Assembly (NCBI GenBank): GCA_022510945.1
Contig: JAFLSK010000002.1
Coordinates: 33,911 to 97,910, forward strand
Reading direction: 5' to 3'
DNA from: Ruminococcus sp.
Lineage (GTDB): Bacteria; Bacillota; Clostridia; Oscillospirales; Acutalibacteraceae
Length of the DNA stretch: 64,000 nucleotides
The notes beneath the pieces were generated by a model, which worked only from the letters and a program-made list of their open reading frames with translations, did no database searches and was not told where the DNA came from. The translations under genes were made by a program, and so were the position numbers. Each line of letters opens with the position of its first letter. Position 1 is the stretch's first letter. Of the stretch, positions 1 through 64,000 are shown piece by piece.

Positions 1-1146
1 GGCGATTGCGCCTTTAGTCTGAGATAGTATTTTGTTGTCGATGTCACAGCAGGTGTATCCGCTGAAATCCACCGTGCCGCCTGAAAGCTTTTGCCATCTT
101 TGCGTTGCCTGAACAGGTGCGCCGTCCTCGTCAACAGGCACATAGTAAACATTATATTCAGCGCCGACGGATGTCGATTCAAAGACAACCTTTTCGAGAA
201 CGTTTCCGTTTTCGGCAAAGTCGAATACATTGAAGTAGATTACGTCCTTGTCGTCAACGTATTGGAATTCGTACGTCGCACCGTAAAACTCGTTCTGGTA
301 AATGCTTCTGTCCTCGGTAATTTCAATCATCTCTTCAATCATATAACTCGGGCCGAAAAATTCGTCGTTGAAAAGATAATAATCCTCGTACGAAATCCAA
401 AGATATCCGCCGATACGGTTATCGTTCGGACCCCAGCTGTTCTTGCACAGCCATGCGCCGTCCTCCTCGGGCGTGTATTTTCCGTCGAAGTTTTCCTTGC
501 TGTAGTTATCGTCCCAACCTACGACCGAAACAGTATGACCATTAATCGAAGGAATTTTGCTTGTGAGAGCGAAGGAACAGTTGTCTTGGCTATAGGCTCG
601 GGTGAAGCTATTGAAGTTAGCCGTAACCGCGCCGCTGTTCATAATTGATTTTTTGATTAGGCTTCTGTTGTTTCTGTCAGCGTAAATCAGCGAGCTTACG
701 CCGTAGCCGGCGGATTCACCGTTTTCGCTTTCTGGGCCGCCCCAACTCGTAAAGTATCCGATAGGAATGTATGTAAATCCCGCCTCGAGCGGGTCTCTCT
801 GCCAGCCTGTCCCGTCCTCTCGAACAGTTCCCCAGATATCGAGCGCGTTTGTGCTAAGTGCAAACCTGAAGGCGTTGTTCTTGAGCAACGCTGTTTCAAA
901 GGAGGAAATTGCCGCATACGCCCAGCATACGTTGCCAACCTGCCTTTTAACGTCTGTGCAGTGCCCGAGCTCAAGCGAACTGTATTTTGAGGGCAAAGTA
1001 TCCTCCTCATCCTGCTCGATTATCTGCTCGGGCGCGTCGTATCCCGTCGCACGGCTGCCGATTGTTGCCGCGTTAGCGGAAAGTGTAGAGCCCGAGATTA
1101 ATGCAACTATAAAAATTGTCGTAAGAATTTTAGTAAATTTCTTCAT
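1..1146 (-). CDS. Papain-family (C1) cysteine peptidase, secreted, C-terminus truncated by window edge
   Basis: Read by hand on the minus strand (absent from the ORF track because it runs off the edge): MKKFTKILTTIFIVALISGSTLSANA... signal peptide, then DVKRQVGNVCWAYAAISSFE (C1 active-site Cys block), HTVSVVGWDD and CKNSWG motifs. Confidence 0.85.
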   Translation of the reverse strand, partial: MKKFTKILTTIFIVALISGSTLSANAATIGSRATGYDAPEQIIEQDEEDTLPSKYSSLELGHCTDVKRQVGNVCWAYAAISSFETALLKNNAFRFALSTNALDIWGTVREDGTGWQRDPLEAGFTYIPIGYFTSWGGPESENGESAGYGVSSLIYADRNNRSLIKKSIMNSGAVTANFNSFTRAYSQDNCSFALTSKIPSINGHTVSVVGWDDNYSKENFDGKYTPEEDGAWLCKNSWGPNDNRIGGYLWISYEDYYLFNDEFFGPSYMIEEMIEITEDRSIYQNEFYGATYEFQYVDDKDVIYFNVFDFAENGNVLEKVVFESTSVGAEYNVYYVPVDEDGAPVQATQRWQKLSGGTVDFSGYTCCDIDNKILSQTKGAIA

Positions 1147-1280
1147 TGTAAACACCAAAATATTATCAATTATATACACAATAATTCTACCACTGTTCGC
1201 GTCTAAAGTAAAGAGCAAAATCATAGAAAATACGCATAGTTTCAGGTAAATTCCGCCATAATAGATACGGGAGTGATTAT

Positions 1281-2165
1281 ATGGAACGTAGAACAGACCT
1301 CGCGCTTGAGGCGCGCGAGCTTGCCGGAGAGGATATTCAGGGCGTGGAATTTTCGCGACGCAAAGAATGTGGTATGGAAATATCCCGCCTTGTCGTAAAA
1401 AATCATCAGGCGAGCGTAAAACTCAAGAAAGACGAGGGAACCTACATCACCGTCGAAATCCCCGCTCTCACCGATAACTTTCTGAGCACCGACGAGAGAA
1501 TCTCGGTGATAGGCAAGGAGATTCGCAGGCTTCTGCCCGTCAACGGCTTAGTCCTTGTGTGCGGGTTGGGAAACATCGATATAACGCCCGACGCCCTCGG
1601 ACCAAAGAGCGCGTCGCGAATTCTTGCAACCCGCCATATAACGGGCGAATTCGCAAGAAGCACAGGACTCGACAGACTCCGACCCGTTGCCGTGCTCAGC
1701 ACGGGCGTAACGGGACAGACGGGCATAGAAACGTTCGAGTATATCGAGAGTATCGTCCGGAAGGTGCGCCCGACTGCTGTGATTGTGATTGACGCGCTCG
1801 CCTCGCGGCGTATAAGCAGGCTCGGCTGCACCGTACAGATAAGCGATACGGGAATTTCTCCGGGCGCGGGTGTACAGAATCACAGGAAGAAAATAAATTT
1901 CGAGACCGTGGGAATTCCGGTCATAGCCCTCGGCGTGCCTACCGTGGTCGACGCGGTGACTCTTGTGCTCGATTTGCTCGATGTGGACGATGAGAAAACC
2001 GCCGAGGATTTGAAAACATCTCTCAATCCTAAAAACCGCACTATGGTCGTAACCCCGAAGGAAATCGACCTGTTGATAGACCGCGCGAGCCGACTTATAT
2101 CGCTTTCGCTCAACTGTGCTCTCCAGAAGGACGTGGATATTCAGCTTATCGAGGCGCTGCTGTAA
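1281..2165 (+). CDS. gpr: GPR germination (spore) endopeptidase
   Basis: MERRTDLALEARE..., LVCGLGNIDITPDALGP, VTGQTGIETFEYI, IDALASR motifs typical of GPR (A25 peptidase). Confidence 0.93.
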   Translation: MERRTDLALEARELAGEDIQGVEFSRRKECGMEISRLVVKNHQASVKLKKDEGTYITVEIPALTDNFLSTDERISVIGKEIRRLLPVNGLVLVCGLGNIDITPDALGPKSASRILATRHITGEFARSTGLDRLRPVAVLSTGVTGQTGIETFEYIESIVRKVRPTAVIVIDALASRRISRLGCTVQISDTGISPGAGVQNHRKKINFETVGIPVIALGVPTVVDAVTLVLDLLDVDDEKTAEDLKTSLNPKNRTMVVTPKEIDLLIDRASRLISLSLNCALQKDVDIQLIEALL

Positions 2166-2226
2166 TCTCTCATAATTTAAAATAATTAACATATATTTTT
2201 ATGAGAAGTTATAAGCAGGTGATAGT

Positions 2227-3312
2227 GTGAAATTCAAGGGAAAGGTAAAAACGGTCTTGTCGGTACTGCTGTCGCTCGTACTTGTCGCGACTGCGCTGTG
2301 TTGCGTTGCGGCAAGAGTACCTTTGTATTTTAACAGCGACAGCGCGGTTGTGATGTCAGCGGCACTCACTATTTCTAAGGGTATATATGACACGCATATA
2401 AAGACAGAAAAAAAGGCTGAAAAAATGAATAAGAAAACTGTCGCCGAAACCGAGCCTGTCACCGAATCAAGGCCTACGTCCTCCGATTTCTCACAGAAAT
2501 ACTACAACACCTTCTCCAATCATAAAAACTCCAAGAAATACCCTGTTTATACCAAGCAGTACACTGCGGGCGGAAAGAAATATCAGAATTTTTACGTTAA
2601 AAACAATACTAACTTTGCGCTTAATATCGGCGAAACACTTAACGCCGAAATGCCTTTTAAAATGGAGAACACCGACGAAGTACAGGTGCTGATATACCAC
2701 ACCCACACAAGCGAAAGCTACCTTGATTGCGACGTCGGTTACTACTACTCCGACTACTATCCGCGAACAAGCGACAAGCGTTATAATGTAACTCAGGTCG
2801 GCGAGGAAATTGCAAATGAGCTCAGAGCGCAGGGGATAGGCGTAATCCACGACACAACCTCGCACGATAACACATACACGGGTAGCTATCTTCGCAGTCG
2901 CGCAACAATCGAGAAATACATCGAGAAGTACCCGAAAATTAAGGTGACTCTCGATATTCACCGCGATGCCATAGGCTCGGATACATATAAAGTCAAGCCC
3001 ACCTTTACCTATAAGGGAAAGAAGGGCGCTCAGATTATGATAATGACGGGCTATGACCCGACGGGTGAATTTAATTTTCCAAATTGGAATTATAATCTGC
3101 GCTTTGCTTTAAAACTCCAGCAGAGCTGCGAGAATAATTTCGGCGGAATGACGCGTCCGCTCGACTTCGGAAACTTCGCGTATAATATGAATGTCAACAC
3201 GGGCTCGCTGCTAATAGAGGTCGGCACGGACTCGAATACTTTAGAGGAGGCGAAGTATTCAGGAAAATTATTGGGGAAAGCTCTTGCGCAAGTATTGCAA
3301 AATAATGTGTAA
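2227..3312 (+). CDS. spoIIP: Stage II sporulation protein P
   Basis: N-terminal TM, QVLIYHTHTSESY, TLDIHRDAI, LLIEVGTDSNTLEEA motifs of SpoIIP amidase; directly follows gpr. Confidence 0.92.
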   Translation: MKFKGKVKTVLSVLLSLVLVATALCCVAARVPLYFNSDSAVVMSAALTISKGIYDTHIKTEKKAEKMNKKTVAETEPVTESRPTSSDFSQKYYNTFSNHKNSKKYPVYTKQYTAGGKKYQNFYVKNNTNFALNIGETLNAEMPFKMENTDEVQVLIYHTHTSESYLDCDVGYYYSDYYPRTSDKRYNVTQVGEEIANELRAQGIGVIHDTTSHDNTYTGSYLRSRATIEKYIEKYPKIKVTLDIHRDAIGSDTYKVKPTFTYKGKKGAQIMIMTGYDPTGEFNFPNWNYNLRFALKLQQSCENNFGGMTRPLDFGNFAYNMNVNTGSLLIEVGTDSNTLEEAKYSGKLLGKALAQVLQNNV

Positions 3313-3362
3313 TTTGGTATAATCTTTATTAAGTATAAAATGGGTACTTTGGAGTTTTATCT

Positions 3363-4001
3363 ATGAAGTTTAAAAATAAATGCTCAAGGCTTACGTCGCT
3401 TTTCGCGGTAATACTTGTTTTGGTTGCATCGTCTTTCTGCGTTTTTGCAGTTCCCGACGAGTCCGACGCGGTCGCTGTGCCGGAGACGTTAGCGCCGACA
3501 GAGCCTGTAACAGAGGCTCCTACGCCCGCTCCGACTGAGCCTCCTACCGAGCCTCCGACAAATCCGCCCACCGAGCCGCCTACCGAGGCGCCGACGTACG
3601 CTCCTGCTCAGCCTGTTACCGAGGCTCCTACTCAGGCAGCCGCACCGGCGCAAACTGAGCCGCCTACCGTCGCGACTCAGGCGACTAAAGCGACAGTTAT
3701 CGAAACAGACGCCTATCAGCTCCCCGTGGCTCCCGTCGAGCCCGACCCGACCGCACCTGTCATTTCGCGCGGAGAGGACGGCGACCTCACCTACGGATAT
3801 GTAAGCTGGGCGTGCGTTCTTGTGGGAGTTTTGGCTGTTACGGTCGTTATTATCAGTAACAAATCGCATTACTACGGCGGCAGCGGAAAGCAACGCTACG
3901 ACGAGGGCGATAAGATTACGGGGCAGAAACGACTCTTAAACGACGATTATTATAATAACAGAAAGTACAATTCCTACTACACTAAGGATACAAGAAGCTA
4001 A
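3363..4001 (+). CDS. Secreted/membrane protein with Pro/Thr/Glu repeat linker and one C-terminal TM
   Basis: Signal peptide, (P/A)PTEPPTEPPTNPPTEPPTEAPT repeat tract, TM segment VSWACVLVGVLAVTVVIISN. Confidence 0.6.
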   Translation: MKFKNKCSRLTSLFAVILVLVASSFCVFAVPDESDAVAVPETLAPTEPVTEAPTPAPTEPPTEPPTNPPTEPPTEAPTYAPAQPVTEAPTQAAAPAQTEPPTVATQATKATVIETDAYQLPVAPVEPDPTAPVISRGEDGDLTYGYVSWACVLVGVLAVTVVIISNKSHYYGGSGKQRYDEGDKITGQKRLLNDDYYNNRKYNSYYTKDTRS

Positions 4002-4973
4002 ATGAAAATCGGTAATATAGAAATCGGCAAGGTTGCCTTAGCGCCGCTTGCGGGGATTACCGATATGGCGTTTCGTCAGATTTGCCGCGGCTTTGGCTCA
4101 GGCTACTGTGAGACTGAGATGGTCTCCGCGAAGGCTTTAAGCTTTAACGATAAGAAAAGCTTCGAACTTATGGAGCTTTCCGACGACGAGCATCCCTGCG
4201 GAATACAGTTGTTCGGCAGTGAGCCCGACGTTATCGCTAACGCCGCTATCCTCGCGAAAAACGCGGGAGCGGACGTAATCGACGTAAATATGGGCTGTCC
4301 CGCCCCGAAAATCGCGGGTAACGGTTCAGGCTCTGCTCTTATGAAAAATCCCGTGCTTTGCGGCGAAATCGTCGCCGCAATCAAAAGCAAGGTTGATTTA
4401 CCCGTTACGGTCAAAATCCGCAAAGGCTTTGACAACGAGAGTGTAAACGCCGTTGAGGTTGCCTCGATTTGCGAGCAAAACGGCGCGGATGCGATTATCG
4501 TCCACGGACGCACAAGGCAGCAGTATTATTCCGGTCAATGCGACCTCGATATAATAAAAGCGGTGAAATCCGCCGTTTCCGTTCCCGTTATCGGCAACGG
4601 CGACGTAAAAGACATAAAGAGCGCACAGAAAATGCTCAACTACACCGGTTGCGACGGCGTTATGGTTGCGCGAGCTGCTCTCGGAAATCCGTGGATATTC
4701 AGAATATTCAAAGAATATTTCGATAAAAGAATTATAATCGACGCTCCCTCAAATGAGGACAAGCTTAAAATTATGCGCGAGCATATTGAGCTTGTGTGCA
4801 AGTATAAAGGCGAGCACCTCGGTATGCTTCAATCACGCAAGCAAATCGCGTGGTACTTAAAGGGCTTCAAGGGCGCGGCAAAATTCCGAAACGAAGCGGG
4901 TACAGTCAGCACACTCGACGATATGTACAAGCTTATCGACCGAGTGTTACTTTATCAATCAGTCAATAATTAA
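4002..4973 (+). CDS. dusB: tRNA-dihydrouridine synthase
   Basis: [55 protein letters not shown] motifs. Confidence 0.93.
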
Positions 4974-5001
4974 ATCAAATATACATAAGGAGAGTTTAGT
5001 A

Positions 5002-6249
5002 ATGAAAGCAATGGACAACATCGAATTTGTAAAATCCATCGACCCTGAGGTCGGCAAATCTATGGAGGAGGAGCTCGCTCGTCAGAGACGTAACCTTGAG
5101 CTCATCGCCAGCGAGAACATCGTAAGCGAGGCTGTTATGGCTGCTATGGGCAGCGTGCTCACCAACAAGTACGCCGAGGGTCTTCCCGGAAAGCGTTACT
5201 ACGGCGGTTGCCAGTGTGTAGACGTTGTTGAGGATATCGCGCGCGAGAGAGCGTGCAAGCTCTTCGGCGCAGAGGCATGTAACGTTCAGCCTCACTCTGG
5301 CGCACAGGCTAACACAGCCGTTTACTTCGCAATGCTCGAGCCCGGCGATACTGTTATGGGTATGAACCTCAACGAGGGCGGTCACCTTACTCACGGCTCA
5401 CCTGTAAATATTTCGGGTAAATACTTCAACTTCGTTGCATACGGCGTTGACCCCGAGACTCATTATATCGACTATGACAAGGTTTTAGAAACAGCAAAAG
5501 AGTGCAAGCCCAAGCTTATCGTTGCCGGCGCAAGCGCATATCCGCGTGTTATCGACTTTGCAAAGCTGCGCGAAATTGCCGACGAGGTCGGCGCATATCT
5601 TATGGTAGATATGGCTCATATCGCAGGCTTGGTTGCAGGCGGCGCCCATCCGAACCCTGTTCCTTATTGCGACTTCGTTACTACTACAACCCACAAAACT
5701 CTCCGCGGTCCTCGCGGCGGTCTTATCCTTATGAAGGAGAAGTACGCTAAGGACATCAACAAGGCTGTATTCCCGGGTACACAGGGCGGTCCTCTTATGC
5801 ACACAATCGCCGCTAAGGCAGTATGCTTCGGCGAGGCTATGAAGCCCGAGTTCAAGGAGTATGCTCAGCAGATTGTTAAGAACTGTAAGGCTCTCGCTGA
5901 CGGTCTCGTAAAGCGCGGTAATAAGCTTGTTTCCGGCGGTACGGACAACCACGTTCTCCTTATGGATCTTCGCGGCACAGGCGTTACAGGCAAGGAGCTT
6001 GAGGCTCGCCTTGACGAGTGCTACATCACCGTAAACAAGAATACTATTCCTAACGAGCCGCTCTCTCCGTTCGTAACCTCAGGCGTGCGTATCGGCACCG
6101 CCGCTGTTACAACAAGAGGTCTTAAGGAAGACGATATGGATAAGATTGCTGAGTACATCACCCTCGTGCTCAACGACTTCGAGGGCAACGCCGACAAGGT
6201 AAGAGCAGGCGTTGAGGAAATCTGCAAAAAATATCCTCTCTATGAATAA
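5002..6249 (+). CDS. glyA: Serine hydroxymethyltransferase
   Basis: [54 protein letters not shown]-lysine motif. Confidence 0.97.
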
Positions 6250-6330
6250 TTAATAAAACGACGGCAGAACGCCGTGTGGGCGGGCCTGTGTGTCCGCCCG
6301 TTCGTTTACAGAAAACTTTTGGAGGTAACT

Positions 6331-7602
6331 ATGTCCGCTCCTTTAGCCGACCGACTTCGCCCGCAAGGTCTCGACGATATAGTAGGGCAGAAGCATTTGC
6401 TCGGAAAAAACAAGCCGCTTCGGAAAATTATCGAAAGCGGTGAGATTCCAAATTTAATATTCTACGGTCCGTCGGGAGTAGGCAAGACGACTCTCGCGAA
6501 TTATATCGCGAAGATTACTAACCGCGAGTTTAAAAAGCTCAACGGCACAACTGCCTCGACCGCCGACATTAAGGAAGTTTTCGCAAGCACGGACACCCTG
6601 CTCGGAATCAACGGCGTTGTGCTCTACCTCGACGAAATCCAGTATTTCAACAAAAAGCAGCAACAGACCCTGCTCGAGTACATAGAGAACGGCAAAATCA
6701 CCCTAATCGCCTCGACCACTGAAAACCCGTATTTCTATGTGTACAACGCGATTCTCTCGCGCAGCACGGTGTTCGAGTTCAAGAGCGTCGAGCCTGTCGA
6801 GATTGAGAAAGCGGTGCTTCGAGGTATCGACTTTCTTGCTCAGGAGCAGAATATCGAAATTGAAATTGACGATCAAAGCGTAACTCACATCGCTACCGCT
6901 TGCGGCGGCGACGTGCGTAAGGCGATGAATGCCGTGGAGCTTTCTGTCCTCGCATCACCTGAGAAGGACGGGAAAAAGGTAGTCGAGTACAGCACTGTCG
7001 AGGAGCTCACCCAGAAATCCGCCGTGCGCTATGACCGCGACGGCGACGAGCACTACGACATAGTTTCCGCTTATCAGAAAAGTATGCGCGGCTCCGACCC
7101 TGACGCCTCTCTGCACTACCTTGCGCGTTTGCTCGAGGCGGGCGATTTACCCTCCGCCTGCCGCAGACTTATGGTGTGCGCCGCCGAGGATGTTGGGCTT
7201 GCATATCCTCAGATTTTGCCCATAGTCCACAGCTGCGTTGAAATAGCTATGAAGGTCGGCCTTCCCGAGGCGCAGATTCCGCTTGCGGACGCGGTTATTC
7301 TCGTCGCTACAGCGCCTAAGTCGAACTCGGGCGTTAACGCAATTCACGCCGCCGCAGCCGATATAAAAGCGGGCAAGGGCGGACCTATACCGCGTCAGCT
7401 ACAGAATATGCACTACGACGGCGAGGATAATCAGAACAAGGGTCAGTTCTATATCTACCCGCATAATTACCCGAACCATTGGACATACCAGCAGTACCTG
7501 CCCGACTCACTCGTAAACGCCAGATATTACGAGTACGGCGACAACAAAAACGAGCAGGCATTCAAAGCGTATTGGGAAAAAATTAAAAATATAAAGGAGT
7601 AA
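6331..7602 (+). CDS. rarA: Replication-associated recombination protein A (AAA+ ATPase)
   Basis: Start set at ATG 6331 after GGAGGT; MSAPLADRLRPQGLDDIVGQKHLLG, GPSGVGKTTLANYIA, LYLDEIQYFNKKQQ. Confidence 0.92.
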   Translation: MSAPLADRLRPQGLDDIVGQKHLLGKNKPLRKIIESGEIPNLIFYGPSGVGKTTLANYIAKITNREFKKLNGTTASTADIKEVFASTDTLLGINGVVLYLDEIQYFNKKQQQTLLEYIENGKITLIASTTENPYFYVYNAILSRSTVFEFKSVEPVEIEKAVLRGIDFLAQEQNIEIEIDDQSVTHIATACGGDVRKAMNAVELSVLASPEKDGKKVVEYSTVEELTQKSAVRYDRDGDEHYDIVSAYQKSMRGSDPDASLHYLARLLEAGDLPSACRRLMVCAAEDVGLAYPQILPIVHSCVEIAMKVGLPEAQIPLADAVILVATAPKSNSGVNAIHAAAADIKAGKGGPIPRQLQNMHYDGEDNQNKGQFYIYPHNYPNHWTYQQYLPDSLVNARYYEYGDNKNEQAFKAYWEKIKNIKE

Positions 7603-7608
7603 TTTCTG

Positions 7609-8781
7609 ATGCTTGGAAATTTCAGTTATTCAAACCCCACAAAGCTATATTTCGGCGATGACTCTTTGTCTTTCTTAGCCGAGGAACTTAAGAAGTACGG
7701 CAATAAGATTATGCTTTCCTACGGCGGAGGCTCAATCAAGCGCAACGGCATCTATGACGACGTTGTAAAGGTGCTTAAAGACTGCGGCAAGGAGGTATTT
7801 GAAGACCCCGGAGTTATGTCCAATCCCACAGTGGATAAGCTCTACGAGGGTTGCAAAATCGCCCGCGAAAACGACGTTGACCTCATCCTCGCGGTAGGCG
7901 GAGGTTCTACGATTGACTACGCTAAGGCGGTGTCCGTTTCGGCGTGGTGCGACAGCGACCCGTGGGATAAATACTACCTTAAAATGGAGGAGCCCGACAA
8001 CAGGATTATTCCCGTTGGTAGTATCCTCACTATGGTCGGCACAGGCTCCGAGATGAATGGCGGCTCAGTTATCACCAACCACGAACAAAAGCTTAAAATC
8101 GGTCACGTTTTCGGCGAAGAAGTAATGCCGAAGTTCTCTATACTTAACCCTAAGTATACTTTCACCGTGCCAAAATATCAGATGATTGCCGGTATATTTG
8201 ATATAATGTCGCACATTATGGAGCAGTATTTTTCAGGTGACGACGACAACACCTCCGACTATATCTCCGAGGCGCTTATGAAGTCGCTGATTAACAGCTC
8301 ACGAGTAGCGGTTAAAAATCCCGAAGACTACGAAGCGCGCAGCAACATTATGTGGACTGCGACGTGGGCTCTCAACACTCTGATTGCTTGCGGCAAAGCG
8401 ACCGACTGGGAGGTTCATATGATAGGGCAGGCGATAGGTGCCTACACCGACGCCACCCACGGTATGACGCTTTCCGCGGTTTCGCTCCCGTATTACCGTA
8501 TGATTGCACCTTACGGTCTGCACAAGTTCAAGCGTTTCGCAACAGCGGTGTGGGACGTTTGCATCGAGGGCAAAACTGACGAGGAGATTGTCGAGGAAGG
8601 TCTCAGCGCCATGGAAAGCTGGATGAAGGAGCTCGGTCTCGTGCTCAACGCAAAGGAGCTCGGCGTGACATACGATATGCTCGACGGCATCGCGGACGCA
8701 ACCTTCATCTTCGATGGCGGCTACAAAGTTCTGACAAAAGATGAGATAATTTCTATCATTAAACAAAGTATGAATTATTGA
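7609..8781 (+). CDS. Iron-containing (butanol-type) alcohol dehydrogenase
   Basis: YGGGSIKRNGIYDDVVK, AVGGGSTIDYAKAVS, GTGSEMNGGSVITN, HMIGQAIGAYTDATHGMTLS metal-binding region. Confidence 0.92.
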   Translation: MLGNFSYSNPTKLYFGDDSLSFLAEELKKYGNKIMLSYGGGSIKRNGIYDDVVKVLKDCGKEVFEDPGVMSNPTVDKLYEGCKIARENDVDLILAVGGGSTIDYAKAVSVSAWCDSDPWDKYYLKMEEPDNRIIPVGSILTMVGTGSEMNGGSVITNHEQKLKIGHVFGEEVMPKFSILNPKYTFTVPKYQMIAGIFDIMSHIMEQYFSGDDDNTSDYISEALMKSLINSSRVAVKNPEDYEARSNIMWTATWALNTLIACGKATDWEVHMIGQAIGAYTDATHGMTLSAVSLPYYRMIAPYGLHKFKRFATAVWDVCIEGKTDEEIVEEGLSAMESWMKELGLVLNAKELGVTYDMLDGIADATFIFDGGYKVLTKDEIISIIKQSMNY

Positions 8782-8882
8782 TTACTAACGGCAAAACGGT
8801 GATTTAGTTTTAATTCTAATTAAGAACAAAAATGCTTTTTTTGTATCCCTGTTTTCCTATGGTAAAATTCAACAAAAAATGT

Positions 8883-8917
8883 GGGCGATATTCGTAAATA
8901 TCGCCCAATGTTTTTAT
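8883..8917 (+). terminator. Intrinsic terminator after alcohol dehydrogenase
   Basis: GGGCGATATTcgtaAATATCGCCC followed by a T-rich run. Confidence 0.8.
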
Positions 8918-9020
8918 TCTAAATTAGAAAATTATTGTTTGACTAATTTGTTATAATTACTCTGTAAATCTATATTAATCATATTGGGAAGTTTTGGGAT
9001 TTACCGAAGGAGGAACTTTT

Positions 9021-10700
9021 ATGAAGAAAAAAGGAATTAAGGTTTTAGGCCTGTTTCTTGCGGTAGTTATGGTGCTTTCCTGCTGTGCAGTAGCAGGTCT
9101 GTCCGTTTCCGCCGCTACGGGTGACGTTGTTTATTTTGATAACTCTGTCACACATTTCTCAACCGTAAACTGCTATATGTGGTATGACGGCACTGAAAAT
9201 AACAACGGTAGTTGGCCCGGTAAGCCGATGACAAATGTGTCAGGCGATATCTGGGCATATAACATTGACGGAGATTATGATAAGATTATCTTCAACGACG
9301 GCGGCACACAGTCCGACGACTTAAATTACCCAGGTAACGGACAGATTGCTAAGCCCAACGGCAACGGCAACAAGTTCGGCGTATCCTGGTCAGCATATTC
9401 GGGCGATACAACACTGCCCACCTCTGCAACAACTCCGACATCAGGCGGCTCTTCGTCAGGCGGAAGTTCATCAGGCTCATATTCAATCTACTGCCAGAAC
9501 GACGCAGGCTGGTCAAGCGTTTACTGCTATATGTGGAACAGCGGAACTGATACAAACGGTAGTTGGCCCGGCGTTCCTATGACAAGCCTCGGCGACGGCG
9601 TGTGGGAGTATAACTACTCCAAGCAGTACGCTAACGTTATCTTTAACGGCGGCAGCGATGCAAATAAGACAGGTGACCTCACCACTCCGTCTGTTACATC
9701 AATTTACAACAATAGTTCAAACTCGTGGGAGCCTTATAGCTCAAGCCCCGTAAAGATTACAAGCTTTACATCAAGCATTCAGTCTCCCGCGTATACTAAC
9801 TGCAGCATTAAACTTACAACAGTGGCTAAGTCTGCAGCGGGTTCTCTCTACTATAAGTACACTGTAAACGGCCCGACAGGCGAGTCAGTGCTCTCCAACA
9901 GCGCCGCTTCAAGCGTTACCTGGATTCCGACAGTAGTGGGCACCTACAAAGTAACGGTAGAGGTTACCGACACAGCCGGCAACTCTAACAGCCGTTCTCT
10001 CGACTTCGTAATTAATGACCCGAGCCTGCTCGAAACTGCGTTCATCAGCGCATTCTCGAACTCACTCGGAACAAATACTCAGATTAAGCAGAACACGAAC
10101 ATCACCTTCACGCTTACTGCTCTCGGCGGTCACACAGGTAATAACCTTCTCTTCTACAAGTTTATTATCGTAGACCCTAACGGCGGCACAAACACGCCTT
10201 ACTATACAACAAGCAATACCTACAGCTACACTCCCACAAAGCTCGGCGTGTATACAATACAGGCGTATGTTCAGAACTCTTACAACGACACTGTAAACGG
10301 GACATACACCTACACCTGCGTGGGAGATATTTCCGAAACTCCCGAAGATACATCTCCTGCTCCTGTTCAGCCAACTACAAGTGCTGCTACTGAGAGCACC
10401 ACTGCTCCGACTGAAAGTGTTCCGGGCGGCGTAACGCCACAGCCTACCACTCCGTCGAGCGCTACAGATGCTCCGTCAGAATCCGTGACAACCCCGAGCC
10501 AAAAGACCGAGCGCGGCGATGTTAACGGAGACGGTGTGGTTGACGTTATTGACGTAACAACTCTCCAGAAACACCTTGCATCTGTTTATGTTCCTACATT
10601 CATCGAGAGTCAGGCTGATACTAACAGAGACGGTGCAATCAACATCAAAGATGCTACACGCATTCAGGAGTATCTCGTAGGACTTGTTTCACAGATATAA
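9021..10700 (+). CDS. Secreted starch-binding protein: two CBM26-like modules, two Ig-like (Y_Y_Y-type) repeats, Pro/Thr linker, C-terminal type I dockerin
   Basis: Start at ATG 9021 (GGAGG upstream). Repeats VYFDNS..VNCYMWYDGTENNNGSWPGKPM and IYCQNDAGWSSVYCYMWNSGTDTNGSWPGVPM; C-terminal DVNGDGVVDVIDVTTLQKHLA...DTNRDGAINIKDATRIQEYL dockerin duplication. No catalytic domain visible. Confidence 0.85.
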   Translation: MKKKGIKVLGLFLAVVMVLSCCAVAGLSVSAATGDVVYFDNSVTHFSTVNCYMWYDGTENNNGSWPGKPMTNVSGDIWAYNIDGDYDKIIFNDGGTQSDDLNYPGNGQIAKPNGNGNKFGVSWSAYSGDTTLPTSATTPTSGGSSSGGSSSGSYSIYCQNDAGWSSVYCYMWNSGTDTNGSWPGVPMTSLGDGVWEYNYSKQYANVIFNGGSDANKTGDLTTPSVTSIYNNSSNSWEPYSSSPVKITSFTSSIQSPAYTNCSIKLTTVAKSAAGSLYYKYTVNGPTGESVLSNSAASSVTWIPTVVGTYKVTVEVTDTAGNSNSRSLDFVINDPSLLETAFISAFSNSLGTNTQIKQNTNITFTLTALGGHTGNNLLFYKFIIVDPNGGTNTPYYTTSNTYSYTPTKLGVYTIQAYVQNSYNDTVNGTYTYTCVGDISETPEDTSPAPVQPTTSAATESTTAPTESVPGGVTPQPTTPSSATDAPSESVTTPSQKTERGDVNGDGVVDVIDVTTLQKHLASVYVPTFIESQADTNRDGAINIKDATRIQEYLVGLVSQI

Positions 10701-10718
10701 GGATTGAGGTAAGCAGCA

Positions 10719-13103
10719 ATGAGTTTTAAAAAAATTGCGGCTCTGATTCTGACATTGGTGATTTGCATTTCGGCGGGCGCGCTGTCTGTACAGGCAGCCA
10801 CCGCCGGCGAGAATACCGCTGCTGAGGAATCTTCCTCAATTATCGTACACTTTAAGAGCACAGACGCAGAGCCATATGTATATTACTGGAACTCCCTTCC
10901 GAAGAATATTGAGACGAAGTATCCGGGCGTAAAAATGACAAAAGACCCTAACGAAGGCGAGGATTGGTATACCTATAAATTTGATAACGTTACCAAAATC
11001 AATATGCTCTTCACCGACAAAAACGGCAACCAACTCTCCAAGGAACTGACCCGCAACAGCGGTGAATGGTGGTACAAAAACAAAATCTGGAGCAAGACAA
11101 ACAGGGAAAAGGGCGACAACGCTGAGGATATCGACTTCCGCGAGGAGTCTATCTACTTCGTTATCACCACCCGTTTCTACAACGGAGACAAGAGCAACGA
11201 TGTTCACTGCTGGGACGATGGTGTTGCTAACAACCCCGACTCCGACCCCGCGTGGCGCGGAGACTTCAAGGGACTTGCTCAGAAGCTTGACTATATCAAA
11301 GCTCTCGGCTTCTCAGCAATATGGATTACTCCTGTTGTAGAGAACGCATCGGGCTATGATTACCACGGCTATCACGCTATGGATTTCAGCAAGGTTGACT
11401 CCCGTTACGAAAGCTCCGACTTCACCTATGAGGATCTTATCGAGGCGGCTCACTCAAAGGATATGAAGATTGTGCAGGACGTTGTATGGAACCACACCGG
11501 TAACTTCGGCGAAGGAACACTCTGCAAACTCTTTGAGCGCGACTATAACGCAGACCTTTCCAACCTCCAGGAGAGTATGATTCCTACAAAAACTCTCCTC
11601 GATGCCGCAGGAGTAAAAACTGCTGCTGAGTATTGGGCTCTCCAGCCCGGAAAGCAGTACGATGCTCGTCTTAACCTTATGAAAAACGTAACGTATGCCG
11701 GCAGCAACGGCAACGGTACGAAGGGCTATCCCGAGGAAAAGGACTACAGCATCAACAAGCTCTCCGATAGCGATAAATATAACGCAAACAACTATTGGCA
11801 CACAGGCTACTTCCAGAATCCGAACTATGATGACTGGACGACGAAATTCTCGCAGATAGCAGGCGACTGCGTTGACCTCAACACCGAGAACCCTGCTGTA
11901 GCTGAATACACAACCGAAGCATACGCGCAGTATATCAATATGGGCGTTGACGGCTTCCGTGTTGATACAGTTCGTCATATCCCGAGACTTACTCTCAATA
12001 TGATGTACAACCCGCAGATACTCTCAGCTGCTCAGGACGCCGGCAAGAACGGATTCTATATGTTCGGCGAAATCTGTACACGCTACACTCAGGTCTGGTA
12101 CAGAGGCCACGCTGAGGAATCAGCTCCTTACTACACCTGGAAAGAAAGCAACGACAAGTGGGAAAAAGCGTGGAAGTGGGATACAAGCAGAGAGTCTATC
12201 AACTCCAATATGAACCTCACCTTCGACCACTACATTCAGGAGGACGACCCGAACAAGCAGCCTTCCTCTGACAACGCTTTCTTAAACGGCATCACTTACC
12301 ATAATCCCGACGACTCAAAGGCTTCGGGTATGAACGCTATCGACTTTACGATGCACAGAATGTTCGGTAATGCGGGCTCCGCTTTTGGTGTAGCAAAGTC
12401 GAGCGATAAGTATTACAACGACGCTACATACAATGTAATGTACGTTGACTCTCACGACTACGCTCCCGAGAATCCCGACGAGTTCACCCGTTTCAGCGGC
12501 GGTACACAGGCATGGGCTGAGAATATGGACTTAATGTTCACATTCCGCGGTATTCCTTGCCTCTACTATGGCTCCGAGGTTGAGTTCAAGAAGGGTGAAT
12601 TGATTGATAAAGGTACGCTTATCAGCCTCGAGAACTCCGGCCGCGCATACTTCGGCGACTACCTTGAGGGTACAGTTACCGCAAAAGATTTCGGTCAGTT
12701 CAACGCATCGGGCAAGGTTAAGGAAACCCTTGATTCAACCCTTTCAAAGCAGCTCTCAAAGCTCAATATGATTCGTCGTGCTATCCCTGCTCTCCAGAAG
12801 GGACAGTACACAACCTCCTCAAGCTATGTAAGCGGCGATATGGCTTTCATCAGACGTTACACGAACGCTTCCGAGGGCGTTGACTCTCTCGCATGCGTTG
12901 CAATAAGCGGTAGCGCAACATTCAAGAATGTACCGAACGGAAAGTACATCGACGCTGTTACAGGCGATGTTCAGAATGTAACAAACGGTACTCTCACCGT
13001 CGGCTCAATCGGCAAAGCTAATATGCGCGTATATGTATGCTGCGCATCAGGCTTCACTCCGATTAACGGCAAAATCGGCGGCGACACAACATATCTCAAA
13101 TAA
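10719..13103 (+). CDS. Secreted alpha-amylase (GH13) with N-terminal CBM25/26-like starch-binding module
   Basis: IIVHFKSTDAEPYVYYWNSLPKNIETKYPGVKM; GH13 blocks AIWITPVVEN, VDGFRVDTVRHI, FMFGEI, VMYVDSHDY. Confidence 0.93.
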   Translation: MSFKKIAALILTLVICISAGALSVQAATAGENTAAEESSSIIVHFKSTDAEPYVYYWNSLPKNIETKYPGVKMTKDPNEGEDWYTYKFDNVTKINMLFTDKNGNQLSKELTRNSGEWWYKNKIWSKTNREKGDNAEDIDFREESIYFVITTRFYNGDKSNDVHCWDDGVANNPDSDPAWRGDFKGLAQKLDYIKALGFSAIWITPVVENASGYDYHGYHAMDFSKVDSRYESSDFTYEDLIEAAHSKDMKIVQDVVWNHTGNFGEGTLCKLFERDYNADLSNLQESMIPTKTLLDAAGVKTAAEYWALQPGKQYDARLNLMKNVTYAGSNGNGTKGYPEEKDYSINKLSDSDKYNANNYWHTGYFQNPNYDDWTTKFSQIAGDCVDLNTENPAVAEYTTEAYAQYINMGVDGFRVDTVRHIPRLTLNMMYNPQILSAAQDAGKNGFYMFGEICTRYTQVWYRGHAEESAPYYTWKESNDKWEKAWKWDTSRESINSNMNLTFDHYIQEDDPNKQPSSDNAFLNGITYHNPDDSKASGMNAIDFTMHRMFGNAGSAFGVAKSSDKYYNDATYNVMYVDSHDYAPENPDEFTRFSGGTQAWAENMDLMFTFRGIPCLYYGSEVEFKKGELIDKGTLISLENSGRAYFGDYLEGTVTAKDFGQFNASGKVKETLDSTLSKQLSKLNMIRRAIPALQKGQYTTSSSYVSGDMAFIRRYTNASEGVDSLACVAISGSATFKNVPNGKYIDAVTGDVQNVTNGTLTVGSIGKANMRVYVCCASGFTPINGKIGGDTTYLK

Positions 13104-13119
13104 TTAAAGCTAAAGTTTG

Positions 13120-13152
13120 CAACCACCTGTCTCGGCAGGTGGTTGTTTTTTC
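13120..13152 (+). terminator. Intrinsic terminator after amylase gene
   Basis: CAACCACCTGtctcggCAGGTGGTTGtttttt. Confidence 0.9.
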
Positions 13153-13220
13153 AAAATTTTGTTTTGCATTGCACGAAAATCCCTCTCTCGTTTGTATTAT
13201 AGGTGAAAGGAGGTAATCAA

Positions 13221-13709
13221 TTGGAAAAATTCGTCGACGAAAAGAAAATTGAAAGAATCATACGTCAGCACGCTGATATGATTTACCGAATTGCGTTCCA
13301 GAATGTTAAGAGCAAGGCTGATGCTGAGGATATCTTTCAGGACGTCTGCCTTTCGCTTATCACAGGGAATGCGCCTATTGACGACGCCTTACATATCCGC
13401 AACTGGCTCATCCGAGTGACAATCAACAAATGCAACAACTTCCACAAATCTTTTTGGAACCGCAACAGCGAGCCGCTTACGGAGACTCTCGAGTATTTTC
13501 CGCCCGAGCAGCAGGAATTGTTGAGCGAGATATGGAAACTGCCGAAGAATTACCGAAATATTATCTACCTGTATTACTACGAGGGCTACAAAATTGCCGA
13601 GATAGCCGAGCTGATGAACTTAAACCCCAACACAGTCAGCTCCTCGCTGAATCGCGCAAGGCGTAGGCTTAAAATAATACTGACAGAAGGAGGCTTTAAT
13701 TATGGATAA
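13221..13709 (+). CDS. ECF-type RNA polymerase sigma factor
   Basis: TTG start at 13221 after AAAGGAGGT; ADMIYRIAFQNVKSKADAEDIFQDVCL (sigma2) and LPKNYRNIIYLYYYEGYKIAEIAELMNLNPNTVSSSLNRARRRLK (sigma4). Confidence 0.9.
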   Translation: MEKFVDEKKIERIIRQHADMIYRIAFQNVKSKADAEDIFQDVCLSLITGNAPIDDALHIRNWLIRVTINKCNNFHKSFWNRNSEPLTETLEYFPPEQQELLSEIWKLPKNYRNIIYLYYYEGYKIAEIAELMNLNPNTVSSSLNRARRRLKIILTEGGFNYG

Positions 13710-14670
13710 AAATTTATATAACCAAACTATGGACAGCATCAGAATATCCAATGAAGCTGTTGAAAACGCAATTAAAAACCTAAAACAACCTGATGCTGTC
13801 GGAAAGGTTATCAAAATGAAAAATAAAAAGCATAGATTTATCAAGCCCGTCGGTGCAGTTGCCGCCGCACTTGCTATCATAATCGGCGCAGGCATAATTT
13901 TTAACATCAACAGTATGCCGTCCGAGCAGGGAACACACAACAGCTTCTTTATCACCGCCAACGCCGCCGCTACTGATGACGAGGCTGTCAAAATCACTAA
14001 GAAATTTACCACAATCGGCACTGTAACGCCGACAATCAGTTCGTGGGCAGCTACAACTTCACTCAGCCATATTTGCGTCAGTTCGGATTTTAATTTTAAC
14101 TGCGTAGGTGATAACATTGAGACTATTACTTACAGAGTCAAAAACGGCGATAATGACGGAGCAATCAGCTTGCACAAATATAACAACAAGATAGTTGATT
14201 ACGGACAGAAAAAGAAGAGCTTTCACGGTGGTAGTGAATGGAACACAGTAAGAGGAGTTTATGGCAGAAACTATTATTATGATTATGTTACAGTCAATTA
14301 TAACAATCAGCTTGATACCTACTATGACGGTTCCCGCTTAATTACTTACTATGAACCGACTTCTGTTAAAGAAGGATTATTGATGAAGATTTTTCTGGAA
14401 GAAGTGGACGACAATTTCGACGAGACCCCCGATATGACCGCCGGAGAAGTAAAAGAAAGGGTAAATAAATTTTATCAGAATATTTTCAAGGATACAGAGG
14501 TTATCATCACAGCAACCTTTACGGACGGCTCGACAGAGAGCAAAACACTTAAACTCGGTATTGATAACATATTCATTTACGATGAAAATGGACGTGTGCA
14601 TACTGACGAAACACTTTGTTACAAGAAAGACTATGATTATAAGCTAACTATGAGTGCAAAGCTAGTTTGA
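13702..14670 (+). CDS. Putative membrane-anchored anti-sigma-like protein
   Basis: Overlaps the ECF sigma gene; short cytoplasmic N-terminus, single TM (VGAVAAALAIIIGAGIIFNI), large extracellular part. Confidence 0.55.
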   Translation: MDKNLYNQTMDSIRISNEAVENAIKNLKQPDAVGKVIKMKNKKHRFIKPVGAVAAALAIIIGAGIIFNINSMPSEQGTHNSFFITANAAATDDEAVKITKKFTTIGTVTPTISSWAATTSLSHICVSSDFNFNCVGDNIETITYRVKNGDNDGAISLHKYNNKIVDYGQKKKSFHGGSEWNTVRGVYGRNYYYDYVTVNYNNQLDTYYDGSRLITYYEPTSVKEGLLMKIFLEEVDDNFDETPDMTAGEVKERVNKFYQNIFKDTEVIITATFTDGSTESKTLKLGIDNIFIYDENGRVHTDETLCYKKDYDYKLTMSAKLV

Positions 14671-14700
14671 TAATCCTATAATCCATTTCCAATATATCCC

Positions 14701-14740
14701 CAACACGCCGCTCTCCTTTACGGAGGGCGGCGCGTTGATA
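14701..14740 (+). terminator. Hairpin terminator
   Basis: CAACaCGCCGCtCTCCtttacGGAGgGCGGCGcGTTG. Confidence 0.7.
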
Positions 14741-14850
14741 TTTGTTCAGATTTCGCCTTAATTTTTCATTTTTATGTTGACATTTTTCATTGTTTTATGT
14801 ATAATCTTAAATAGCGTTTTAATATGCGTTTTTGTGATTTGGAGGTGCTT

Positions 14851-15345
14851 ATGCTTCTTCAATTAAAGGAAGTCTTTCTCAACGACGGCCATAGGCTTAG
14901 GTTTGACTATTCCTTGCCGATGCAGGACTTTGAACTTAACGGCGATTATCCATTCAAGTCGCCCGTCAAGGTATCGTGCACGGCGGTCAACCGAGCAGGG
15001 CTTGTGGAGTTGAGTGTAAATGCGGTTTTTGATTATACCACCCGCTGTGACCGTTGCTTTGACGAGCTCGTCGAGCATATGGACTTTACGTTCACCCACG
15101 GACTTGCCGTTTCGCTGATTGACGACGAAAATGACGACTATATTGAAACACCGGATTACACTCTTGAACTCGACGATGTCGTAATCTCCGATATTATCCT
15201 GTACCTGCCGAGCAAAATGCTCTGTAAGGAGGATTGCAGGGGTATTTGTTTTAAATGCGGCAAAAACCTCAACCACGGCGACTGCGACTGCGATAAAACG
15301 CCCGTTGACTCAAGGCTCGAAATCCTGAAACAGCTTATTGACTAA
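14851..15345 (+). CDS. DUF177 (YceD-like) protein
   Basis: ATG 14851 after GGAGGT; cysteine pairs CDRCFDEL and CKEDCRGICFKCGKNLNHGDCDCD; directly upstream of rpmF as is typical. Confidence 0.85.
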   Translation: MLLQLKEVFLNDGHRLRFDYSLPMQDFELNGDYPFKSPVKVSCTAVNRAGLVELSVNAVFDYTTRCDRCFDELVEHMDFTFTHGLAVSLIDDENDDYIETPDYTLELDDVVISDIILYLPSKMLCKEDCRGICFKCGKNLNHGDCDCDKTPVDSRLEILKQLID

Positions 15346-15372
15346 CATACAAATATCAAGGAGGAAATCAAA

Positions 15373-15570
15373 ATGGCAGTACCTACCGGTAAAACTTCAC
15401 ACAAAAGAAAAAGCACAAGACGTTCGGCTGTATACAAGATCGACGCTCCTGCTCTCACAACTTGCCCCAACTGCGGTGCTTTAACAGCTCCCCACAAGGC
15501 TTGCACAACTTGCGGCCAGTATAAGGGCAGACAGGTTGTTGTTAAGGACGACGCTACAGCAACAAAGTAA
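15373..15570 (+). CDS. rpmF: 50S ribosomal protein L32
   Basis: MAVPTGKTSHKRKSTRRSAVYKIDAPALTTCPNCGALTAPHKAC. Confidence 0.96.
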   Translation: MAVPTGKTSHKRKSTRRSAVYKIDAPALTTCPNCGALTAPHKACTTCGQYKGRQVVVKDDATATK

Positions 15571-15580
15571 AAACAATGTC

Positions 15581-15608
15581 GGGCGGCAAATCAGCCGCCC
15601 TATTGTTT
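15581..15608 (+). terminator. Intrinsic terminator after rpmF
   Basis: GGGCGGCaaatcaGCCGCCC followed by a T-rich stretch. Confidence 0.75.
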
Positions 15609-15636
15609 TATAAGACGATTTAAAGGAGGTACGCTG

Positions 15637-16941
15637 GTGTCCGTAACAATTAAAGATGTAGAGCGACAGAGCCGTGCCTTCAAAAAGGGCATTGCCTCGG
15701 GCGATATTCTCGTCTCGATAAACGGCAACGATATCGTCGACGTGCTCGATTACCGCTTTTATCAGGTCAACAAAGCCATCGAACTGTGTATTCAGAAGCC
15801 CGACGGCAGGCTAAAAAAAATTAAAATCAAAAAGCAAGAGTACGAGGAACTCGGGCTCGAGTTCGACACCTATCTTATGGACGAGCAGCACTCCTGCCGC
15901 AACAAGTGCATTTTCTGCTTTATCGACCAGCTTCCGAGGGGAATGAGGGATACCCTGTATTTCAAGGACGATGACAGCCGACTTTCGTTTTTGTTCGGTA
16001 ATTACATCACACTCACAAACCTCACCGAACACGAGATAAGCCGAATTATAAAAATGCACATCAGCCCGATTAACGTCTCCGTGCACACCACTAACCCCGA
16101 ACTGCGCTGTAAGATGATGAACAACCGCTTTGCGGGTAGCTCGCTCGACGCGCTCAGGCGCTTTGCCGAGGCGGGAATCGTTATTAACTGCCAGATAGTC
16201 GCGTGTCCCGGTATCAATGACGGCGACGAACTCAGGCGAACTCTTGACGACCTCGAAAAGCTTAACGTTGAGTGCGTTGCGGTTGTACCCGTCGGACTGA
16301 CGGGCTATAGAGAGAACCTCTATCCGCTAACGCCTTATACGAAGGAGACCGCTTCTGAGGCCCTCGATATAATCGAGCAGTACGGCAAAAAATTCAAGGA
16401 AAAGTACGGCAGGCGCATAGTTTACGCGGCTGATGAGTTTTACATCAAAGCCGACCGACCTATCCCCGAGCCCGATTTTTACGAGGGCTATCCCGCGCTC
16501 GAAAACGGAGTCGGATTAATCGCTTTGCAGAAAGAGGAAATCGAGCTTGCTCTCGAGGATAGGGAGTACGACGACTCGCTTTCGTACACCGTTTCCGCCG
16601 TATGCGGCGAGTGCCCGTACGACTACCTTGTCAAGAATCTTTCACTAATAAACAAGAAATTTCCTAACGTTAAAATAAATGTATACAAGATAAAAAACAA
16701 CTTTTTCGGCGGCGGTATAGATGTTACGGGTCTCGTCACGGGCGGCGATTTAATCGAGCAGCTGCGCGGCAAAAAACTCGGCAGCAAGCTGATTATTCCG
16801 TCCTGTATGCTCCGCTTTGAGGGAGATATTTTCCTCGATGACGTAAGCGTAGAGCAGGTCGAAAAAGAACTCAACATCAAAGTTAAAGTTACCGATAACA
16901 GCGGCGAATCACTCGTCTCTGAACTTACTAAGGAGGACTGA
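15637..16941 (+). CDS. DUF512 / PDZ-containing radical-SAM-like protein
   Basis: GTG start; SGDILVSINGNDIVDVLDYRF (PDZ-like), CRNKCIFCFIDQLPRGMRDTLYFKDDDSRLSFLFGNY. Confidence 0.85.
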   Translation: MSVTIKDVERQSRAFKKGIASGDILVSINGNDIVDVLDYRFYQVNKAIELCIQKPDGRLKKIKIKKQEYEELGLEFDTYLMDEQHSCRNKCIFCFIDQLPRGMRDTLYFKDDDSRLSFLFGNYITLTNLTEHEISRIIKMHISPINVSVHTTNPELRCKMMNNRFAGSSLDALRRFAEAGIVINCQIVACPGINDGDELRRTLDDLEKLNVECVAVVPVGLTGYRENLYPLTPYTKETASEALDIIEQYGKKFKEKYGRRIVYAADEFYIKADRPIPEPDFYEGYPALENGVGLIALQKEEIELALEDREYDDSLSYTVSAVCGECPYDYLVKNLSLINKKFPNVKINVYKIKNNFFGGGIDVTGLVTGGDLIEQLRGKKLGSKLIIPSCMLRFEGDIFLDDVSVEQVEKELNIKVKVTDNSGESLVSELTKED

Positions 16942-16943
16942 TT

Positions 16944-18266
16944 ATGTCAAAACCTGTAATTGCCATAGTCGGCAGACCGAACGTGGGAAAATCCACGCTC
17001 TTCAACAAGTTGATAGGACAGCGGCTCTCCATCGTAGACGACACCCCGGGCGTTACGCGCGACAGAATTTACGGCGAGTTAGAGTGGCAGAATCGCAAGG
17101 CTATCGTTATCGACACAGGCGGTATAGAGCCAAAGTCCGACGATATTATCCTAAAGCAGATGCGCCGTCAGGCTCAGCTTGCGATTGATACCGCACAGGT
17201 TATCGTACTCGTTACCGATATGAAGGCGGGTCTGGTCGCTACAGACCTCGACGTTGCAAATATGCTTCAAAAGTCCGGAAAGCCCGTTGTGCTGTGCGTA
17301 AATAAATGCGACTCTATCGGCGAGCCCGAGCCCGAGTTCTACGAGTTTTATAACCTCGGAATCGGCGACCCTGTTCAGGTCTCCGCTGTGCACGGACACG
17401 GCACGGGCGACCTTCTCGACGAGGTGTTTGGCTATCTTCCTGCTGATGACAGCGATGAGGACGAGGACAGCGTTATCAACGTCGCCGTAATAGGAAAGCC
17501 CAACGTCGGCAAAAGCTCGCTCATAAACTACATCACCTCCGAGGAGAGGTGCATTGTCTCGAACATCGCGGGAACAACCCGTGACAGTATCGACACAAGC
17601 GTTGAGAATAAGTTCGGAAAGTACAACTTCATCGATACAGCTGGCATACGCCGCAAGAGCAAAATTATCGACGAAATTGAGAAATACAGTATTATCCGCG
17701 CAAAAATGGCGATTGAGCGCAGCGACGTGTGTGTGATTATGATTGACGCCGAGGTCGGCTGTACCGAGCAGGACACGAAGGTCGCAGGACTTGCGTTAGA
17801 GGCCGGCAAGGCGTGCGTTATCGCGGTCAATAAGTGGGACGCAATCGAGAAAAACGACAAGACGATGAACAATTTCAAAAAGCAGATTGCGACAGAGTTT
17901 GCGTTTATGTCTTGGGCTCCGACTGTGTTCATCTCCGCAAAGACAGGCCAACGAGTTGACAATCTTTTTACCCTTATTAACACGGTAGCCGCGAACAACG
18001 CTATGCGAATCCGTACGGGTACTCTCAACGAGCTGCTCGCGCAGATTACCACCCGCGTTCAGCCGCCGACCGACAAGGGCAAGCGTCTAAAGATTTTCTA
18101 TATGACTCAGCCCTCCACAAAACCTCCGACATTCGTCAGCTTTTGTAACAATAAGGAACTGTTCCATTTTTCATATCAACGATATATTGAAAATCGAATC
18201 CGCGAGACCTTCGCGCTTGACGGCACTCCGATTCGTATGATTGTAAGAGAAAGGGGAGAGAAGTGA
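16944..18266 (+). CDS. der: Ribosome-associated GTPase Der (EngA), tandem G domains
   Basis: GRPNVGKSTLFNKL and GKPNVGKSSLINYI, two DxxG and NKWD motifs. Confidence 0.97.
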   Translation: MSKPVIAIVGRPNVGKSTLFNKLIGQRLSIVDDTPGVTRDRIYGELEWQNRKAIVIDTGGIEPKSDDIILKQMRRQAQLAIDTAQVIVLVTDMKAGLVATDLDVANMLQKSGKPVVLCVNKCDSIGEPEPEFYEFYNLGIGDPVQVSAVHGHGTGDLLDEVFGYLPADDSDEDEDSVINVAVIGKPNVGKSSLINYITSEERCIVSNIAGTTRDSIDTSVENKFGKYNFIDTAGIRRKSKIIDEIEKYSIIRAKMAIERSDVCVIMIDAEVGCTEQDTKVAGLALEAGKACVIAVNKWDAIEKNDKTMNNFKKQIATEFAFMSWAPTVFISAKTGQRVDNLFTLINTVAANNAMRIRTGTLNELLAQITTRVQPPTDKGKRLKIFYMTQPSTKPPTFVSFCNNKELFHFSYQRYIENRIRETFALDGTPIRMIVRERGEK

Positions 18267-18970
18267 TGAATTTCACAGCATTTTTTATGAATAACTGGGG
18301 TCTCATACTGATTTCGTTCGTGGTCGCGTACCTTTTAGGCAGCGTGAACACCGCCGTTATCTTTACCAATATCGCAACAAAAGGCAAGAAGGATATCCGT
18401 GAAATGGGCAGCGGCAACGCAGGTTTTACGAACGTTCTCCGCTCAGTCGGCAAAGTTCCCGCAATCCTTACCATTGTGTGTGATTTGTTGAAATCCGTAG
18501 TCGCTGTACTGCTCGGCGGTTACCTGTTCTCGCTCGCCGCGGCAGGATTGAACAATCCCGACGCTATCATCAGAATCGGAAAGTACGCTTGCGGTTTTTT
18601 TGCAATCCTCGGCCACAGCTATCCTCTTTACTTCCGCTTCAGGGGCGGTAAGGGCATCGTTTCGGCAGCGGGTATGATGCTTGTCGCGGATTGGCGCGTA
18701 TTTGTGATTATTGTTGCGACATTTTTAATTGTGTTCATTTTTACAAAGATTATATCGCTCGCAAGCATCACCTGTGCGTGTCTGTTCCCTGTGTACACAT
18801 TCATAATGACCTTCTTCATCGACCAGACGCATTTTAGTTATCCTATATGGTATGTGTGGATTTGCACGGTAACTGCGGTGTTTATTGCATTGTTCGTTAT
18901 CATAAAGCACTCATCTAACATCAAGCGACTGCTCGCAGGCGAGGAAAAGAAAATCACAGCGAAAAAATAA
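18266..18970 (+). CDS. plsY: Glycerol-3-phosphate acyltransferase
   Basis: YLLGSVNTAVI, REMGSGNAGFTNVLR, FLGHxYPLYFRFRGGKGIVSAAG-type motifs; TGATG overlap with der. Confidence 0.93.
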   Translation: MNFTAFFMNNWGLILISFVVAYLLGSVNTAVIFTNIATKGKKDIREMGSGNAGFTNVLRSVGKVPAILTIVCDLLKSVVAVLLGGYLFSLAAAGLNNPDAIIRIGKYACGFFAILGHSYPLYFRFRGGKGIVSAAGMMLVADWRVFVIIVATFLIVFIFTKIISLASITCACLFPVYTFIMTFFIDQTHFSYPIWYVWICTVTAVFIALFVIIKHSSNIKRLLAGEEKKITAKK

Positions 18971-18978
18971 GATTATTC

Positions 18979-19018
18979 ATATAGGGTTGGATTTAAATTC
19001 CGACCCTATATTTTTTTC
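18979..19018 (+). terminator. Intrinsic terminator after plsY
   Basis: ATATAGGGTtGG...CCgACCCTATATtttttt. Confidence 0.85.
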
Positions 19019-19109
19019 ATAAAGTTCTTTGAGCCCTTGAATTTTGCGGAAGAAAGTATTATAATTTTACTGTAATAATATGGCGAAAAGCCAAAAATCG
19101 GAGAACGTT

Positions 19110-19448
19110 ATGGATTGTGTATTTTGTAAAATTATCGACGGCTCAATTCCGTCAAAAAAGGTTTACGAGGACGACAAAATGGTCGCTTTCTACGACCTCG
19201 AGCCGCAGGCTCCCGTTCACGTTATTATGATTCCGAAGGCGCATATAGAGAGTGCAAATGACCTCACAGCCGAAAACAGCGCATACATCGCGCACATCTT
19301 CTCAAAGGTGCCCGAGATTGCGAAGTCGCTCGGACTTAAGGACGGCTACAGAATCGTCAACAACTGCGGCCCCGACGGGGGACAGACCGTTTTCCACATT
19401 CATTTCCACCTTCTCGGCGGAAAAAAGCTTGAAACACAAATGGCATAA
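19110..19448 (+). CDS. HIT-family nucleotide hydrolase (HinT-like)
   Basis: MDCVFCKIIDGSIPSKKVYEDDKMVAF; GGQTVFHIHFHLLGGK HxHxH motif. Confidence 0.95.
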   Translation: MDCVFCKIIDGSIPSKKVYEDDKMVAFYDLEPQAPVHVIMIPKAHIESANDLTAENSAYIAHIFSKVPEIAKSLGLKDGYRIVNNCGPDGGQTVFHIHFHLLGGKKLETQMA

Positions 19449-19462
19449 TAAAGGAGAAAACT

Positions 19463-20002
19463 ATGGGAAAGAGTTATAAAATGACAATCGCAGGTTGCGA
19501 GCGCGATCTCCCGCTCTGCGAGGTAAGCGAAAATTTAGATATCGCCGCTTTCGTTATGTTCGGCGACGTTGAGGTTACAGAGGCGTCAGCAAGAGAACTC
19601 CTAAAAATCTGCCCCGAGCACGACGTTGTTGTGACTGCTGAGGCTAAGGGTATTCCGCTCGGCTACGAAATGGCGCGTCAGGAAAAGGGCGAGTATGTTG
19701 TTGCGCGCAAGGGTCTCAAGGTTTATATGCCCGAGTATATCAACGTTGAGGTGCGCTCTATCACAACGCTGTCTCTGCAACGTCTCTATATCGGAACGGA
19801 CGATATTGAAAAAATTAAGGGCAAGAGAGTTCTTATCGTCGATGACGTTATCTCCACCGGCGAGAGCCTTGTCGCTTTGCAAAAGCTTGTTGAGAAGGCC
19901 GGCGGCAACATTGTCGGTATGGCTGCCGTGCTCGCTGAGGGCGACGCCGCTGACCGCGACGATATAATCTTCCTCGAGAAGCTCCCTGTATTCCCCAAGT
20001 AA
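19463..20002 (+). CDS. apt: Adenine phosphoribosyltransferase-like protein
   Basis: RVLIVDDVISTGESLVALQKLVEKAGG PRPP-binding motif; overall Apt-like architecture. Confidence 0.75.
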   Translation: MGKSYKMTIAGCERDLPLCEVSENLDIAAFVMFGDVEVTEASARELLKICPEHDVVVTAEAKGIPLGYEMARQEKGEYVVARKGLKVYMPEYINVEVRSITTLSLQRLYIGTDDIEKIKGKRVLIVDDVISTGESLVALQKLVEKAGGNIVGMAAVLAEGDAADRDDIIFLEKLPVFPK

Positions 20003-20014
20003 AGGACGATAAAA

Positions 20015-22240
20015 ATGACTAAACGACTGTTTGCGTACATAGGCCTGTCAATGCTTGCCGCGTTTACAGTCGTTTTTTATTTTGGACACTTAGGTGCGGC
20101 GTTTCTCGCTGTTTTTGCGGTTTCATTGATTGTTATAACGCTTGTGTTTAAATTGGGCGTAAAAAGCACAGCCATTTTAATCAGCGCGGTTTTAATCGCT
20201 TCCACTGCGTATTTCGAGGTGTATCGGTATTTCTTCGACAAGCGTAGCGAGGTCTACGAAAACCAGACGGTCGGCCTCACCGCCGTCGTCAAGGACACGC
20301 CGCATATGAGTTACGATGTATTTTATTACGAACTTGAAAGCCGCGAGGTTAACGAAAATGACGAAAAGATTAAGATACTTTTCAAATCCTCATATGATTT
20401 GAATTTAGAATACGGAGATGTGCTCACCTGTAACGCGGTGCTTACAAAATGCGACAACGACTATTACCGCTCGAAACGCTATCTGTATATCGCGAGCGAG
20501 TCCGAGGACGGCTTTGACTATAACGTCGAAAAACCCGGGCAAAAGGGAATAGACTATATCCCGATTTTTCTGCGCGAAAGGTTTACTCACGCAATTTCCG
20601 TGCTTATGACGGGCTACGAGGGCGAATTGTGCAACGCGATAGTTTTCGGCGATAAGTTCGGCTTGTCTAAGGATTTATACAACTCATTTACCAATACGGG
20701 ACTAAGCTACATCATTGTCGTTTCGGGTATGCATATGACGATAATCGCCGCGTTTATTCTCAAGCTGTTCAAGCCGCTTGGCAGGCGTAGGTGGGAACAG
20801 CTTGTTCGAATGACGTTTTGTATTGTTTTTATCGTGTTATATATGTTTATAACAGGCTGCTCCTCATCTGTAGTTCGTTCAGGAATTATGACAATAATTT
20901 ATGTCATCGGGTTCGGTGTAAGCCGCAGGAGCGATACATATAACCGACTCGGCTTTGCGGCGATTTTTCTGACCGCGCTCAATCCGTTAGCCGTGGGTGA
21001 CGTTGGGCTGTTACTGTCGTTTGCGTCTGTAATCGGCATAGTCTATCTGCAACCTAAAATGCAGGGTTGGTTTGAAAGCAAAACTCACATAGATGGAAAA
21101 CTCTCAGAACTTGCTACTGAAAACAAAAGGTCTTTTAAAATTTCTATAAAAATTAAGTCTATAAAACTCATCAAAAATACGTTCAACACTCTATCTACCT
21201 CAACCGCGGCAGTAATCGCTATCTCCCCGATAACATTGATATGTTTCGGTGTGTGCAATCCGCTCGTTATTATCTCATCTCAATTTATCGTTCCGCTTAT
21301 GCAACTTCTTATGATTTGTACTTTCCTTTCCGCGGTTCTTTGGTATTGTCCTATACTGAACTTCTTTGCATATTCGCTCTCGTTTATTGCGCATTGGATA
21401 GCGTGGTGGACGATAAAAGTCGTAAACTTTATGGCGAACTTACCCTTCGGCAGTATCTTCGCAAACCCCACCTATATGAAGTGGTGGTTTGCCGCTGTAC
21501 TCCTCATTTTTGCTGCTGCGATGCTGTTCAAAAACAGGAAAAAGAGCATAAGCATCGGTATATTCATTTCCGTTGCTCTGCTTGCAGTGGGTTATCCCGT
21601 ACACCTTGCGTTGACCGAAAACAATGTGACGCTCAATGTGATGAACGCAGGCAACGGCACGACCGTATGGCTCAGCAGTGCTGAGGGTAACGACATCCTT
21701 TCCTGCGGCGGAAGTCTATCCGAGCGTTCGAGTGTTTTTGAGGAAATACGAACCACGACAAGCGGGATTGACTTTCTCCTTGTCCCTTCCGCGAACAAAA
21801 GCGAGTGCTCCTACGCCGCCGATTTTATCTCGGAATTTGACGTAAAGGGAGTTCTGTTGTATCATAGATATAACACGAGCGAGAACGCCTATCGCCGCGC
21901 CGAAAAGCTCGACAAATTCAACGTGTTCTCTGAGAACGACCGTGTTAACGTACGGCTGTTAAACGGTTTTACCGACTATGTGGTCAACGTGAAAAATCAC
22001 ACATGGCAATATCTCGACTGCGGCGAAAAAACCGTGCTTATTGCGCCGAAAGGCGGTAAGCTTACGGAAATCTCTACAAGCTTTAAAAAAGCCGATATTC
22101 TTATACTCAACAGCTATATCGACAACATAGAAACACTCGACTGCGAGACGGTCATCTGGAGTAGTCATAAGCCTGTTCCGCAGGAACTCTCAGACCGTGC
22201 AATAAAAACAGACAACACATATGTTATAAGCTTGAATTAA
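20015..22240 (+). CDS. comEC: ComEC/Rec2-type DNA uptake channel with degenerate C-terminal metallo-beta-lactamase domain
   Basis: GLSYIIVVSGMHMTIIAAFI, VVRSGIMTIIYVIG, LLLSFASVIGIVYLQPK; C-terminal MBL region lacks DVGQGD and HxDxDH residues. Confidence 0.85.
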   Translation: MTKRLFAYIGLSMLAAFTVVFYFGHLGAAFLAVFAVSLIVITLVFKLGVKSTAILISAVLIASTAYFEVYRYFFDKRSEVYENQTVGLTAVVKDTPHMSYDVFYYELESREVNENDEKIKILFKSSYDLNLEYGDVLTCNAVLTKCDNDYYRSKRYLYIASESEDGFDYNVEKPGQKGIDYIPIFLRERFTHAISVLMTGYEGELCNAIVFGDKFGLSKDLYNSFTNTGLSYIIVVSGMHMTIIAAFILKLFKPLGRRRWEQLVRMTFCIVFIVLYMFITGCSSSVVRSGIMTIIYVIGFGVSRRSDTYNRLGFAAIFLTALNPLAVGDVGLLLSFASVIGIVYLQPKMQGWFESKTHIDGKLSELATENKRSFKISIKIKSIKLIKNTFNTLSTSTAAVIAISPITLICFGVCNPLVIISSQFIVPLMQLLMICTFLSAVLWYCPILNFFAYSLSFIAHWIAWWTIKVVNFMANLPFGSIFANPTYMKWWFAAVLLIFAAAMLFKNRKKSISIGIFISVALLAVGYPVHLALTENNVTLNVMNAGNGTTVWLSSAEGNDILSCGGSLSERSSVFEEIRTTTSGIDFLLVPSANKSECSYAADFISEFDVKGVLLYHRYNTSENAYRRAEKLDKFNVFSENDRVNVRLLNGFTDYVVNVKNHTWQYLDCGEKTVLIAPKGGKLTEISTSFKKADILILNSYIDNIETLDCETVIWSSHKPVPQELSDRAIKTDNTYVISLN

Positions 22241-22249
22241 GGTGGCACT

Positions 22250-23302
22250 ATGTCCGAAATAAACCGAAAAGAGCTCCGACAGCTCATTAAAAGCAGAAAA
22301 TTTGATAATATCTACCTCATCTACGGCGAGGAGAAAATGTACGTCAAGACAGACACCGACTATCTCGTGACCACGCTTATGGGCAAACAGCCGCCCGAGT
22401 TCAATTACCATGCGTTCACGAAGGATCACAACCTCGACTCCATAGCCGTTGCGATTCAGGTTGTACCATTCGTCAGCGAGTACAACTGCGTTAAGGTCGC
22501 GGACTTTGACGTAAACGCTGCTACAAAGAGCGAGTTCGAGCAGCTTTTCGATATTCTCGATAATGTGCCCGACACCACCGTTTTGATTTTAACTCTGCCG
22601 ACTCTCGAGCAGGATATAAAAAAGTTAGGCGCGAATTTTACTAAGCTTTTAACCTACGTCAAGAAAAACGGCACAGCATGCGCAATGAACCGTGAGACGG
22701 ATATTTCGCTTTCCAATCAGATTATCCGCTGGGCAGATAAGCGCGGCATAAAAATCGAGCGTGCCGATGCGTATATGCTTCAGGAGTACGTTGGCTTTGA
22801 TCTTAACACGATAAAAAACGAGCTCGACAAGCTTTGTAACTACGTCGGCGATAACGGCGTTATTACAGGCGAGCATATCGAACTGCTCGTTTCAAAACGA
22901 CTCGAAGCGAATATTTTCCAGCTTACCGACAGAATCGTCGAGCGTAAAAGCACCGAGGCATTCAATATCCTCAACGCACTGTTTTATCAGAAAGCGACGC
23001 CCGATGAAATTATCAGCATAATCAGTATGTCCTACCTCGATTTTTACAGGGTAAGGGTTGCGTCCGAATGCGGCGTTCCGCTGTCTCAGATTGCGCAGGA
23101 CTTCGGCTACGGCAGGCGCGAGTTTATTCTCAAAAAGGCAGAGTCGAAAATCCGCAGAATTTCCACCTCCGCACTGCGTGAGAGCATAAGCGAGATTACC
23201 GAAACTACTGCGAAGCTGCACAGCGTTTCCGTAGATAAGCGCGTGCTCGTCGAGATGCTCGTCGCAAAGCTTCTTATGCTCGCTGAAAAGAGGGAAGAGT
23301 AA
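22250..23302 (+). CDS. holA: DNA polymerase III delta subunit
   Basis: IYLIYGEEKMYVK, LEANIFQLTDRIVERKSTEAFNIL, typical HolA layout. Confidence 0.9.
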   Translation: MSEINRKELRQLIKSRKFDNIYLIYGEEKMYVKTDTDYLVTTLMGKQPPEFNYHAFTKDHNLDSIAVAIQVVPFVSEYNCVKVADFDVNAATKSEFEQLFDILDNVPDTTVLILTLPTLEQDIKKLGANFTKLLTYVKKNGTACAMNRETDISLSNQIIRWADKRGIKIERADAYMLQEYVGFDLNTIKNELDKLCNYVGDNGVITGEHIELLVSKRLEANIFQLTDRIVERKSTEAFNILNALFYQKATPDEIISIISMSYLDFYRVRVASECGVPLSQIAQDFGYGRREFILKKAESKIRRISTSALRESISEITETTAKLHSVSVDKRVLVEMLVAKLLMLAEKREE

Positions 23303-23892
23303 TGCTCAGCCTCAAGGAAACGATAATCGTCGAGGGCCGCTACGACAAAATTAAGCTTAAATCAATCGTGGATACACCCGTAATCGAGACAGGCGGTTTT
23401 CGTGTTTTTAAGGATAAGGAAAAGCAGAGCCTTATCCGCAAAATCGCCGAAAATCGCGGAATATTAATTCTTACTGACAGCGACTCCGGCGGATTTGTCA
23501 TCCGCAATTTCCTGCGCGGCACAGTGCCCGAAAGTCAGATAAAGCACGCCTATATTCCTCAGCTTGAGGGCAAGGAGAAACGCAAGGCAGAAAGTTCAAA
23601 GGAAGGCTTTCTCGGTGTTGAAGGCGTGACGGATGAATTAATAATAGAGGCGATTCGCAGTAGCGGCGCGACCGTGCTCGGCGAGAGCGCTGAAAATAAA
23701 AGCGGCGAAATAACAAAGACAGATTTATACGTTCTCGGACTCTCCGGCAGGGAAAATTCCGCTAAGTTGCGCTCGGCGCTTTTAAAGGAGCTTGGTATGC
23801 CGTCATACCTCACCACCAACGCAATGCTGTCTGCACTCAACTGCTTATATTCTCTAAAGGAATTAAAATCTTTTGTTGATAAAATAGAATAA
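23302..23892 (+). CDS. rnmV: Ribonuclease M5 (Toprim; DUF4093)
   Basis: IIVEGRYDKIKLKSIVDTPVIETGGF, ILTDSDSGGFVIRNFLRG. Confidence 0.9.
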   Translation: MLSLKETIIVEGRYDKIKLKSIVDTPVIETGGFRVFKDKEKQSLIRKIAENRGILILTDSDSGGFVIRNFLRGTVPESQIKHAYIPQLEGKEKRKAESSKEGFLGVEGVTDELIIEAIRSSGATVLGESAENKSGEITKTDLYVLGLSGRENSAKLRSALLKELGMPSYLTTNAMLSALNCLYSLKELKSFVDKIE

Positions 23893-23899
23893 AAAATAA

Positions 23900-23936
23900 T
23901 CACCGTCCGGATAATAAAAGATAGGACGGTGATTTT
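23900..23936. terminator. Hairpin between rnmV and the PF06541-like gene
   Basis: AATCACCGTCC...GGACGGTGATT inverted repeat. Confidence 0.5.
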
Positions 23937-24308
23937 ATGTTTGAAAGAAAAAATTCCTCTCTGTTTTGTATCGGCGCAGTGTGTTACGGACTTATCGAGA
24001 TTGTGTGGCGCGGCTGGACGCACTGGTCAATGTTTCTTACGGGCGGTGCGTGTTTCGTCGCTTTATATCGCATATTTGCAAAAATAGCGCATTATTCAAT
24101 GGTTACGCGCTGTCTTATCGGCGGAGCTGTTATAACTTCGTTCGAGTTCTGTTCGGGCTGTATATTTAATAAACTGCTGAAATTAAAGGTCTGGGATTAC
24201 TCCGACAGACCTTTTAATCTCAAAGGGCAGATTTGCCCGCTTTATTCTTTTATGTGGGTGCTGTTGTGCATACCCGTGAACGCTGTGTGCAAACGGTTGA
24301 GGGGTTAG
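23937..24308 (+). CDS. Small membrane protein, putative ABC-transporter type IV (PF06541-like)
   Basis: Four hydrophobic segments; GAVITSFEFCSGCIFNKLLKLKVWDYSDRPFNLKGQICPLYSFMW. Confidence 0.75.
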   Translation: MFERKNSSLFCIGAVCYGLIEIVWRGWTHWSMFLTGGACFVALYRIFAKIAHYSMVTRCLIGGAVITSFEFCSGCIFNKLLKLKVWDYSDRPFNLKGQICPLYSFMWVLLCIPVNAVCKRLRG

Positions 24309-25576
24309 TCCTCGTCTGTTTCCACAGCCTTCGGCTCAATCGTAACGTTGACCGCGATAATGCGCTGGCTGTTGACCTGCTGAACAATGAGCTCAATATT
24401 TTCGTATCTGTACTTTGCTTTCCTTCTTGGGATAGCCGACAGGTGCTCAAGTATAAATCCGCCGACCGTCACCGCGTCGGTTTCAACGTCGTCATGGTCG
24501 ATGTCCGCAAGTTCGAATAAATCCTCAAGCGGCATATCACCGCTGACGATGTACTGCGTGTCCGAAATCTTTGTGCAGGCGTTCTCAATTTCCTCGTCCT
24601 CGTCCCAGATTTCGCCTACGATTTCCTCGAGTAAATCCTCCATAGTAACGATGCCGAGTGTGCCGCCGTATTCGTCGGTTACGACCGCCATATGAATCCT
24701 CTTTCGCTTGAACTCGCTGAGTATTTTCGAGAGGTTCTGGTTGTTGAACACAAAGTAGGCGGGCTGAATCAGCTTGCCGATATTCGGCTCATATCCGTTT
24801 GCGAGTTCCTCAAGGTAATCACGCGTGTGCAGGATACCAATTATGTGGTCGATAGTCTCCTTGAACACGGGAATACGCGAGTATCGGCTCTCCATAACGA
24901 TGTGCTTGAGCTTTTCCGGCGAGTCGGTTATGTCTATAGCCGTCATATCAACGCGCGGGGTGAGTATCTCGAGTACGGTCTTGTCGTCGAAGTCGAGCAC
25001 AGACTGTACCATCTCGCTTTCGCTCTCCTCAATAACGCCTTCTTCCTCGATATTCTCGACAATTTGCTTGAGTTCGTCCTCGGTTACGGACGGAGCCTCT
25101 TCCTTAGTGCCCGCAACCTTCAACGCAGCTTCCTTAAGCTTTACGAACAGGAAAACTATCGGAGTGAGTACGATTGTTATTGCTTTAAGCATACCTGCCG
25201 AGGCGAGGGAATAGCCCTCGCTGTGCTCCTTTGCAAGGCACTTCGGAATAATCTCACCGAACGTGAGTACCAAAAGGGTAGTCGCGCCAGTCGCAATCGC
25301 CGAGCCAATGTCGCCGAACAGTTCAAGACACACCACCGTCGCAAGCGACGAACAACCGAGATTTACAATATTGTTGCAGATAAGTATCGCCGTGAGCGCC
25401 TTATCGAAATTGTTGATAATGTATAAAACATTTTTTGCCTTTTTGTTTCCGTCGTCGGCGTAGCTCTGAATACGAATGTTATTCACGAACGAAAACGCCG
25501 TTTCAACAGAACTGAAAAAAGCAGAAAGCAGAATACATAGTATAATAACTATTATTTGCCACGATTGAACTTCCAA
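24305..25576 (-). CDS. Hemolysin C / CorB (CNNM + CBS domain) family protein
   Basis: ILCILLSAFFSSVETAFS, GEIIPKCLAKE, tandem CBS region, C-terminal CorC_HlyC domain. Confidence 0.92.
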   Translation of the reverse strand: MEVQSWQIIVIILCILLSAFFSSVETAFSFVNNIRIQSYADDGNKKAKNVLYIINNFDKALTAILICNNIVNLGCSSLATVVCLELFGDIGSAIATGATTLLVLTFGEIIPKCLAKEHSEGYSLASAGMLKAITIVLTPIVFLFVKLKEAALKVAGTKEEAPSVTEDELKQIVENIEEEGVIEESESEMVQSVLDFDDKTVLEILTPRVDMTAIDITDSPEKLKHIVMESRYSRIPVFKETIDHIIGILHTRDYLEELANGYEPNIGKLIQPAYFVFNNQNLSKILSEFKRKRIHMAVVTDEYGGTLGIVTMEDLLEEIVGEIWDEDEEIENACTKISDTQYIVSGDMPLEDLFELADIDHDDVETDAVTVGGFILEHLSAIPRRKAKYRYENIELIVQQVNSQRIIAVNVTIEPKAVETDED

Positions 25577-25763
25577 AAATTATCACTTCCAAAATTTATA
25601 ATCTAATACACTTTAAGAATACTATAATTTTTCTGAAAAATAATTTTTATTTAGAAAAAAGAATTAATTTTCTTGAATTATCTTCCATAAAATGTTATAA
25701 TTTTAAAGAATACACACATTATATTGTGCTTTTATGGGTAAAATATCTGTGGAGGTGCATATT

Positions 25764-26510
25764 ATGTGCGAAAATAAGAATCAAAGCGACGAATTTGTCC
25801 GCAATCCGTGCGAGGAAGACGACCCGCAGAACGTCGAAAATCCCGCCGACGAAAAGCATTTCGAGCAGATAGAGGACTCTGGCTCGATACTGACCTCGCG
25901 CGGTGATAACGTTATTCATTGTCTCACTATAATAGGACAGATAGAGGGTCATTATATCCTGCCGCAAAACAACAAAACCACGAAGTACGAGCACGTTATC
26001 CCGCTTTTGGTTTCGATTGACGAGGATCCGCGCATTGACGGACTGCTTATCCTTTTGAATACGGTTGGCGGCGACGTTGAGGCTGGGCTTGCGATAGCCG
26101 AACTGATTTCGGGTATGCGTAAGCCGACAGTATCCATAGTCCTCGGCGGAGGACACTCGATAGGTATTCCGCTCGCCGTGGCGGCTAAGCGCAGCTTTAT
26201 CGCGAAGAGCGCGTCGATGACCGCTCACCCTGTGCGCAGTACGGGTCTTACTATCGGAGTGCCGCAGACGTTCGAATACTACCAGCGTATGCAGGACAGA
26301 ATCACTAACTTTGTCGTAGATAATTCTAAGATAAGCAAAGAGGACTACACCGCACTCGTGATGAATACGGGAGAGCTCGTTATGGACGTCGGAACGATAC
26401 TCGACGGCCAGCGCGCTGTTGACCTCGGCTTAGTTGATTCGGTCGGAACGCTTACCGACGCGACAGATTGCTTATACGCAATGATTGACGAAAGCAAAAA
26501 AACCTCATAA
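25764..26510 (+). CDS. tepA: ClpP-like translocation-enhancing protein
   Basis: DGLLILLNTVGGDVEAGLAIAELI, GGGHSIGIPLAVAA, MTAHPVRSTGL; ClpP-like fold with acidic N-terminus. Confidence 0.85.
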   Translation: MCENKNQSDEFVRNPCEEDDPQNVENPADEKHFEQIEDSGSILTSRGDNVIHCLTIIGQIEGHYILPQNNKTTKYEHVIPLLVSIDEDPRIDGLLILLNTVGGDVEAGLAIAELISGMRKPTVSIVLGGGHSIGIPLAVAAKRSFIAKSASMTAHPVRSTGLTIGVPQTFEYYQRMQDRITNFVVDNSKISKEDYTALVMNTGELVMDVGTILDGQRAVDLGLVDSVGTLTDATDCLYAMIDESKKTS

Positions 26511-26575
26511 GGGAGGGACTTTCCCTCCCGGGAGGTTCTATACATATGAGCACAATTTTAAGGAGTACATATTTA

Positions 26576-27526
26576 ATGGAACTTATAACACAAATTATTC
26601 AGGATGTCATTTTAGGCGTTATTCAGGGATTGACCGAGTTTCTGCCCGTATCGAGCAGCGGTCATCTTAACATTGCTCAGCACCTTATGGGTATGGACGA
26701 CGGCGGACTTTTCCTCGACGTTATGCTCCATATAGGAACGCTCACCGCGGTATTTATTTTTTACCATAAGCTTATCTGGAGACTTATCAAGGCGTTTTTC
26801 CTGCTCGTTAAGGACATCTTCACCGGCAAGTTCAAGTGGTCAAAAATGGACGGAGACCGTAACCTTATCATTATGCTGTTCATCGGACTTCTGCCGCTTT
26901 TTGCGCTTTTCCTTCCAATCCCCGGAACGGATATGAAGATTAAGGATTTAGCCGATTTGTTCGCACAGAGCAAGTATTTTATCGTGGTAGGCCTTTCTCT
27001 GCTTATGACGAGTATTCTGCTGCTTATCGGCTCAATTTGCAACAAGCGCAACTCTGGAAAGCACTATAAAAGCGACACCGAGAGCAACTACACCGGAAAC
27101 GGAAGGACGCGCTACACCGTGCTCGACGCTGTCTTAGTAGGTATCGGTCAGTGCTTCGCCGCGGTTTTCCCCGGACTTTCCCGCTCGGGAACTACGCTTG
27201 CCGTAGGAGAGATGCGCGGTATCAACAAGCAGGCAGCTTTAGACTACACCTTCATTCTCGGTATTCCGTCGATTATTGCAGCGGCGGCTCTCGAGATTAA
27301 GGACATTGATTCAGCAACGCTCAACACTTGTATGCCGCTCGCTGTGGTTTGCGGAATGTTAGCGGCGGCTGTAGTCGGCTATTTTGCAATTTGGCTCTTT
27401 AAGTGGCTTTTAAAAACCGATAAAATGATTGTCTTTATAATATACACGGCAGTAATCGGATTAATTGTCACCGCCGTGAGCATCTGGGAAATGGTAAGCG
27501 GTACATTCGTAACACTTATCCATTAA
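26576..27526 (+). CDS. uppP: Undecaprenyl-diphosphatase
   Basis: VIQGLTEFLPVSSSGHLNIAQHLMG; GQCFAAVFPGLSRSGTTLAVG. Confidence 0.96.
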   Translation: MELITQIIQDVILGVIQGLTEFLPVSSSGHLNIAQHLMGMDDGGLFLDVMLHIGTLTAVFIFYHKLIWRLIKAFFLLVKDIFTGKFKWSKMDGDRNLIIMLFIGLLPLFALFLPIPGTDMKIKDLADLFAQSKYFIVVGLSLLMTSILLLIGSICNKRNSGKHYKSDTESNYTGNGRTRYTVLDAVLVGIGQCFAAVFPGLSRSGTTLAVGEMRGINKQAALDYTFILGIPSIIAAAALEIKDIDSATLNTCMPLAVVCGMLAAAVVGYFAIWLFKWLLKTDKMIVFIIYTAVIGLIVTAVSIWEMVSGTFVTLIH

Positions 27527-27529
27527 TTA

Positions 27530-27691
27530 ATACTAAACACCATTAAAAAATAGATATCTTTGAGGCATATTTCTTTCGCGCCACACATCGCGTCCTGTAC
27601 TCGAAAGGCGACAACCTTTCTGCGGTATGACGCTCGTCTGACACAAAATCTGCTCAAAAATCTTATTTCTTTTTTAATCAGTGTTTAGTAT
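27530..27691. repeat. 162-bp MITE-like element with terminal inverted repeats
   Basis: Ends ATACTAAACAC / GTGTTTAGTAT are perfect 11-bp inverted repeats, extended by ATTAAAAAA / TTTTTTAAT after a 1-nt offset; no ORF inside. Confidence 0.5.
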
Positions 27692-27726
27692 ATAAAATTC
27701 TTTATAAGAATTATGGAAGTGAAAAA

Positions 27727-30312
27727 ATGGGAAGTAAAAAACAACCGGTAAAAAAATCTGCAACAAAAAAGACCGCGTCTAAATCCTCCGGAAAAAGAAC
27801 CGGCTCGCGCAAAAATCAGGAGCTTAAGCCCGTATTCAGGCTGAACTCCCGTGTCCGAGCGTTGCTCTACTTCGCCGCGGCGCTCCTGTCGCTGTTCGTA
27901 GTCGTAATCCCCGGAGCGGCTGTATGGGAAAGTATACGCGGATTTTTCTACGGAATGCTCGGAATCTGTATCATACTTGTTCCCGTGCTTTTCGTGTATT
28001 TAGCGGTAATCACAACTCTCGAGAAAACTATCTCGCACTTCAAGTCGAAGGTAATAATCTGCGTTTCGATTATTCTGCTTGCCGAGAGCTTTGTGTATCT
28101 TGTCAGCGCCGACAACTACCTCGAGGGTAACTATTTCTATGCGCTCGGCAATCTGTTCTCGAACGGCTTTAACGCAGCCAACCGCTTCACAGCGGGCGGC
28201 GGCTTACTCAGCGGTGTTTTCGGTTATCCGATTTTAGTCGGCTTCGGAAAGCCCGCGGCAATATGCGTTATAGTCGTTTTGATGATAACGCTCATTCTGA
28301 TTGTCTGCAAAATTTCCTTAAACGACATCGGCAGAGCCGCAAGAAGGGTAGGGCAGAGCGTAGGTCAGGCTTATGAAAAGTCGGGTATGCGCCTTCGCTC
28401 CCGCAAATGGGCCGACGATGAATATGAACAGTTCGACGAGTTCGAGGATTACGACGTGTTTGAGGATACCCCGACTCAGAGAGCGCTCAATGAATTTAAT
28501 ATTGACATTCCGATTGACGACGTAAAAACCAAGAAACGCCGTCGCAGAAAGAGCAATATTGATATTTCTATCGACGACGACAGCGTTTCCGCAGGTAGCG
28601 AGGCTGACGCGTTTATTGACGCTATTAAGTCGACCGACAGCAGTGACCCGGATTCTTTCGAGCCCACGGTTTCTAACTACGAACCTGAAAAACGCACTCG
28701 CAAAGACGACGAAATTCCTGCTCCCGAGTTCGACGAGCCTAAGGAAACCCACTACGATTATCCGCCTATCGGACTTCTGCGCCTTGTTGAAAACGAAGGC
28801 GAGAACGGCGAGGCAGAAATGCGCGCCAACGCTCAGCGTCTTATGACCACTCTCGAAAGCTTCGGCGTAAGGGCGACTATCACCCATATTTCGCGCGGGC
28901 CTTCCGTAACGCGCTACGAGCTCTATCCCGAGCCGGGTGTTAAAATCAGTAAAATAACCAATCTTTCCGACGACATCGCCCTCAACCTTGCCGCAAACGG
29001 CGTCCGTATTGAGGCTCCTATTCCGGGTAAAGCGGCTGTCGGAATAGAGGTTCCTAATAAGGTTGTAAGTATGGTAAGTATACGCGAACTCATCGACTCC
29101 GACGAGTTCGAGGACAGCGAAAGCAAGCTAACCTGCGTGCTCGGCAGAGATATTTCGGGTAAAATTATCACCACGGATATCGCAAAGCTGCCGCACCTTC
29201 TCATCGCAGGTACAACTGGCTCCGGTAAGTCAGTCTGCGTAAACGCTCTGCTTATCAGTATCCTCTTTAAGGCGAATCCAGACGAGGTTAAGCTTGTGCT
29301 TATCGACCCGAAGATGGTTGAGTTTTCGAAGTACAAGGGTATTCCTCACCTTCTTATCCCCGTAGTTTCCGACGCTAAGAAAGCGGCGGGCGCGCTCGCG
29401 TGGGCTGTAAACGAAATGCAGAATCGCTACAAGCTGTTCTCCGAGTACGATTGCAAGGATATCGAGTCATACAACAAGCTGATTGAATCTAATCTTGAAT
29501 ACATAAAGCAGAATCCGCCAGTCCTCGACGAGGAAAGCGAGGACGGCGAGTACGTTCAGCCCGTGCTCGAAGTCAACGGACTTCCCGTTGCTAAGGAAAA
29601 GCTGCCGCGCATAGTAATCGCTATCGACGAGCTCGCCGACCTTATGATGACGGCTCCGAGCGAAGTCGAGGACAGCATCGTCCGACTCGCTCAGCTTGCC
29701 CGTGCGGCGGGTATGCACCTTGTAATCGCAACCCAGCGACCCACAGCCAACGTAATCACAGGTCTTATCAAAGCTAACGTTCCGAGCCGTATTGCCCTGA
29801 AGGTAGGTTCGAATATGGACTCGCGTATTATTCTCGATACGGGCGGAGCCGAGAAACTCATCGGACGAGGCGATATGCTCTATATGCCAGTCGGAGCACC
29901 CAACCCGATACGCGTTCAGGGCTGTTTCGCTACCGAGGACGAAATCGGCAAAGTTACAAAATTTGTCAAGAAGTCAGCTACCGCTCAGTATAACGAGGAT
30001 ATCGAGGAGAAAATCAAGCGAATCGCCGCTGAAGGTCTCAACGGTGACGACGGTGACTCCGAGAGTTCAATGGGCGGCATAGAGGTCGACAGCAAAATGG
30101 AAGAGGCTATCAAAATCGTAATCGAGGCAGGACAAGCCTCCACCTCGATGCTCCAGCGCCGTATGAAGGTAGGCTACGCCCGAGCAGGACGAATGATAGA
30201 CGATATGGAGCAGCTCGGTATCGTAGGACCTCACCAGGGCTCAAAGCCGCGCGACGTTATTATGACCTACAGCGAGTGGCTCGAGCGCAGCAATAATCTG
30301 CATAATGAATAA
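27727..30312 (+). CDS. FtsK/SpoIIIE DNA translocase
   Basis: N-terminal TMs, [24 protein letters not shown] (Walker A), [42 protein letters not shown]-terminal gamma winged helix. Confidence 0.96.
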
Positions 30313-30328
30313 CAAACAGAGGAACATT

Positions 30329-32197
30329 ATGTCATTCTTACCGATGACAATTAAAGAAGTACAAAACCGCGGGTGGGATTGTGTGGACTTCGTCTACATA
30401 ACAGGCGACGCATACGTCGACCACCCGTCTTTCGGCACGGCAATCATAACCCGCGTCCTCGAAAACAGGGGCTATCGTGTTGCCGTGCTTTCACAGCCTG
30501 ACTGGCGTTCGGACAGAGATTTTACTCAGTTCGGCCGCCCTCGTCTGGGCTTTTTTATTAGCGCAGGCAATATCGATAGTATGGTAGCGCACTACACCGT
30601 CGCAAAGCGCAAGCGCAGCGACGACGCCTACACCGCCGGCGGAAAGTCCGGCAAGCGACCCGACCGCGCAGTCACCGTGTATAGCAATATTGTAAAGCGG
30701 CTCTATCCGGACGTGCCCGTTGTGATAGGCGGTCTTGAGGCTTCGTTGAGGCGTTTTGCTCACTACGACTATTGGTCGGACAGCGTTATGCCGTCTGTCC
30801 TATTCGACAGCAAAGCCGACATCCTTTCCTACGGAATGGGAGAACTGCAAACGGTAGAAATCGCCGACCGCCTTAACGACGGACTACCAATCGAATCGCT
30901 TTATGATATACGCGGTATCTGCTACGCAATCCCCACTAAGGACTACGTCCCCGAGTCGGTCGTTGACCTGCCGAGCTTTGAGCGAGTGAGGGAGAGTAAG
31001 CGTGATTACGCGATAGCCGCGCGCAAGGAGCTTGAGGAGGCGGATGCTGTGCGCGGTCGAAAGATGATTCAGCGCCACGGCAAATATATTCTCGTGCAGA
31101 ATCCGCCTATGCCGCCGCTAAACACCGAGCAGCTTGACTGGGTATACTCGCTTCCGTACGAGCGTTACTATCCCGAGTGCTACGAAGTGCAGGGCGGCGT
31201 GCCGGGAATCAAGGAAGTTGAGTTCTCCATAACCCACAACCGCGGCTGCTTCGGCGCGTGTAACTTCTGCTCTCTTGCGTTTCACCAGGGCAGAGCCGTA
31301 ACCGTGCGTAGCGAACAGAGCGTTATAAACGAGGCGAAAAGCTTTGTAGACAACCCGCGTTTTAAGGGATACATAAGCGATGTGGGCGGTCCTACCGCAA
31401 ACTTCCGTGTACCCTCCTGCAAAATTCAGGAGAAAAGCGGGCTTTGTAAAAATAAAAAATGCCTCTCGCCGAAACCATGCAAAAATCTTATCGCCGACCA
31501 CAGTGAGTACATAGAGCTTTTACGCAAGCTAAGAAAGCTTGACGGAATAAAAAAGGTATTTGTCCGCAGCGGAATCCGCTACGACTACTTCCTCGCCGAT
31601 GAGTCCGACGAATTCCTCGACGAGCTCGTCCGTCACCACGTCAGCGGCCAGCTACGCGTTGCTCCCGAACATTGCTCCGAGGTTGTCCTCGACCGTATGG
31701 GCAAGCCGCACATAGAGGCGTACAAGCGATTTTCCGATAAGTTCTATAAGGCTACAAATCGAATAAATAAAGAGCAGTACATTGTCCCATATCTTATGAG
31801 CTCGCATCCGGGTTGCACGATGAAGGACGCTGTGGAATTAGCAGTGTTTCTCAAGCGCGAGAAAATCCACCCCGAACAGGTGCAGGATTTTTACCCGACA
31901 CCGGGCACTATCTCCACGGCTATGTTCTACACAGGCCTCGACCCATACACGCTCGAAGAGGTTTATGTTCCGAAAGACCCCGCCGAAAAAGCTATGCAGC
32001 GCGCACTGATGCAGTATTTTATCCCGAAAAACCGCGAAACCGTGTTCAAGGCGTTGAAAGCTGTGGGCAGGCTTGATTTAGTAGGTACGGGCAAAAACTG
32101 TCTCATAACTCCGCCGAAGGGCTACGAAATAAAACAAAAACCAAAACAGAAGAACAATAAGTATTCCCGAAAGCCGAAAAAGAGAAGTAAAAGATGA
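30329..32197 (+). CDS. YgiQ-family radical SAM protein
   Basis: VDHPSFGTAIITRVLE, ITHNRGCFGACNFCSLAFHQGRAV, QDFYPTPGTISTAMFYTGLDPYT. Confidence 0.95.
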   Translation: MSFLPMTIKEVQNRGWDCVDFVYITGDAYVDHPSFGTAIITRVLENRGYRVAVLSQPDWRSDRDFTQFGRPRLGFFISAGNIDSMVAHYTVAKRKRSDDAYTAGGKSGKRPDRAVTVYSNIVKRLYPDVPVVIGGLEASLRRFAHYDYWSDSVMPSVLFDSKADILSYGMGELQTVEIADRLNDGLPIESLYDIRGICYAIPTKDYVPESVVDLPSFERVRESKRDYAIAARKELEEADAVRGRKMIQRHGKYILVQNPPMPPLNTEQLDWVYSLPYERYYPECYEVQGGVPGIKEVEFSITHNRGCFGACNFCSLAFHQGRAVTVRSEQSVINEAKSFVDNPRFKGYISDVGGPTANFRVPSCKIQEKSGLCKNKKCLSPKPCKNLIADHSEYIELLRKLRKLDGIKKVFVRSGIRYDYFLADESDEFLDELVRHHVSGQLRVAPEHCSEVVLDRMGKPHIEAYKRFSDKFYKATNRINKEQYIVPYLMSSHPGCTMKDAVELAVFLKREKIHPEQVQDFYPTPGTISTAMFYTGLDPYTLEEVYVPKDPAEKAMQRALMQYFIPKNRETVFKALKAVGRLDLVGTGKNCLITPPKGYEIKQKPKQKNNKYSRKPKKRSKR

Positions 32198-33042
32198 AGA
32201 AAACTATTTTAAAGATAATTGTTATCCTTCTTGTACTACTCATATTCGGTGTCCTTTTCAAATACACCGCCACACCCCACGGCGGACTTACAGTCTGCTT
32301 TATTGACGTAGGTCAGGGCGACTCTGCTTTTGTTTCTGCTGACGGATATAATATCCTCATTGACGGCGGCGTTAAAACAACCGCTAAGGAGGTCACCGCC
32401 GTGCTCGACCGCTACGGCGTTAAAACCCTCGACCTTGTAATTGCGTCGCACATCGACAGCGACCATATAGGCGGCATAGCGCGCGTAATGCGCAACTACA
32501 ACGTTAACTCATTCGTGACGGCTAAGACAGACGAAAGCCTTAAAGGTGAAAATGACATTGTGCGGCAGGATTTGCTCTCCGCGCTGAATAAAACGGGAAT
32601 AGGCTACGTTTCATCGGGCGACCGATACACTTTCGACAAGCTGACCGTTGATATAATATCCCCCGACCGCGAATTTGGTAACGCGAACGACGACTCCGTT
32701 GTCGCAAAGCTTTCCTACGGTGAGCGTAGCTTTCTCTTTATGGGTGACGTTTCCTCAAAGGTCGAGAAAGCTATCCTCCAAAATGGCTGCGATATAAACG
32801 CGGATGTCCTGAAGGTCAGCCACCACGGCAGTCACAGCTCGACGAGCGGGGCGTATCTCAGTGCCGTTGATCCACGTTACGCAGTTGTGTCCGTGTCCGC
32901 GCACAATTCCTATAACCTCCCGAACCACGAGGTTATGCAGAGGCTCTACGACTACGGCTGTGAGGTCCTGCGCACCGACGAAAGCGGAACTATAACTGTC
33001 CGTTCTGACGGCACGAATATTGACGTTTCTACGGAAAAATAG
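32194..33042 (+). CDS. Stand-alone ComEC-type metallo-beta-lactamase (extracellular)
   Basis: Signal/TM anchor, VCFIDVGQGDSAFV, DLVIASHIDSDHIGGI, LKVSHHGSHSSTS. Confidence 0.9.
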   Translation: MKKTILKIIVILLVLLIFGVLFKYTATPHGGLTVCFIDVGQGDSAFVSADGYNILIDGGVKTTAKEVTAVLDRYGVKTLDLVIASHIDSDHIGGIARVMRNYNVNSFVTAKTDESLKGENDIVRQDLLSALNKTGIGYVSSGDRYTFDKLTVDIISPDREFGNANDDSVVAKLSYGERSFLFMGDVSSKVEKAILQNGCDINADVLKVSHHGSHSSTSGAYLSAVDPRYAVVSVSAHNSYNLPNHEVMQRLYDYGCEVLRTDESGTITVRSDGTNIDVSTEK

Positions 33043-33114
33043 CTTGACTTATATACAATACTTTAATATAATAACAAGGTATTAATTATAATTAATTCTC
33101 AAATTTAGTAAGAG

Positions 33115-34350
33115 GTGAGTACGATAGGAGTTTATGAAGAACTTCAGGCTCGCGGTTTAATCGCTCAGGTAACTGACGAGGAAGAAATCCGCGATATGGT
33201 AAATCAGGGTAAAGCTGTATTTTACATAGGCTTTGACCCCACAGCAGACAGCCTCCACGTCGGTCACTTTATGGCGCTTTGCCTTATGAAGAGACTGCAG
33301 ATGGCCGGCAACAAGCCGATAGCCCTCGTAGGCGGCGGCACAGGTATGATAGGCGACCCATCGGGACGTACCGATATGCGCAAAATGCTCACAAAGGAAG
33401 ACATTGAGCACAACTGCAACTGCTTTAAGGAGCAGATGAGCAAGTTTATCGACTTCTCCGACGGTAAGGCGATTATGGTCAACAACGCCGACTGGCTTCT
33501 TGACCTCAACTACGTCGAGCTTCTCCGCGAGGTAGGTGCGTGCTTCAGCGTTAACCGTATGCTTACAGCCGAGTGCTATAAGCAGAGAATGGAGAAGGGC
33601 TTAAGTTTCCTTGAGTTTAACTATATGATTATGCAGAGCTACGACTTCTATAATCTCTATCAGAAGTACGGCTGTAATATGCAGTTCGGCGGCGACGACC
33701 AGTGGAGCAATATGCTCGGCGGCACGGAGCTTATCCGCCGCAAGCTTGGTAAGGACGCCTACGCTATGACAATCACGCTCCTCTTAAATTCCGAGGGTAA
33801 AAAGATGGGCAAGACCCAGAGCGGTGCCGTTTGGCTCGACCCGAAAAAGACAAGCCCCTACGATTTCTACCAGTATTGGCGCAATGTGGCTGACGCGGAC
33901 GTTTTAAAGTGCATCCGTATGCTTACTTTCCTTCCGCTCGAGGAAATCGACAAGATGGACTCATGGGAGGGTGCACAGCTTAACACCGCTAAGGAAATTC
34001 TTGCTTTCGAGCTTACGAAGCTTGTTCACGGCGAGGAAGAGGCAAACAAGGCTCAGGAGGCGGCTCGCGCACTCTTCGGCTCAGGCACTAATACTGACAA
34101 TATGCCGAGTACCGAGCTTTCAGCTGATGACCTTACTGAAAACTACACCGTTCTCGATTTGCTCACTTCCTGCGGGCTTATCCCGTCGCGTAAGGAAGGA
34201 AGACGACTCATCGAGCAGGGCGGCGTATCTCTCGACGGCGTAAAGGTCGAGAACCCGAACGCAGCCGTAACTGCCGATATGTTCAGCGAAAACGGTTACA
34301 TCGTAATCAAAAAGGGTAAAAAGGTTTATCACAAGGCTGTTCTAAATTAA
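33115..34350 (+). CDS. tyrS: Tyrosyl-tRNA synthetase
   Basis: [14 protein letters not shown] (HIGH region), KMGKTQSG (KMSKS region), C-terminal S4 domain. Confidence 0.96.
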
Positions 34351-34379
34351 GTATTCAGTTTAATAAGGGGGATTTACAA

Positions 34380-34808
34380 ATGAAGAAATTTTTCTCAGAA
34401 TTCAAGGCGTTTATAATGCGCGGTAACGTAATGGATTTAGCCGTAGCTGTAATTATCGGCGGAGCGTTTCAGAGCATCGTTTCCTCACTCTGCGACGATG
34501 TAATCACGCCGCTCATACAGTACATAATCGGTATGATTACCGGCGCTCAGTCTATCGACGAGATGATGCAGGTGCTCAACGTCGGTCCTATCTCGTTCGG
34601 CAACTTCATCTCCGCTATAATCAACTTCATCATTATGGCGTTCATTATCTTCATTCTTGTTAAGGTTGTCAACAAAGCTATGGCTGTCGGCAAGAAGAAG
34701 GAAGAAGTGATTGAAGAGGTTACGACAAAGACCTGCCCGCACTGTATGTCAGAAATCCATATCGACGCAACAAAGTGCCCCCACTGCACAGCCGACATCA
34801 CAGAATAA
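34380..34808 (+). CDS. mscL: Large-conductance mechanosensitive channel with C-terminal zinc-ribbon-like tail
   Basis: EFKAFIMRGNVMDLAVAVIIGGAF; C-terminus CPHCMSEIHIDATKCPHC. Confidence 0.95.
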   Translation: MKKFFSEFKAFIMRGNVMDLAVAVIIGGAFQSIVSSLCDDVITPLIQYIIGMITGAQSIDEMMQVLNVGPISFGNFISAIINFIIMAFIIFILVKVVNKAMAVGKKKEEVIEEVTTKTCPHCMSEIHIDATKCPHCTADITE

Positions 34809-34822
34809 AATTAATTGCGATC

Positions 34823-34856
34823 AAAAGCTGTCTCTCTCGAGGCAGCTTTTCTTTGT
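34823..34856 (+). terminator. Intrinsic terminator after mscL
   Basis: AAAAGCTGtctctctcgagGCAGCTTTTctttg. Confidence 0.75.
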
Positions 34857-34914
34857 AGATTTTTTGATTTGTTTATGTTAGAATAATTACAGTTAACAAT
34901 TTGGCGGTGAGAAT

Positions 34915-35595
34915 ATGTACAAGCTATTAATAATTGAAGACGATTTCGGCATAGCGAACGCTATCAAAACGCAGGCGCAAAGCTGGAATCTTGAAACTCA
35001 CATAGTTGATGATTTCCGCAATGTGTTATCGCAGTTTGCCGATTTTCAGCCGCATATCGTTTTGCTTGATATATCTTTGCCGTTTTTTAACGGCTACCAC
35101 TGGTGCAGTGAAATAAGAAAAATCTCAAAAGTGCCTATTATATTTATATCCTCTGCTTCAGATAATATGAACATCGTAATGGCTATGAATATGGGCGCCG
35201 ACGACTTTATTTCAAAACCGTTTGACCAAAGTGTCCTTATGGCCAAAATTCAGGCTATGCTGCGCCGCACCTATGATTTCTCTGAAAGTGTTTCCGTGCT
35301 CGAACACAGAGGAGCGTTTTTGAACACAGGCGACAACACGCTGACCTATAACGATGAAAAAATCTCGCTGACAAAGAACGAGTACAGAATCCTGCTCTGT
35401 CTTATGGAGAACAAGGGCATAGTCGTCAGCCGCGAGAAGCTTATGGAACGCTTGTGGGAGACCGATAGCTTTGTCGATGAAAACACACTCACCGTCAACA
35501 TAAACCGCCTTCGAAAGAAGCTCGATGCCGCGGGACTTAATAATTTTATAACAACGAAATTCGGCGTAGGTTATATATTAGAGGAAACCAAATGA
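34915..35595 (+). CDS. OmpR-family response regulator (BceR-like)
   Basis: Receiver domain LLIIEDD..VLLDISLPFFNGYHWC..ISKPFD; winged-helix C-terminal domain. Confidence 0.9.
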   Translation: MYKLLIIEDDFGIANAIKTQAQSWNLETHIVDDFRNVLSQFADFQPHIVLLDISLPFFNGYHWCSEIRKISKVPIIFISSASDNMNIVMAMNMGADDFISKPFDQSVLMAKIQAMLRRTYDFSESVSVLEHRGAFLNTGDNTLTYNDEKISLTKNEYRILLCLMENKGIVVSREKLMERLWETDSFVDENTLTVNINRLRKKLDAAGLNNFITTKFGVGYILEETK

Positions 35596-36581
35596 ACCTG
35601 TTCAAAGCGTATATCAAAGAAAAACGAATATTTTTCATAGCGTTTTTGCTGTTTGTTTTAATCTTCTCGCTTTCCTTTTTTCTGTTTCATATCTCAATCA
35701 AGGCGGTTTTGTATCCTGCCGCGCTTTGCGCTCTGCTCGGCATTTTCGTAGTGATTATTGATTATGTTAAAGTAAGAGCAAATCACTTGGAGCTTTTGAG
35801 GATACAACGGCTCACCGCCGATATGATTACCGAACTGCCGGAAACCGACTCTGTTTATTCTGACGATTATAATGAGATAATAAGTAAACTAAAATCGGAA
35901 GTCAGTCGGCTTGAGAGCGACACAAGCGCAAAATACAAGGATATGATTGACTATTATACCGTATGGGCGCACCAGATTAAAACTCCGATTGCTTCGATGC
36001 GCCTTACTCTGCAAAATGACGACAGCGCTCTTTCGAGGACTATTATGGCCGATTTGTTCAGAATCGAGCAGTATGTGGAAATGGTGCTCGCCTTTTTGCG
36101 CTTGGATGCCGAGTCCAGCGACTACGTTTTCAGGGAACACAGCATTGACGACATAGTCAGAAAATCGGTCAAGAAATTTTCCTTAGAATTTATTAACAGA
36201 AAGATTTCACTCGATTTAAAGCCTTGTAACTCCAAAATCATAACCGATGAAAAGTGGTTTGCGTTCGTAATTGAGCAGCTACTCTCAAACGCTCTGAAGT
36301 ACACCCGAAAGGGAAGTATAAAGATTTATATGCCAAATCCCGAGACACTCTGCATAGAAGATACGGGAATCGGTATAGCGAGCGAGGATTTGCCGAGGAT
36401 TTTTGAGCGCGGATACACGGGCTACAACGGGCGCACGGACTCGAACTCGAGCGGACTCGGACTATATCTCTGTAAGAGGATTTGCAACAACCTGAGCATA
36501 GGCATAAAAGCTGAGTCAGAGCCCGATAAAGGCACAAAGATTATTCTTGATTTGAGCCAATACAAAATTAAAAATGACTAA
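35592..36581 (+). CDS. Sensor histidine kinase (BceS-like, intramembrane-sensing)
   Basis: Two TMs with a very short extracytoplasmic loop, YYTVWAHQIKTPIASMRL H-box, GLGLYLCKRI G-box. Confidence 0.9.
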   Translation: MNLFKAYIKEKRIFFIAFLLFVLIFSLSFFLFHISIKAVLYPAALCALLGIFVVIIDYVKVRANHLELLRIQRLTADMITELPETDSVYSDDYNEIISKLKSEVSRLESDTSAKYKDMIDYYTVWAHQIKTPIASMRLTLQNDDSALSRTIMADLFRIEQYVEMVLAFLRLDAESSDYVFREHSIDDIVRKSVKKFSLEFINRKISLDLKPCNSKIITDEKWFAFVIEQLLSNALKYTRKGSIKIYMPNPETLCIEDTGIGIASEDLPRIFERGYTGYNGRTDSNSSGLGLYLCKRICNNLSIGIKAESEPDKGTKIILDLSQYKIKND

Positions 36582-36583
36582 AA

Positions 36584-36599
36584 CTTACGAAAATGTAAG
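36584..36599. promoter_or_regulatory. Candidate response-regulator operator upstream of BceAB-like transporter
   Basis: Inverted repeat CTTACgaaaatGTAAG; second ATGTAAG at about 36615 as a direct repeat. Confidence 0.4.
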
Positions 36600-36690
36600 A
36601 CTTAAGAGGGGAAATGTAAGCCGATTCGATGGCGATACATTCCCCGATTTTGATATAATGTCCTCGACATCTTAATTAGGAGGAACACAA

Positions 36691-37455
36691 TTGAGTATCT
36701 TAGAAGTACACGAACTAAAGAAGGTATACTCGACCCGCTTTGGCGGCAACAAGGTCGAGGCGCTGAAAAATATTAACTTCAGTGTGGAACAGGGTGAATA
36801 CGTCGCGATTATGGGTGAGTCCGGCTCCGGCAAAACGACGTTACTGAACATATTGGCTTCACTCGATAAGCCTACAGGCGGAAGAGTAATCCTCAATGGT
36901 AGGGACTTGTCCCAAATCAAGGATTCACATATTTCAGCCTTCCGCAGGGATAACCTCGGCTTTGTTTTTCAGGATTTCAACCTGCTCGACACCTTTACGC
37001 TATGGGATAATATAGTCCTTCCGCTTGTGTTGTCGGGCAAAAGCTACAAGGAAATGGACGAAAAAATAAAGCCAATAGCCGAAAAGCTGCGCATTTATGA
37101 TTTGCTCAAAAAATATCCGTACGAGGTCTCGGGAGGACAAAAACAGCGGGCAGCAGTGGCACGAGCGATTATCACCGAACCAAAGCTTATCCTCGCCGAC
37201 GAGCCGACAGGCGCGCTCGACTCAAAGGCGTCCGACGAGCTTTTGAGAATGTTCAACGTAATCAACGAAAGCGGACAGACTATCATAATGGTTACTCATT
37301 CCGTAAAGGCTGCGAGCTCCGCAAACAGAGTACTGTTCATAAAAGACGGCGAGGTGTATCATCAGATTTACCGCGGCAACAGTACCGACGAGCAGCTTTA
37401 CGAGAAGATTTCCAACACGCTTACACTCCTTGCAACGGGCGGTGACGGAAGATGA
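36691..37455 (+). CDS. ABC transporter ATP-binding protein (BceA-like)
   Basis: GESGSGKTTLLNIL, YEVSGGQKQRAAVARAI, LILADEPTGALD. Confidence 0.93.
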   Translation: MSILEVHELKKVYSTRFGGNKVEALKNINFSVEQGEYVAIMGESGSGKTTLLNILASLDKPTGGRVILNGRDLSQIKDSHISAFRRDNLGFVFQDFNLLDTFTLWDNIVLPLVLSGKSYKEMDEKIKPIAEKLRIYDLLKKYPYEVSGGQKQRAAVARAIITEPKLILADEPTGALDSKASDELLRMFNVINESGQTIIMVTHSVKAASSANRVLFIKDGEVYHQIYRGNSTDEQLYEKISNTLTLLATGGDGR

Positions 37456-39500
37456 AAGCAGGATTCTATCCAAAGCTCGCCTTCGACGGAATAAGAAAGA
37501 ACAGGCGGCTGTATTTTCCGTATATCATAACCTGCGTAGCTATGGTAATGATGTACTACATTATTTCGTTTCTGCAAAGTACCGACACTCTCTCGAACGT
37601 CAGAGGTATCGCGACAGTAAGGGAAACGCTCTCGCTCGGAACGTGGGTAATCGCTATTTTTGCCTGTATATTTCTGTTCTATACCAACTCTTTCCTTATC
37701 CGCAGGCGTAAAAAGGAGTTCGGTTTATTCAATATCCTCGGTATGGGAAAGCGCAACATAAGCGTAATTCTCTTCTGGGAAGTTCTGATAATTTACGTTA
37801 TTTCAATTGTTTTTGGACTGTTCCTCGGAATTGCCCTGTCAAAAATGGCTGAGCTCGCACTCGTCTACATTATGCGCGGAGAGGTTACCTACGGTATATC
37901 TGTGTCGATAGACTCTGCTGTGATGGCGGTCGCACTGTTCGGAGCACTGTTCTTTCTGCTGTTTCTCAACGCTCTCCGTCAGGTTAAATTCTCGAGCGCA
38001 ATTGCTCTGCTGAGAAGTGAAGCTGTCGGCGAAAAAAAGCCGAAGGCTAACTGGTTTTTAGGTATCTTGGGTGTATTGATTTTAGCTGTGGCTTATTTTA
38101 TTTCTGTTAGAATTGATGACCCTGTTTCCGCACTTTTGATTTTCTTCGTCGCAGTTATTCTTGTCATTCTCGGAACATATGTAACGATGATTTCGGGCTC
38201 GGTTTTGTTCTGCAAAATTCTTCAAAAGAATAAAAAATATTATTACAAACCCAATCATTTCGTATCCGTTTCCTCAATGGTCTACCGAATGAAGCGCAAC
38301 GGGGCAGGACTTGCTTCAATATGTATCCTCGCTACAATGGTGCTCGTAATGATTTCGTCTACCGCAAGTCTTTATTTCGGCGCAGAGGACAGTTTGAATA
38401 ATCGCTATCATAGGGAGATTAATTTCACAATAGTTTGCAATAACCTCTCTGAAAAGAGTCGCGCCGAAACAGACAAGGTGCTCTCGCATGTGAGCAAAAT
38501 CGCCGAGAAGTACGGCACAAAGCCTCTGAATGTGATTGACTACCGCGAGGCGTATGTTGCGGGTCTGATTACGGGAAACACAGTTGAAACTGACGTTACC
38601 GCCGTAGAAGGAGGTTATAGCTATTCCGACATTATGGTCTTTAACTTTATCTCGCTTGACGATTACAACAGAGCGATGAACACACGCGAGAGTCTCAAAG
38701 ACGGTGAGGCACTACTATGCTCTAAAAAAGTCGATTATAACGAGGACACCATATCTTTCAATAATGGAAGAACGCTCAAAATAAAGGGCAAGCTTGATAG
38801 AATGTTTCAGAGACAAGAAGAAATGGATGTCGCGTTTTCCGTGGTTTATTTAGTTGTTCCAGATATTGATAATGCCGTTCAGGGACTTAATACGCTTGAG
38901 AATTTTGAAGGAGATAAAATGGTTAACTTTACCCGCAGCTATCAATTCGATACAGGACTTGATGTGGACAAACAGATTGCTTTGTATAAAGAATTGGTTT
39001 CTGATATACCCACGGAGCCCGAAATGTACAGCGATGATGACAGCATTAATTATATAAGGATTGCAAGCCGCGAAGTTCAGCGGGACAGCTTCTATAGCCT
39101 CAACGGCGGACTGTTCTATCTCGGAATAATACTGAGCCTTGTGTTCATTTTTGCAGCCGTACTGATTATTTATTACAAGCAAATATCCGAGGGGTATGAG
39201 GACCAAGCGCGGTTTGAAATTATGCAAAAGGTCGGTATGACAAAGCGCGAAATCCGAAAGAGCATAAATTCGCAGCTTTTGACCGTTTTCTTCCTGCCGT
39301 TGATTTTAGCGGGACTTCACCTGACCTTTGCTTTCCCGATTATCAGCAAGATTCTCGTGATGTTCGGACTATTTAATAATTCTCTGTTTATAATAACAGC
39401 AATAGTTTGCTTCGTCATCTTCTCACTCTTCTACGCGATTGTTTACAAAATCACGTCGAACACCTACTACAACATAGTAAGCGGAGCAAAAGAAAAGTAA
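37452..39500 (+). CDS. FtsX-domain ABC transporter permease (BceB-like)
   Basis: 10-TM layout, FtsX domains, large extracellular domain; ATGA overlap with the ATPase gene. Confidence 0.9.
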   Translation: MKAGFYPKLAFDGIRKNRRLYFPYIITCVAMVMMYYIISFLQSTDTLSNVRGIATVRETLSLGTWVIAIFACIFLFYTNSFLIRRRKKEFGLFNILGMGKRNISVILFWEVLIIYVISIVFGLFLGIALSKMAELALVYIMRGEVTYGISVSIDSAVMAVALFGALFFLLFLNALRQVKFSSAIALLRSEAVGEKKPKANWFLGILGVLILAVAYFISVRIDDPVSALLIFFVAVILVILGTYVTMISGSVLFCKILQKNKKYYYKPNHFVSVSSMVYRMKRNGAGLASICILATMVLVMISSTASLYFGAEDSLNNRYHREINFTIVCNNLSEKSRAETDKVLSHVSKIAEKYGTKPLNVIDYREAYVAGLITGNTVETDVTAVEGGYSYSDIMVFNFISLDDYNRAMNTRESLKDGEALLCSKKVDYNEDTISFNNGRTLKIKGKLDRMFQRQEEMDVAFSVVYLVVPDIDNAVQGLNTLENFEGDKMVNFTRSYQFDTGLDVDKQIALYKELVSDIPTEPEMYSDDDSINYIRIASREVQRDSFYSLNGGLFYLGIILSLVFIFAAVLIIYYKQISEGYEDQARFEIMQKVGMTKREIRKSINSQLLTVFFLPLILAGLHLTFAFPIISKILVMFGLFNNSLFIITAIVCFVIFSLFYAIVYKITSNTYYNIVSGAKEK

Positions 39501-39564
39501 TTTCTCGTTAGCTAATGTCACTTCAATTGCTGAGTGCATTAAGCAAATTATCCTTCCTGCAAAC

Positions 39565-39599
39565 AGCGCCACCCGTCACATTTCGTGACGGGTGGCGCT
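39565..39599. terminator. Bidirectional terminator between convergent bceB-like and aroK
   Basis: Perfect 15-bp stem AGCGCCACCCGTCAC-atttc-GTGACGGGTGGCGCT. Confidence 0.9.
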
Positions 39600-39606
39600 A
39601 TATTGT

Positions 39607-40107
39607 TTACTTATTTAATGCTTTTATAATATCGTCTACCGTTTCCTCGAGCGAGTTGCCGCTTTTGTATTTGACGACAATGTCGGCGTACTTCTCGTAG
39701 TAGGGGAGACGTGCCCTGAGAACGTCGTCGAGCGTTTCTGTGCCTTGCATTGCAATTCCTCTGTCGCCGAAGTTGCCGAGCCTTCTTTTGAGTTCCTCAA
39801 TCGGAACGTCAATAAACACAACCGTACCGATTTCGCTGAGGTGCTCCATCGCCTCACTCGACATAACCATCGAGCCGCCCGTAGCGATAATCACGCGGTC
39901 GCACATTACGGTGCTGCCGATTTCGCACTCGACACCGAGGAAATACTCGAGCCCCTTCTCGTCAATAATGCTCTGCAGCGTTTTCTTCTCCTTCTGCGAA
40001 ATCACCGAATCAGTGTCCATAAAGCCGTAGCCGAGCCTTCTCGCGAGCACAACTCCGAGCGTGCTCTTGCCGCTGCCGGGCATACCTGTGAGTATGATGT
40101 TTTTCAT
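39607..40107 (-). CDS. aroK: Shikimate kinase
   Basis: MKNIILTGMPGSGKSTLGVVLARRLGYGFMDTDSVI, IIATGGSMV. Confidence 0.9.
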   Translation of the reverse strand: MKNIILTGMPGSGKSTLGVVLARRLGYGFMDTDSVISQKEKKTLQSIIDEKGLEYFLGVECEIGSTVMCDRVIIATGGSMVMSSEAMEHLSEIGTVVFIDVPIEELKRRLGNFGDRGIAMQGTETLDDVLRARLPYYEKYADIVVKYKSGNSLEETVDDIIKALNK

Positions 40108-40108
40108 A

Positions 40109-41554
40109 TCACAGCACCTTGATTTGCAGGGTATCCGTGCCGTAGGACGGCTCAAGTTTGTTAGAAGAAATCACAACAACCGTGTCGCCTGTCGTAACAA
40201 TACCTGTCTCCTTAGCCTTGTTCATAGCCTGCTTAGTGATAGCGTCAGTATCTGAGAGCTCGTCGCCGAGCACAGCCGTAACGCCGCTGCTCAGGCACAG
40301 CTTGTGCTGAACGAGCGTAGAGGTAACGACAGCGATAATGGGGCACTCGGGGCGGAAGTGCGCCATCGCCCTAGCAACCTTGCCGGTTGCAGATTCAACG
40401 ATAATAGCCTTTGCGCCGACGTTCATAGCCACCTCGCGCGCAGCATGACATATGCTCTTTCTGAAGCTGTTGTCGTCATCATATTCCTCTATGTATTTCT
40501 GTAAGAGGTCGTCCTCGTGGTTGCTCTCAGCCTCGGTACATATGTCGGAAAGCGCCATAACGCTCTCGACGGGGTACTTACCCGCGGCGGATTCGCCCGA
40601 GAGCATAACGGCGGACGTACCGTCGTACACAGCGTTCGCAACGTCGCTAATCTCTGCTCGCGTGGGAAGGGGATTGGTCGTCATACTTTCGAGCATCTGC
40701 GTCGCTGTGATGACATACTTGCCCTTAGCAACGGTTTTTCTGATGATAGTTTTCTGGATTTCAGGCAGCTTTATAAACGGAATCTCAACGCCCATATCAC
40801 CGCGCGCAACCATAATTCCGTTCGACACCTCAATAATCCTGTCGATATCGTCGTATCCGCTCTGATTCTCGATTTTTGACACAATGTCAACGCCCTCAAA
40901 ACCGATGCTATCGATGTAGTCGCGCAGAGTGGTAACGTCGTCAGCCGAGCGGATAAAGCTCGCCGCAACAATCTCCGCGCCCTGATTGAGTCCGAATTCA
41001 ATGTCGGCTCTGTCCTTTGCGCTGACATAAGGCATAGAAATGTGATAGTTCGGGATATTAATGCTCTTTCTGTTCGAGAGCCTGCCTCCCTTGATAACAA
41101 TACAGTGAATAGCCTCGCTCGAAACATCCTTGACCATAATCTCAATCTTACCGTCGTCGAGGAGGATTTTCCTGCCGACAGCCTTGCCGTTTTCGTTGAG
41201 GAAAATATCAACAAGCTTAGGGTAGCTTATGCTGATACCCTCGGATGTGCCGACCGTCTCCTTTTTGTAAAGGTTGAACATTGCGCCGTCGTCGAGGATA
41301 ACGCTGCCGTTTTCGAATACTCCGATTCTCACCTCGGGACCCTTTGTGTCCAAAAGAATTGCGACATTTTTGCCGGTTTTCTCGATTATCTTCTTGAGTC
41401 TGTCGATGCGCTCTTTCTGCTCCTCGTGCGTTCCGTGCGACATATTGATTCGCGCGACGTTCATACCCGCGTTAATCATCCTTGTGAGAGTTTCCTCGTT
41501 GTCGCACGCGGGACCGAGCGTGCAGACTATCTTCGTCTTTCGCATATTGTTCAC
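40109..41554 (-). CDS. pyk: Pyruvate kinase
   Basis: KTKIVCTLGPACDNEETL, ILLDTKGPEVRIG, MVARGDMGVEIPF, ITATQMLESM. Confidence 0.97.
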   Translation of the reverse strand: MNNMRKTKIVCTLGPACDNEETLTRMINAGMNVARINMSHGTHEEQKERIDRLKKIIEKTGKNVAILLDTKGPEVRIGVFENGSVILDDGAMFNLYKKETVGTSEGISISYPKLVDIFLNENGKAVGRKILLDDGKIEIMVKDVSSEAIHCIVIKGGRLSNRKSINIPNYHISMPYVSAKDRADIEFGLNQGAEIVAASFIRSADDVTTLRDYIDSIGFEGVDIVSKIENQSGYDDIDRIIEVSNGIMVARGDMGVEIPFIKLPEIQKTIIRKTVAKGKYVITATQMLESMTTNPLPTRAEISDVANAVYDGTSAVMLSGESAAGKYPVESVMALSDICTEAESNHEDDLLQKYIEEYDDDNSFRKSICHAAREVAMNVGAKAIIVESATGKVARAMAHFRPECPIIAVVTSTLVQHKLCLSSGVTAVLGDELSDTDAITKQAMNKAKETGIVTTGDTVVVISSNKLEPSYGTDTLQIKVL

Positions 41555-41681
41555 CCTACCTTTCTGATTTGATTTTATTATAGCTTTTCTTTATTTTCTT
41601 TTCAATAGAATTGCACAAAAAATTACTCTAATTTATAAAGCAAAAGCCGACCGTCATAGACAGTCGGCTCCATAACCTTAT

Positions 41682-43562
41682 TTACATAATCGAGCAAACC
41701 AAGTCAGCATACTCGGACGGATTCTCAATAGGAAGTCCCGCGATGAGCAACGCCTGATTGTAGAAAATCTGAGCGTACTTTTTCGCCTTCTCGTCATCCT
41801 TGCCGATAAGTTCGCACATAGCTTTAACGGCATCGTGGTTCATATTGAGTTCAAGACATCTCTGCGCCTTCATACCCGCCTCGGGCTGCATAGCCGCGAA
41901 ATACTTCTCCATCTCAAAGCTGATTCCGCCCTTAGCTGTCATACATACAGGGTGACTCACGAGCTTTTTGCTTGCCACAACCTCAGATACCTTGTCGCCG
42001 AGGCTTTCTTTTACGAACTTGAGCACGTCGTCGCTGTTCTCAACCTCGTTTTCGTTGTTCTCGCCCTCAATTCCGAGGTCATCGTCATCAACGCTCTTGA
42101 ACTGTTTGTCGTTGTAGTCCCTGAGCGTCTGAATCGTAAACTCGTCGATATCCTGTGTGCAGTAGAGGATTTCATATCCCTTCGAGAGCACAAGCTCAGC
42201 CTGCGGCAGCTTGCTGATACCGTCTACGCTTTCGCCTGTTGCGAAGTAAATGTACTTCTGCTCCTCGCTCATTCTGTCGACATACTCGCCGAGAGTCGTA
42301 AGTTTGTCACTGTTTGAGGAGTTAAACATAAGCAAATCTTTGAGGCTGTCCTTGTGCATACCGTAGTTGCTTACTATACCGTATTTAAGCTGTCTGCCGA
42401 ACTCGCCAAAGAAGTTTTCGTACGTCTCTCTATCCTTCTTGAGCAGTGAAGAAAGTTCGTTTTTGATTTTCTTCTCAAGCGTCTGAGCGACAGTTTTGAG
42501 TTGATGGTCGTGCTGGAGCACCTCACGCGAAATATTCAGAGAGAAGTCCTGACTGTCCACAACACCTTTCACAAAGCGGAAGTGGTCTGGCAAAAGCTCC
42601 TCGCAGTTTTCCATAATAAGCACACCGCTCGAGTAGAGCTGTAAGCCCTTCTTGTAATCCTTTGTGTAGTAGTCAAACGGAGCCTTTGACGGAACATAAA
42701 GCAGAGCCTTGTAGGTGACAACGCCCTCGACAGAGGTTGTGATAATCTTAGCGGGCTTATCGAATGCCATAAACTTGTCGTGGTAGAACTTCTCGTACTC
42801 CTCGTCAGATACGTCCTTCTTCGGCCTCTGCCAGATAGGAACCATCGAGTTGAGCGTCTCAGCTTCGGTGACGGTCTCGTACTCGGGTTTGTCGCTGCCC
42901 TCGGTGCCTTCCTTGACCTTACTCCTTGTCATATCCATAACGATAGGATATCGGATGTAGTCGCTGTATTTCTTAACGAGCTCGGAAATTCTGTACTGCT
43001 CCAAGAACTCGCTGTAGTTTTCGTTTTCCGTGTCGTCTTTGATGTGGAGCGTTACGACAGAGCCCACGCTGTCCTTGTCAGCCTCTTTGATTGTGTAGCC
43101 GTCCGCGCCGCTTGAAGTCCAGAGATATCCGCTCTCCGCGCCGTGTTTCTTTGTATAAACCTCAACCTTGTCGGCAACCATAAACGCAGAATAAAATCCT
43201 ACGCCGAACTGACCGATAATGTCTACGTCGTCGGTTTTCTCCATTTCTTGCTTGAAACGGTAAGAACCCGACGATGCAATAGTGCCGAGGTTCTTGTCGA
43301 GGTCGTCCTTGTCCATACCGATACCGTTATCCTCGATTGTAATAACGCGGTTGTCCTTGTCGATTGTGAGATTAATTTTAAAATCCTCTCTGCTCAGACC
43401 GACCTTATCGTCTGTAAGCGAAATAAAGCAGAGCTTGTCGATAGCGTCGCTCGCATTCGAAATAAGCTCCCTCAAAAAGATTTCCTTATGTGTGTAAATC
43501 GAGTTAATCATAAGGTCTAATAATCTTTTTGACTCAGATTTGAACTGTTTCTTTGCCATCAT
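41682..43562 (-). CDS. htpG: Hsp90-family chaperone
   Basis: FLRELISNASDAIDKL, IEDNGIGM, FGVGFYSAFMVA. Confidence 0.97.
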   Translation of the reverse strand: MMAKKQFKSESKRLLDLMINSIYTHKEIFLRELISNASDAIDKLCFISLTDDKVGLSREDFKINLTIDKDNRVITIEDNGIGMDKDDLDKNLGTIASSGSYRFKQEMEKTDDVDIIGQFGVGFYSAFMVADKVEVYTKKHGAESGYLWTSSGADGYTIKEADKDSVGSVVTLHIKDDTENENYSEFLEQYRISELVKKYSDYIRYPIVMDMTRSKVKEGTEGSDKPEYETVTEAETLNSMVPIWQRPKKDVSDEEYEKFYHDKFMAFDKPAKIITTSVEGVVTYKALLYVPSKAPFDYYTKDYKKGLQLYSSGVLIMENCEELLPDHFRFVKGVVDSQDFSLNISREVLQHDHQLKTVAQTLEKKIKNELSSLLKKDRETYENFFGEFGRQLKYGIVSNYGMHKDSLKDLLMFNSSNSDKLTTLGEYVDRMSEEQKYIYFATGESVDGISKLPQAELVLSKGYEILYCTQDIDEFTIQTLRDYNDKQFKSVDDDDLGIEGENNENEVENSDDVLKFVKESLGDKVSEVVASKKLVSHPVCMTAKGGISFEMEKYFAAMQPEAGMKAQRCLELNMNHDAVKAMCELIGKDDEKAKKYAQIFYNQALLIAGLPIENPSEYADLVCSIM

Positions 43563-43736
43563 TTACCATTCCTTTTTATTTTGTTGAATCAATTATACAC
43601 CAAATCTGTAAATATTTCAAATATACTGATATGAACATTATGCGTTGAATGTATGTTGCGGATAGGGAAGAAGTAAATTTCTCAAAAAGAAAAAAGATAA
43701 CAATTGACATAATGTGACAAAATTTTACATCTTCTA

Positions 43737-43765
43737 TTGCAAAATAGAATTATATATGATACAAT
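43737..43765 (+). promoter_or_regulatory. Sigma-A-type promoter for rod-like RNA copy 1
   Basis: TTGCAA - 17 nt - TACAAT. Confidence 0.65.
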
Positions 43766-43769
43766 AATG

Positions 43770-43935
43770 TTGCCAAACAAATTTTATATTTTTATCAGAA
43801 AGGCTGTGCGTTTTTTTTGTTAAAAACGCAGGCTCATTTATGCACACTTTTCTGTATAATTATTTAGGATTTGTTTGGCGACAACCGAGCTATGCGTTTT
43901 ATGTGCGTGGTTTCGGCTGCGCACTTTTTTATTTT
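43770..43935 (+). ncRNA. Candidate structured small RNA, copy 1 (rod-like, 6S-like architecture)
   Basis: 5' arm TTGCCAAACAAAT pairs with 3' arm ATTTGTTTGGCgaCAA; inner stems GCGTTTTT/AAAAACGC and CAGAAAG/CTTTTCTG; ends in terminator GTGCGtgGtttcggCtGCGCAC-TTTTTTATTTT. Confidence 0.55.
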
Positions 43936-43976
43936 GCAAAAAAGCGTTAACACACGTTCCGGTTGCTGAAAAATCC

Positions 43977-44016
43977 AAAACCCAAAGAGCACTCCAATTG
44001 GGTGCTTTTGGGTTTT
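43977..44016 (+). terminator. Strong hairpin, homologous to 63820-63850
   Basis: AAAACCCAAAgAGCACtccaattgGGTGCTTTTGGGTTTT. Confidence 0.75.
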
Positions 44017-44106
44017 AGGTGAGAAGCAGTAGTTCACTGAATGCGCAGAACGTTTCCTTTTATAAAATTGCGAATTGCGCATTTCGAATTTTGCGAATTG
44101 TTTTCT

Positions 44107-44150
44107 GCCCTTTCACGTCCGTTCACGCTGAATCTATGGAGCTGGTGAAC
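44107..44150. repeat. Partial copy of the tRNA-Thr 3' end plus its flank (left direct repeat)
   Basis: GCCCTTTCACGTCCGTTCACGC matches 57955-57976 at 21/22; TGGAGCTGGTGAAC (44137-44150) is identical to 58013-58026. Confidence 0.75.
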
Positions 44151-44153
44151 TAT

Positions 44154-44236
44154 GTTCATCTGTAAAAGAACTCACACCTCGCCTGTTGCGACGTGTGGTA
44201 GGGGAAAACATTCATCAACGCAACGGGCTAAAAACA
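44154..44236 (+). repeat. Pseudoknot-like element, copy A (similar to 63917-64000)
   Basis: Shared skeleton GTTyATCT..A.AA.C...CTCGCCTGTTG.G.CGTG...GG.GAAAA..TTC..CAACGC...CTAAAAA. Confidence 0.5.
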
Positions 44237-44333
44237 GTCCACGGGGTGCTATCGATAAAGAAGGTTTATTTGTAAAGCAGACGGATATTTAATTTGTAGG
44301 ATAAAATCTAAATTATTAAGAAGGATGTATGTT

Positions 44334-44690
44334 ATGAAAAATCAGATTACATATGCAAAACAAGGCGACTATCTTTTACCTGATCTTAGATTACCTGAAC
44401 AGCCAAATGTTGAAATCGGTGTTTGGGGTAGGCGGCATTTAGGATACATTGAAAAACATCATAAAATCCGCTATTTCAATCTTCTGACAAGCTGTAAACT
44501 CATCGCTTATCTTGCCGGCATTGATAGGGAAGCAACAAAAATGTTTGATGGGATTGTTAATAAGATTTCAAAGCAAGAGGGTGTAACAGAACAACTCAAA
44601 GCCGATAATCTAATGATGTGGGTTGTGAAAATTAATAATATCCGCAATCGAGCATCCGAGATTGTGAACAATGAATTGATATATGTATAA
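44334..44690 (+). CDS. TnpV-like transposon-encoded protein
   Basis: MKNQITYAKQGDYLLPDLRLPEQPNVEIGVWGRRHLGYIEKHHKIRYFNLLTSCKLIAYL resembles the TnpV family of Tn4451-type elements. Confidence 0.8.
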   Translation: MKNQITYAKQGDYLLPDLRLPEQPNVEIGVWGRRHLGYIEKHHKIRYFNLLTSCKLIAYLAGIDREATKMFDGIVNKISKQEGVTEQLKADNLMMWVVKINNIRNRASEIVNNELIYV

Positions 44691-44804
44691 AAGCAGTGGA
44701 CGAAGGTGATTATTTCATCTTCTCCCATTGTTTTAGAAAACAAACTCTCTTCATTAATAGGTTAGACGATTTAATTATAATAATAGTGTGTTAACAGAAG
44801 AAGT

Positions 44805-44836
44805 CCCCGCTACGGTTTGTAACCGTAACGGGGATG
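44805..44836. terminator. Terminator between tnpV-like gene and the minus-strand ABC operon
   Basis: CCCCGcTACGGTTtgtAACCGTAaCGGGG. Confidence 0.8.
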
Positions 44837-44927
44837 AATTTTTATTATGGATTAGGATTTATGAATTTGGATTGGGCTCGTCGGTATTGAATACATAACA
44901 AGCGCAATCATACTGAAGGGCAAATTA

Positions 44928-45791
44928 TTATTCGCTTACTACTCCGCCCTCAACTACAAGCTCCTCCTCGTAATCTGTACCATAGGTATCAACGAGAGTT
45001 TCCTCGTAGTCTTTGTGGAAGAAGTTCTCTTCTCCAAGGGATTCGATTTCCTCGTTAATCCAGTTAAGGAGAGTTTTGTTACCCTTAGATACTGCGGGAG
45101 CGATTGTATCGTTGCTTCCGAGTGAGGGAATACCTACTGTGTAGCCTGAGTTCTGGAGAGCGTAAGCAATAACCTCTGTGTTGTCGTTAGCCCAAGCAAC
45201 ACCCTCGCCGTTTTCGAGAGCTGTCTTAGCCTGTGCATAAGCGTCAAACTTTTTGAGCTTGATATCGGGATAGTTTTCTGTAAGATATGTTTCAGCAGTT
45301 GTACCTGAGATTACGATAACCTCATCGCTATCCTCGATGTCGTCAAGACTCTCGATAACTCTTGAATCAGGAGATACAACTCCGAGCGCAACGTTCATAT
45401 AAGGAAGTGCGAAATCTACCTCTTCTTTACGCTCGTCTGTTACGGTAAAGTTAGCAAGAATGATGTCAACCTTACCTGTCTGCAGATACTCGATACGGCT
45501 TGCAGCTTCAGTTGAAACATACTCAACCTCTACGCCTAAATCCTCGGCAAGACGCTCTGCAAAGTAAACGTCATAGCCCTGATAGTCGCCGTTTTCGTCA
45601 ACGTAGCCGAATGGATTTTTGTCAGAGAATACGCCGATTTTAACTGTACCGCTCTCTCTAATCTCATCGAGCGTACGGTAAACCGCATTGGATGCACCTG
45701 AATCTGAACCGGAGCAGCTTGCGAAAGCGGCAACAATCATTACCGCTGCGGTCAGTAAAGCAAGTACTTTCTTGAACTTTGAGTTTTTCAT
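44928..45791 (-). CDS. Amino-acid ABC transporter substrate-binding lipoprotein (cystine/polar amino-acid type)
   Basis: Lipobox AFASCSGSDSG; SBP_bac_3 motifs VKIGVFSDKNPFGYVDENGDYQGYDVYFAERLAEDLGVEVEYV. Confidence 0.9.
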   Translation of the reverse strand: MKNSKFKKVLALLTAAVMIVAAFASCSGSDSGASNAVYRTLDEIRESGTVKIGVFSDKNPFGYVDENGDYQGYDVYFAERLAEDLGVEVEYVSTEAASRIEYLQTGKVDIILANFTVTDERKEEVDFALPYMNVALGVVSPDSRVIESLDDIEDSDEVIVISGTTAETYLTENYPDIKLKKFDAYAQAKTALENGEGVAWANDNTEVIAYALQNSGYTVGIPSLGSNDTIAPAVSKGNKTLLNWINEEIESLGEENFFHKDYEETLVDTYGTDYEEELVVEGGVVSE

Positions 45792-45826
45792 TTTGATTAC
45801 CTCTTTCTTTTTTTATTAACACAAAC

Positions 45827-46600
45827 CTATTGGTTTGATGTTTTAGTATGGTGTTTAACCGCATCGTACTCAAAGGTATTGAAGAACCTTCTTGCACGTT
45901 CGGTTTTTGGGTTTTCAAAGAGTTCCTCGGGGATATCTTCCTCGACAATCTCTCCTTTATCTAAAAACAGAACCCTGTCGGATACTGCCTTTGCAAACGA
46001 CATTTCGTGGGTAACAATTATCATTGTGCTGCCCTGTTTTGCGAGGTCGAGAATGGTATCGAGTACCTCGCGGACCATTTCGGGGTCAAGTGCTGCAGTT
46101 ACTTCGTCGAAAAGCATTATTTCAGGGTGCATACAGAGTGCGCGAACTATCGCAACTCTTTGCTTCTGACCGCCAGAAAGCTGTCTCGGGTAGCTGTCTT
46201 TTTTATCAAGCAGTCCGACCTTTTCGAGCAGTTGTTCAGCCTCTTTAATAACCTCAGCTTTATCGCGTTTTTGAACTTTTATCGGCGCAAGGATAATATT
46301 TTGCAGTACGGTTTTATGCGGAAAAAGCTCGTAGCTTTGGAATACCATTCCGATTTTCTGGCGAATTTCAGCGATATTTTTAGCTTTGCCGTCAATTATT
46401 TCTCCGCGGAGCTTAATTTCGCCGCCCTGTATCGGCTCAAGTCCGTTGATACATCGAAGTAACGTACTCTTGCCGCAGCCTGACGGTCCGATTACAACGA
46501 TAACCTCACCTTTATTAACTGTAAGATTAAAGTCCTTTAAAATAAGGTTATCTCCGTAGGATTTTTTTAGGTGTTTTATTGTAAGAAGTTTTTCAGCCAT
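45827..46600 (-). CDS. Amino-acid ABC transporter ATP-binding protein
   Basis: IGPSGCGKSTLLRCINGLEPI, RQLSGGQKQRVAIVRAL, EVTAALDPEMV. Confidence 0.95.
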   Translation of the reverse strand: MAEKLLTIKHLKKSYGDNLILKDFNLTVNKGEVIVVIGPSGCGKSTLLRCINGLEPIQGGEIKLRGEIIDGKAKNIAEIRQKIGMVFQSYELFPHKTVLQNIILAPIKVQKRDKAEVIKEAEQLLEKVGLLDKKDSYPRQLSGGQKQRVAIVRALCMHPEIMLFDEVTAALDPEMVREVLDTILDLAKQGSTMIIVTHEMSFAKAVSDRVLFLDKGEIVEEDIPEELFENPKTERARRFFNTFEYDAVKHHTKTSNQ

Positions 46601-46601
46601 T

Positions 46602-47279
46602 TTAAGCACTCCACTTCTTTTCTAAATATGTTGCAAGCAAGCTTATAGGCCAGCAAGCTAAAAAATACAGAATAAATACCGTAAGATAAAGTCCGAAAGC
46701 CGCGTTGGGAGCAACCATTCGGTTAGCCTCGATAATCTGTTGGGTTACCTTTAACGCTTCTACAACACCTATCATCATAACAAGGCTTGTTGTTTTTATC
46801 ATTCGGGTTACTAAGTTTATCGAAAGCGGTATAAGTCTTCTTAATGTTTGCGGTATGACAATATGGTAGTAGGTCTGCGCTTTGCTCAAACCCAGCGCGT
46901 AGCTGCTTTCGTATTGGTGCTTAGGTATGTTCGAAACCGCTCCGCGTACCAAATCTCCCATTTCGGCGGTACCCCAGAATGTAAACACGATTATCGCGGC
47001 AAGCTCTGCGTCGAGGTTCCACCCAAACATTCTCGTTGTTCCGAAAAACACAATAAAGAGGAGAACCATTTGAGGCATAATTCGTACAATTTCAAGATAA
47101 ATTCTTGAAATAATCTTTACTAAAGGATTTTTATACGTCATTACTATTCCGAATAAAATTCCGAGTACAATGCTGAAAAGTACGGCAATAAGACTTATTT
47201 TAAGAGCTACCCAGAGCCCTCCGAGAAGTCTTAGAAAATTGCTACCTTTAAGTAGTACCTCAATCCCCAAAGCTTGCAT
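46602..47279 (-). CDS. Amino-acid ABC transporter permease
   Basis: HisM-type permease with the EAA-like loop SYALGLSKAQTYYHIVIPQTLRRLIP. Confidence 0.92.
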   Translation of the reverse strand: MQALGIEVLLKGSNFLRLLGGLWVALKISLIAVLFSIVLGILFGIVMTYKNPLVKIISRIYLEIVRIMPQMVLLFIVFFGTTRMFGWNLDAELAAIIVFTFWGTAEMGDLVRGAVSNIPKHQYESSYALGLSKAQTYYHIVIPQTLRRLIPLSINLVTRMIKTTSLVMMIGVVEALKVTQQIIEANRMVAPNAAFGLYLTVFILYFLACWPISLLATYLEKKWSA

Positions 47280-47949
47280 AGCTCAGTCTCCTTTCCACAA
47301 TAGAGCCTATAATAGATACAGGCAACAAAATCAGCAGATAGAAAACTACCAGCATAGTAAGGCATTCTGCGGTTTTATAGTAAAGACCGATTAAGTCCTT
47401 AGCAGTGAACATCAAGTCCATAAGGCTTATCGCGCTGAATACGCTCGTTTCTTTGAGAAGAAAAATTATATTCGCGACAAACGCGGGCGTGCTGTAGGTT
47501 ACAGCCTGAGGTAATACAACGTGGAACATAACCTGAGCTTTGCTCATTCCGAGGCTTAAAGCTGTTTCATATTGGATTTCATCTACAGCCTCAATTCCGC
47601 TTCGGAAGGTTTCAGCCATATAGCTACCACCTAAAAGTCCGAGTCCCATTACTCCGCACACCTCGGGAGAAAAGCTTATTCCCACCTTCGGAAGTCCGAA
47701 GTAAATAAAAAACAACTGTATAAGCAGGGGAGTGTTTCTGAAAATTTCGACATATACCTTTGCGATTTGTCTTAGAACAGGAACGCGGTAGTGGACAATC
47801 ATTGCCACCAAAAGTCCTAAAGCTATCGAAAGAAATACTCCCAGCCAACCTATTTTAAGGGTAAGAAGCGTTGCTTTTTCGTATAACGGAAGATACCGTT
47901 CAATCACACTCCAATTCAATTTACCCCTTCTTCCTGACCATCGTAACAT
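47260..47949 (-). CDS. Amino-acid ABC transporter permease
   Basis: HisM-type permease; VEIFRNTPLLIQLFFIYFGLP; TALSLGMSKAQVMFHVVLPQAV. Confidence 0.93.
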   Translation of the reverse strand: MLRWSGRRGKLNWSVIERYLPLYEKATLLTLKIGWLGVFLSIALGLLVAMIVHYRVPVLRQIAKVYVEIFRNTPLLIQLFFIYFGLPKVGISFSPEVCGVMGLGLLGGSYMAETFRSGIEAVDEIQYETALSLGMSKAQVMFHVVLPQAVTYSTPAFVANIIFLLKETSVFSAISLMDLMFTAKDLIGLYYKTAECLTMLVVFYLLILLPVSIIGSIVERRLSYASFGD

Positions 47950-48048
47950 TTTATTTATGTTGTTATTAATGATATGTTACAATTTAAAAACTTGACCGAC
48001 AAAAAATTAAAATGAATTTATTTATCGGTTACTTAGAGTTTATTCATA

Positions 48049-48069
48049 AATTCCTATTTTGTCAATAGG
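48049..48069 (-). promoter_or_regulatory. Operator-like palindrome overlapping the -35 of the minus-strand amino-acid ABC operon
   Basis: Minus strand reads CCTATTgacaaaATAGGAATT; embeds -35 TTGACA with -10 TAAACT after a 17-nt spacer. Confidence 0.65.
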
Positions 48070-48165
48070 TTTTATAGGCTATAATTCAAATTTGTTAAAA
48101 TATAACAGTAATTTTCTGACAAACCGCGTACAATTAATCTAAATGCCGAAAATCCCAAATCTGTA

Positions 48166-48194
48166 TTGACAATAAAAGAATAAGATGATATTCT
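48166..48194 (+). promoter_or_regulatory. Promoter of metQNI-like operon
   Basis: TTGACA - 17 nt - TATTCT. Confidence 0.65.
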
Positions 48195-48206
48195 GTTTAC
48201 GCAAAG

Positions 48207-48227
48207 CCTATTAAACACATAGGAATT
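48207..48227 (+). promoter_or_regulatory. Operator-like palindrome just downstream of the predicted start of the metQNI-like operon
   Basis: CCTATTaaacacATAGGAATT, same 6+9 bases as the site at 48049-48069 in opposite orientation. Confidence 0.65.
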
Positions 48228-48249
48228 ATAAGTAATAGGAGTAAAGAAA

Positions 48250-48321
48250 ATGAAGATTATATTTCCTTATTTACTTCGTGCTAATTTCCGCTTCGGACGA
48301 ATGTTACGATGTTGCAGATAA
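48250..48321 (+). CDS. 23-aa leader peptide MKIIFPYLLRANFRFGRMLRCCR
   Basis: RBS AATAGGAGTAAAG then ATG...TAA; tandem Cys codons just before the stop; lies between promoter and metQ-like gene; too short for the ORF track. Confidence 0.45.
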   Translation: MKIIFPYLLRANFRFGRMLRCCR

Positions 48322-48381
48322 TAAGGTACGAACATTAATTTAATTATAACTTAAATACATTTTATAATAAGGAGAAAAACA

Positions 48382-49239
48382 ATGAAAAAAATTATATCAA
48401 TATTAATCGCATCCGCACTCATACTCACTTCCGCTATCGTATTCACCGGTTGCGGAGAAAGCAAAAAGGCAGAAATCACAATAGCAATCCCTAACGATAC
48501 CACAAACGAAGCAAGAGCGCTTCTCCTTCTCGAAGAGCTCGGTTACATAAAGCTCAAGGACGGCGCAGGCATCACAGCTACTCCTAATGACGTTGAAGAG
48601 AATGAGCACAACATCACATTCAGCGAGGTTGAGGCTGCTCAGGTTCCCAACGTTCGTCAGGATGTTGACTACGCTATCATCAACTCAAACTACGCTATCG
48701 AGGCAGGTCTCAATCCTGTTAACGATTCACTTGGTATAGAGGGCTCAGCTTCCGCTTACGGCAACATTCTCGCCGTAAAAGAGGGCAACGAGAACGAGCC
48801 GAAGATTCTCGCGCTTAAGGCTGCGCTTGAGAGCCAGCAGGTAGTAGACTTCATTAACGAGCAGTACGAGGGTTCCGTTGTAAGCGTTGTTGACAATCCT
48901 ACAGACGGCTTTGACAGTTCTGTTGACTACGACTCAATCAAGGGCGAGACAATCACAATTGCCGCTTCTCCGACACCTCACGCTGAGATTCTTGAGGTTG
49001 TTAAGGATATCCTCGCTGAGAAGGACATCACTCTCGACATCAAGGAGTACACCGACTACGTTCAGCCTAACAACGTTGTTGACAGCGGCGAGCTTGACGC
49101 TAACTACTTCCAGCACCTCCCGTATCTCGAGGACTTCAACGCTGAGAACGGCACAAAGATCGCTTCTATAGCTACTATCCACGTTGAGCCCCTCGGACTC
49201 TACGGCGGCAAAGAGACTACTCTTGACGCTTTAAACTAA
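48382..49239 (+). CDS. metQ: MetQ/NlpA-family lipoprotein (methionine ABC transporter substrate-binding)
   Basis: Lipobox VFTGCGES; TIAASPTPHAEILEVVKDILAEKDITLDIKEYTDYVQPNNVV. Confidence 0.92.
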   Translation: MKKIISILIASALILTSAIVFTGCGESKKAEITIAIPNDTTNEARALLLLEELGYIKLKDGAGITATPNDVEENEHNITFSEVEAAQVPNVRQDVDYAIINSNYAIEAGLNPVNDSLGIEGSASAYGNILAVKEGNENEPKILALKAALESQQVVDFINEQYEGSVVSVVDNPTDGFDSSVDYDSIKGETITIAASPTPHAEILEVVKDILAEKDITLDIKEYTDYVQPNNVVDSGELDANYFQHLPYLEDFNAENGTKIASIATIHVEPLGLYGGKETTLDALN

Positions 49240-49254
49240 GGTATAAATCTAATT

Positions 49255-49284
49255 TTGCACCGACTGCCCGGCGGTCGGTGCATT
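49255..49284 (+). terminator. Hairpin between metQ-like and metN-like genes
   Basis: GCACCGACtgcccggcgGTCGGTGC. Confidence 0.6.
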
Positions 49285-49344
49285 CTCGTAAATTAACCGC
49301 TGAATACATACGGCTTGTTCAGCGGTTTTCTGAATGGTGACGCT

Positions 49345-50340
49345 ATGATTGAAATTAAAAATCTTTCTAAAGTATTCAGCACGTCTAACGGAAATTTTGA
49401 GGCGCTGAAAAACATAAATATAACCGTAAACGATGGCGATATTTTCGGAATAATCGGAATGAGCGGAGCGGGAAAAAGCACCCTTGTCCGGTGTATCAAT
49501 ATGCTCGAGCGGCCGACCGAGGGAAGTGTTGTGATTGACGGAGTGGATATAAGCTCTCTCAAGGAAAAGGAGCTTAGAAAAATCCGTCGCAATGTTACGA
49601 TGATTTTCCAGGGCTTCAACTTGCTTATGCAGAGAACGTGTCTTAAGAATGTGTGTTTTCCTCTCGAACTCGATGGAGTATCTAAAAAGGACGCAAAAAA
49701 GCGTGCGCTTGAGCTTTTGGAGCTCGTTGGACTTTCAGAGAAGGCGAACGCGTATCCCGCGCAGCTTTCGGGAGGTCAGCAGCAGAGAGTGGCGATCGCC
49801 AGAGCTCTCGCTACAAACCCGAAGATTCTGCTATGTGACGAGGCAACGAGCGCCCTCGATCCCAAAACCACGCGCTCAATCCTCTCGCTTATCAAGGATA
49901 TAAACGAAAAACTCGGCATAACTGTGATTGTGATAACACATCAAATGAGCGTTATCGAGGAGATATGCAACAATGTCGCTATTCTCGATAACGGCGAGGT
50001 CGCCGAACAGGGCGCGGTAAACGATATATTCAGCGCACCTAAGTCGCAGGCGGCAAGGCACCTTGTGTTCCCTGACGGCGAGGCTCAGGTTGAGAACGCT
50101 CCTGAATATCAAAAAATTCTGCGCGTACTGTTCAACGGAGCGAACGCTACCGATACTCCGCTGATTGCAGGTATGGCAATCAACGAGGGGATAGCCGCGA
50201 ACATACTTTACGCGTCCACAAAGAGCATCGGCGACAAAACGTACGGCACAATGCTTTTAAGCTTTTCCGACGAAGAAACCCTCGGAAGAGCTAAGGCTTA
50301 TTTAACCGATATAGACGGATTAACGGTAGAGGAGGCGTAA
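49345..50340 (+). CDS. metN: Methionine ABC transporter ATP-binding protein with NIL domain
   Basis: MIEIKNLSKVFSTSNGNFEALKNINITVNDGDIFGIIGMSGAGKSTLVRCINMLERPTEG; C-terminal NIL-like domain. Confidence 0.94.
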   Translation: MIEIKNLSKVFSTSNGNFEALKNINITVNDGDIFGIIGMSGAGKSTLVRCINMLERPTEGSVVIDGVDISSLKEKELRKIRRNVTMIFQGFNLLMQRTCLKNVCFPLELDGVSKKDAKKRALELLELVGLSEKANAYPAQLSGGQQQRVAIARALATNPKILLCDEATSALDPKTTRSILSLIKDINEKLGITVIVITHQMSVIEEICNNVAILDNGEVAEQGAVNDIFSAPKSQAARHLVFPDGEAQVENAPEYQKILRVLFNGANATDTPLIAGMAINEGIAANILYASTKSIGDKTYGTMLLSFSDEETLGRAKAYLTDIDGLTVEEA

Positions 50341-50341
50341 T

Positions 50342-51046
50342 ATGTTTAACGATTTATTTTCACCCGAAGTGATTGAAGAAACACTTGATATTACTCTTAA
50401 TCAGATTCCGTTCGCATTGTGGGAGACCTTCTATGTAACCGTTCTGGCGACCTTGTTCGCTGTAATAATTGGATTGCCGCTCGGAGTATTGCTCGTTGTC
50501 GGCGAGAAGAACGGGATTTTGCCGCTTCCAAAGCCGTTTATGGCGTTTTTGAACGTGTTCATCAACTTGCTGCGCTCCGTGCCGTTTCTGATACTGATGA
50601 TACTTGTTTTCCCGATTACGAGGTTCATTATCGGCACAACAGTCGGCACAACCGCCTCGATTGTCCCGCTCGTTATAGCGGCGTTTCCGTTTGTGGCGAG
50701 ACTCGTGGAGAGCAGCTTGCGCGAGGTAAATCCTAACATTATCGAGACCGCGCAGAGTATGGGCGCATCGCCGTTCCAAATTATCATCAAGGTGATGATA
50801 CCCGAGAGCGTGCCCTCACTGATTTCAAATACCACAATCGCAATAACGACCGTCTTAGGCTACACTGCAATGAGCGGAATTATCGGCGGCGGTGGTCTCG
50901 GAAAAATCGCCATAAACTACGGATATTACCGCTATAAATACCTTGTTATGCTTATCGCGGTTATCATTCTGATTATTCTTGTTCAGATTTTCCAAAGCTT
51001 CGGAACAAAGCTTTCAAAGGTGACGGATAAGAGACTAAAAAAATAG
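50342..51046 (+). CDS. metI: Methionine ABC transporter permease
   Basis: ETFYVTVLATLFAVIIGLPLGVLL, NLLRSVPFLILMI, AQSMGASPFQIIIKVMIPESVPSLI. Confidence 0.94.
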   Translation: MFNDLFSPEVIEETLDITLNQIPFALWETFYVTVLATLFAVIIGLPLGVLLVVGEKNGILPLPKPFMAFLNVFINLLRSVPFLILMILVFPITRFIIGTTVGTTASIVPLVIAAFPFVARLVESSLREVNPNIIETAQSMGASPFQIIIKVMIPESVPSLISNTTIAITTVLGYTAMSGIIGGGGLGKIAINYGYYRYKYLVMLIAVIILIILVQIFQSFGTKLSKVTDKRLKK

Positions 51047-51054
51047 GAGAGACT

Positions 51055-52248
51055 ATGTCTAAAAGAACATACGGAAATGAATTTGGCTTTCAGACGAGAG
51101 CTGTACATACAGGAAATGACGTTGACGCGGAGACGGGTGCGATAAAACGCCCGATTACAATGGCGAACAGCTATGAGCTGCCCTACGACCCGACAGATAT
51201 GAACTGGTCAAGCGCCGATGGCAACCTCTATACACGCAACGGCGGTTCCAATCAGAAGTATCTACAGGAGAAGATAGCGTCGCTTGAGGGCGGCGAGGAT
51301 TGTGTTGTGCTTTCGAGCGGTGTGGCAGCGCTGTCGGGACTGTTTTTCTCGCTGTTGAAAAGTGGAGATCACGTGATTTTTTCGAGCGTGACGTACATAG
51401 CGGTCTATCGTCTCTTAAACGAATTGTTCAACAACAAGTTTAATGTGGAAACAACTATTGTCGATACGTCAGACCTTGACGCCGTGCGCAAAGTGATTCA
51501 GCCGAATACAAAGCTCATTCATATTGAAACACCTGGTAACCCGACTTTGACTATCAGTGACATAAAGGCTATAGCGGAAATAGCTCACGAAAACGGCGCG
51601 CTCCTTTCGGTGGACAACACATTTGCTTCTCCGTTTAACCAAATACCGATTGAGCTCGGTGCGGATTTTGCTGTGGAAAGTCTGACAAAATATATCAACG
51701 GTCACGGCGATGCGATGGGCGGCGCAATTATCGGAAAGAAAGAATATCTTGATATAATCCGAGCTCAGGCGCAGGTCAATCTCGGCGGAGCTATCAGCCC
51801 GTTTAATGCGTGGCTAATTATGCGTGGCTCAGTCACTTTGCCGCTTCGTATGAAACAGCACAATGATAATGCGCTCAAGGTTGCGAAATGGCTAGAAAAG
51901 CAGGACGGCGTGAGCTTTGTCGCGTACCCGGGACTCGAAAGCCATAAGGGACACGAAACAGCGAAAAAGCAAATGTCACCGGGCTTCGGCGGAGTGCTTT
52001 CCTTTGGTTTAAAGGCAGACCACGACACGCACAATAAATTCGTGCAGAATCTGCGCGTGATTACCTCTGCGGTATCTCTAGGCCACGATGCGAGCCTTAT
52101 CGTTTTCCTCGGCGAGGACGATGAAAGGCAGTATCTGTACCCCGAGGAATTTCATAACGGATTTTTCCGTTTCAGTGTCGGAATCGAGGATACTGACGAC
52201 ATAATAAATGATTTAAAACAGTCCCTCGAAAAAGTAGGATTGCTATAA
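51055..52248 (+). CDS. PLP-dependent Cys/Met metabolism enzyme (cystathionine/methionine gamma-lyase family)
   Basis: FQTRAVHTGNDVDAETGAIKRPI, YTRNGGSNQKYLQEKIASLEGGEDCVVLSSGVAAL, VDNTFASPFNQIPIELGADFAVESLTKYINGHGDAMGG. Confidence 0.92.
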   Translation: MSKRTYGNEFGFQTRAVHTGNDVDAETGAIKRPITMANSYELPYDPTDMNWSSADGNLYTRNGGSNQKYLQEKIASLEGGEDCVVLSSGVAALSGLFFSLLKSGDHVIFSSVTYIAVYRLLNELFNNKFNVETTIVDTSDLDAVRKVIQPNTKLIHIETPGNPTLTISDIKAIAEIAHENGALLSVDNTFASPFNQIPIELGADFAVESLTKYINGHGDAMGGAIIGKKEYLDIIRAQAQVNLGGAISPFNAWLIMRGSVTLPLRMKQHNDNALKVAKWLEKQDGVSFVAYPGLESHKGHETAKKQMSPGFGGVLSFGLKADHDTHNKFVQNLRVITSAVSLGHDASLIVFLGEDDERQYLYPEEFHNGFFRFSVGIEDTDDIINDLKQSLEKVGLL

Positions 52249-52310
52249 GAAAAAGCCCGATTTATGATATGAACCGCAAAAAAATAATCCATTATTCATA
52301 TAATTACCTG

Positions 52311-52344
52311 AAAAATCCCTGCCGTTGTTAGCAGGGATTTTTAC
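52311..52344 (+). terminator. Intrinsic terminator after the met operon
   Basis: AAAAATCCCTGCcgttgttaGCAGGGATTTTT. Confidence 0.85.
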
Positions 52345-52368
52345 AAAAAATATAGGTGGAAATTATTA

Positions 52369-52421
52369 TTGACAGCAATTTTGTATTGTGTTAGCATTAA
52401 ACTACTGAGACAATAGTAATT
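52369..52421 (+). promoter_or_regulatory. Promoter plus weaker third operator-like site
   Basis: TTGACA-17-TAGCAT then ACTACTgagacaATAGTAATT at the predicted start, same position as the 48207 site relative to its promoter. Confidence 0.4.
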
Positions 52422-52436
52422 ATAGGCGTTGGCATA

Positions 52437-52694
52437 ATGATGTTGTTGACGGCGAAAAGGAGAGATTATAATGCTTTCACTATTGGAAATCTCAAAATTG
52501 AAGTCAGAAATAAAAAGTAGATTCCATCAGAACTGCACTATCATGACGCTTGTCCAAAGGGATATTTTACACTGGATAAGTATAATGAGAATATAGGAAA
52601 ATTTATTGAGGACTTTATGTCAGAAAGAAGATTGCAACCGAAATTTGCCGATAACGGTCTTCATTTTGTTGCGGAAAGGATAAGTAATGCTTAA
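52437..52694 (+). pseudogene. 85-codon ORF interrupted by one in-frame TAG (52518-52520)
   Basis: Frame reads MMLLTAKRRDYNAFTIGNLKIEVRNKK*IPSELHYHDACPKGYFTLDKYNENIGKFIEDFMSERRLQPKFADNGLHFVAERISNA*; stop overlaps the start of the next gene. Confidence 0.55.
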
Positions 52695-53457
52695 TCAGTT
52701 TTCAAGAACACAGCTTGTTTTCGGCAAAGAGGCTATGGATATTCTCGCTGCCTCAAGAGTAGCAGTTTTCGGAATAGGTGGAGTTGGCGGCTACACCGTT
52801 GAAGCTCTCACGCGTTCGGGCATAGGTAAACTTGATTTAATAGATGATGACAAGGTTTGTCTTACTAACATTAACCGTCAGATTATTGCCACACGCAAAA
52901 CTGTGGGGAAATATAAGGTTGATGTTGCGAAAGAGCGTATTAATGAAATAAATCCCGATTGTGAAGTGCGTACTTACAAGACATTTTATATGCCCGACAC
53001 AAAAGATGAGTTTGATTTTACTCAGTACGATTACATTGTTGACGCGATTGACACGGTAAAGGGTAAGCTGGAGCTTGTTATGAACGCTAAGGCGGCAGAT
53101 ACGCCGATAATATGCTCAATGGGAGCAGGAAACAAGGTTGACGCAGCTGCGTTTGAGGTAGCAGATATTTATCAAACCTCAGTTTGTCCGCTCGCAAGAG
53201 TGATGAGATATGAATGTCGTAAACGCGGTATCAAAAAGCTAAAGGTTGTGTATTCAAAGGAAAAGCCGATTCGCCCTGTAGAGGATATGGCGATCAGCTG
53301 CCGTCAGCATTGCATTTGTCCTCCCGGCACCGCAAGAAAATGTACTCAGCGCAGAGATATCCCCGGCTCAACTGCGTTTGTGCCGTCAGTAGCCGGCTTG
53401 ATTATTGCGGGCGAGGTTATCAAGGATTTAACAAGTTTCGATAGGGACAACAGATAA
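52687..53457 (+). CDS. tcdA: ThiF/HesA-family tRNA threonylcarbamoyladenosine dehydratase-like protein
   Basis: VAVFGIGGVGGYTVEALTRSGIGKLDLIDDDKVCLTNINRQI; CICPPGTARKC. Confidence 0.85.
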   Translation: MLNQFSRTQLVFGKEAMDILAASRVAVFGIGGVGGYTVEALTRSGIGKLDLIDDDKVCLTNINRQIIATRKTVGKYKVDVAKERINEINPDCEVRTYKTFYMPDTKDEFDFTQYDYIVDAIDTVKGKLELVMNAKAADTPIICSMGAGNKVDAAAFEVADIYQTSVCPLARVMRYECRKRGIKKLKVVYSKEKPIRPVEDMAISCRQHCICPPGTARKCTQRRDIPGSTAFVPSVAGLIIAGEVIKDLTSFDRDNR

Positions 53458-54257
53458 TGAAGCTTGCAATGGCTCAGATGCAAATGAGCGGTTCATTAAA
53501 TGATAACCTTGAAACGACAATATACTTTATGCGTGAAGCAAAACAAAAAGGGGCAGATTTCATCTTCTTTCCCGAGGTGCAACTTTCGCCGTTTTTTCCG
53601 CAATACGAGGGAAGAAATGCTGAAAAATATCTGCTTTCGCTTGATTCGCCCGAAATAAAAACAATCCAAAATTCTTGTAAAGAATTAAAAATATACTCCT
53701 CGCCCAATGTATACCTCAATTTAAACGGTAAGGCGTATGACGCTTCACTGATGATAGACAGTAACGGAGAGATTGTAGATATCTCCAAAATGGTATACAT
53801 TTCGCAGGCGGAGAGCTTTTACGAGCAGGATTATTATACTCCGTCTGACGACGGGTTCAAGATTTTCGATACTCCGTTTGGAAAAATCGGAATAGTGATA
53901 TGCTTTGATAGACATATGCCCGAGAGCATAAGGGACTGTGCGTTAAAAGGAGCGGAGCTTATAATAATTCCGACGGCAAATCTTGTCACCGAGCCAATGG
54001 AGCTTTTTGAATGGGAAATCCGTGTGCAGGCATTTCAAAATCTTGCATATATAGCAATGTGTAACAGGGTAGGTCAGGAGGACAAAATTAATTTTTGCGG
54101 ACAGTCATTAATAGCCGCTCCAAACGGAGAACTTATATTAAAGGCAGATAATACTGAAAAGTTGATTATTTCAGATATAAAGCTTGAAAGTATAAAAGAA
54201 ATTCGCAGGGAGCGTCCGTGGATTAAGCTTGCGAAGAGCAGAGGGGAGATAACTTAA
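53457..54257 (+). CDS. Carbon-nitrogen hydrolase (nitrilase superfamily)
   Basis: Glu/Lys/Cys catalytic context: FFPEVQLSPF, DISKMVY, GIVICFDRHMPESIR. Confidence 0.9.
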   Translation: MKLAMAQMQMSGSLNDNLETTIYFMREAKQKGADFIFFPEVQLSPFFPQYEGRNAEKYLLSLDSPEIKTIQNSCKELKIYSSPNVYLNLNGKAYDASLMIDSNGEIVDISKMVYISQAESFYEQDYYTPSDDGFKIFDTPFGKIGIVICFDRHMPESIRDCALKGAELIIIPTANLVTEPMELFEWEIRVQAFQNLAYIAMCNRVGQEDKINFCGQSLIAAPNGELILKADNTEKLIISDIKLESIKEIRRERPWIKLAKSRGEIT

Positions 54258-54728
54258 ATGTCCTTTGAGAAAGCAAAAGAATTTTTAGAGAGTAAAAACC
54301 TCGGAGATAAAATAATTGTGCTCGATGAAAAAAGCGCTACGGTTGAACAGGCGGCAAATGCTCTCGGTGTTACAGAAGCGGAAATAGCCAAAACGCTTTC
54401 GTTTATAGTTGACGAGAAACCAATTCTTATTGTGCTTGAGGGCACGGCGAGAATTGACAATAAAAAATACCGCCAAACCTTCCACACAAAGGCAAGGATG
54501 ATTCCGTTCGATTTGGTAGAAGAACTTACAGGGCACGAGGTTGGCGGAGTTTGTCCGTTCGGCGTGAATGATAATATAAATATTTACTTAGATGAAAGCC
54601 TGAGGAATTACGAAAAGGTATATCCTGCCGCAGGCAATGACCATACAGCCATAGTCCTCAGCCTCGAAGAGTTAGAGACAGCTGTCAACCCGACCGCGTG
54701 GGTAGACGTTGCAAAAATAAGTGAATAG
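54258..54728 (+). CDS. YbaK/EbsC-type aminoacyl-tRNA deacylase
   Basis: AEIAKTLSFIVDEKPILIVLEGTARIDNKKYRQTF, TGHEVGGVCPFGV. Confidence 0.9.
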   Translation: MSFEKAKEFLESKNLGDKIIVLDEKSATVEQAANALGVTEAEIAKTLSFIVDEKPILIVLEGTARIDNKKYRQTFHTKARMIPFDLVEELTGHEVGGVCPFGVNDNINIYLDESLRNYEKVYPAAGNDHTAIVLSLEELETAVNPTAWVDVAKISE

Positions 54729-54974
54729 AAAAGAAGAGCTTTGAGTTTGATGTAAACACAAATATATATTGGCGGTATATTCTTATTATAGGAGTAAAAA
54801 CGCACTGTTTGTTAAGATGTGATATTTAAGATTATATCGTGTTATATAGAACAAAGTTTCTAAATTTAATTGACAATTAAGCGATTGTACGCTAAAATTA
54901 TAACTGTACACAGAACTGTTCGCAGTATATGAACAATAACTGAATAGTGATGAACTTATGAGTGTAAAGAGCTG

Positions 54975-55062
54975 ACGGACGCAGGAACATCACCTGCGGG
55001 CAGCGCAAAGCCAAAGATGCGCTAAATGGGCTTCGGTACGCTGAAGAAAGTGCCGACTCCGT
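54975..55062 (+). ncRNA. Candidate multi-branched structured element in the mobile region
   Basis: Closing stem ACGGA/TCCGT enclosing GCAGG..CCTGC, AGCGCA..TGCGCT and GCTTC..GAAG (alternative CGGTAC..GTGCCG). Confidence 0.35.
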
Positions 55063-55398
55063 TCTATGCATTTGCTTATTTATTTAGAACGGCAGTACAA
55101 ATAAGCGCTTTAAGTTTTCAGAAGTAAATCAGAAAATTTAAAGTCAAGTTACATGAGGCTTCTCATACCAAGGGGGCAGTCTACCCTTTTGAGAATGAGA
55201 AAAAGCCTTGTGTGGCTTGGCTTTTTGTCATGCCTAAAAACTGAATGATCGTCCGAATGGGATATGATATTGCGATGACCAATAATAAGCGAGCGATACA
55301 ACGGCTTGGTAAAATTCCGAGGCAGGAACCACATTCGGATAAAACGGCGAACCTAACACAAATCAGTCACTATTTAATGTGACGGAAAGGAGGATTTT

Positions 55399-55701
55399 AT
55401 GACAAAAGGTGATTTAATTGTTGCTATGGCACTCGAAGATAAGCCTAAAGAAGGCTATCCTGTGCTCACAGAAGGACACCCTTTTCTTCAAAGACTTGTC
55501 CGCTTTATGGCAACAAAAGAGCATTGTCTCGGAACGGCTACAGACTTACTTAAAGAGCTGAACGACAAATCAACGCCGCCGAATACAGTTACCAAACTTT
55601 TGAACAAGTTTTGGTACACATTGTATCATCGTGACGGTATTGATGTACGTTTCCGACGCACTAACCGTAAAAGAATCATTGAAATTTTCAAAAACAAGTG
55701 A
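55399..55701 (+). CDS. Small winged-helix-like protein resembling the C-terminus of element-encoded primase/replication proteins
   Basis: HPFLQRLVRFMATKEHCLGTATDLLKELNDKSTPPNTVTKLLNKFWYTLYHRDGIDVRFRRTNRKRIIEIFKNK. Confidence 0.5.
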   Translation: MTKGDLIVAMALEDKPKEGYPVLTEGHPFLQRLVRFMATKEHCLGTATDLLKELNDKSTPPNTVTKLLNKFWYTLYHRDGIDVRFRRTNRKRIIEIFKNK

Positions 55702-55856
55702 CGGTTAGAGTGACGTATTTATGACGGTTTGATTTTTAAGGTAAACTTGGATGTATAAGTTTAACGAGCAGACTGTTTGTGCTCCCACAGGGACAAAACA
55801 GTATAAATCGTTAGGGAAACCCTAAAACCCCAAGAAAGAAAGGATGTGATAGAGAA

Positions 55857-56117
55857 ATGTTTTATCTTGATGAAAACGGATATGTAATTGATAAGCGTAC
55901 TGAGTTAAACGATGCGTTTGAAGATATCTACTATAAGCTCGGCGATATGACGCCTGAAAAGCGTATAGCTTGGTTCAAAAGTTGTATGTATGGTGAGCCC
56001 TTAAAATATACTCAAGAGATAGATAATACAACATATATTGTAAGGACAAGCTTCAACGAAAACTCAAACAACAATCTCTTAGACAAGATTGAAAAAATAG
56101 TTGTTGAAAACAATTAG
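55857..56117 (+). CDS. Hypothetical protein of mobile region
   Basis: Good RBS (GAAAGGATG) and ORF immediately upstream of the recombinase. Confidence 0.5.
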   Translation: MFYLDENGYVIDKRTELNDAFEDIYYKLGDMTPEKRIAWFKSCMYGEPLKYTQEIDNTTYIVRTSFNENSNNNLLDKIEKIVVENN

Positions 56118-56165
56118 TTTATCGCTTTAAAGTGTTGAATTTAATAGTTAGATATGTTACAATAG

Positions 56166-57884
<1,719 letters not shown>

Positions 57885-57900
57885 AACCTGAAATATCATA

Positions 57901-57948
57901 GTCCAGTGGGGCACCTTCTTTATGTAGTGTGTCCCACCGGACTGTTTT
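57901..57948 (+). terminator. Terminator after the recombinase
   Basis: AGTCCagTGGG...CCCAccGGACTgtttt. Confidence 0.75.
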
Positions 57949-57954
57949 ATTAAC

Positions 57955-58012
57955 GCCCTTTCAAGTCCGTTCACGCCCAAAACAAAAAGGACGTCAAAGA
58001 CGTCCTTTGTTT

Positions 58013-58035
<23 letters not shown>
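57955..58035. repeat. 15-bp inverted repeat flanking the tRNA-Thr terminator (right end of island)
   Basis: TTCAAGTCCGTTCAC (57960-57974) and GTGAACGGACTTGAA (58021-58035), the second being the tRNA T-arm/acceptor. Confidence 0.8.
57978..58012 (-). terminator. Terminator of tRNA-Thr
   Basis: CAAAACAAAaaGGACGTCaaaGACGTCCTTTGTTTTG. Confidence 0.8.
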
Positions 58036-58088
<53 letters not shown>

Positions 58089-58304
58089 AGTTGAATATTT
58101 ACAACTCTAATATTATAACGCTTTATTTCGTTTTTTGCAATAGTTAACAATCAAAATTTTTCTTGAAATTTTCACCTTGCACCTAAATTTGCAAGTAAAA
58201 TAATATATAGTGACAAATTTTGACTTTTATTGATTTGACCATTTTAATATTTTATACTATATAAGCGTAAGCTTTGGGCTTCACATATGAAAGGGGACTT
58301 GAAA

Positions 58305-58679
58305 ATGTCTAAAGGATTTGGCAGTCATCTTAGAAAATTAAGAAAGCAAAACTCCAAATACTCACAGCAGCAAATGGCCGATATGCTCAACATCTCCCGT
58401 TCAACCTATACCTACTACGAAACGGGTAAATCTGAGCCCGGTCAGGATAAGCTCAAGAAACTCTGCGAGATTCTTAACGTCGATTTCAATACCCTTCTAA
58501 GCTACTCAGACCCCGGCTATCTTAACGCTAAGGTTGCGTCGGGCGAGTCAGGAGCAGAGATGTTCAATTCGCTTTCTCCGAGCGAGGAGCAGATTGTTTT
58601 AGCTTTAAGAAATATGAACAGCGAAGAACGCGAATATATCGGCAAGCAGATTACCAAAATCATTAAGTCTAATAAATAA
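58305..58679 (+). CDS. XRE-family transcriptional regulator
   Basis: FGSHLRKLRKQNSKYSQQQMADMLNISRSTYTYYETGKSEPGQDKLKKLCEIL HTH. Confidence 0.9.
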   Translation: MSKGFGSHLRKLRKQNSKYSQQQMADMLNISRSTYTYYETGKSEPGQDKLKKLCEILNVDFNTLLSYSDPGYLNAKVASGESGAEMFNSLSPSEEQIVLALRNMNSEEREYIGKQITKIIKSNK

Positions 58680-58680
58680 T

Positions 58681-58712
58681 CAAAAGCTTCGGTTCGCCGG
58701 AGCTTTTTTGTC
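58681..58712 (+). terminator. Intrinsic terminator after XRE gene
   Basis: AAAAGCTTCGGttcgCCGGAGCTTTTTT. Confidence 0.85.
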
Positions 58713-58757
58713 GGAAAATTTTTCTTTACTTTTTTAAAACACTGTGTTATACTACTA

Positions 58758-58834
58758 AAGGTTAAGCCGTTACACGGATTTTGGATTAAGCCGCAACGCG
58801 GAGTTTCACAGCCTCAATCTGTGTTCGTGCAAAT
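58758..58834 (+). promoter_or_regulatory. Candidate rpsO leader with tandem repeat hairpins
   Basis: Two tandem TTAAGCCGnnACnCGGAnTTT units (CCGttacaCGG, CCGCaacGCGG), then CACAG..CTGTG, directly upstream of the S15 gene. Confidence 0.5.
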
Positions 58835-58856
58835 ATTTTATAAAGGTGGAATAGTA

Positions 58857-59120
58857 ATGTTACCAGAAGAGAAAAAGGCAATAATCGCCGAGTATGCAAC
58901 CCACGAGGGCGACACAGGCTCTCCTGAGGTTCAGATTGCACTGCTTACAAAGAGAATCAACGACCTCACCGAGCACCTCAAGGAGCACAAGAAGGATCAT
59001 CACTCCAGACGCGGTCTTCTTAAGATGGTTGGTCAGAGACGTTCTCTGCTCAAGTACCTCACAAAGGTTGACATCGAGAGATACCGTTCAATCATCAAGA
59101 GACTAGGTATCCGTAAGTAA
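58857..59120 (+). CDS. rpsO: 30S ribosomal protein S15
   Basis: [57 protein letters not shown]. Confidence 0.97.
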
Positions 59121-59165
59121 GTAAATGTTAGGGCAGGCGGCGACGTTTGCCCTATATTGCGTTTA

Positions 59166-59262
59166 TTACAGGATTTTGACTCTACTCTTTAGCGGTAAAA
59201 CGAATGTTGCTCGTAATGTGCAACACTGGTTTTATTGCTAAGTTGTAGTAAAAATCCTGTAA
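59166..59262 (+). promoter_or_regulatory. 97-nt long hairpin in the rpsO-pnp intergenic region / pnp leader
   Basis: Nested pairs TTACAGGATTTT/AAAATCCTGTAA, TAGC/GCTA, TAAAAC/GTTTTA, TGTTG/CAACA. Confidence 0.65.
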
Positions 59263-59299
59263 AATATATAAAGTGAGCAAAAGCTCAGAAAGGATTTTT

Positions 59300-61507
59300 A
59301 TGAACAGTAAAATGGAATTTCCGAACTACAAAGTGTTCGAAACAGAGTTTGCGGGCAGACCGCTCAAAATCGAAACAGGCAAGATGACTCAGCTTGCTAA
59401 CGGCGCGTGCCTTGTAAGCTACGGCGATACGGTTGTACACGTTGCGGTAACAGCCTCAGCTAAGCCGCGCGACGGTATCGATTTCTTCCCGCTTTCAGTT
59501 GACTACGAGGAGAAACAGTACGCCGCAGGTCGCATCCCCGGCTCATTCTTAAAGCGCGAGGGTCGTCCTTCCGAGAAGGCAATCCTCACAAGCCGTGTAA
59601 TCGACCGCCCGATTCGTCCTCTCTTCCCGAAGGATATGCGCAACGACTGCTCCGTAGTATGTACGGTAATGTCGGTTGACCCCGACTGCTCGCCCGAGGT
59701 TGCCGCAATGGTCGGTACCTCTATCGCTATCTCAATCTCCGACGTTCCGTGGAACGGTCCTATCAGCGGCTGCTCCGTAGGTCTCGTTGACGGCGAAATC
59801 GTCATCAACCCGAACGCCGAGCAGAGAGCCGTATCCGATATGGCGACTACTGTTGCTTCCACAAGCGAGCGTATCGCTATGATTGAGGCAGGCGCTAACT
59901 GCGTTGACGACGAAACAATGTACAACGCTATTATGGCAGGCCACGAGGCTAACCAGAAGATTATCGAGTTTATCAACGGTATCGTTGCCGAAATCGGCAA
60001 GCCGAAGTTTACCTATCCTTCGAACGATCCCGACCACGATATGTTCGAGGCTATCTATAACTTCTCCGAGGCTGACGTTAAGGTTGCTCTTGACACAGAC
60101 GATAAGACAATCCGCGACGAGAGACTCAAGCCCATCTACGAGGCTGTTCACGAGAAGTTTGACGAGGTTTATCCCGATTCTGAGGCGAAGATTGACGAGT
60201 GCCTCTACAAGACTCAGAAGACTATCGTTCGCCGCTGGCTCCTTGACGAGCAGAAGCGCGTAGACGGACGCGGTATGGACGACATCCGTCCTCTCGCTTC
60301 CGAGGTTGCTGTTCTTCCTCGTGTTCACGGCTCAGGTATGTTTACCAGAGGCCAGACTCAGGTTCTCACAATCGCAACCCTCGGTTCTGTTGCTGACAAA
60401 CAGCTTCTCGACGGCCTTGACGGCGAGACAGAGAAGAGATATATGCACCACTACAACTTCCCGTCCTACTCCGTAGGCGAGACAAGACCGAGCCGCGGCC
60501 CCGGCCGTCGTGAAATCGGCCACGGCGCTCTCGCAGAGCGTGCGCTTCTTCCGGTTATTCCGCCGGTTGAGGAGTTCCCGTATGCGCTCCGTCTCGTTTC
60601 CGAGGTTCTTTCCTCGAACGGCTCAACCTCACAGGGTTCCGTATGTGGTTCCACACTTGCTCTTATGGACGCAGGTGTTCCGATTAAGGCTCCTGTAGCA
60701 GGTATATCCTGCGGTCTTATCACCGAGGAAGACAGATGGATGACAATGGTTGATATCCAGGGTCTCGAGGACTTCTTCGGCGATATGGACTTCAAGGTTG
60801 CAGGTACTAAGGACGGTATCACAGCTATCCAGATGGACCTCAAAATCAGCGGACTTCTCCCCGAAATGGTTAAGGAAGCTCTCGAGAAGACTCACAAGGC
60901 TCGTAACTATATCCTCGACGAGATTATGCTCAAGGCTATCGCTGAGCCTCGTCCCGAACTCTCGAAGTATGCTCCCAAGATGTTCACAACTACTATCCCT
61001 GCCGACAAGATTTCCGAGGTTATCGGTAAGAGCGGTAAGGTTATTAAGGAAATTCAGGCTCAGTGCGACTGTAAGGTTGACATTGAGGAAGACGGCGATA
61101 AGGGCAACGTATTCGTTGCAGGTCTTGACGCAGAGATGTGTAAGCGCGCTCTCAGTATGATTGAGACAATCGCTAATGACCCCGAGCCGGGTGCAATGTT
61201 CCTCGGTAAGGTAACGAGAATTATGGACTTCGGCGCATTTGTTGAGATTGCACCGGGCAAGGAAGGCCTCTGCCATGTTAGCCAGCTCGACGTTAAGCGC
61301 ACAAAGAACGTAACCGACGTTGTAAACGTGGGCGACGTTATCCGCGTTAAGGTGCTCGAGATTGACGACAAGGGCAGACTTAACCTCAGCCGCCGTGCTG
61401 TGCTCATCGAGGTTGACGGCTTAGAGCCCGAGAACGACCCCGAGGAGGAGCGCCAGTCACGTCCGCGCAGACCTCGCGGCGATAGACGTCCTCGCAGAGA
61501 TAAATAA
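59300..61507 (+). CDS. pnp: Polyribonucleotide nucleotidyltransferase
   Basis: Two RNase PH domains, KH (IGKSGKVIKEIQ), S1 (GKVTRIMDFGAFVEIAPGKEGLCHVSQL). Confidence 0.97.
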   Translation: MNSKMEFPNYKVFETEFAGRPLKIETGKMTQLANGACLVSYGDTVVHVAVTASAKPRDGIDFFPLSVDYEEKQYAAGRIPGSFLKREGRPSEKAILTSRVIDRPIRPLFPKDMRNDCSVVCTVMSVDPDCSPEVAAMVGTSIAISISDVPWNGPISGCSVGLVDGEIVINPNAEQRAVSDMATTVASTSERIAMIEAGANCVDDETMYNAIMAGHEANQKIIEFINGIVAEIGKPKFTYPSNDPDHDMFEAIYNFSEADVKVALDTDDKTIRDERLKPIYEAVHEKFDEVYPDSEAKIDECLYKTQKTIVRRWLLDEQKRVDGRGMDDIRPLASEVAVLPRVHGSGMFTRGQTQVLTIATLGSVADKQLLDGLDGETEKRYMHHYNFPSYSVGETRPSRGPGRREIGHGALAERALLPVIPPVEEFPYALRLVSEVLSSNGSTSQGSVCGSTLALMDAGVPIKAPVAGISCGLITEEDRWMTMVDIQGLEDFFGDMDFKVAGTKDGITAIQMDLKISGLLPEMVKEALEKTHKARNYILDEIMLKAIAEPRPELSKYAPKMFTTTIPADKISEVIGKSGKVIKEIQAQCDCKVDIEEDGDKGNVFVAGLDAEMCKRALSMIETIANDPEPGAMFLGKVTRIMDFGAFVEIAPGKEGLCHVSQLDVKRTKNVTDVVNVGDVIRVKVLEIDDKGRLNLSRRAVLIEVDGLEPENDPEEERQSRPRRPRGDRRPRRDK

Positions 61508-61516
61508 TTAATTTAT

Positions 61517-61543
61517 AAATGGGTTGTCTTTTCGGACAACCCA
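61517..61543 (+). terminator. Hairpin after pnp
   Basis: AATGGGTTGTCttttcgGACAACCCATT. Confidence 0.6.
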
Positions 61544-61574
61544 TTACCTTATTGTGCACGAAAGGAGCATTAAA

Positions 61575-62030
61575 GTGGAGCAATTTCGCAAAATGCTGCC
61601 CGACGACGAGAACACCGTCGCTAATATGATGAAAACCTTCTACAGCTCGCCCGCGGTGTCAACCAACGGCTCTGACGAAATTTTTCACAGAGATTTCAGT
61701 GCGTGTATTTCGGATAACCCGTTTATCGAGGGCTATATTATCCTTGATGATTTAAAAACAGCGGGGTACGCTATGCTCGCTAAAAGCTTTTGCACCGAGT
61801 TTGGCAAGCCGTGCGTGTGGATTGAGGATATCTATATCCTACCCGAGCATAGAGGGAAAGGATTCGCGACCGCATTTGTTAATTCTATAAAAGAAAAATA
61901 CCTCGATTCCGTAATAAGGCTCGAGGTCGAGGACGATAATATCAGCGCGTTATCTGTTTACAAAAAATGCGGATTTACCCACTTACCCTATAAAGAAATG
62001 ATATTTACAGGAGGAACACCAAATGAGTGA
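61575..62030 (+). CDS. GNAT-family N-acetyltransferase
   Basis: GTG start after AAAGGAG; VWIEDIYILPEHRGKGFATAFV, NISALSVYKKCGF. Confidence 0.9.
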   Translation: MEQFRKMLPDDENTVANMMKTFYSSPAVSTNGSDEIFHRDFSACISDNPFIEGYIILDDLKTAGYAMLAKSFCTEFGKPCVWIEDIYILPEHRGKGFATAFVNSIKEKYLDSVIRLEVEDDNISALSVYKKCGFTHLPYKEMIFTGGTPNE

Positions 62031-62550
62031 CTTAATGAAAGTTATTAAAGAAAGAAGAAGTATCAGAAAGTTTAAGACCGACGCAGTTCCCAAGGAGCTC
62101 ATCGACAAGATTATCGAGGCCGGAGTTTTTGCCGCGTCAGGTAGAGGGAAACAGGTACCAATCGTGATTGCCGTTACTAATAAAGCCTTCCGTGATAAAA
62201 TATCCGAAGAAAACCGCAAAATCGGCGGTTGGGACGAGGGCTTTGACCCGTTCTACGGTGCGCCTGTAATTCTCGTTGTAGCTGCTCCTAAGGACATTCC
62301 GACGTCTGTATACGACGGCAGCCTCACACTCGGCAATATGATGCTCGAAGCCCACGAGCTTGGGCTCGGTACCTGCTGGATACACCGCGCACGCGAGGAG
62401 TTTGAAAACGGCTTTGGCGATGAAATTCTCGCAAAAGCAGGCGTAAGCGGCGACTATATCGGCATAGGTCACCTCGCCCTCGGTTATATCGAAGGCGAAA
62501 ATCCCGATATTATCCCGCGCAAAGACGGAAGAGTGTTTTATATTGATTAA
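62023..62550 (+). CDS. Nitroreductase family protein
   Basis: VIKERRSIRKFKTDAVPKELIDKIIEAGVFAASGRGKQ; MMLEAHELGLGTCWI. Confidence 0.92.
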   Translation: MSDLMKVIKERRSIRKFKTDAVPKELIDKIIEAGVFAASGRGKQVPIVIAVTNKAFRDKISEENRKIGGWDEGFDPFYGAPVILVVAAPKDIPTSVYDGSLTLGNMMLEAHELGLGTCWIHRAREEFENGFGDEILAKAGVSGDYIGIGHLALGYIEGENPDIIPRKDGRVFYID

Positions 62551-62570
62551 ATAAGATTTATATTATCAAG

Positions 62571-62597
62571 GCGTGCGCTGATCCGCACGCTTTTTTT
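62571..62597 (+). terminator. Intrinsic terminator after nitroreductase
   Basis: GCGTGCGctgatcCGCACGCTTTTTTT. Confidence 0.9.
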
Positions 62598-62683
62598 CTG
62601 TTTTATTGGGGGTCGTATTATATGTCAAAAATATTCCGATAAATATCATTGACAAATAAAGATTATATAATTATAATATAATT

Positions 62684-62977
62684 ATGGATATAATACAGTT
62701 TGAATGGGATAATAACAAAAATACTATCAATAAAAAGAAACACAAGATATCCTTTGAAGAAGCTAAAACCGTGTTCTATGATGAGGATGCATTAATCATT
62801 GATGACCCCGAGCATTCCGAGGAGGAAGAAAGGTTTATTATTTTAGGGCTCAGCAACAGAGCCAATCTGCTCGTGGTCTGTCATTGTTACAGAGCATCCG
62901 ACACAGTTATTCGCATTATTTCCGCAAGAAAAGCAACAAAATCAGAGAGTAAACAATATAATGAATGGGGTGACTAG
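62684..62977 (+). CDS. brnT: BrnT-family toxin
   Basis: FEWDNNKNTINKKKHKISFEEAKTVFYDEDALIIDDPEHSEEEERFIILGLS...IRIISARKATKSESKQY. Confidence 0.9.
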   Translation: MDIIQFEWDNNKNTINKKKHKISFEEAKTVFYDEDALIIDDPEHSEEEERFIILGLSNRANLLVVCHCYRASDTVIRIISARKATKSESKQYNEWGD

Positions 62978-62978
62978 A

Positions 62979-63188
62979 ATGAGAGAAGAATATGATTTCA
63001 AAAACGCAAGAAAAAATCCTTATGCAAAAAAGCTAAAAAAACAAATTACAATTAATATCGACAGTGAGATAATAGATTATTTTAAGGCTCAGGCGAACGC
63101 TTCAGGTATTCCTTATCAAACCTTAATTAATCTGTACCTTGCGGATTGCGCTGAACACAATAAGAAGCTTCATATTTCTTGGACTTAA
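62979..63188 (+). CDS. brnA: BrnA-like antitoxin
   Basis: NARKNPYAKKLKKQITINIDSEIIDYFKAQANASGIPYQTLINLYLADCA; immediately downstream of brnT. Confidence 0.85.
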   Translation: MREEYDFKNARKNPYAKKLKKQITINIDSEIIDYFKAQANASGIPYQTLINLYLADCAEHNKKLHISWT

Positions 63189-63255
63189 AAGCAAATTCGG
63201 ATTAAGTGATGCATAATATTAATTTTTTGCATTAATTAAATAACTAACTTTACCG

Positions 63256-63288
63256 AAAAGAGACGGGTTCAATCCGTCTCTTTTTCTA
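63256..63288 (+). terminator. Intrinsic terminator after brnTA
   Basis: AAAAGAGACGGgttcaatCCGTCTCTTTTT. Confidence 0.85.
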
Positions 63289-63330
63289 TGCGGTATTTTA
63301 AAAAAATGTATATTAAAATCTAAAACGCTA

Positions 63331-63359
63331 TTGAAACTCCTGAATTATTATGTTACAAT
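63331..63359 (+). promoter_or_regulatory. Sigma-A-type promoter for rod-like RNA copy 2
   Basis: TTGAAA - 17 nt - TACAAT. Confidence 0.65.
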
Positions 63360-63363
63360 TTAG

Positions 63364-63539
63364 TTGCAACACAAAATTTAAAATTGCCTCACTGACAGTT
63401 TGTTTTTTTATCTTTAATTAGATAAAAATGCATGCTCTACTCTTTTACACACTGTTGGTGAGAGATGTTAATTTTGTGTTGCAGCAATCAGGGCTTGCGT
63501 TTTTTGTGCGCGGCTTTGTGCTGCGCATTTTTTATTTTG
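63364..63539 (+). ncRNA. Candidate structured small RNA, copy 2 (rod-like, 6S-like architecture)
   Basis: 5' arm TTGCAACACAAAATT pairs with AATTTTGTGTTGCAgcAA; inner CTCACtgACAGT/ACTGTtgGTGAG and TTTTTATC/GATAAAAA; terminator TGCGCgGCtttgtGCtGCGCA-TTTTTTATTTT. Confidence 0.55.
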
Positions 63540-63561
63540 TAGTGCCAATGAGGTGAATGTA

Positions 63562-63771
63562 ATGTCAAAAAGATTTGGAGAGCACTTACGCAATCTTAGA
63601 ACAAGCAAAACAAGCTATAGTCAAGAGAAAATGGCAGAATTGTTGAATATAAGCCGCAGCACCTACACATATTACGAAACCGGAAAGTCCGAGCCCAACT
63701 TTGCAAACCTGCAAAAGATTGTAAATTTACTCGGGATTGATTACAATGAAATATTTGATTATGAAGAATAG
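63562..63771 (+). CDS. XRE-family transcriptional regulator (paralogue of 58305-58679 product)
   Basis: MSKRFGEHLRNLRTSKTSYSQEKMAELLNISRSTYTYYETGKSEPNFANLQKIVNLLGIDYNEIFDYEE. Confidence 0.9.
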   Translation: MSKRFGEHLRNLRTSKTSYSQEKMAELLNISRSTYTYYETGKSEPNFANLQKIVNLLGIDYNEIFDYEE

Positions 63772-63819
63772 TATATTTAAAATACATAACGCCCTTTTGT
63801 TGCCACACAAATCTAACTC

Positions 63820-63850
63820 AAAGACACCCTAATGGGTGTCTTTTGGTTTT
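63820..63850 (+). terminator. Terminator after XRE gene, homologous to 43977-44016
   Basis: AAAGACACCCtaatGGGTGTCTTTtggtttt. Confidence 0.8.
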
Positions 63851-63916
63851 ACTGATTTATATTTGAACTTTAGGACTGTTTTCTTAACGCCCTTTCGAAT
63901 CCCGCCGCTGGCGTGC

Positions 63917-64000
63917 GTTTCATCTATAGAAAACTTCCATCTCGCCTGTTGGGGCGTGGAGAAGGAGAAAAGTTTCTACAACGCTCCTCCCTAAAAATCG
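63917..64000 (+). repeat. Pseudoknot-like element, copy B (similar to 44154-44236), runs to window edge
   Basis: Shared CTCGCCTGTTG...CGTGGAG...GAGAAAAgTTTCtaCAACGC...CTAAAAA skeleton. Confidence 0.5.

Follow-up and report, generated by a model that had tools for sequence, protein, structure and literature searches.

The window, i.e., the whole stretch of 64,000 nt analyzed here, corresponds to positions 33911-97910 of contig C12 in a Ruminococcus sp. genome of 1.66 Mb assembled into 57 contigs. Two loci in the window, hereafter copy 1 and copy 2, resemble each other far above chance. Each of them comprises a leader-like RNA, a terminator-like hairpin termed (a), and two elements termed (b) and (c) (Table 1); the motifs named in the earlier note were all found at both loci and in the order claimed there. 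As that note also stated, an XRE gene is present in copy 2 and absent from copy 1. Copy 2 stops at window position 64000 because contig C12 ends there (97910). To the left of copy 2, positions 62684-63187 hold a BrnT-type toxin gene (PF04365) and, after it, a small ORF, possibly that of the antitoxin. DNA searches of the same genome recovered many further partial copies, which fell into two separate sets, one matching the RNA (with or without the XRE gene) and the other matching (b) plus (c). The description of the two loci as a duplicated module is therefore misleading, since the genome carries 14 copies of the RNA (E<=1e-4) and 18-20 copies of element (c).

Table 1. Features of the two loci and of the island between them (window coordinates).
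Feature	Position	Strand	Evidence or remark
Leader-like RNA, copy 1	43769..43936	+	Model R2, 137.7 bits; closing stem covaries; no gene directly behind
Hairpin (a), copy 1, terminator-like	~43963-44018		Sequence; alignable with 63799-63849
tRNA-Thr array, second tail unit (element (b), copy 1), with a degenerate half-tip and an antisense-tRNA arm	44101..44128	-	TTTTCTGCCCTTTCACGTCCGTTCACGC
Positions 63-76 of tRNA-Thr(CGT), copied directly (14 nt)	44137..44150	-	TGGAGCTGGTGAAC, identical to 58013-58026
Distal half of first tail unit, ending in hairpin-tip loop (attL half)	44151..44242	-	R1, 59.8 bits; junction 44242
Element (c), copy 1	44177-44242
Serine-recombinase island, 13,695 bp	44243..57937		Joined flanks give an intact tail
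TnpV protein, near left end of island	44337..44690	+	PF14198, E=2.7e-41
TnpW protein	55857..56117	+	PF14202, E=3.4e-11
Large serine recombinase, ~54 nt from right end of island	56193..57884	+	Resolvase, Recombinase, Zn_ribbon_recom and DUF4368 domains
Proximal half of first tail unit (attR half)	57938..57976	-	Antisense of tRNA-Thr positions 54 onward at 57959-57976
tRNA-Thr(CGT), gene owning the copy 1 tail	58013..58088	-	ARAGORN; Rfam tRNA, 64.4 bits
Leader-like RNA, copy 2	63363..63539	+	R2, 163.4 bits
XRE/HTH_3 gene, 69 aa	63562..63771	+	PF01381, E=3.5e-14; starts 23 nt past the RNA terminator
Hairpin (a), copy 2, terminator-like	~63799-63849		Sequence
5' half of second tail unit, copy 2: half-tip ending GTCC and antisense arm, tRNA-Gln-like (element (b), copy 2)	63873..63906	-
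First tail unit, copy 2, with remnant of tRNA 3' copy, cut by contig end	63907..64000	-	R1, 54.8 bits, truncated
Element (c), copy 2	63938-64000

The leader-like RNA is ~170 nt long. When aligned, nine copies fold into a structure whose closing stem covaries, and two-sided changes at 11 of 39 pairs, located mainly in that stem, indicate a conserved structure; the RNA (models R2 and A3) also has a possible pseudoknot (GCATGCTC/GAGC). A promoter-like sequence (TTGnnn...TGnTAnAAT) lies directly upstream of the RNA and a terminator at its end. A gene follows 9-31 nt downstream in approximately 20 of the 39 copies, while the others have no gene behind them or lie in a locus that is cut. The downstream gene encodes an XRE protein in three copies of this genome; elsewhere it often encodes a secreted protein, and lipoproteins, zinc-ribbon proteins and others occur as well. 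We detected the RNA in 30 of 40 genomes of the same genus, with 1-14 copies per genome. Where a gene follows, the order of promoter-like sequence, structured RNA, terminator and gene is that of riboswitch and attenuator leader RNAs, but no Rfam family matched the RNA here; neither the RNA nor the repeat described below hit any family at gathering or lax thresholds. The leader-like RNA apparently represents a separate, undescribed family, which would regulate by premature termination. No plasmid match for the RNA with XRE was found in the phage and plasmid collections searched. A single record labeled as a phage (MT835845.1, 'Bacteriophage sp.') contains the leader-like RNA, but it carries chromosomal-looking genes (YicC-like and ComEC-type hydrolase) and is probably a bacterial contig.

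Elements (b) and (c) are parts of one structured non-coding repeat of ~145 nt, which we name the tRNA tail. Most tails share the strand of a tRNA or tmRNA gene and lie 45-110 nt downstream of it, and tandem units are frequent. In tRNA orientation, the gene is followed by a terminator, an antisense copy of the 3' part of the tRNA (from position ~70 to 54 of the tail's own tRNA), a core, and the final 14 nt of the tRNA (positions 63-76) as a direct copy. The core has a hairpin with a conserved tip, such as AAAACAGTCC-GGT-GGACTGTTTT, with two more small hairpins after it, and a terminator, often duplicated, stands between tail units. The closing stem of the tail is only ~8 bp and gave no clean score in many units, and an automated stem search mostly caught terminators. 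At copy 1, TTTTCTGCCCTTTCACGTCCGTTCACGC is the reverse complement of the T-arm/acceptor region of tRNA-Thr with one mismatch, and the part that had been called tRNA-3'-end-like proved to be a real copy of the neighboring tRNA. Tails were also seen behind tmRNA genes at five loci, where the copied sequence is the 3' end of the tmRNA.

The distribution of tails was surveyed with R1, a covariance model of the 94-nt core. Besides the 18-20 copies in this genome, tails were present in 33 of 35 named genomes of the same genus, whereas among 23 further genomes of the order, each of a different genus, just 2 had copies. Among 110 core matches from 72 sources, 69 lay behind a tRNA or tmRNA gene on the same strand, 47 of those at a distance of 45-108 nt; the remaining loci were often cut by contig ends or held truncated tRNAs. 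A fuller count in one genome (G032) gave 37 tails, 18 of them at most 250 nt and six more at most 900 nt behind a same-strand tRNA (24/37), with none of the 37 facing a tRNA on the opposite strand; conversely, 19 of the 40 tRNA genes of that genome carry a tail. The lack of a tRNA at the other 13 loci of G032 is partly due to contig ends. Tails break assemblies at contig ends and are thus easy to miss.

Both tRNA-derived parts of a tail match the tRNA that the tail follows. The mean match of the antisense arm to its own tRNA was 12.6 nt versus 5.7 nt with the tRNAs swapped, and the corresponding values for the direct copy were 12.3 and 5.1 nt. Position by position, the identity of the direct copy (36 aligned units) was 0.83-1.0 from position 76 to 63 (0.92 at 63) and fell to 0.22 at 62, while that of the antisense arm was 0.95-1.0 from 54 to 64 (1.0 at 54) and 0.08 at 53. 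The edges of the two copies are therefore sharp, at 62/63 and 53/54, respectively. The antisense identity drops beyond position 67, implying that the arms have partly decayed. A terminator stretch of at least 15 nt was exactly duplicated in 15 of 43 loci and never in swapped pairs. For 26 of 67 cores, as against 7.1 expected, the nearest relative stood at a different tRNA within the same genome. This likeness of cores across the tRNAs of one genome implies that the core spreads, whereas the tRNA copies on its flanks are local ones.

Copy 1 leads into an island, as had been claimed, and this island is a serine-recombinase element of 13,695 bp. Read leftwards, the tail of tRNA-Thr(CGT) has a regular beginning (57938-57976) but is interrupted within the loop at its hairpin tip; what is missing there, namely the second half of the tip, the remaining core and the 14-nt tRNA-Thr copy, is found at 44137-44242. 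The joined flanks are identical at 51 of 52 positions to an intact tail in contig C10. At the level of sequence, these matches show copy 1 to be the tail of tRNA-Thr(CGT) split by the island at the hairpin tip. The precise ends with a restorable empty site, as well as the large serine recombinase accompanied by TnpV and TnpW in the Pfam searches, are those of a Tn4451-like element, and the cargo of the island includes amino-acid transporter genes. In three other species, recombinases 88, 70 and 72% identical to that of the island also end at half-tips, and other relatives, at six loci, end at apparent terminator arms. Ends resembling the 3' arm of a terminator adjoin recombinase relatives at three further loci as well. 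The ends of these relatives suggest that this group of recombinases may target hairpin-forming palindromes. The palindromic tip serves as the integration site of Tn4451-like islands, and we infer that the recombinase made the junction at copy 1. The second tail unit of copy 2 is cut at the same point of the tip, namely GTCC (63873), which adjoins hairpin (a), and 63873..63906 matches the tRNA-Gln tail of contig C9 at 100% (35 bases).

The tip itself is widespread. A search of GTDB genomes located the 33-nt tip CGTTAAGAAAANNGTCCNGTGGACNNTTTTTAG in at least 120 stretches. Most of these belong to Clostridia of the gut and rumen, among them Ruminococcus sp. FMBCY1 with its complete genome, but the tip also occurs in Bifidobacterium, Pseudoalteromonas, Aliidiomarina, Treponema and alphaproteobacteria. 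Reversed-pattern controls of the search gave zero matches, and the tip was not found in the viral contigs searched. A tRNA lay no more than 150 nt upstream of 51 of the 133 tips, and a further 15 belonged to tandem arrays. Positions 1-6 of the lower stem were Watson-Crick pairs in 81, 61, 48, 54, 60 and 41 of 89 cases, respectively, as compared with ~37, 24, 22, 20, 23 and 19 after shuffling. The bases outside the tip are complementary but not conserved, i.e., the tip is fixed and the stem below it varies, tandem G-A steps being common. When wobble pairs were used to assign the folding strand, the excess of G-T over A-C came almost entirely from one conserved position. In an alphaproteobacterium (Rhodobacterales; locus L161, position ~1226), a tip hairpin of ~46 nt interrupts an IS630 transposase gene, of which the matching gene is uninterrupted in Paracoccus and Dinoroseobacter plasmids. 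In Aliidiomarina (locus L181, position ~923), a tip lies inside an insert flanked by a direct duplication of ~85 nt; the duplicated stretch resembles the 3' end of a translation-factor gene with its terminator, analogous to the duplication of tRNA end and terminator. Bifidobacterium biavatii and B. goeldii have 13 and 7 copies of the tip, respectively, and the three Bifidobacterium settings that we read were similar to one another and not beside tRNA genes.

How tails arise admits several explanations. By the statistics above, the core behaves as a small mobile repeat shifting between the tRNA genes of a genome, and each copy bears sequence of its local tRNA at fixed edges; no enzyme mobilizing the core was found. 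Going further, we tentatively propose, at less than an even chance, that tails constitute a new class of bacterial mobile repeat, which would have tRNA and tmRNA genes as its targets and, upon arrival, add an inverted (positions 54-76) and a direct (63-76) copy of the target tRNA at fixed edges. The T-loop, being the most universal part of tRNAs, would guide the core, which could prime there and extend by copying the local tRNA. If this is true, one core could re-address itself to any tRNA.

Two other explanations of the tail are each less likely than not, to a similar degree. The tail may encode a small RNA that mimics a tRNA, is processed from the tRNA transcript, and serves as a decoy or in the maturation of tRNAs, comparable to the rtT RNA of E. 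coli; the tRNA copies would then be kept by selection and not by a copying mechanism. This accords with a conserved and foldable core on the strand of the tRNA, with an antisense arm matching the T-arm, and with a 3' end identical to positions 63-76 including CCA. On the other hand, congeners range from 0 to 37 copies, two of them having no detectable tail, and the decay of the arms, the many truncated units and the spread of cores within genomes all speak against such a role. Alternatively, tails may need no dedicated enzyme if template switching of replication at terminator hairpins makes the inverted copy of the tRNA and gene conversion spreads the core, an explanation of about the same probability. 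The 3' end of the tRNA, the terminator and the antisense copy do form one long palindrome, and the exact duplication of terminators mentioned above (>=15 nt; 15/43 loci) fits this explanation. The edges fixed at 53/54 and 62/63, the discrete insertion of ~46 nt in the alphaproteobacterial IS630 transposase gene, and the sharing of the tip across phyla do not, and these three observations together favor an active element.

As for the module in the window as a whole, we regard it as a composite with a probability of roughly 0.8, in which a tRNA-tail repeat, the tip of which serves as an island site, stands beside a separate leader-like RNA. The proposal that the module is a recurring boundary of integrated elements held for the tail, since the island of copy 1 starts exactly in the hairpin tip and the three related recombinases of other species also end at half-tips, but not for an RNA-regulator cassette. 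The RNA usually lies far from (b) and (c), a tail being within 1.5 kb at only 2 of 29 RNA loci in relatives, and it precedes many unrelated genes, while the tail goes with tRNA genes; on these findings, the single RNA-regulator cassette that had been suggested is not supported. The two components do co-occur at 3-4 loci of this genome, which is above expectation: the RNA, XRE gene and tail are found together at copy 2 and in contigs C31 and C4 (the tail in C4 being weak), and at copy 1 the RNA is accompanied by a tail but by no XRE gene. Their co-location is real in this genome and not general. We read it as a meeting by neighborhood and not as one functional unit, although this reading leaves the excess unexplained. 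The same loci are what would favor one RNA-XRE cassette marking the ends of a single family of integrated elements. This explanation is very unlikely and largely refuted by the scattered occurrence of the RNA, most copies of which precede other genes, as well as by the 2 of 29 loci above and by the ordinary chromosomal genes (aminotransferase, PcrA-like helicase and HisF) beyond the RNA in C31 and C4. The RNA-XRE pair as an island end was likewise rejected on account of those genes. That the likeness of the two loci is a coincidence or an assembly error, as the many copies at contig ends of a fragmented assembly might suggest, has a negligible probability and is already refuted by the same architecture in dozens of other genomes, including that of Ruminococcus sp. 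FMBCY1.

The composite reading has consequences beyond the window. The tail as a palindromic landing site for serine recombinases partly explains why islands gather beside tRNAs in these genomes, and the tips of tails are useful for finding natural attB sites. The tail also poses the questions of how a DNA copies its target during insertion and of whether the resulting RNA affects tRNA maturation.

Tn4451/TnpX-type integrative elements combine a large serine recombinase with TnpV and TnpW; unlike those elements, the island in the window sits in the loop of a tRNA-tail hairpin and carries amino-acid transporter genes. To integron attC sites, with their GTTRRRY boxes, there is a resemblance only. 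Neither the tip sequence nor the tRNA-tail repeats turned up in the open-licence papers searched, and we know of no described counterpart of a repeat that stands behind up to half of the tRNA genes of a gut or rumen bacterium and bears, in each copy, its own tRNA in antisense and in sense. The rtT repeats of E. coli (tyrT operon; Rfam RtT) lie in tandem behind a tRNA gene, each with the end of the tRNA, and are, to our knowledge, known from one locus, with no antisense tRNA copy described. The tail shares with them the tandem units and the direct copy of the tRNA 3' end but differs in occurring at many tRNAs and tmRNA, in many species, and with an antisense arm; the Rfam RtT model had no match in the window or in five tail-bearing loci. 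REP sequences and REPINs are short palindromes of many phyla, often located 3' of genes, with an unpaired GTAG or CGTC tag (PMC3733652). Similarly, the tip is a short palindrome spread over phyla, but the 5' side of the tip reads CGTTAAG in place of a GTAG or CGTC tag, the stem beneath the tip varies, and in Clostridia the tip is joined to local tRNA copies; REP palindromes, like rtT, are not described with antisense local-tRNA copies at fixed edges. Among the known systems, rtT is the closest to the tail in arrangement, and REP palindromes are the closest in style.
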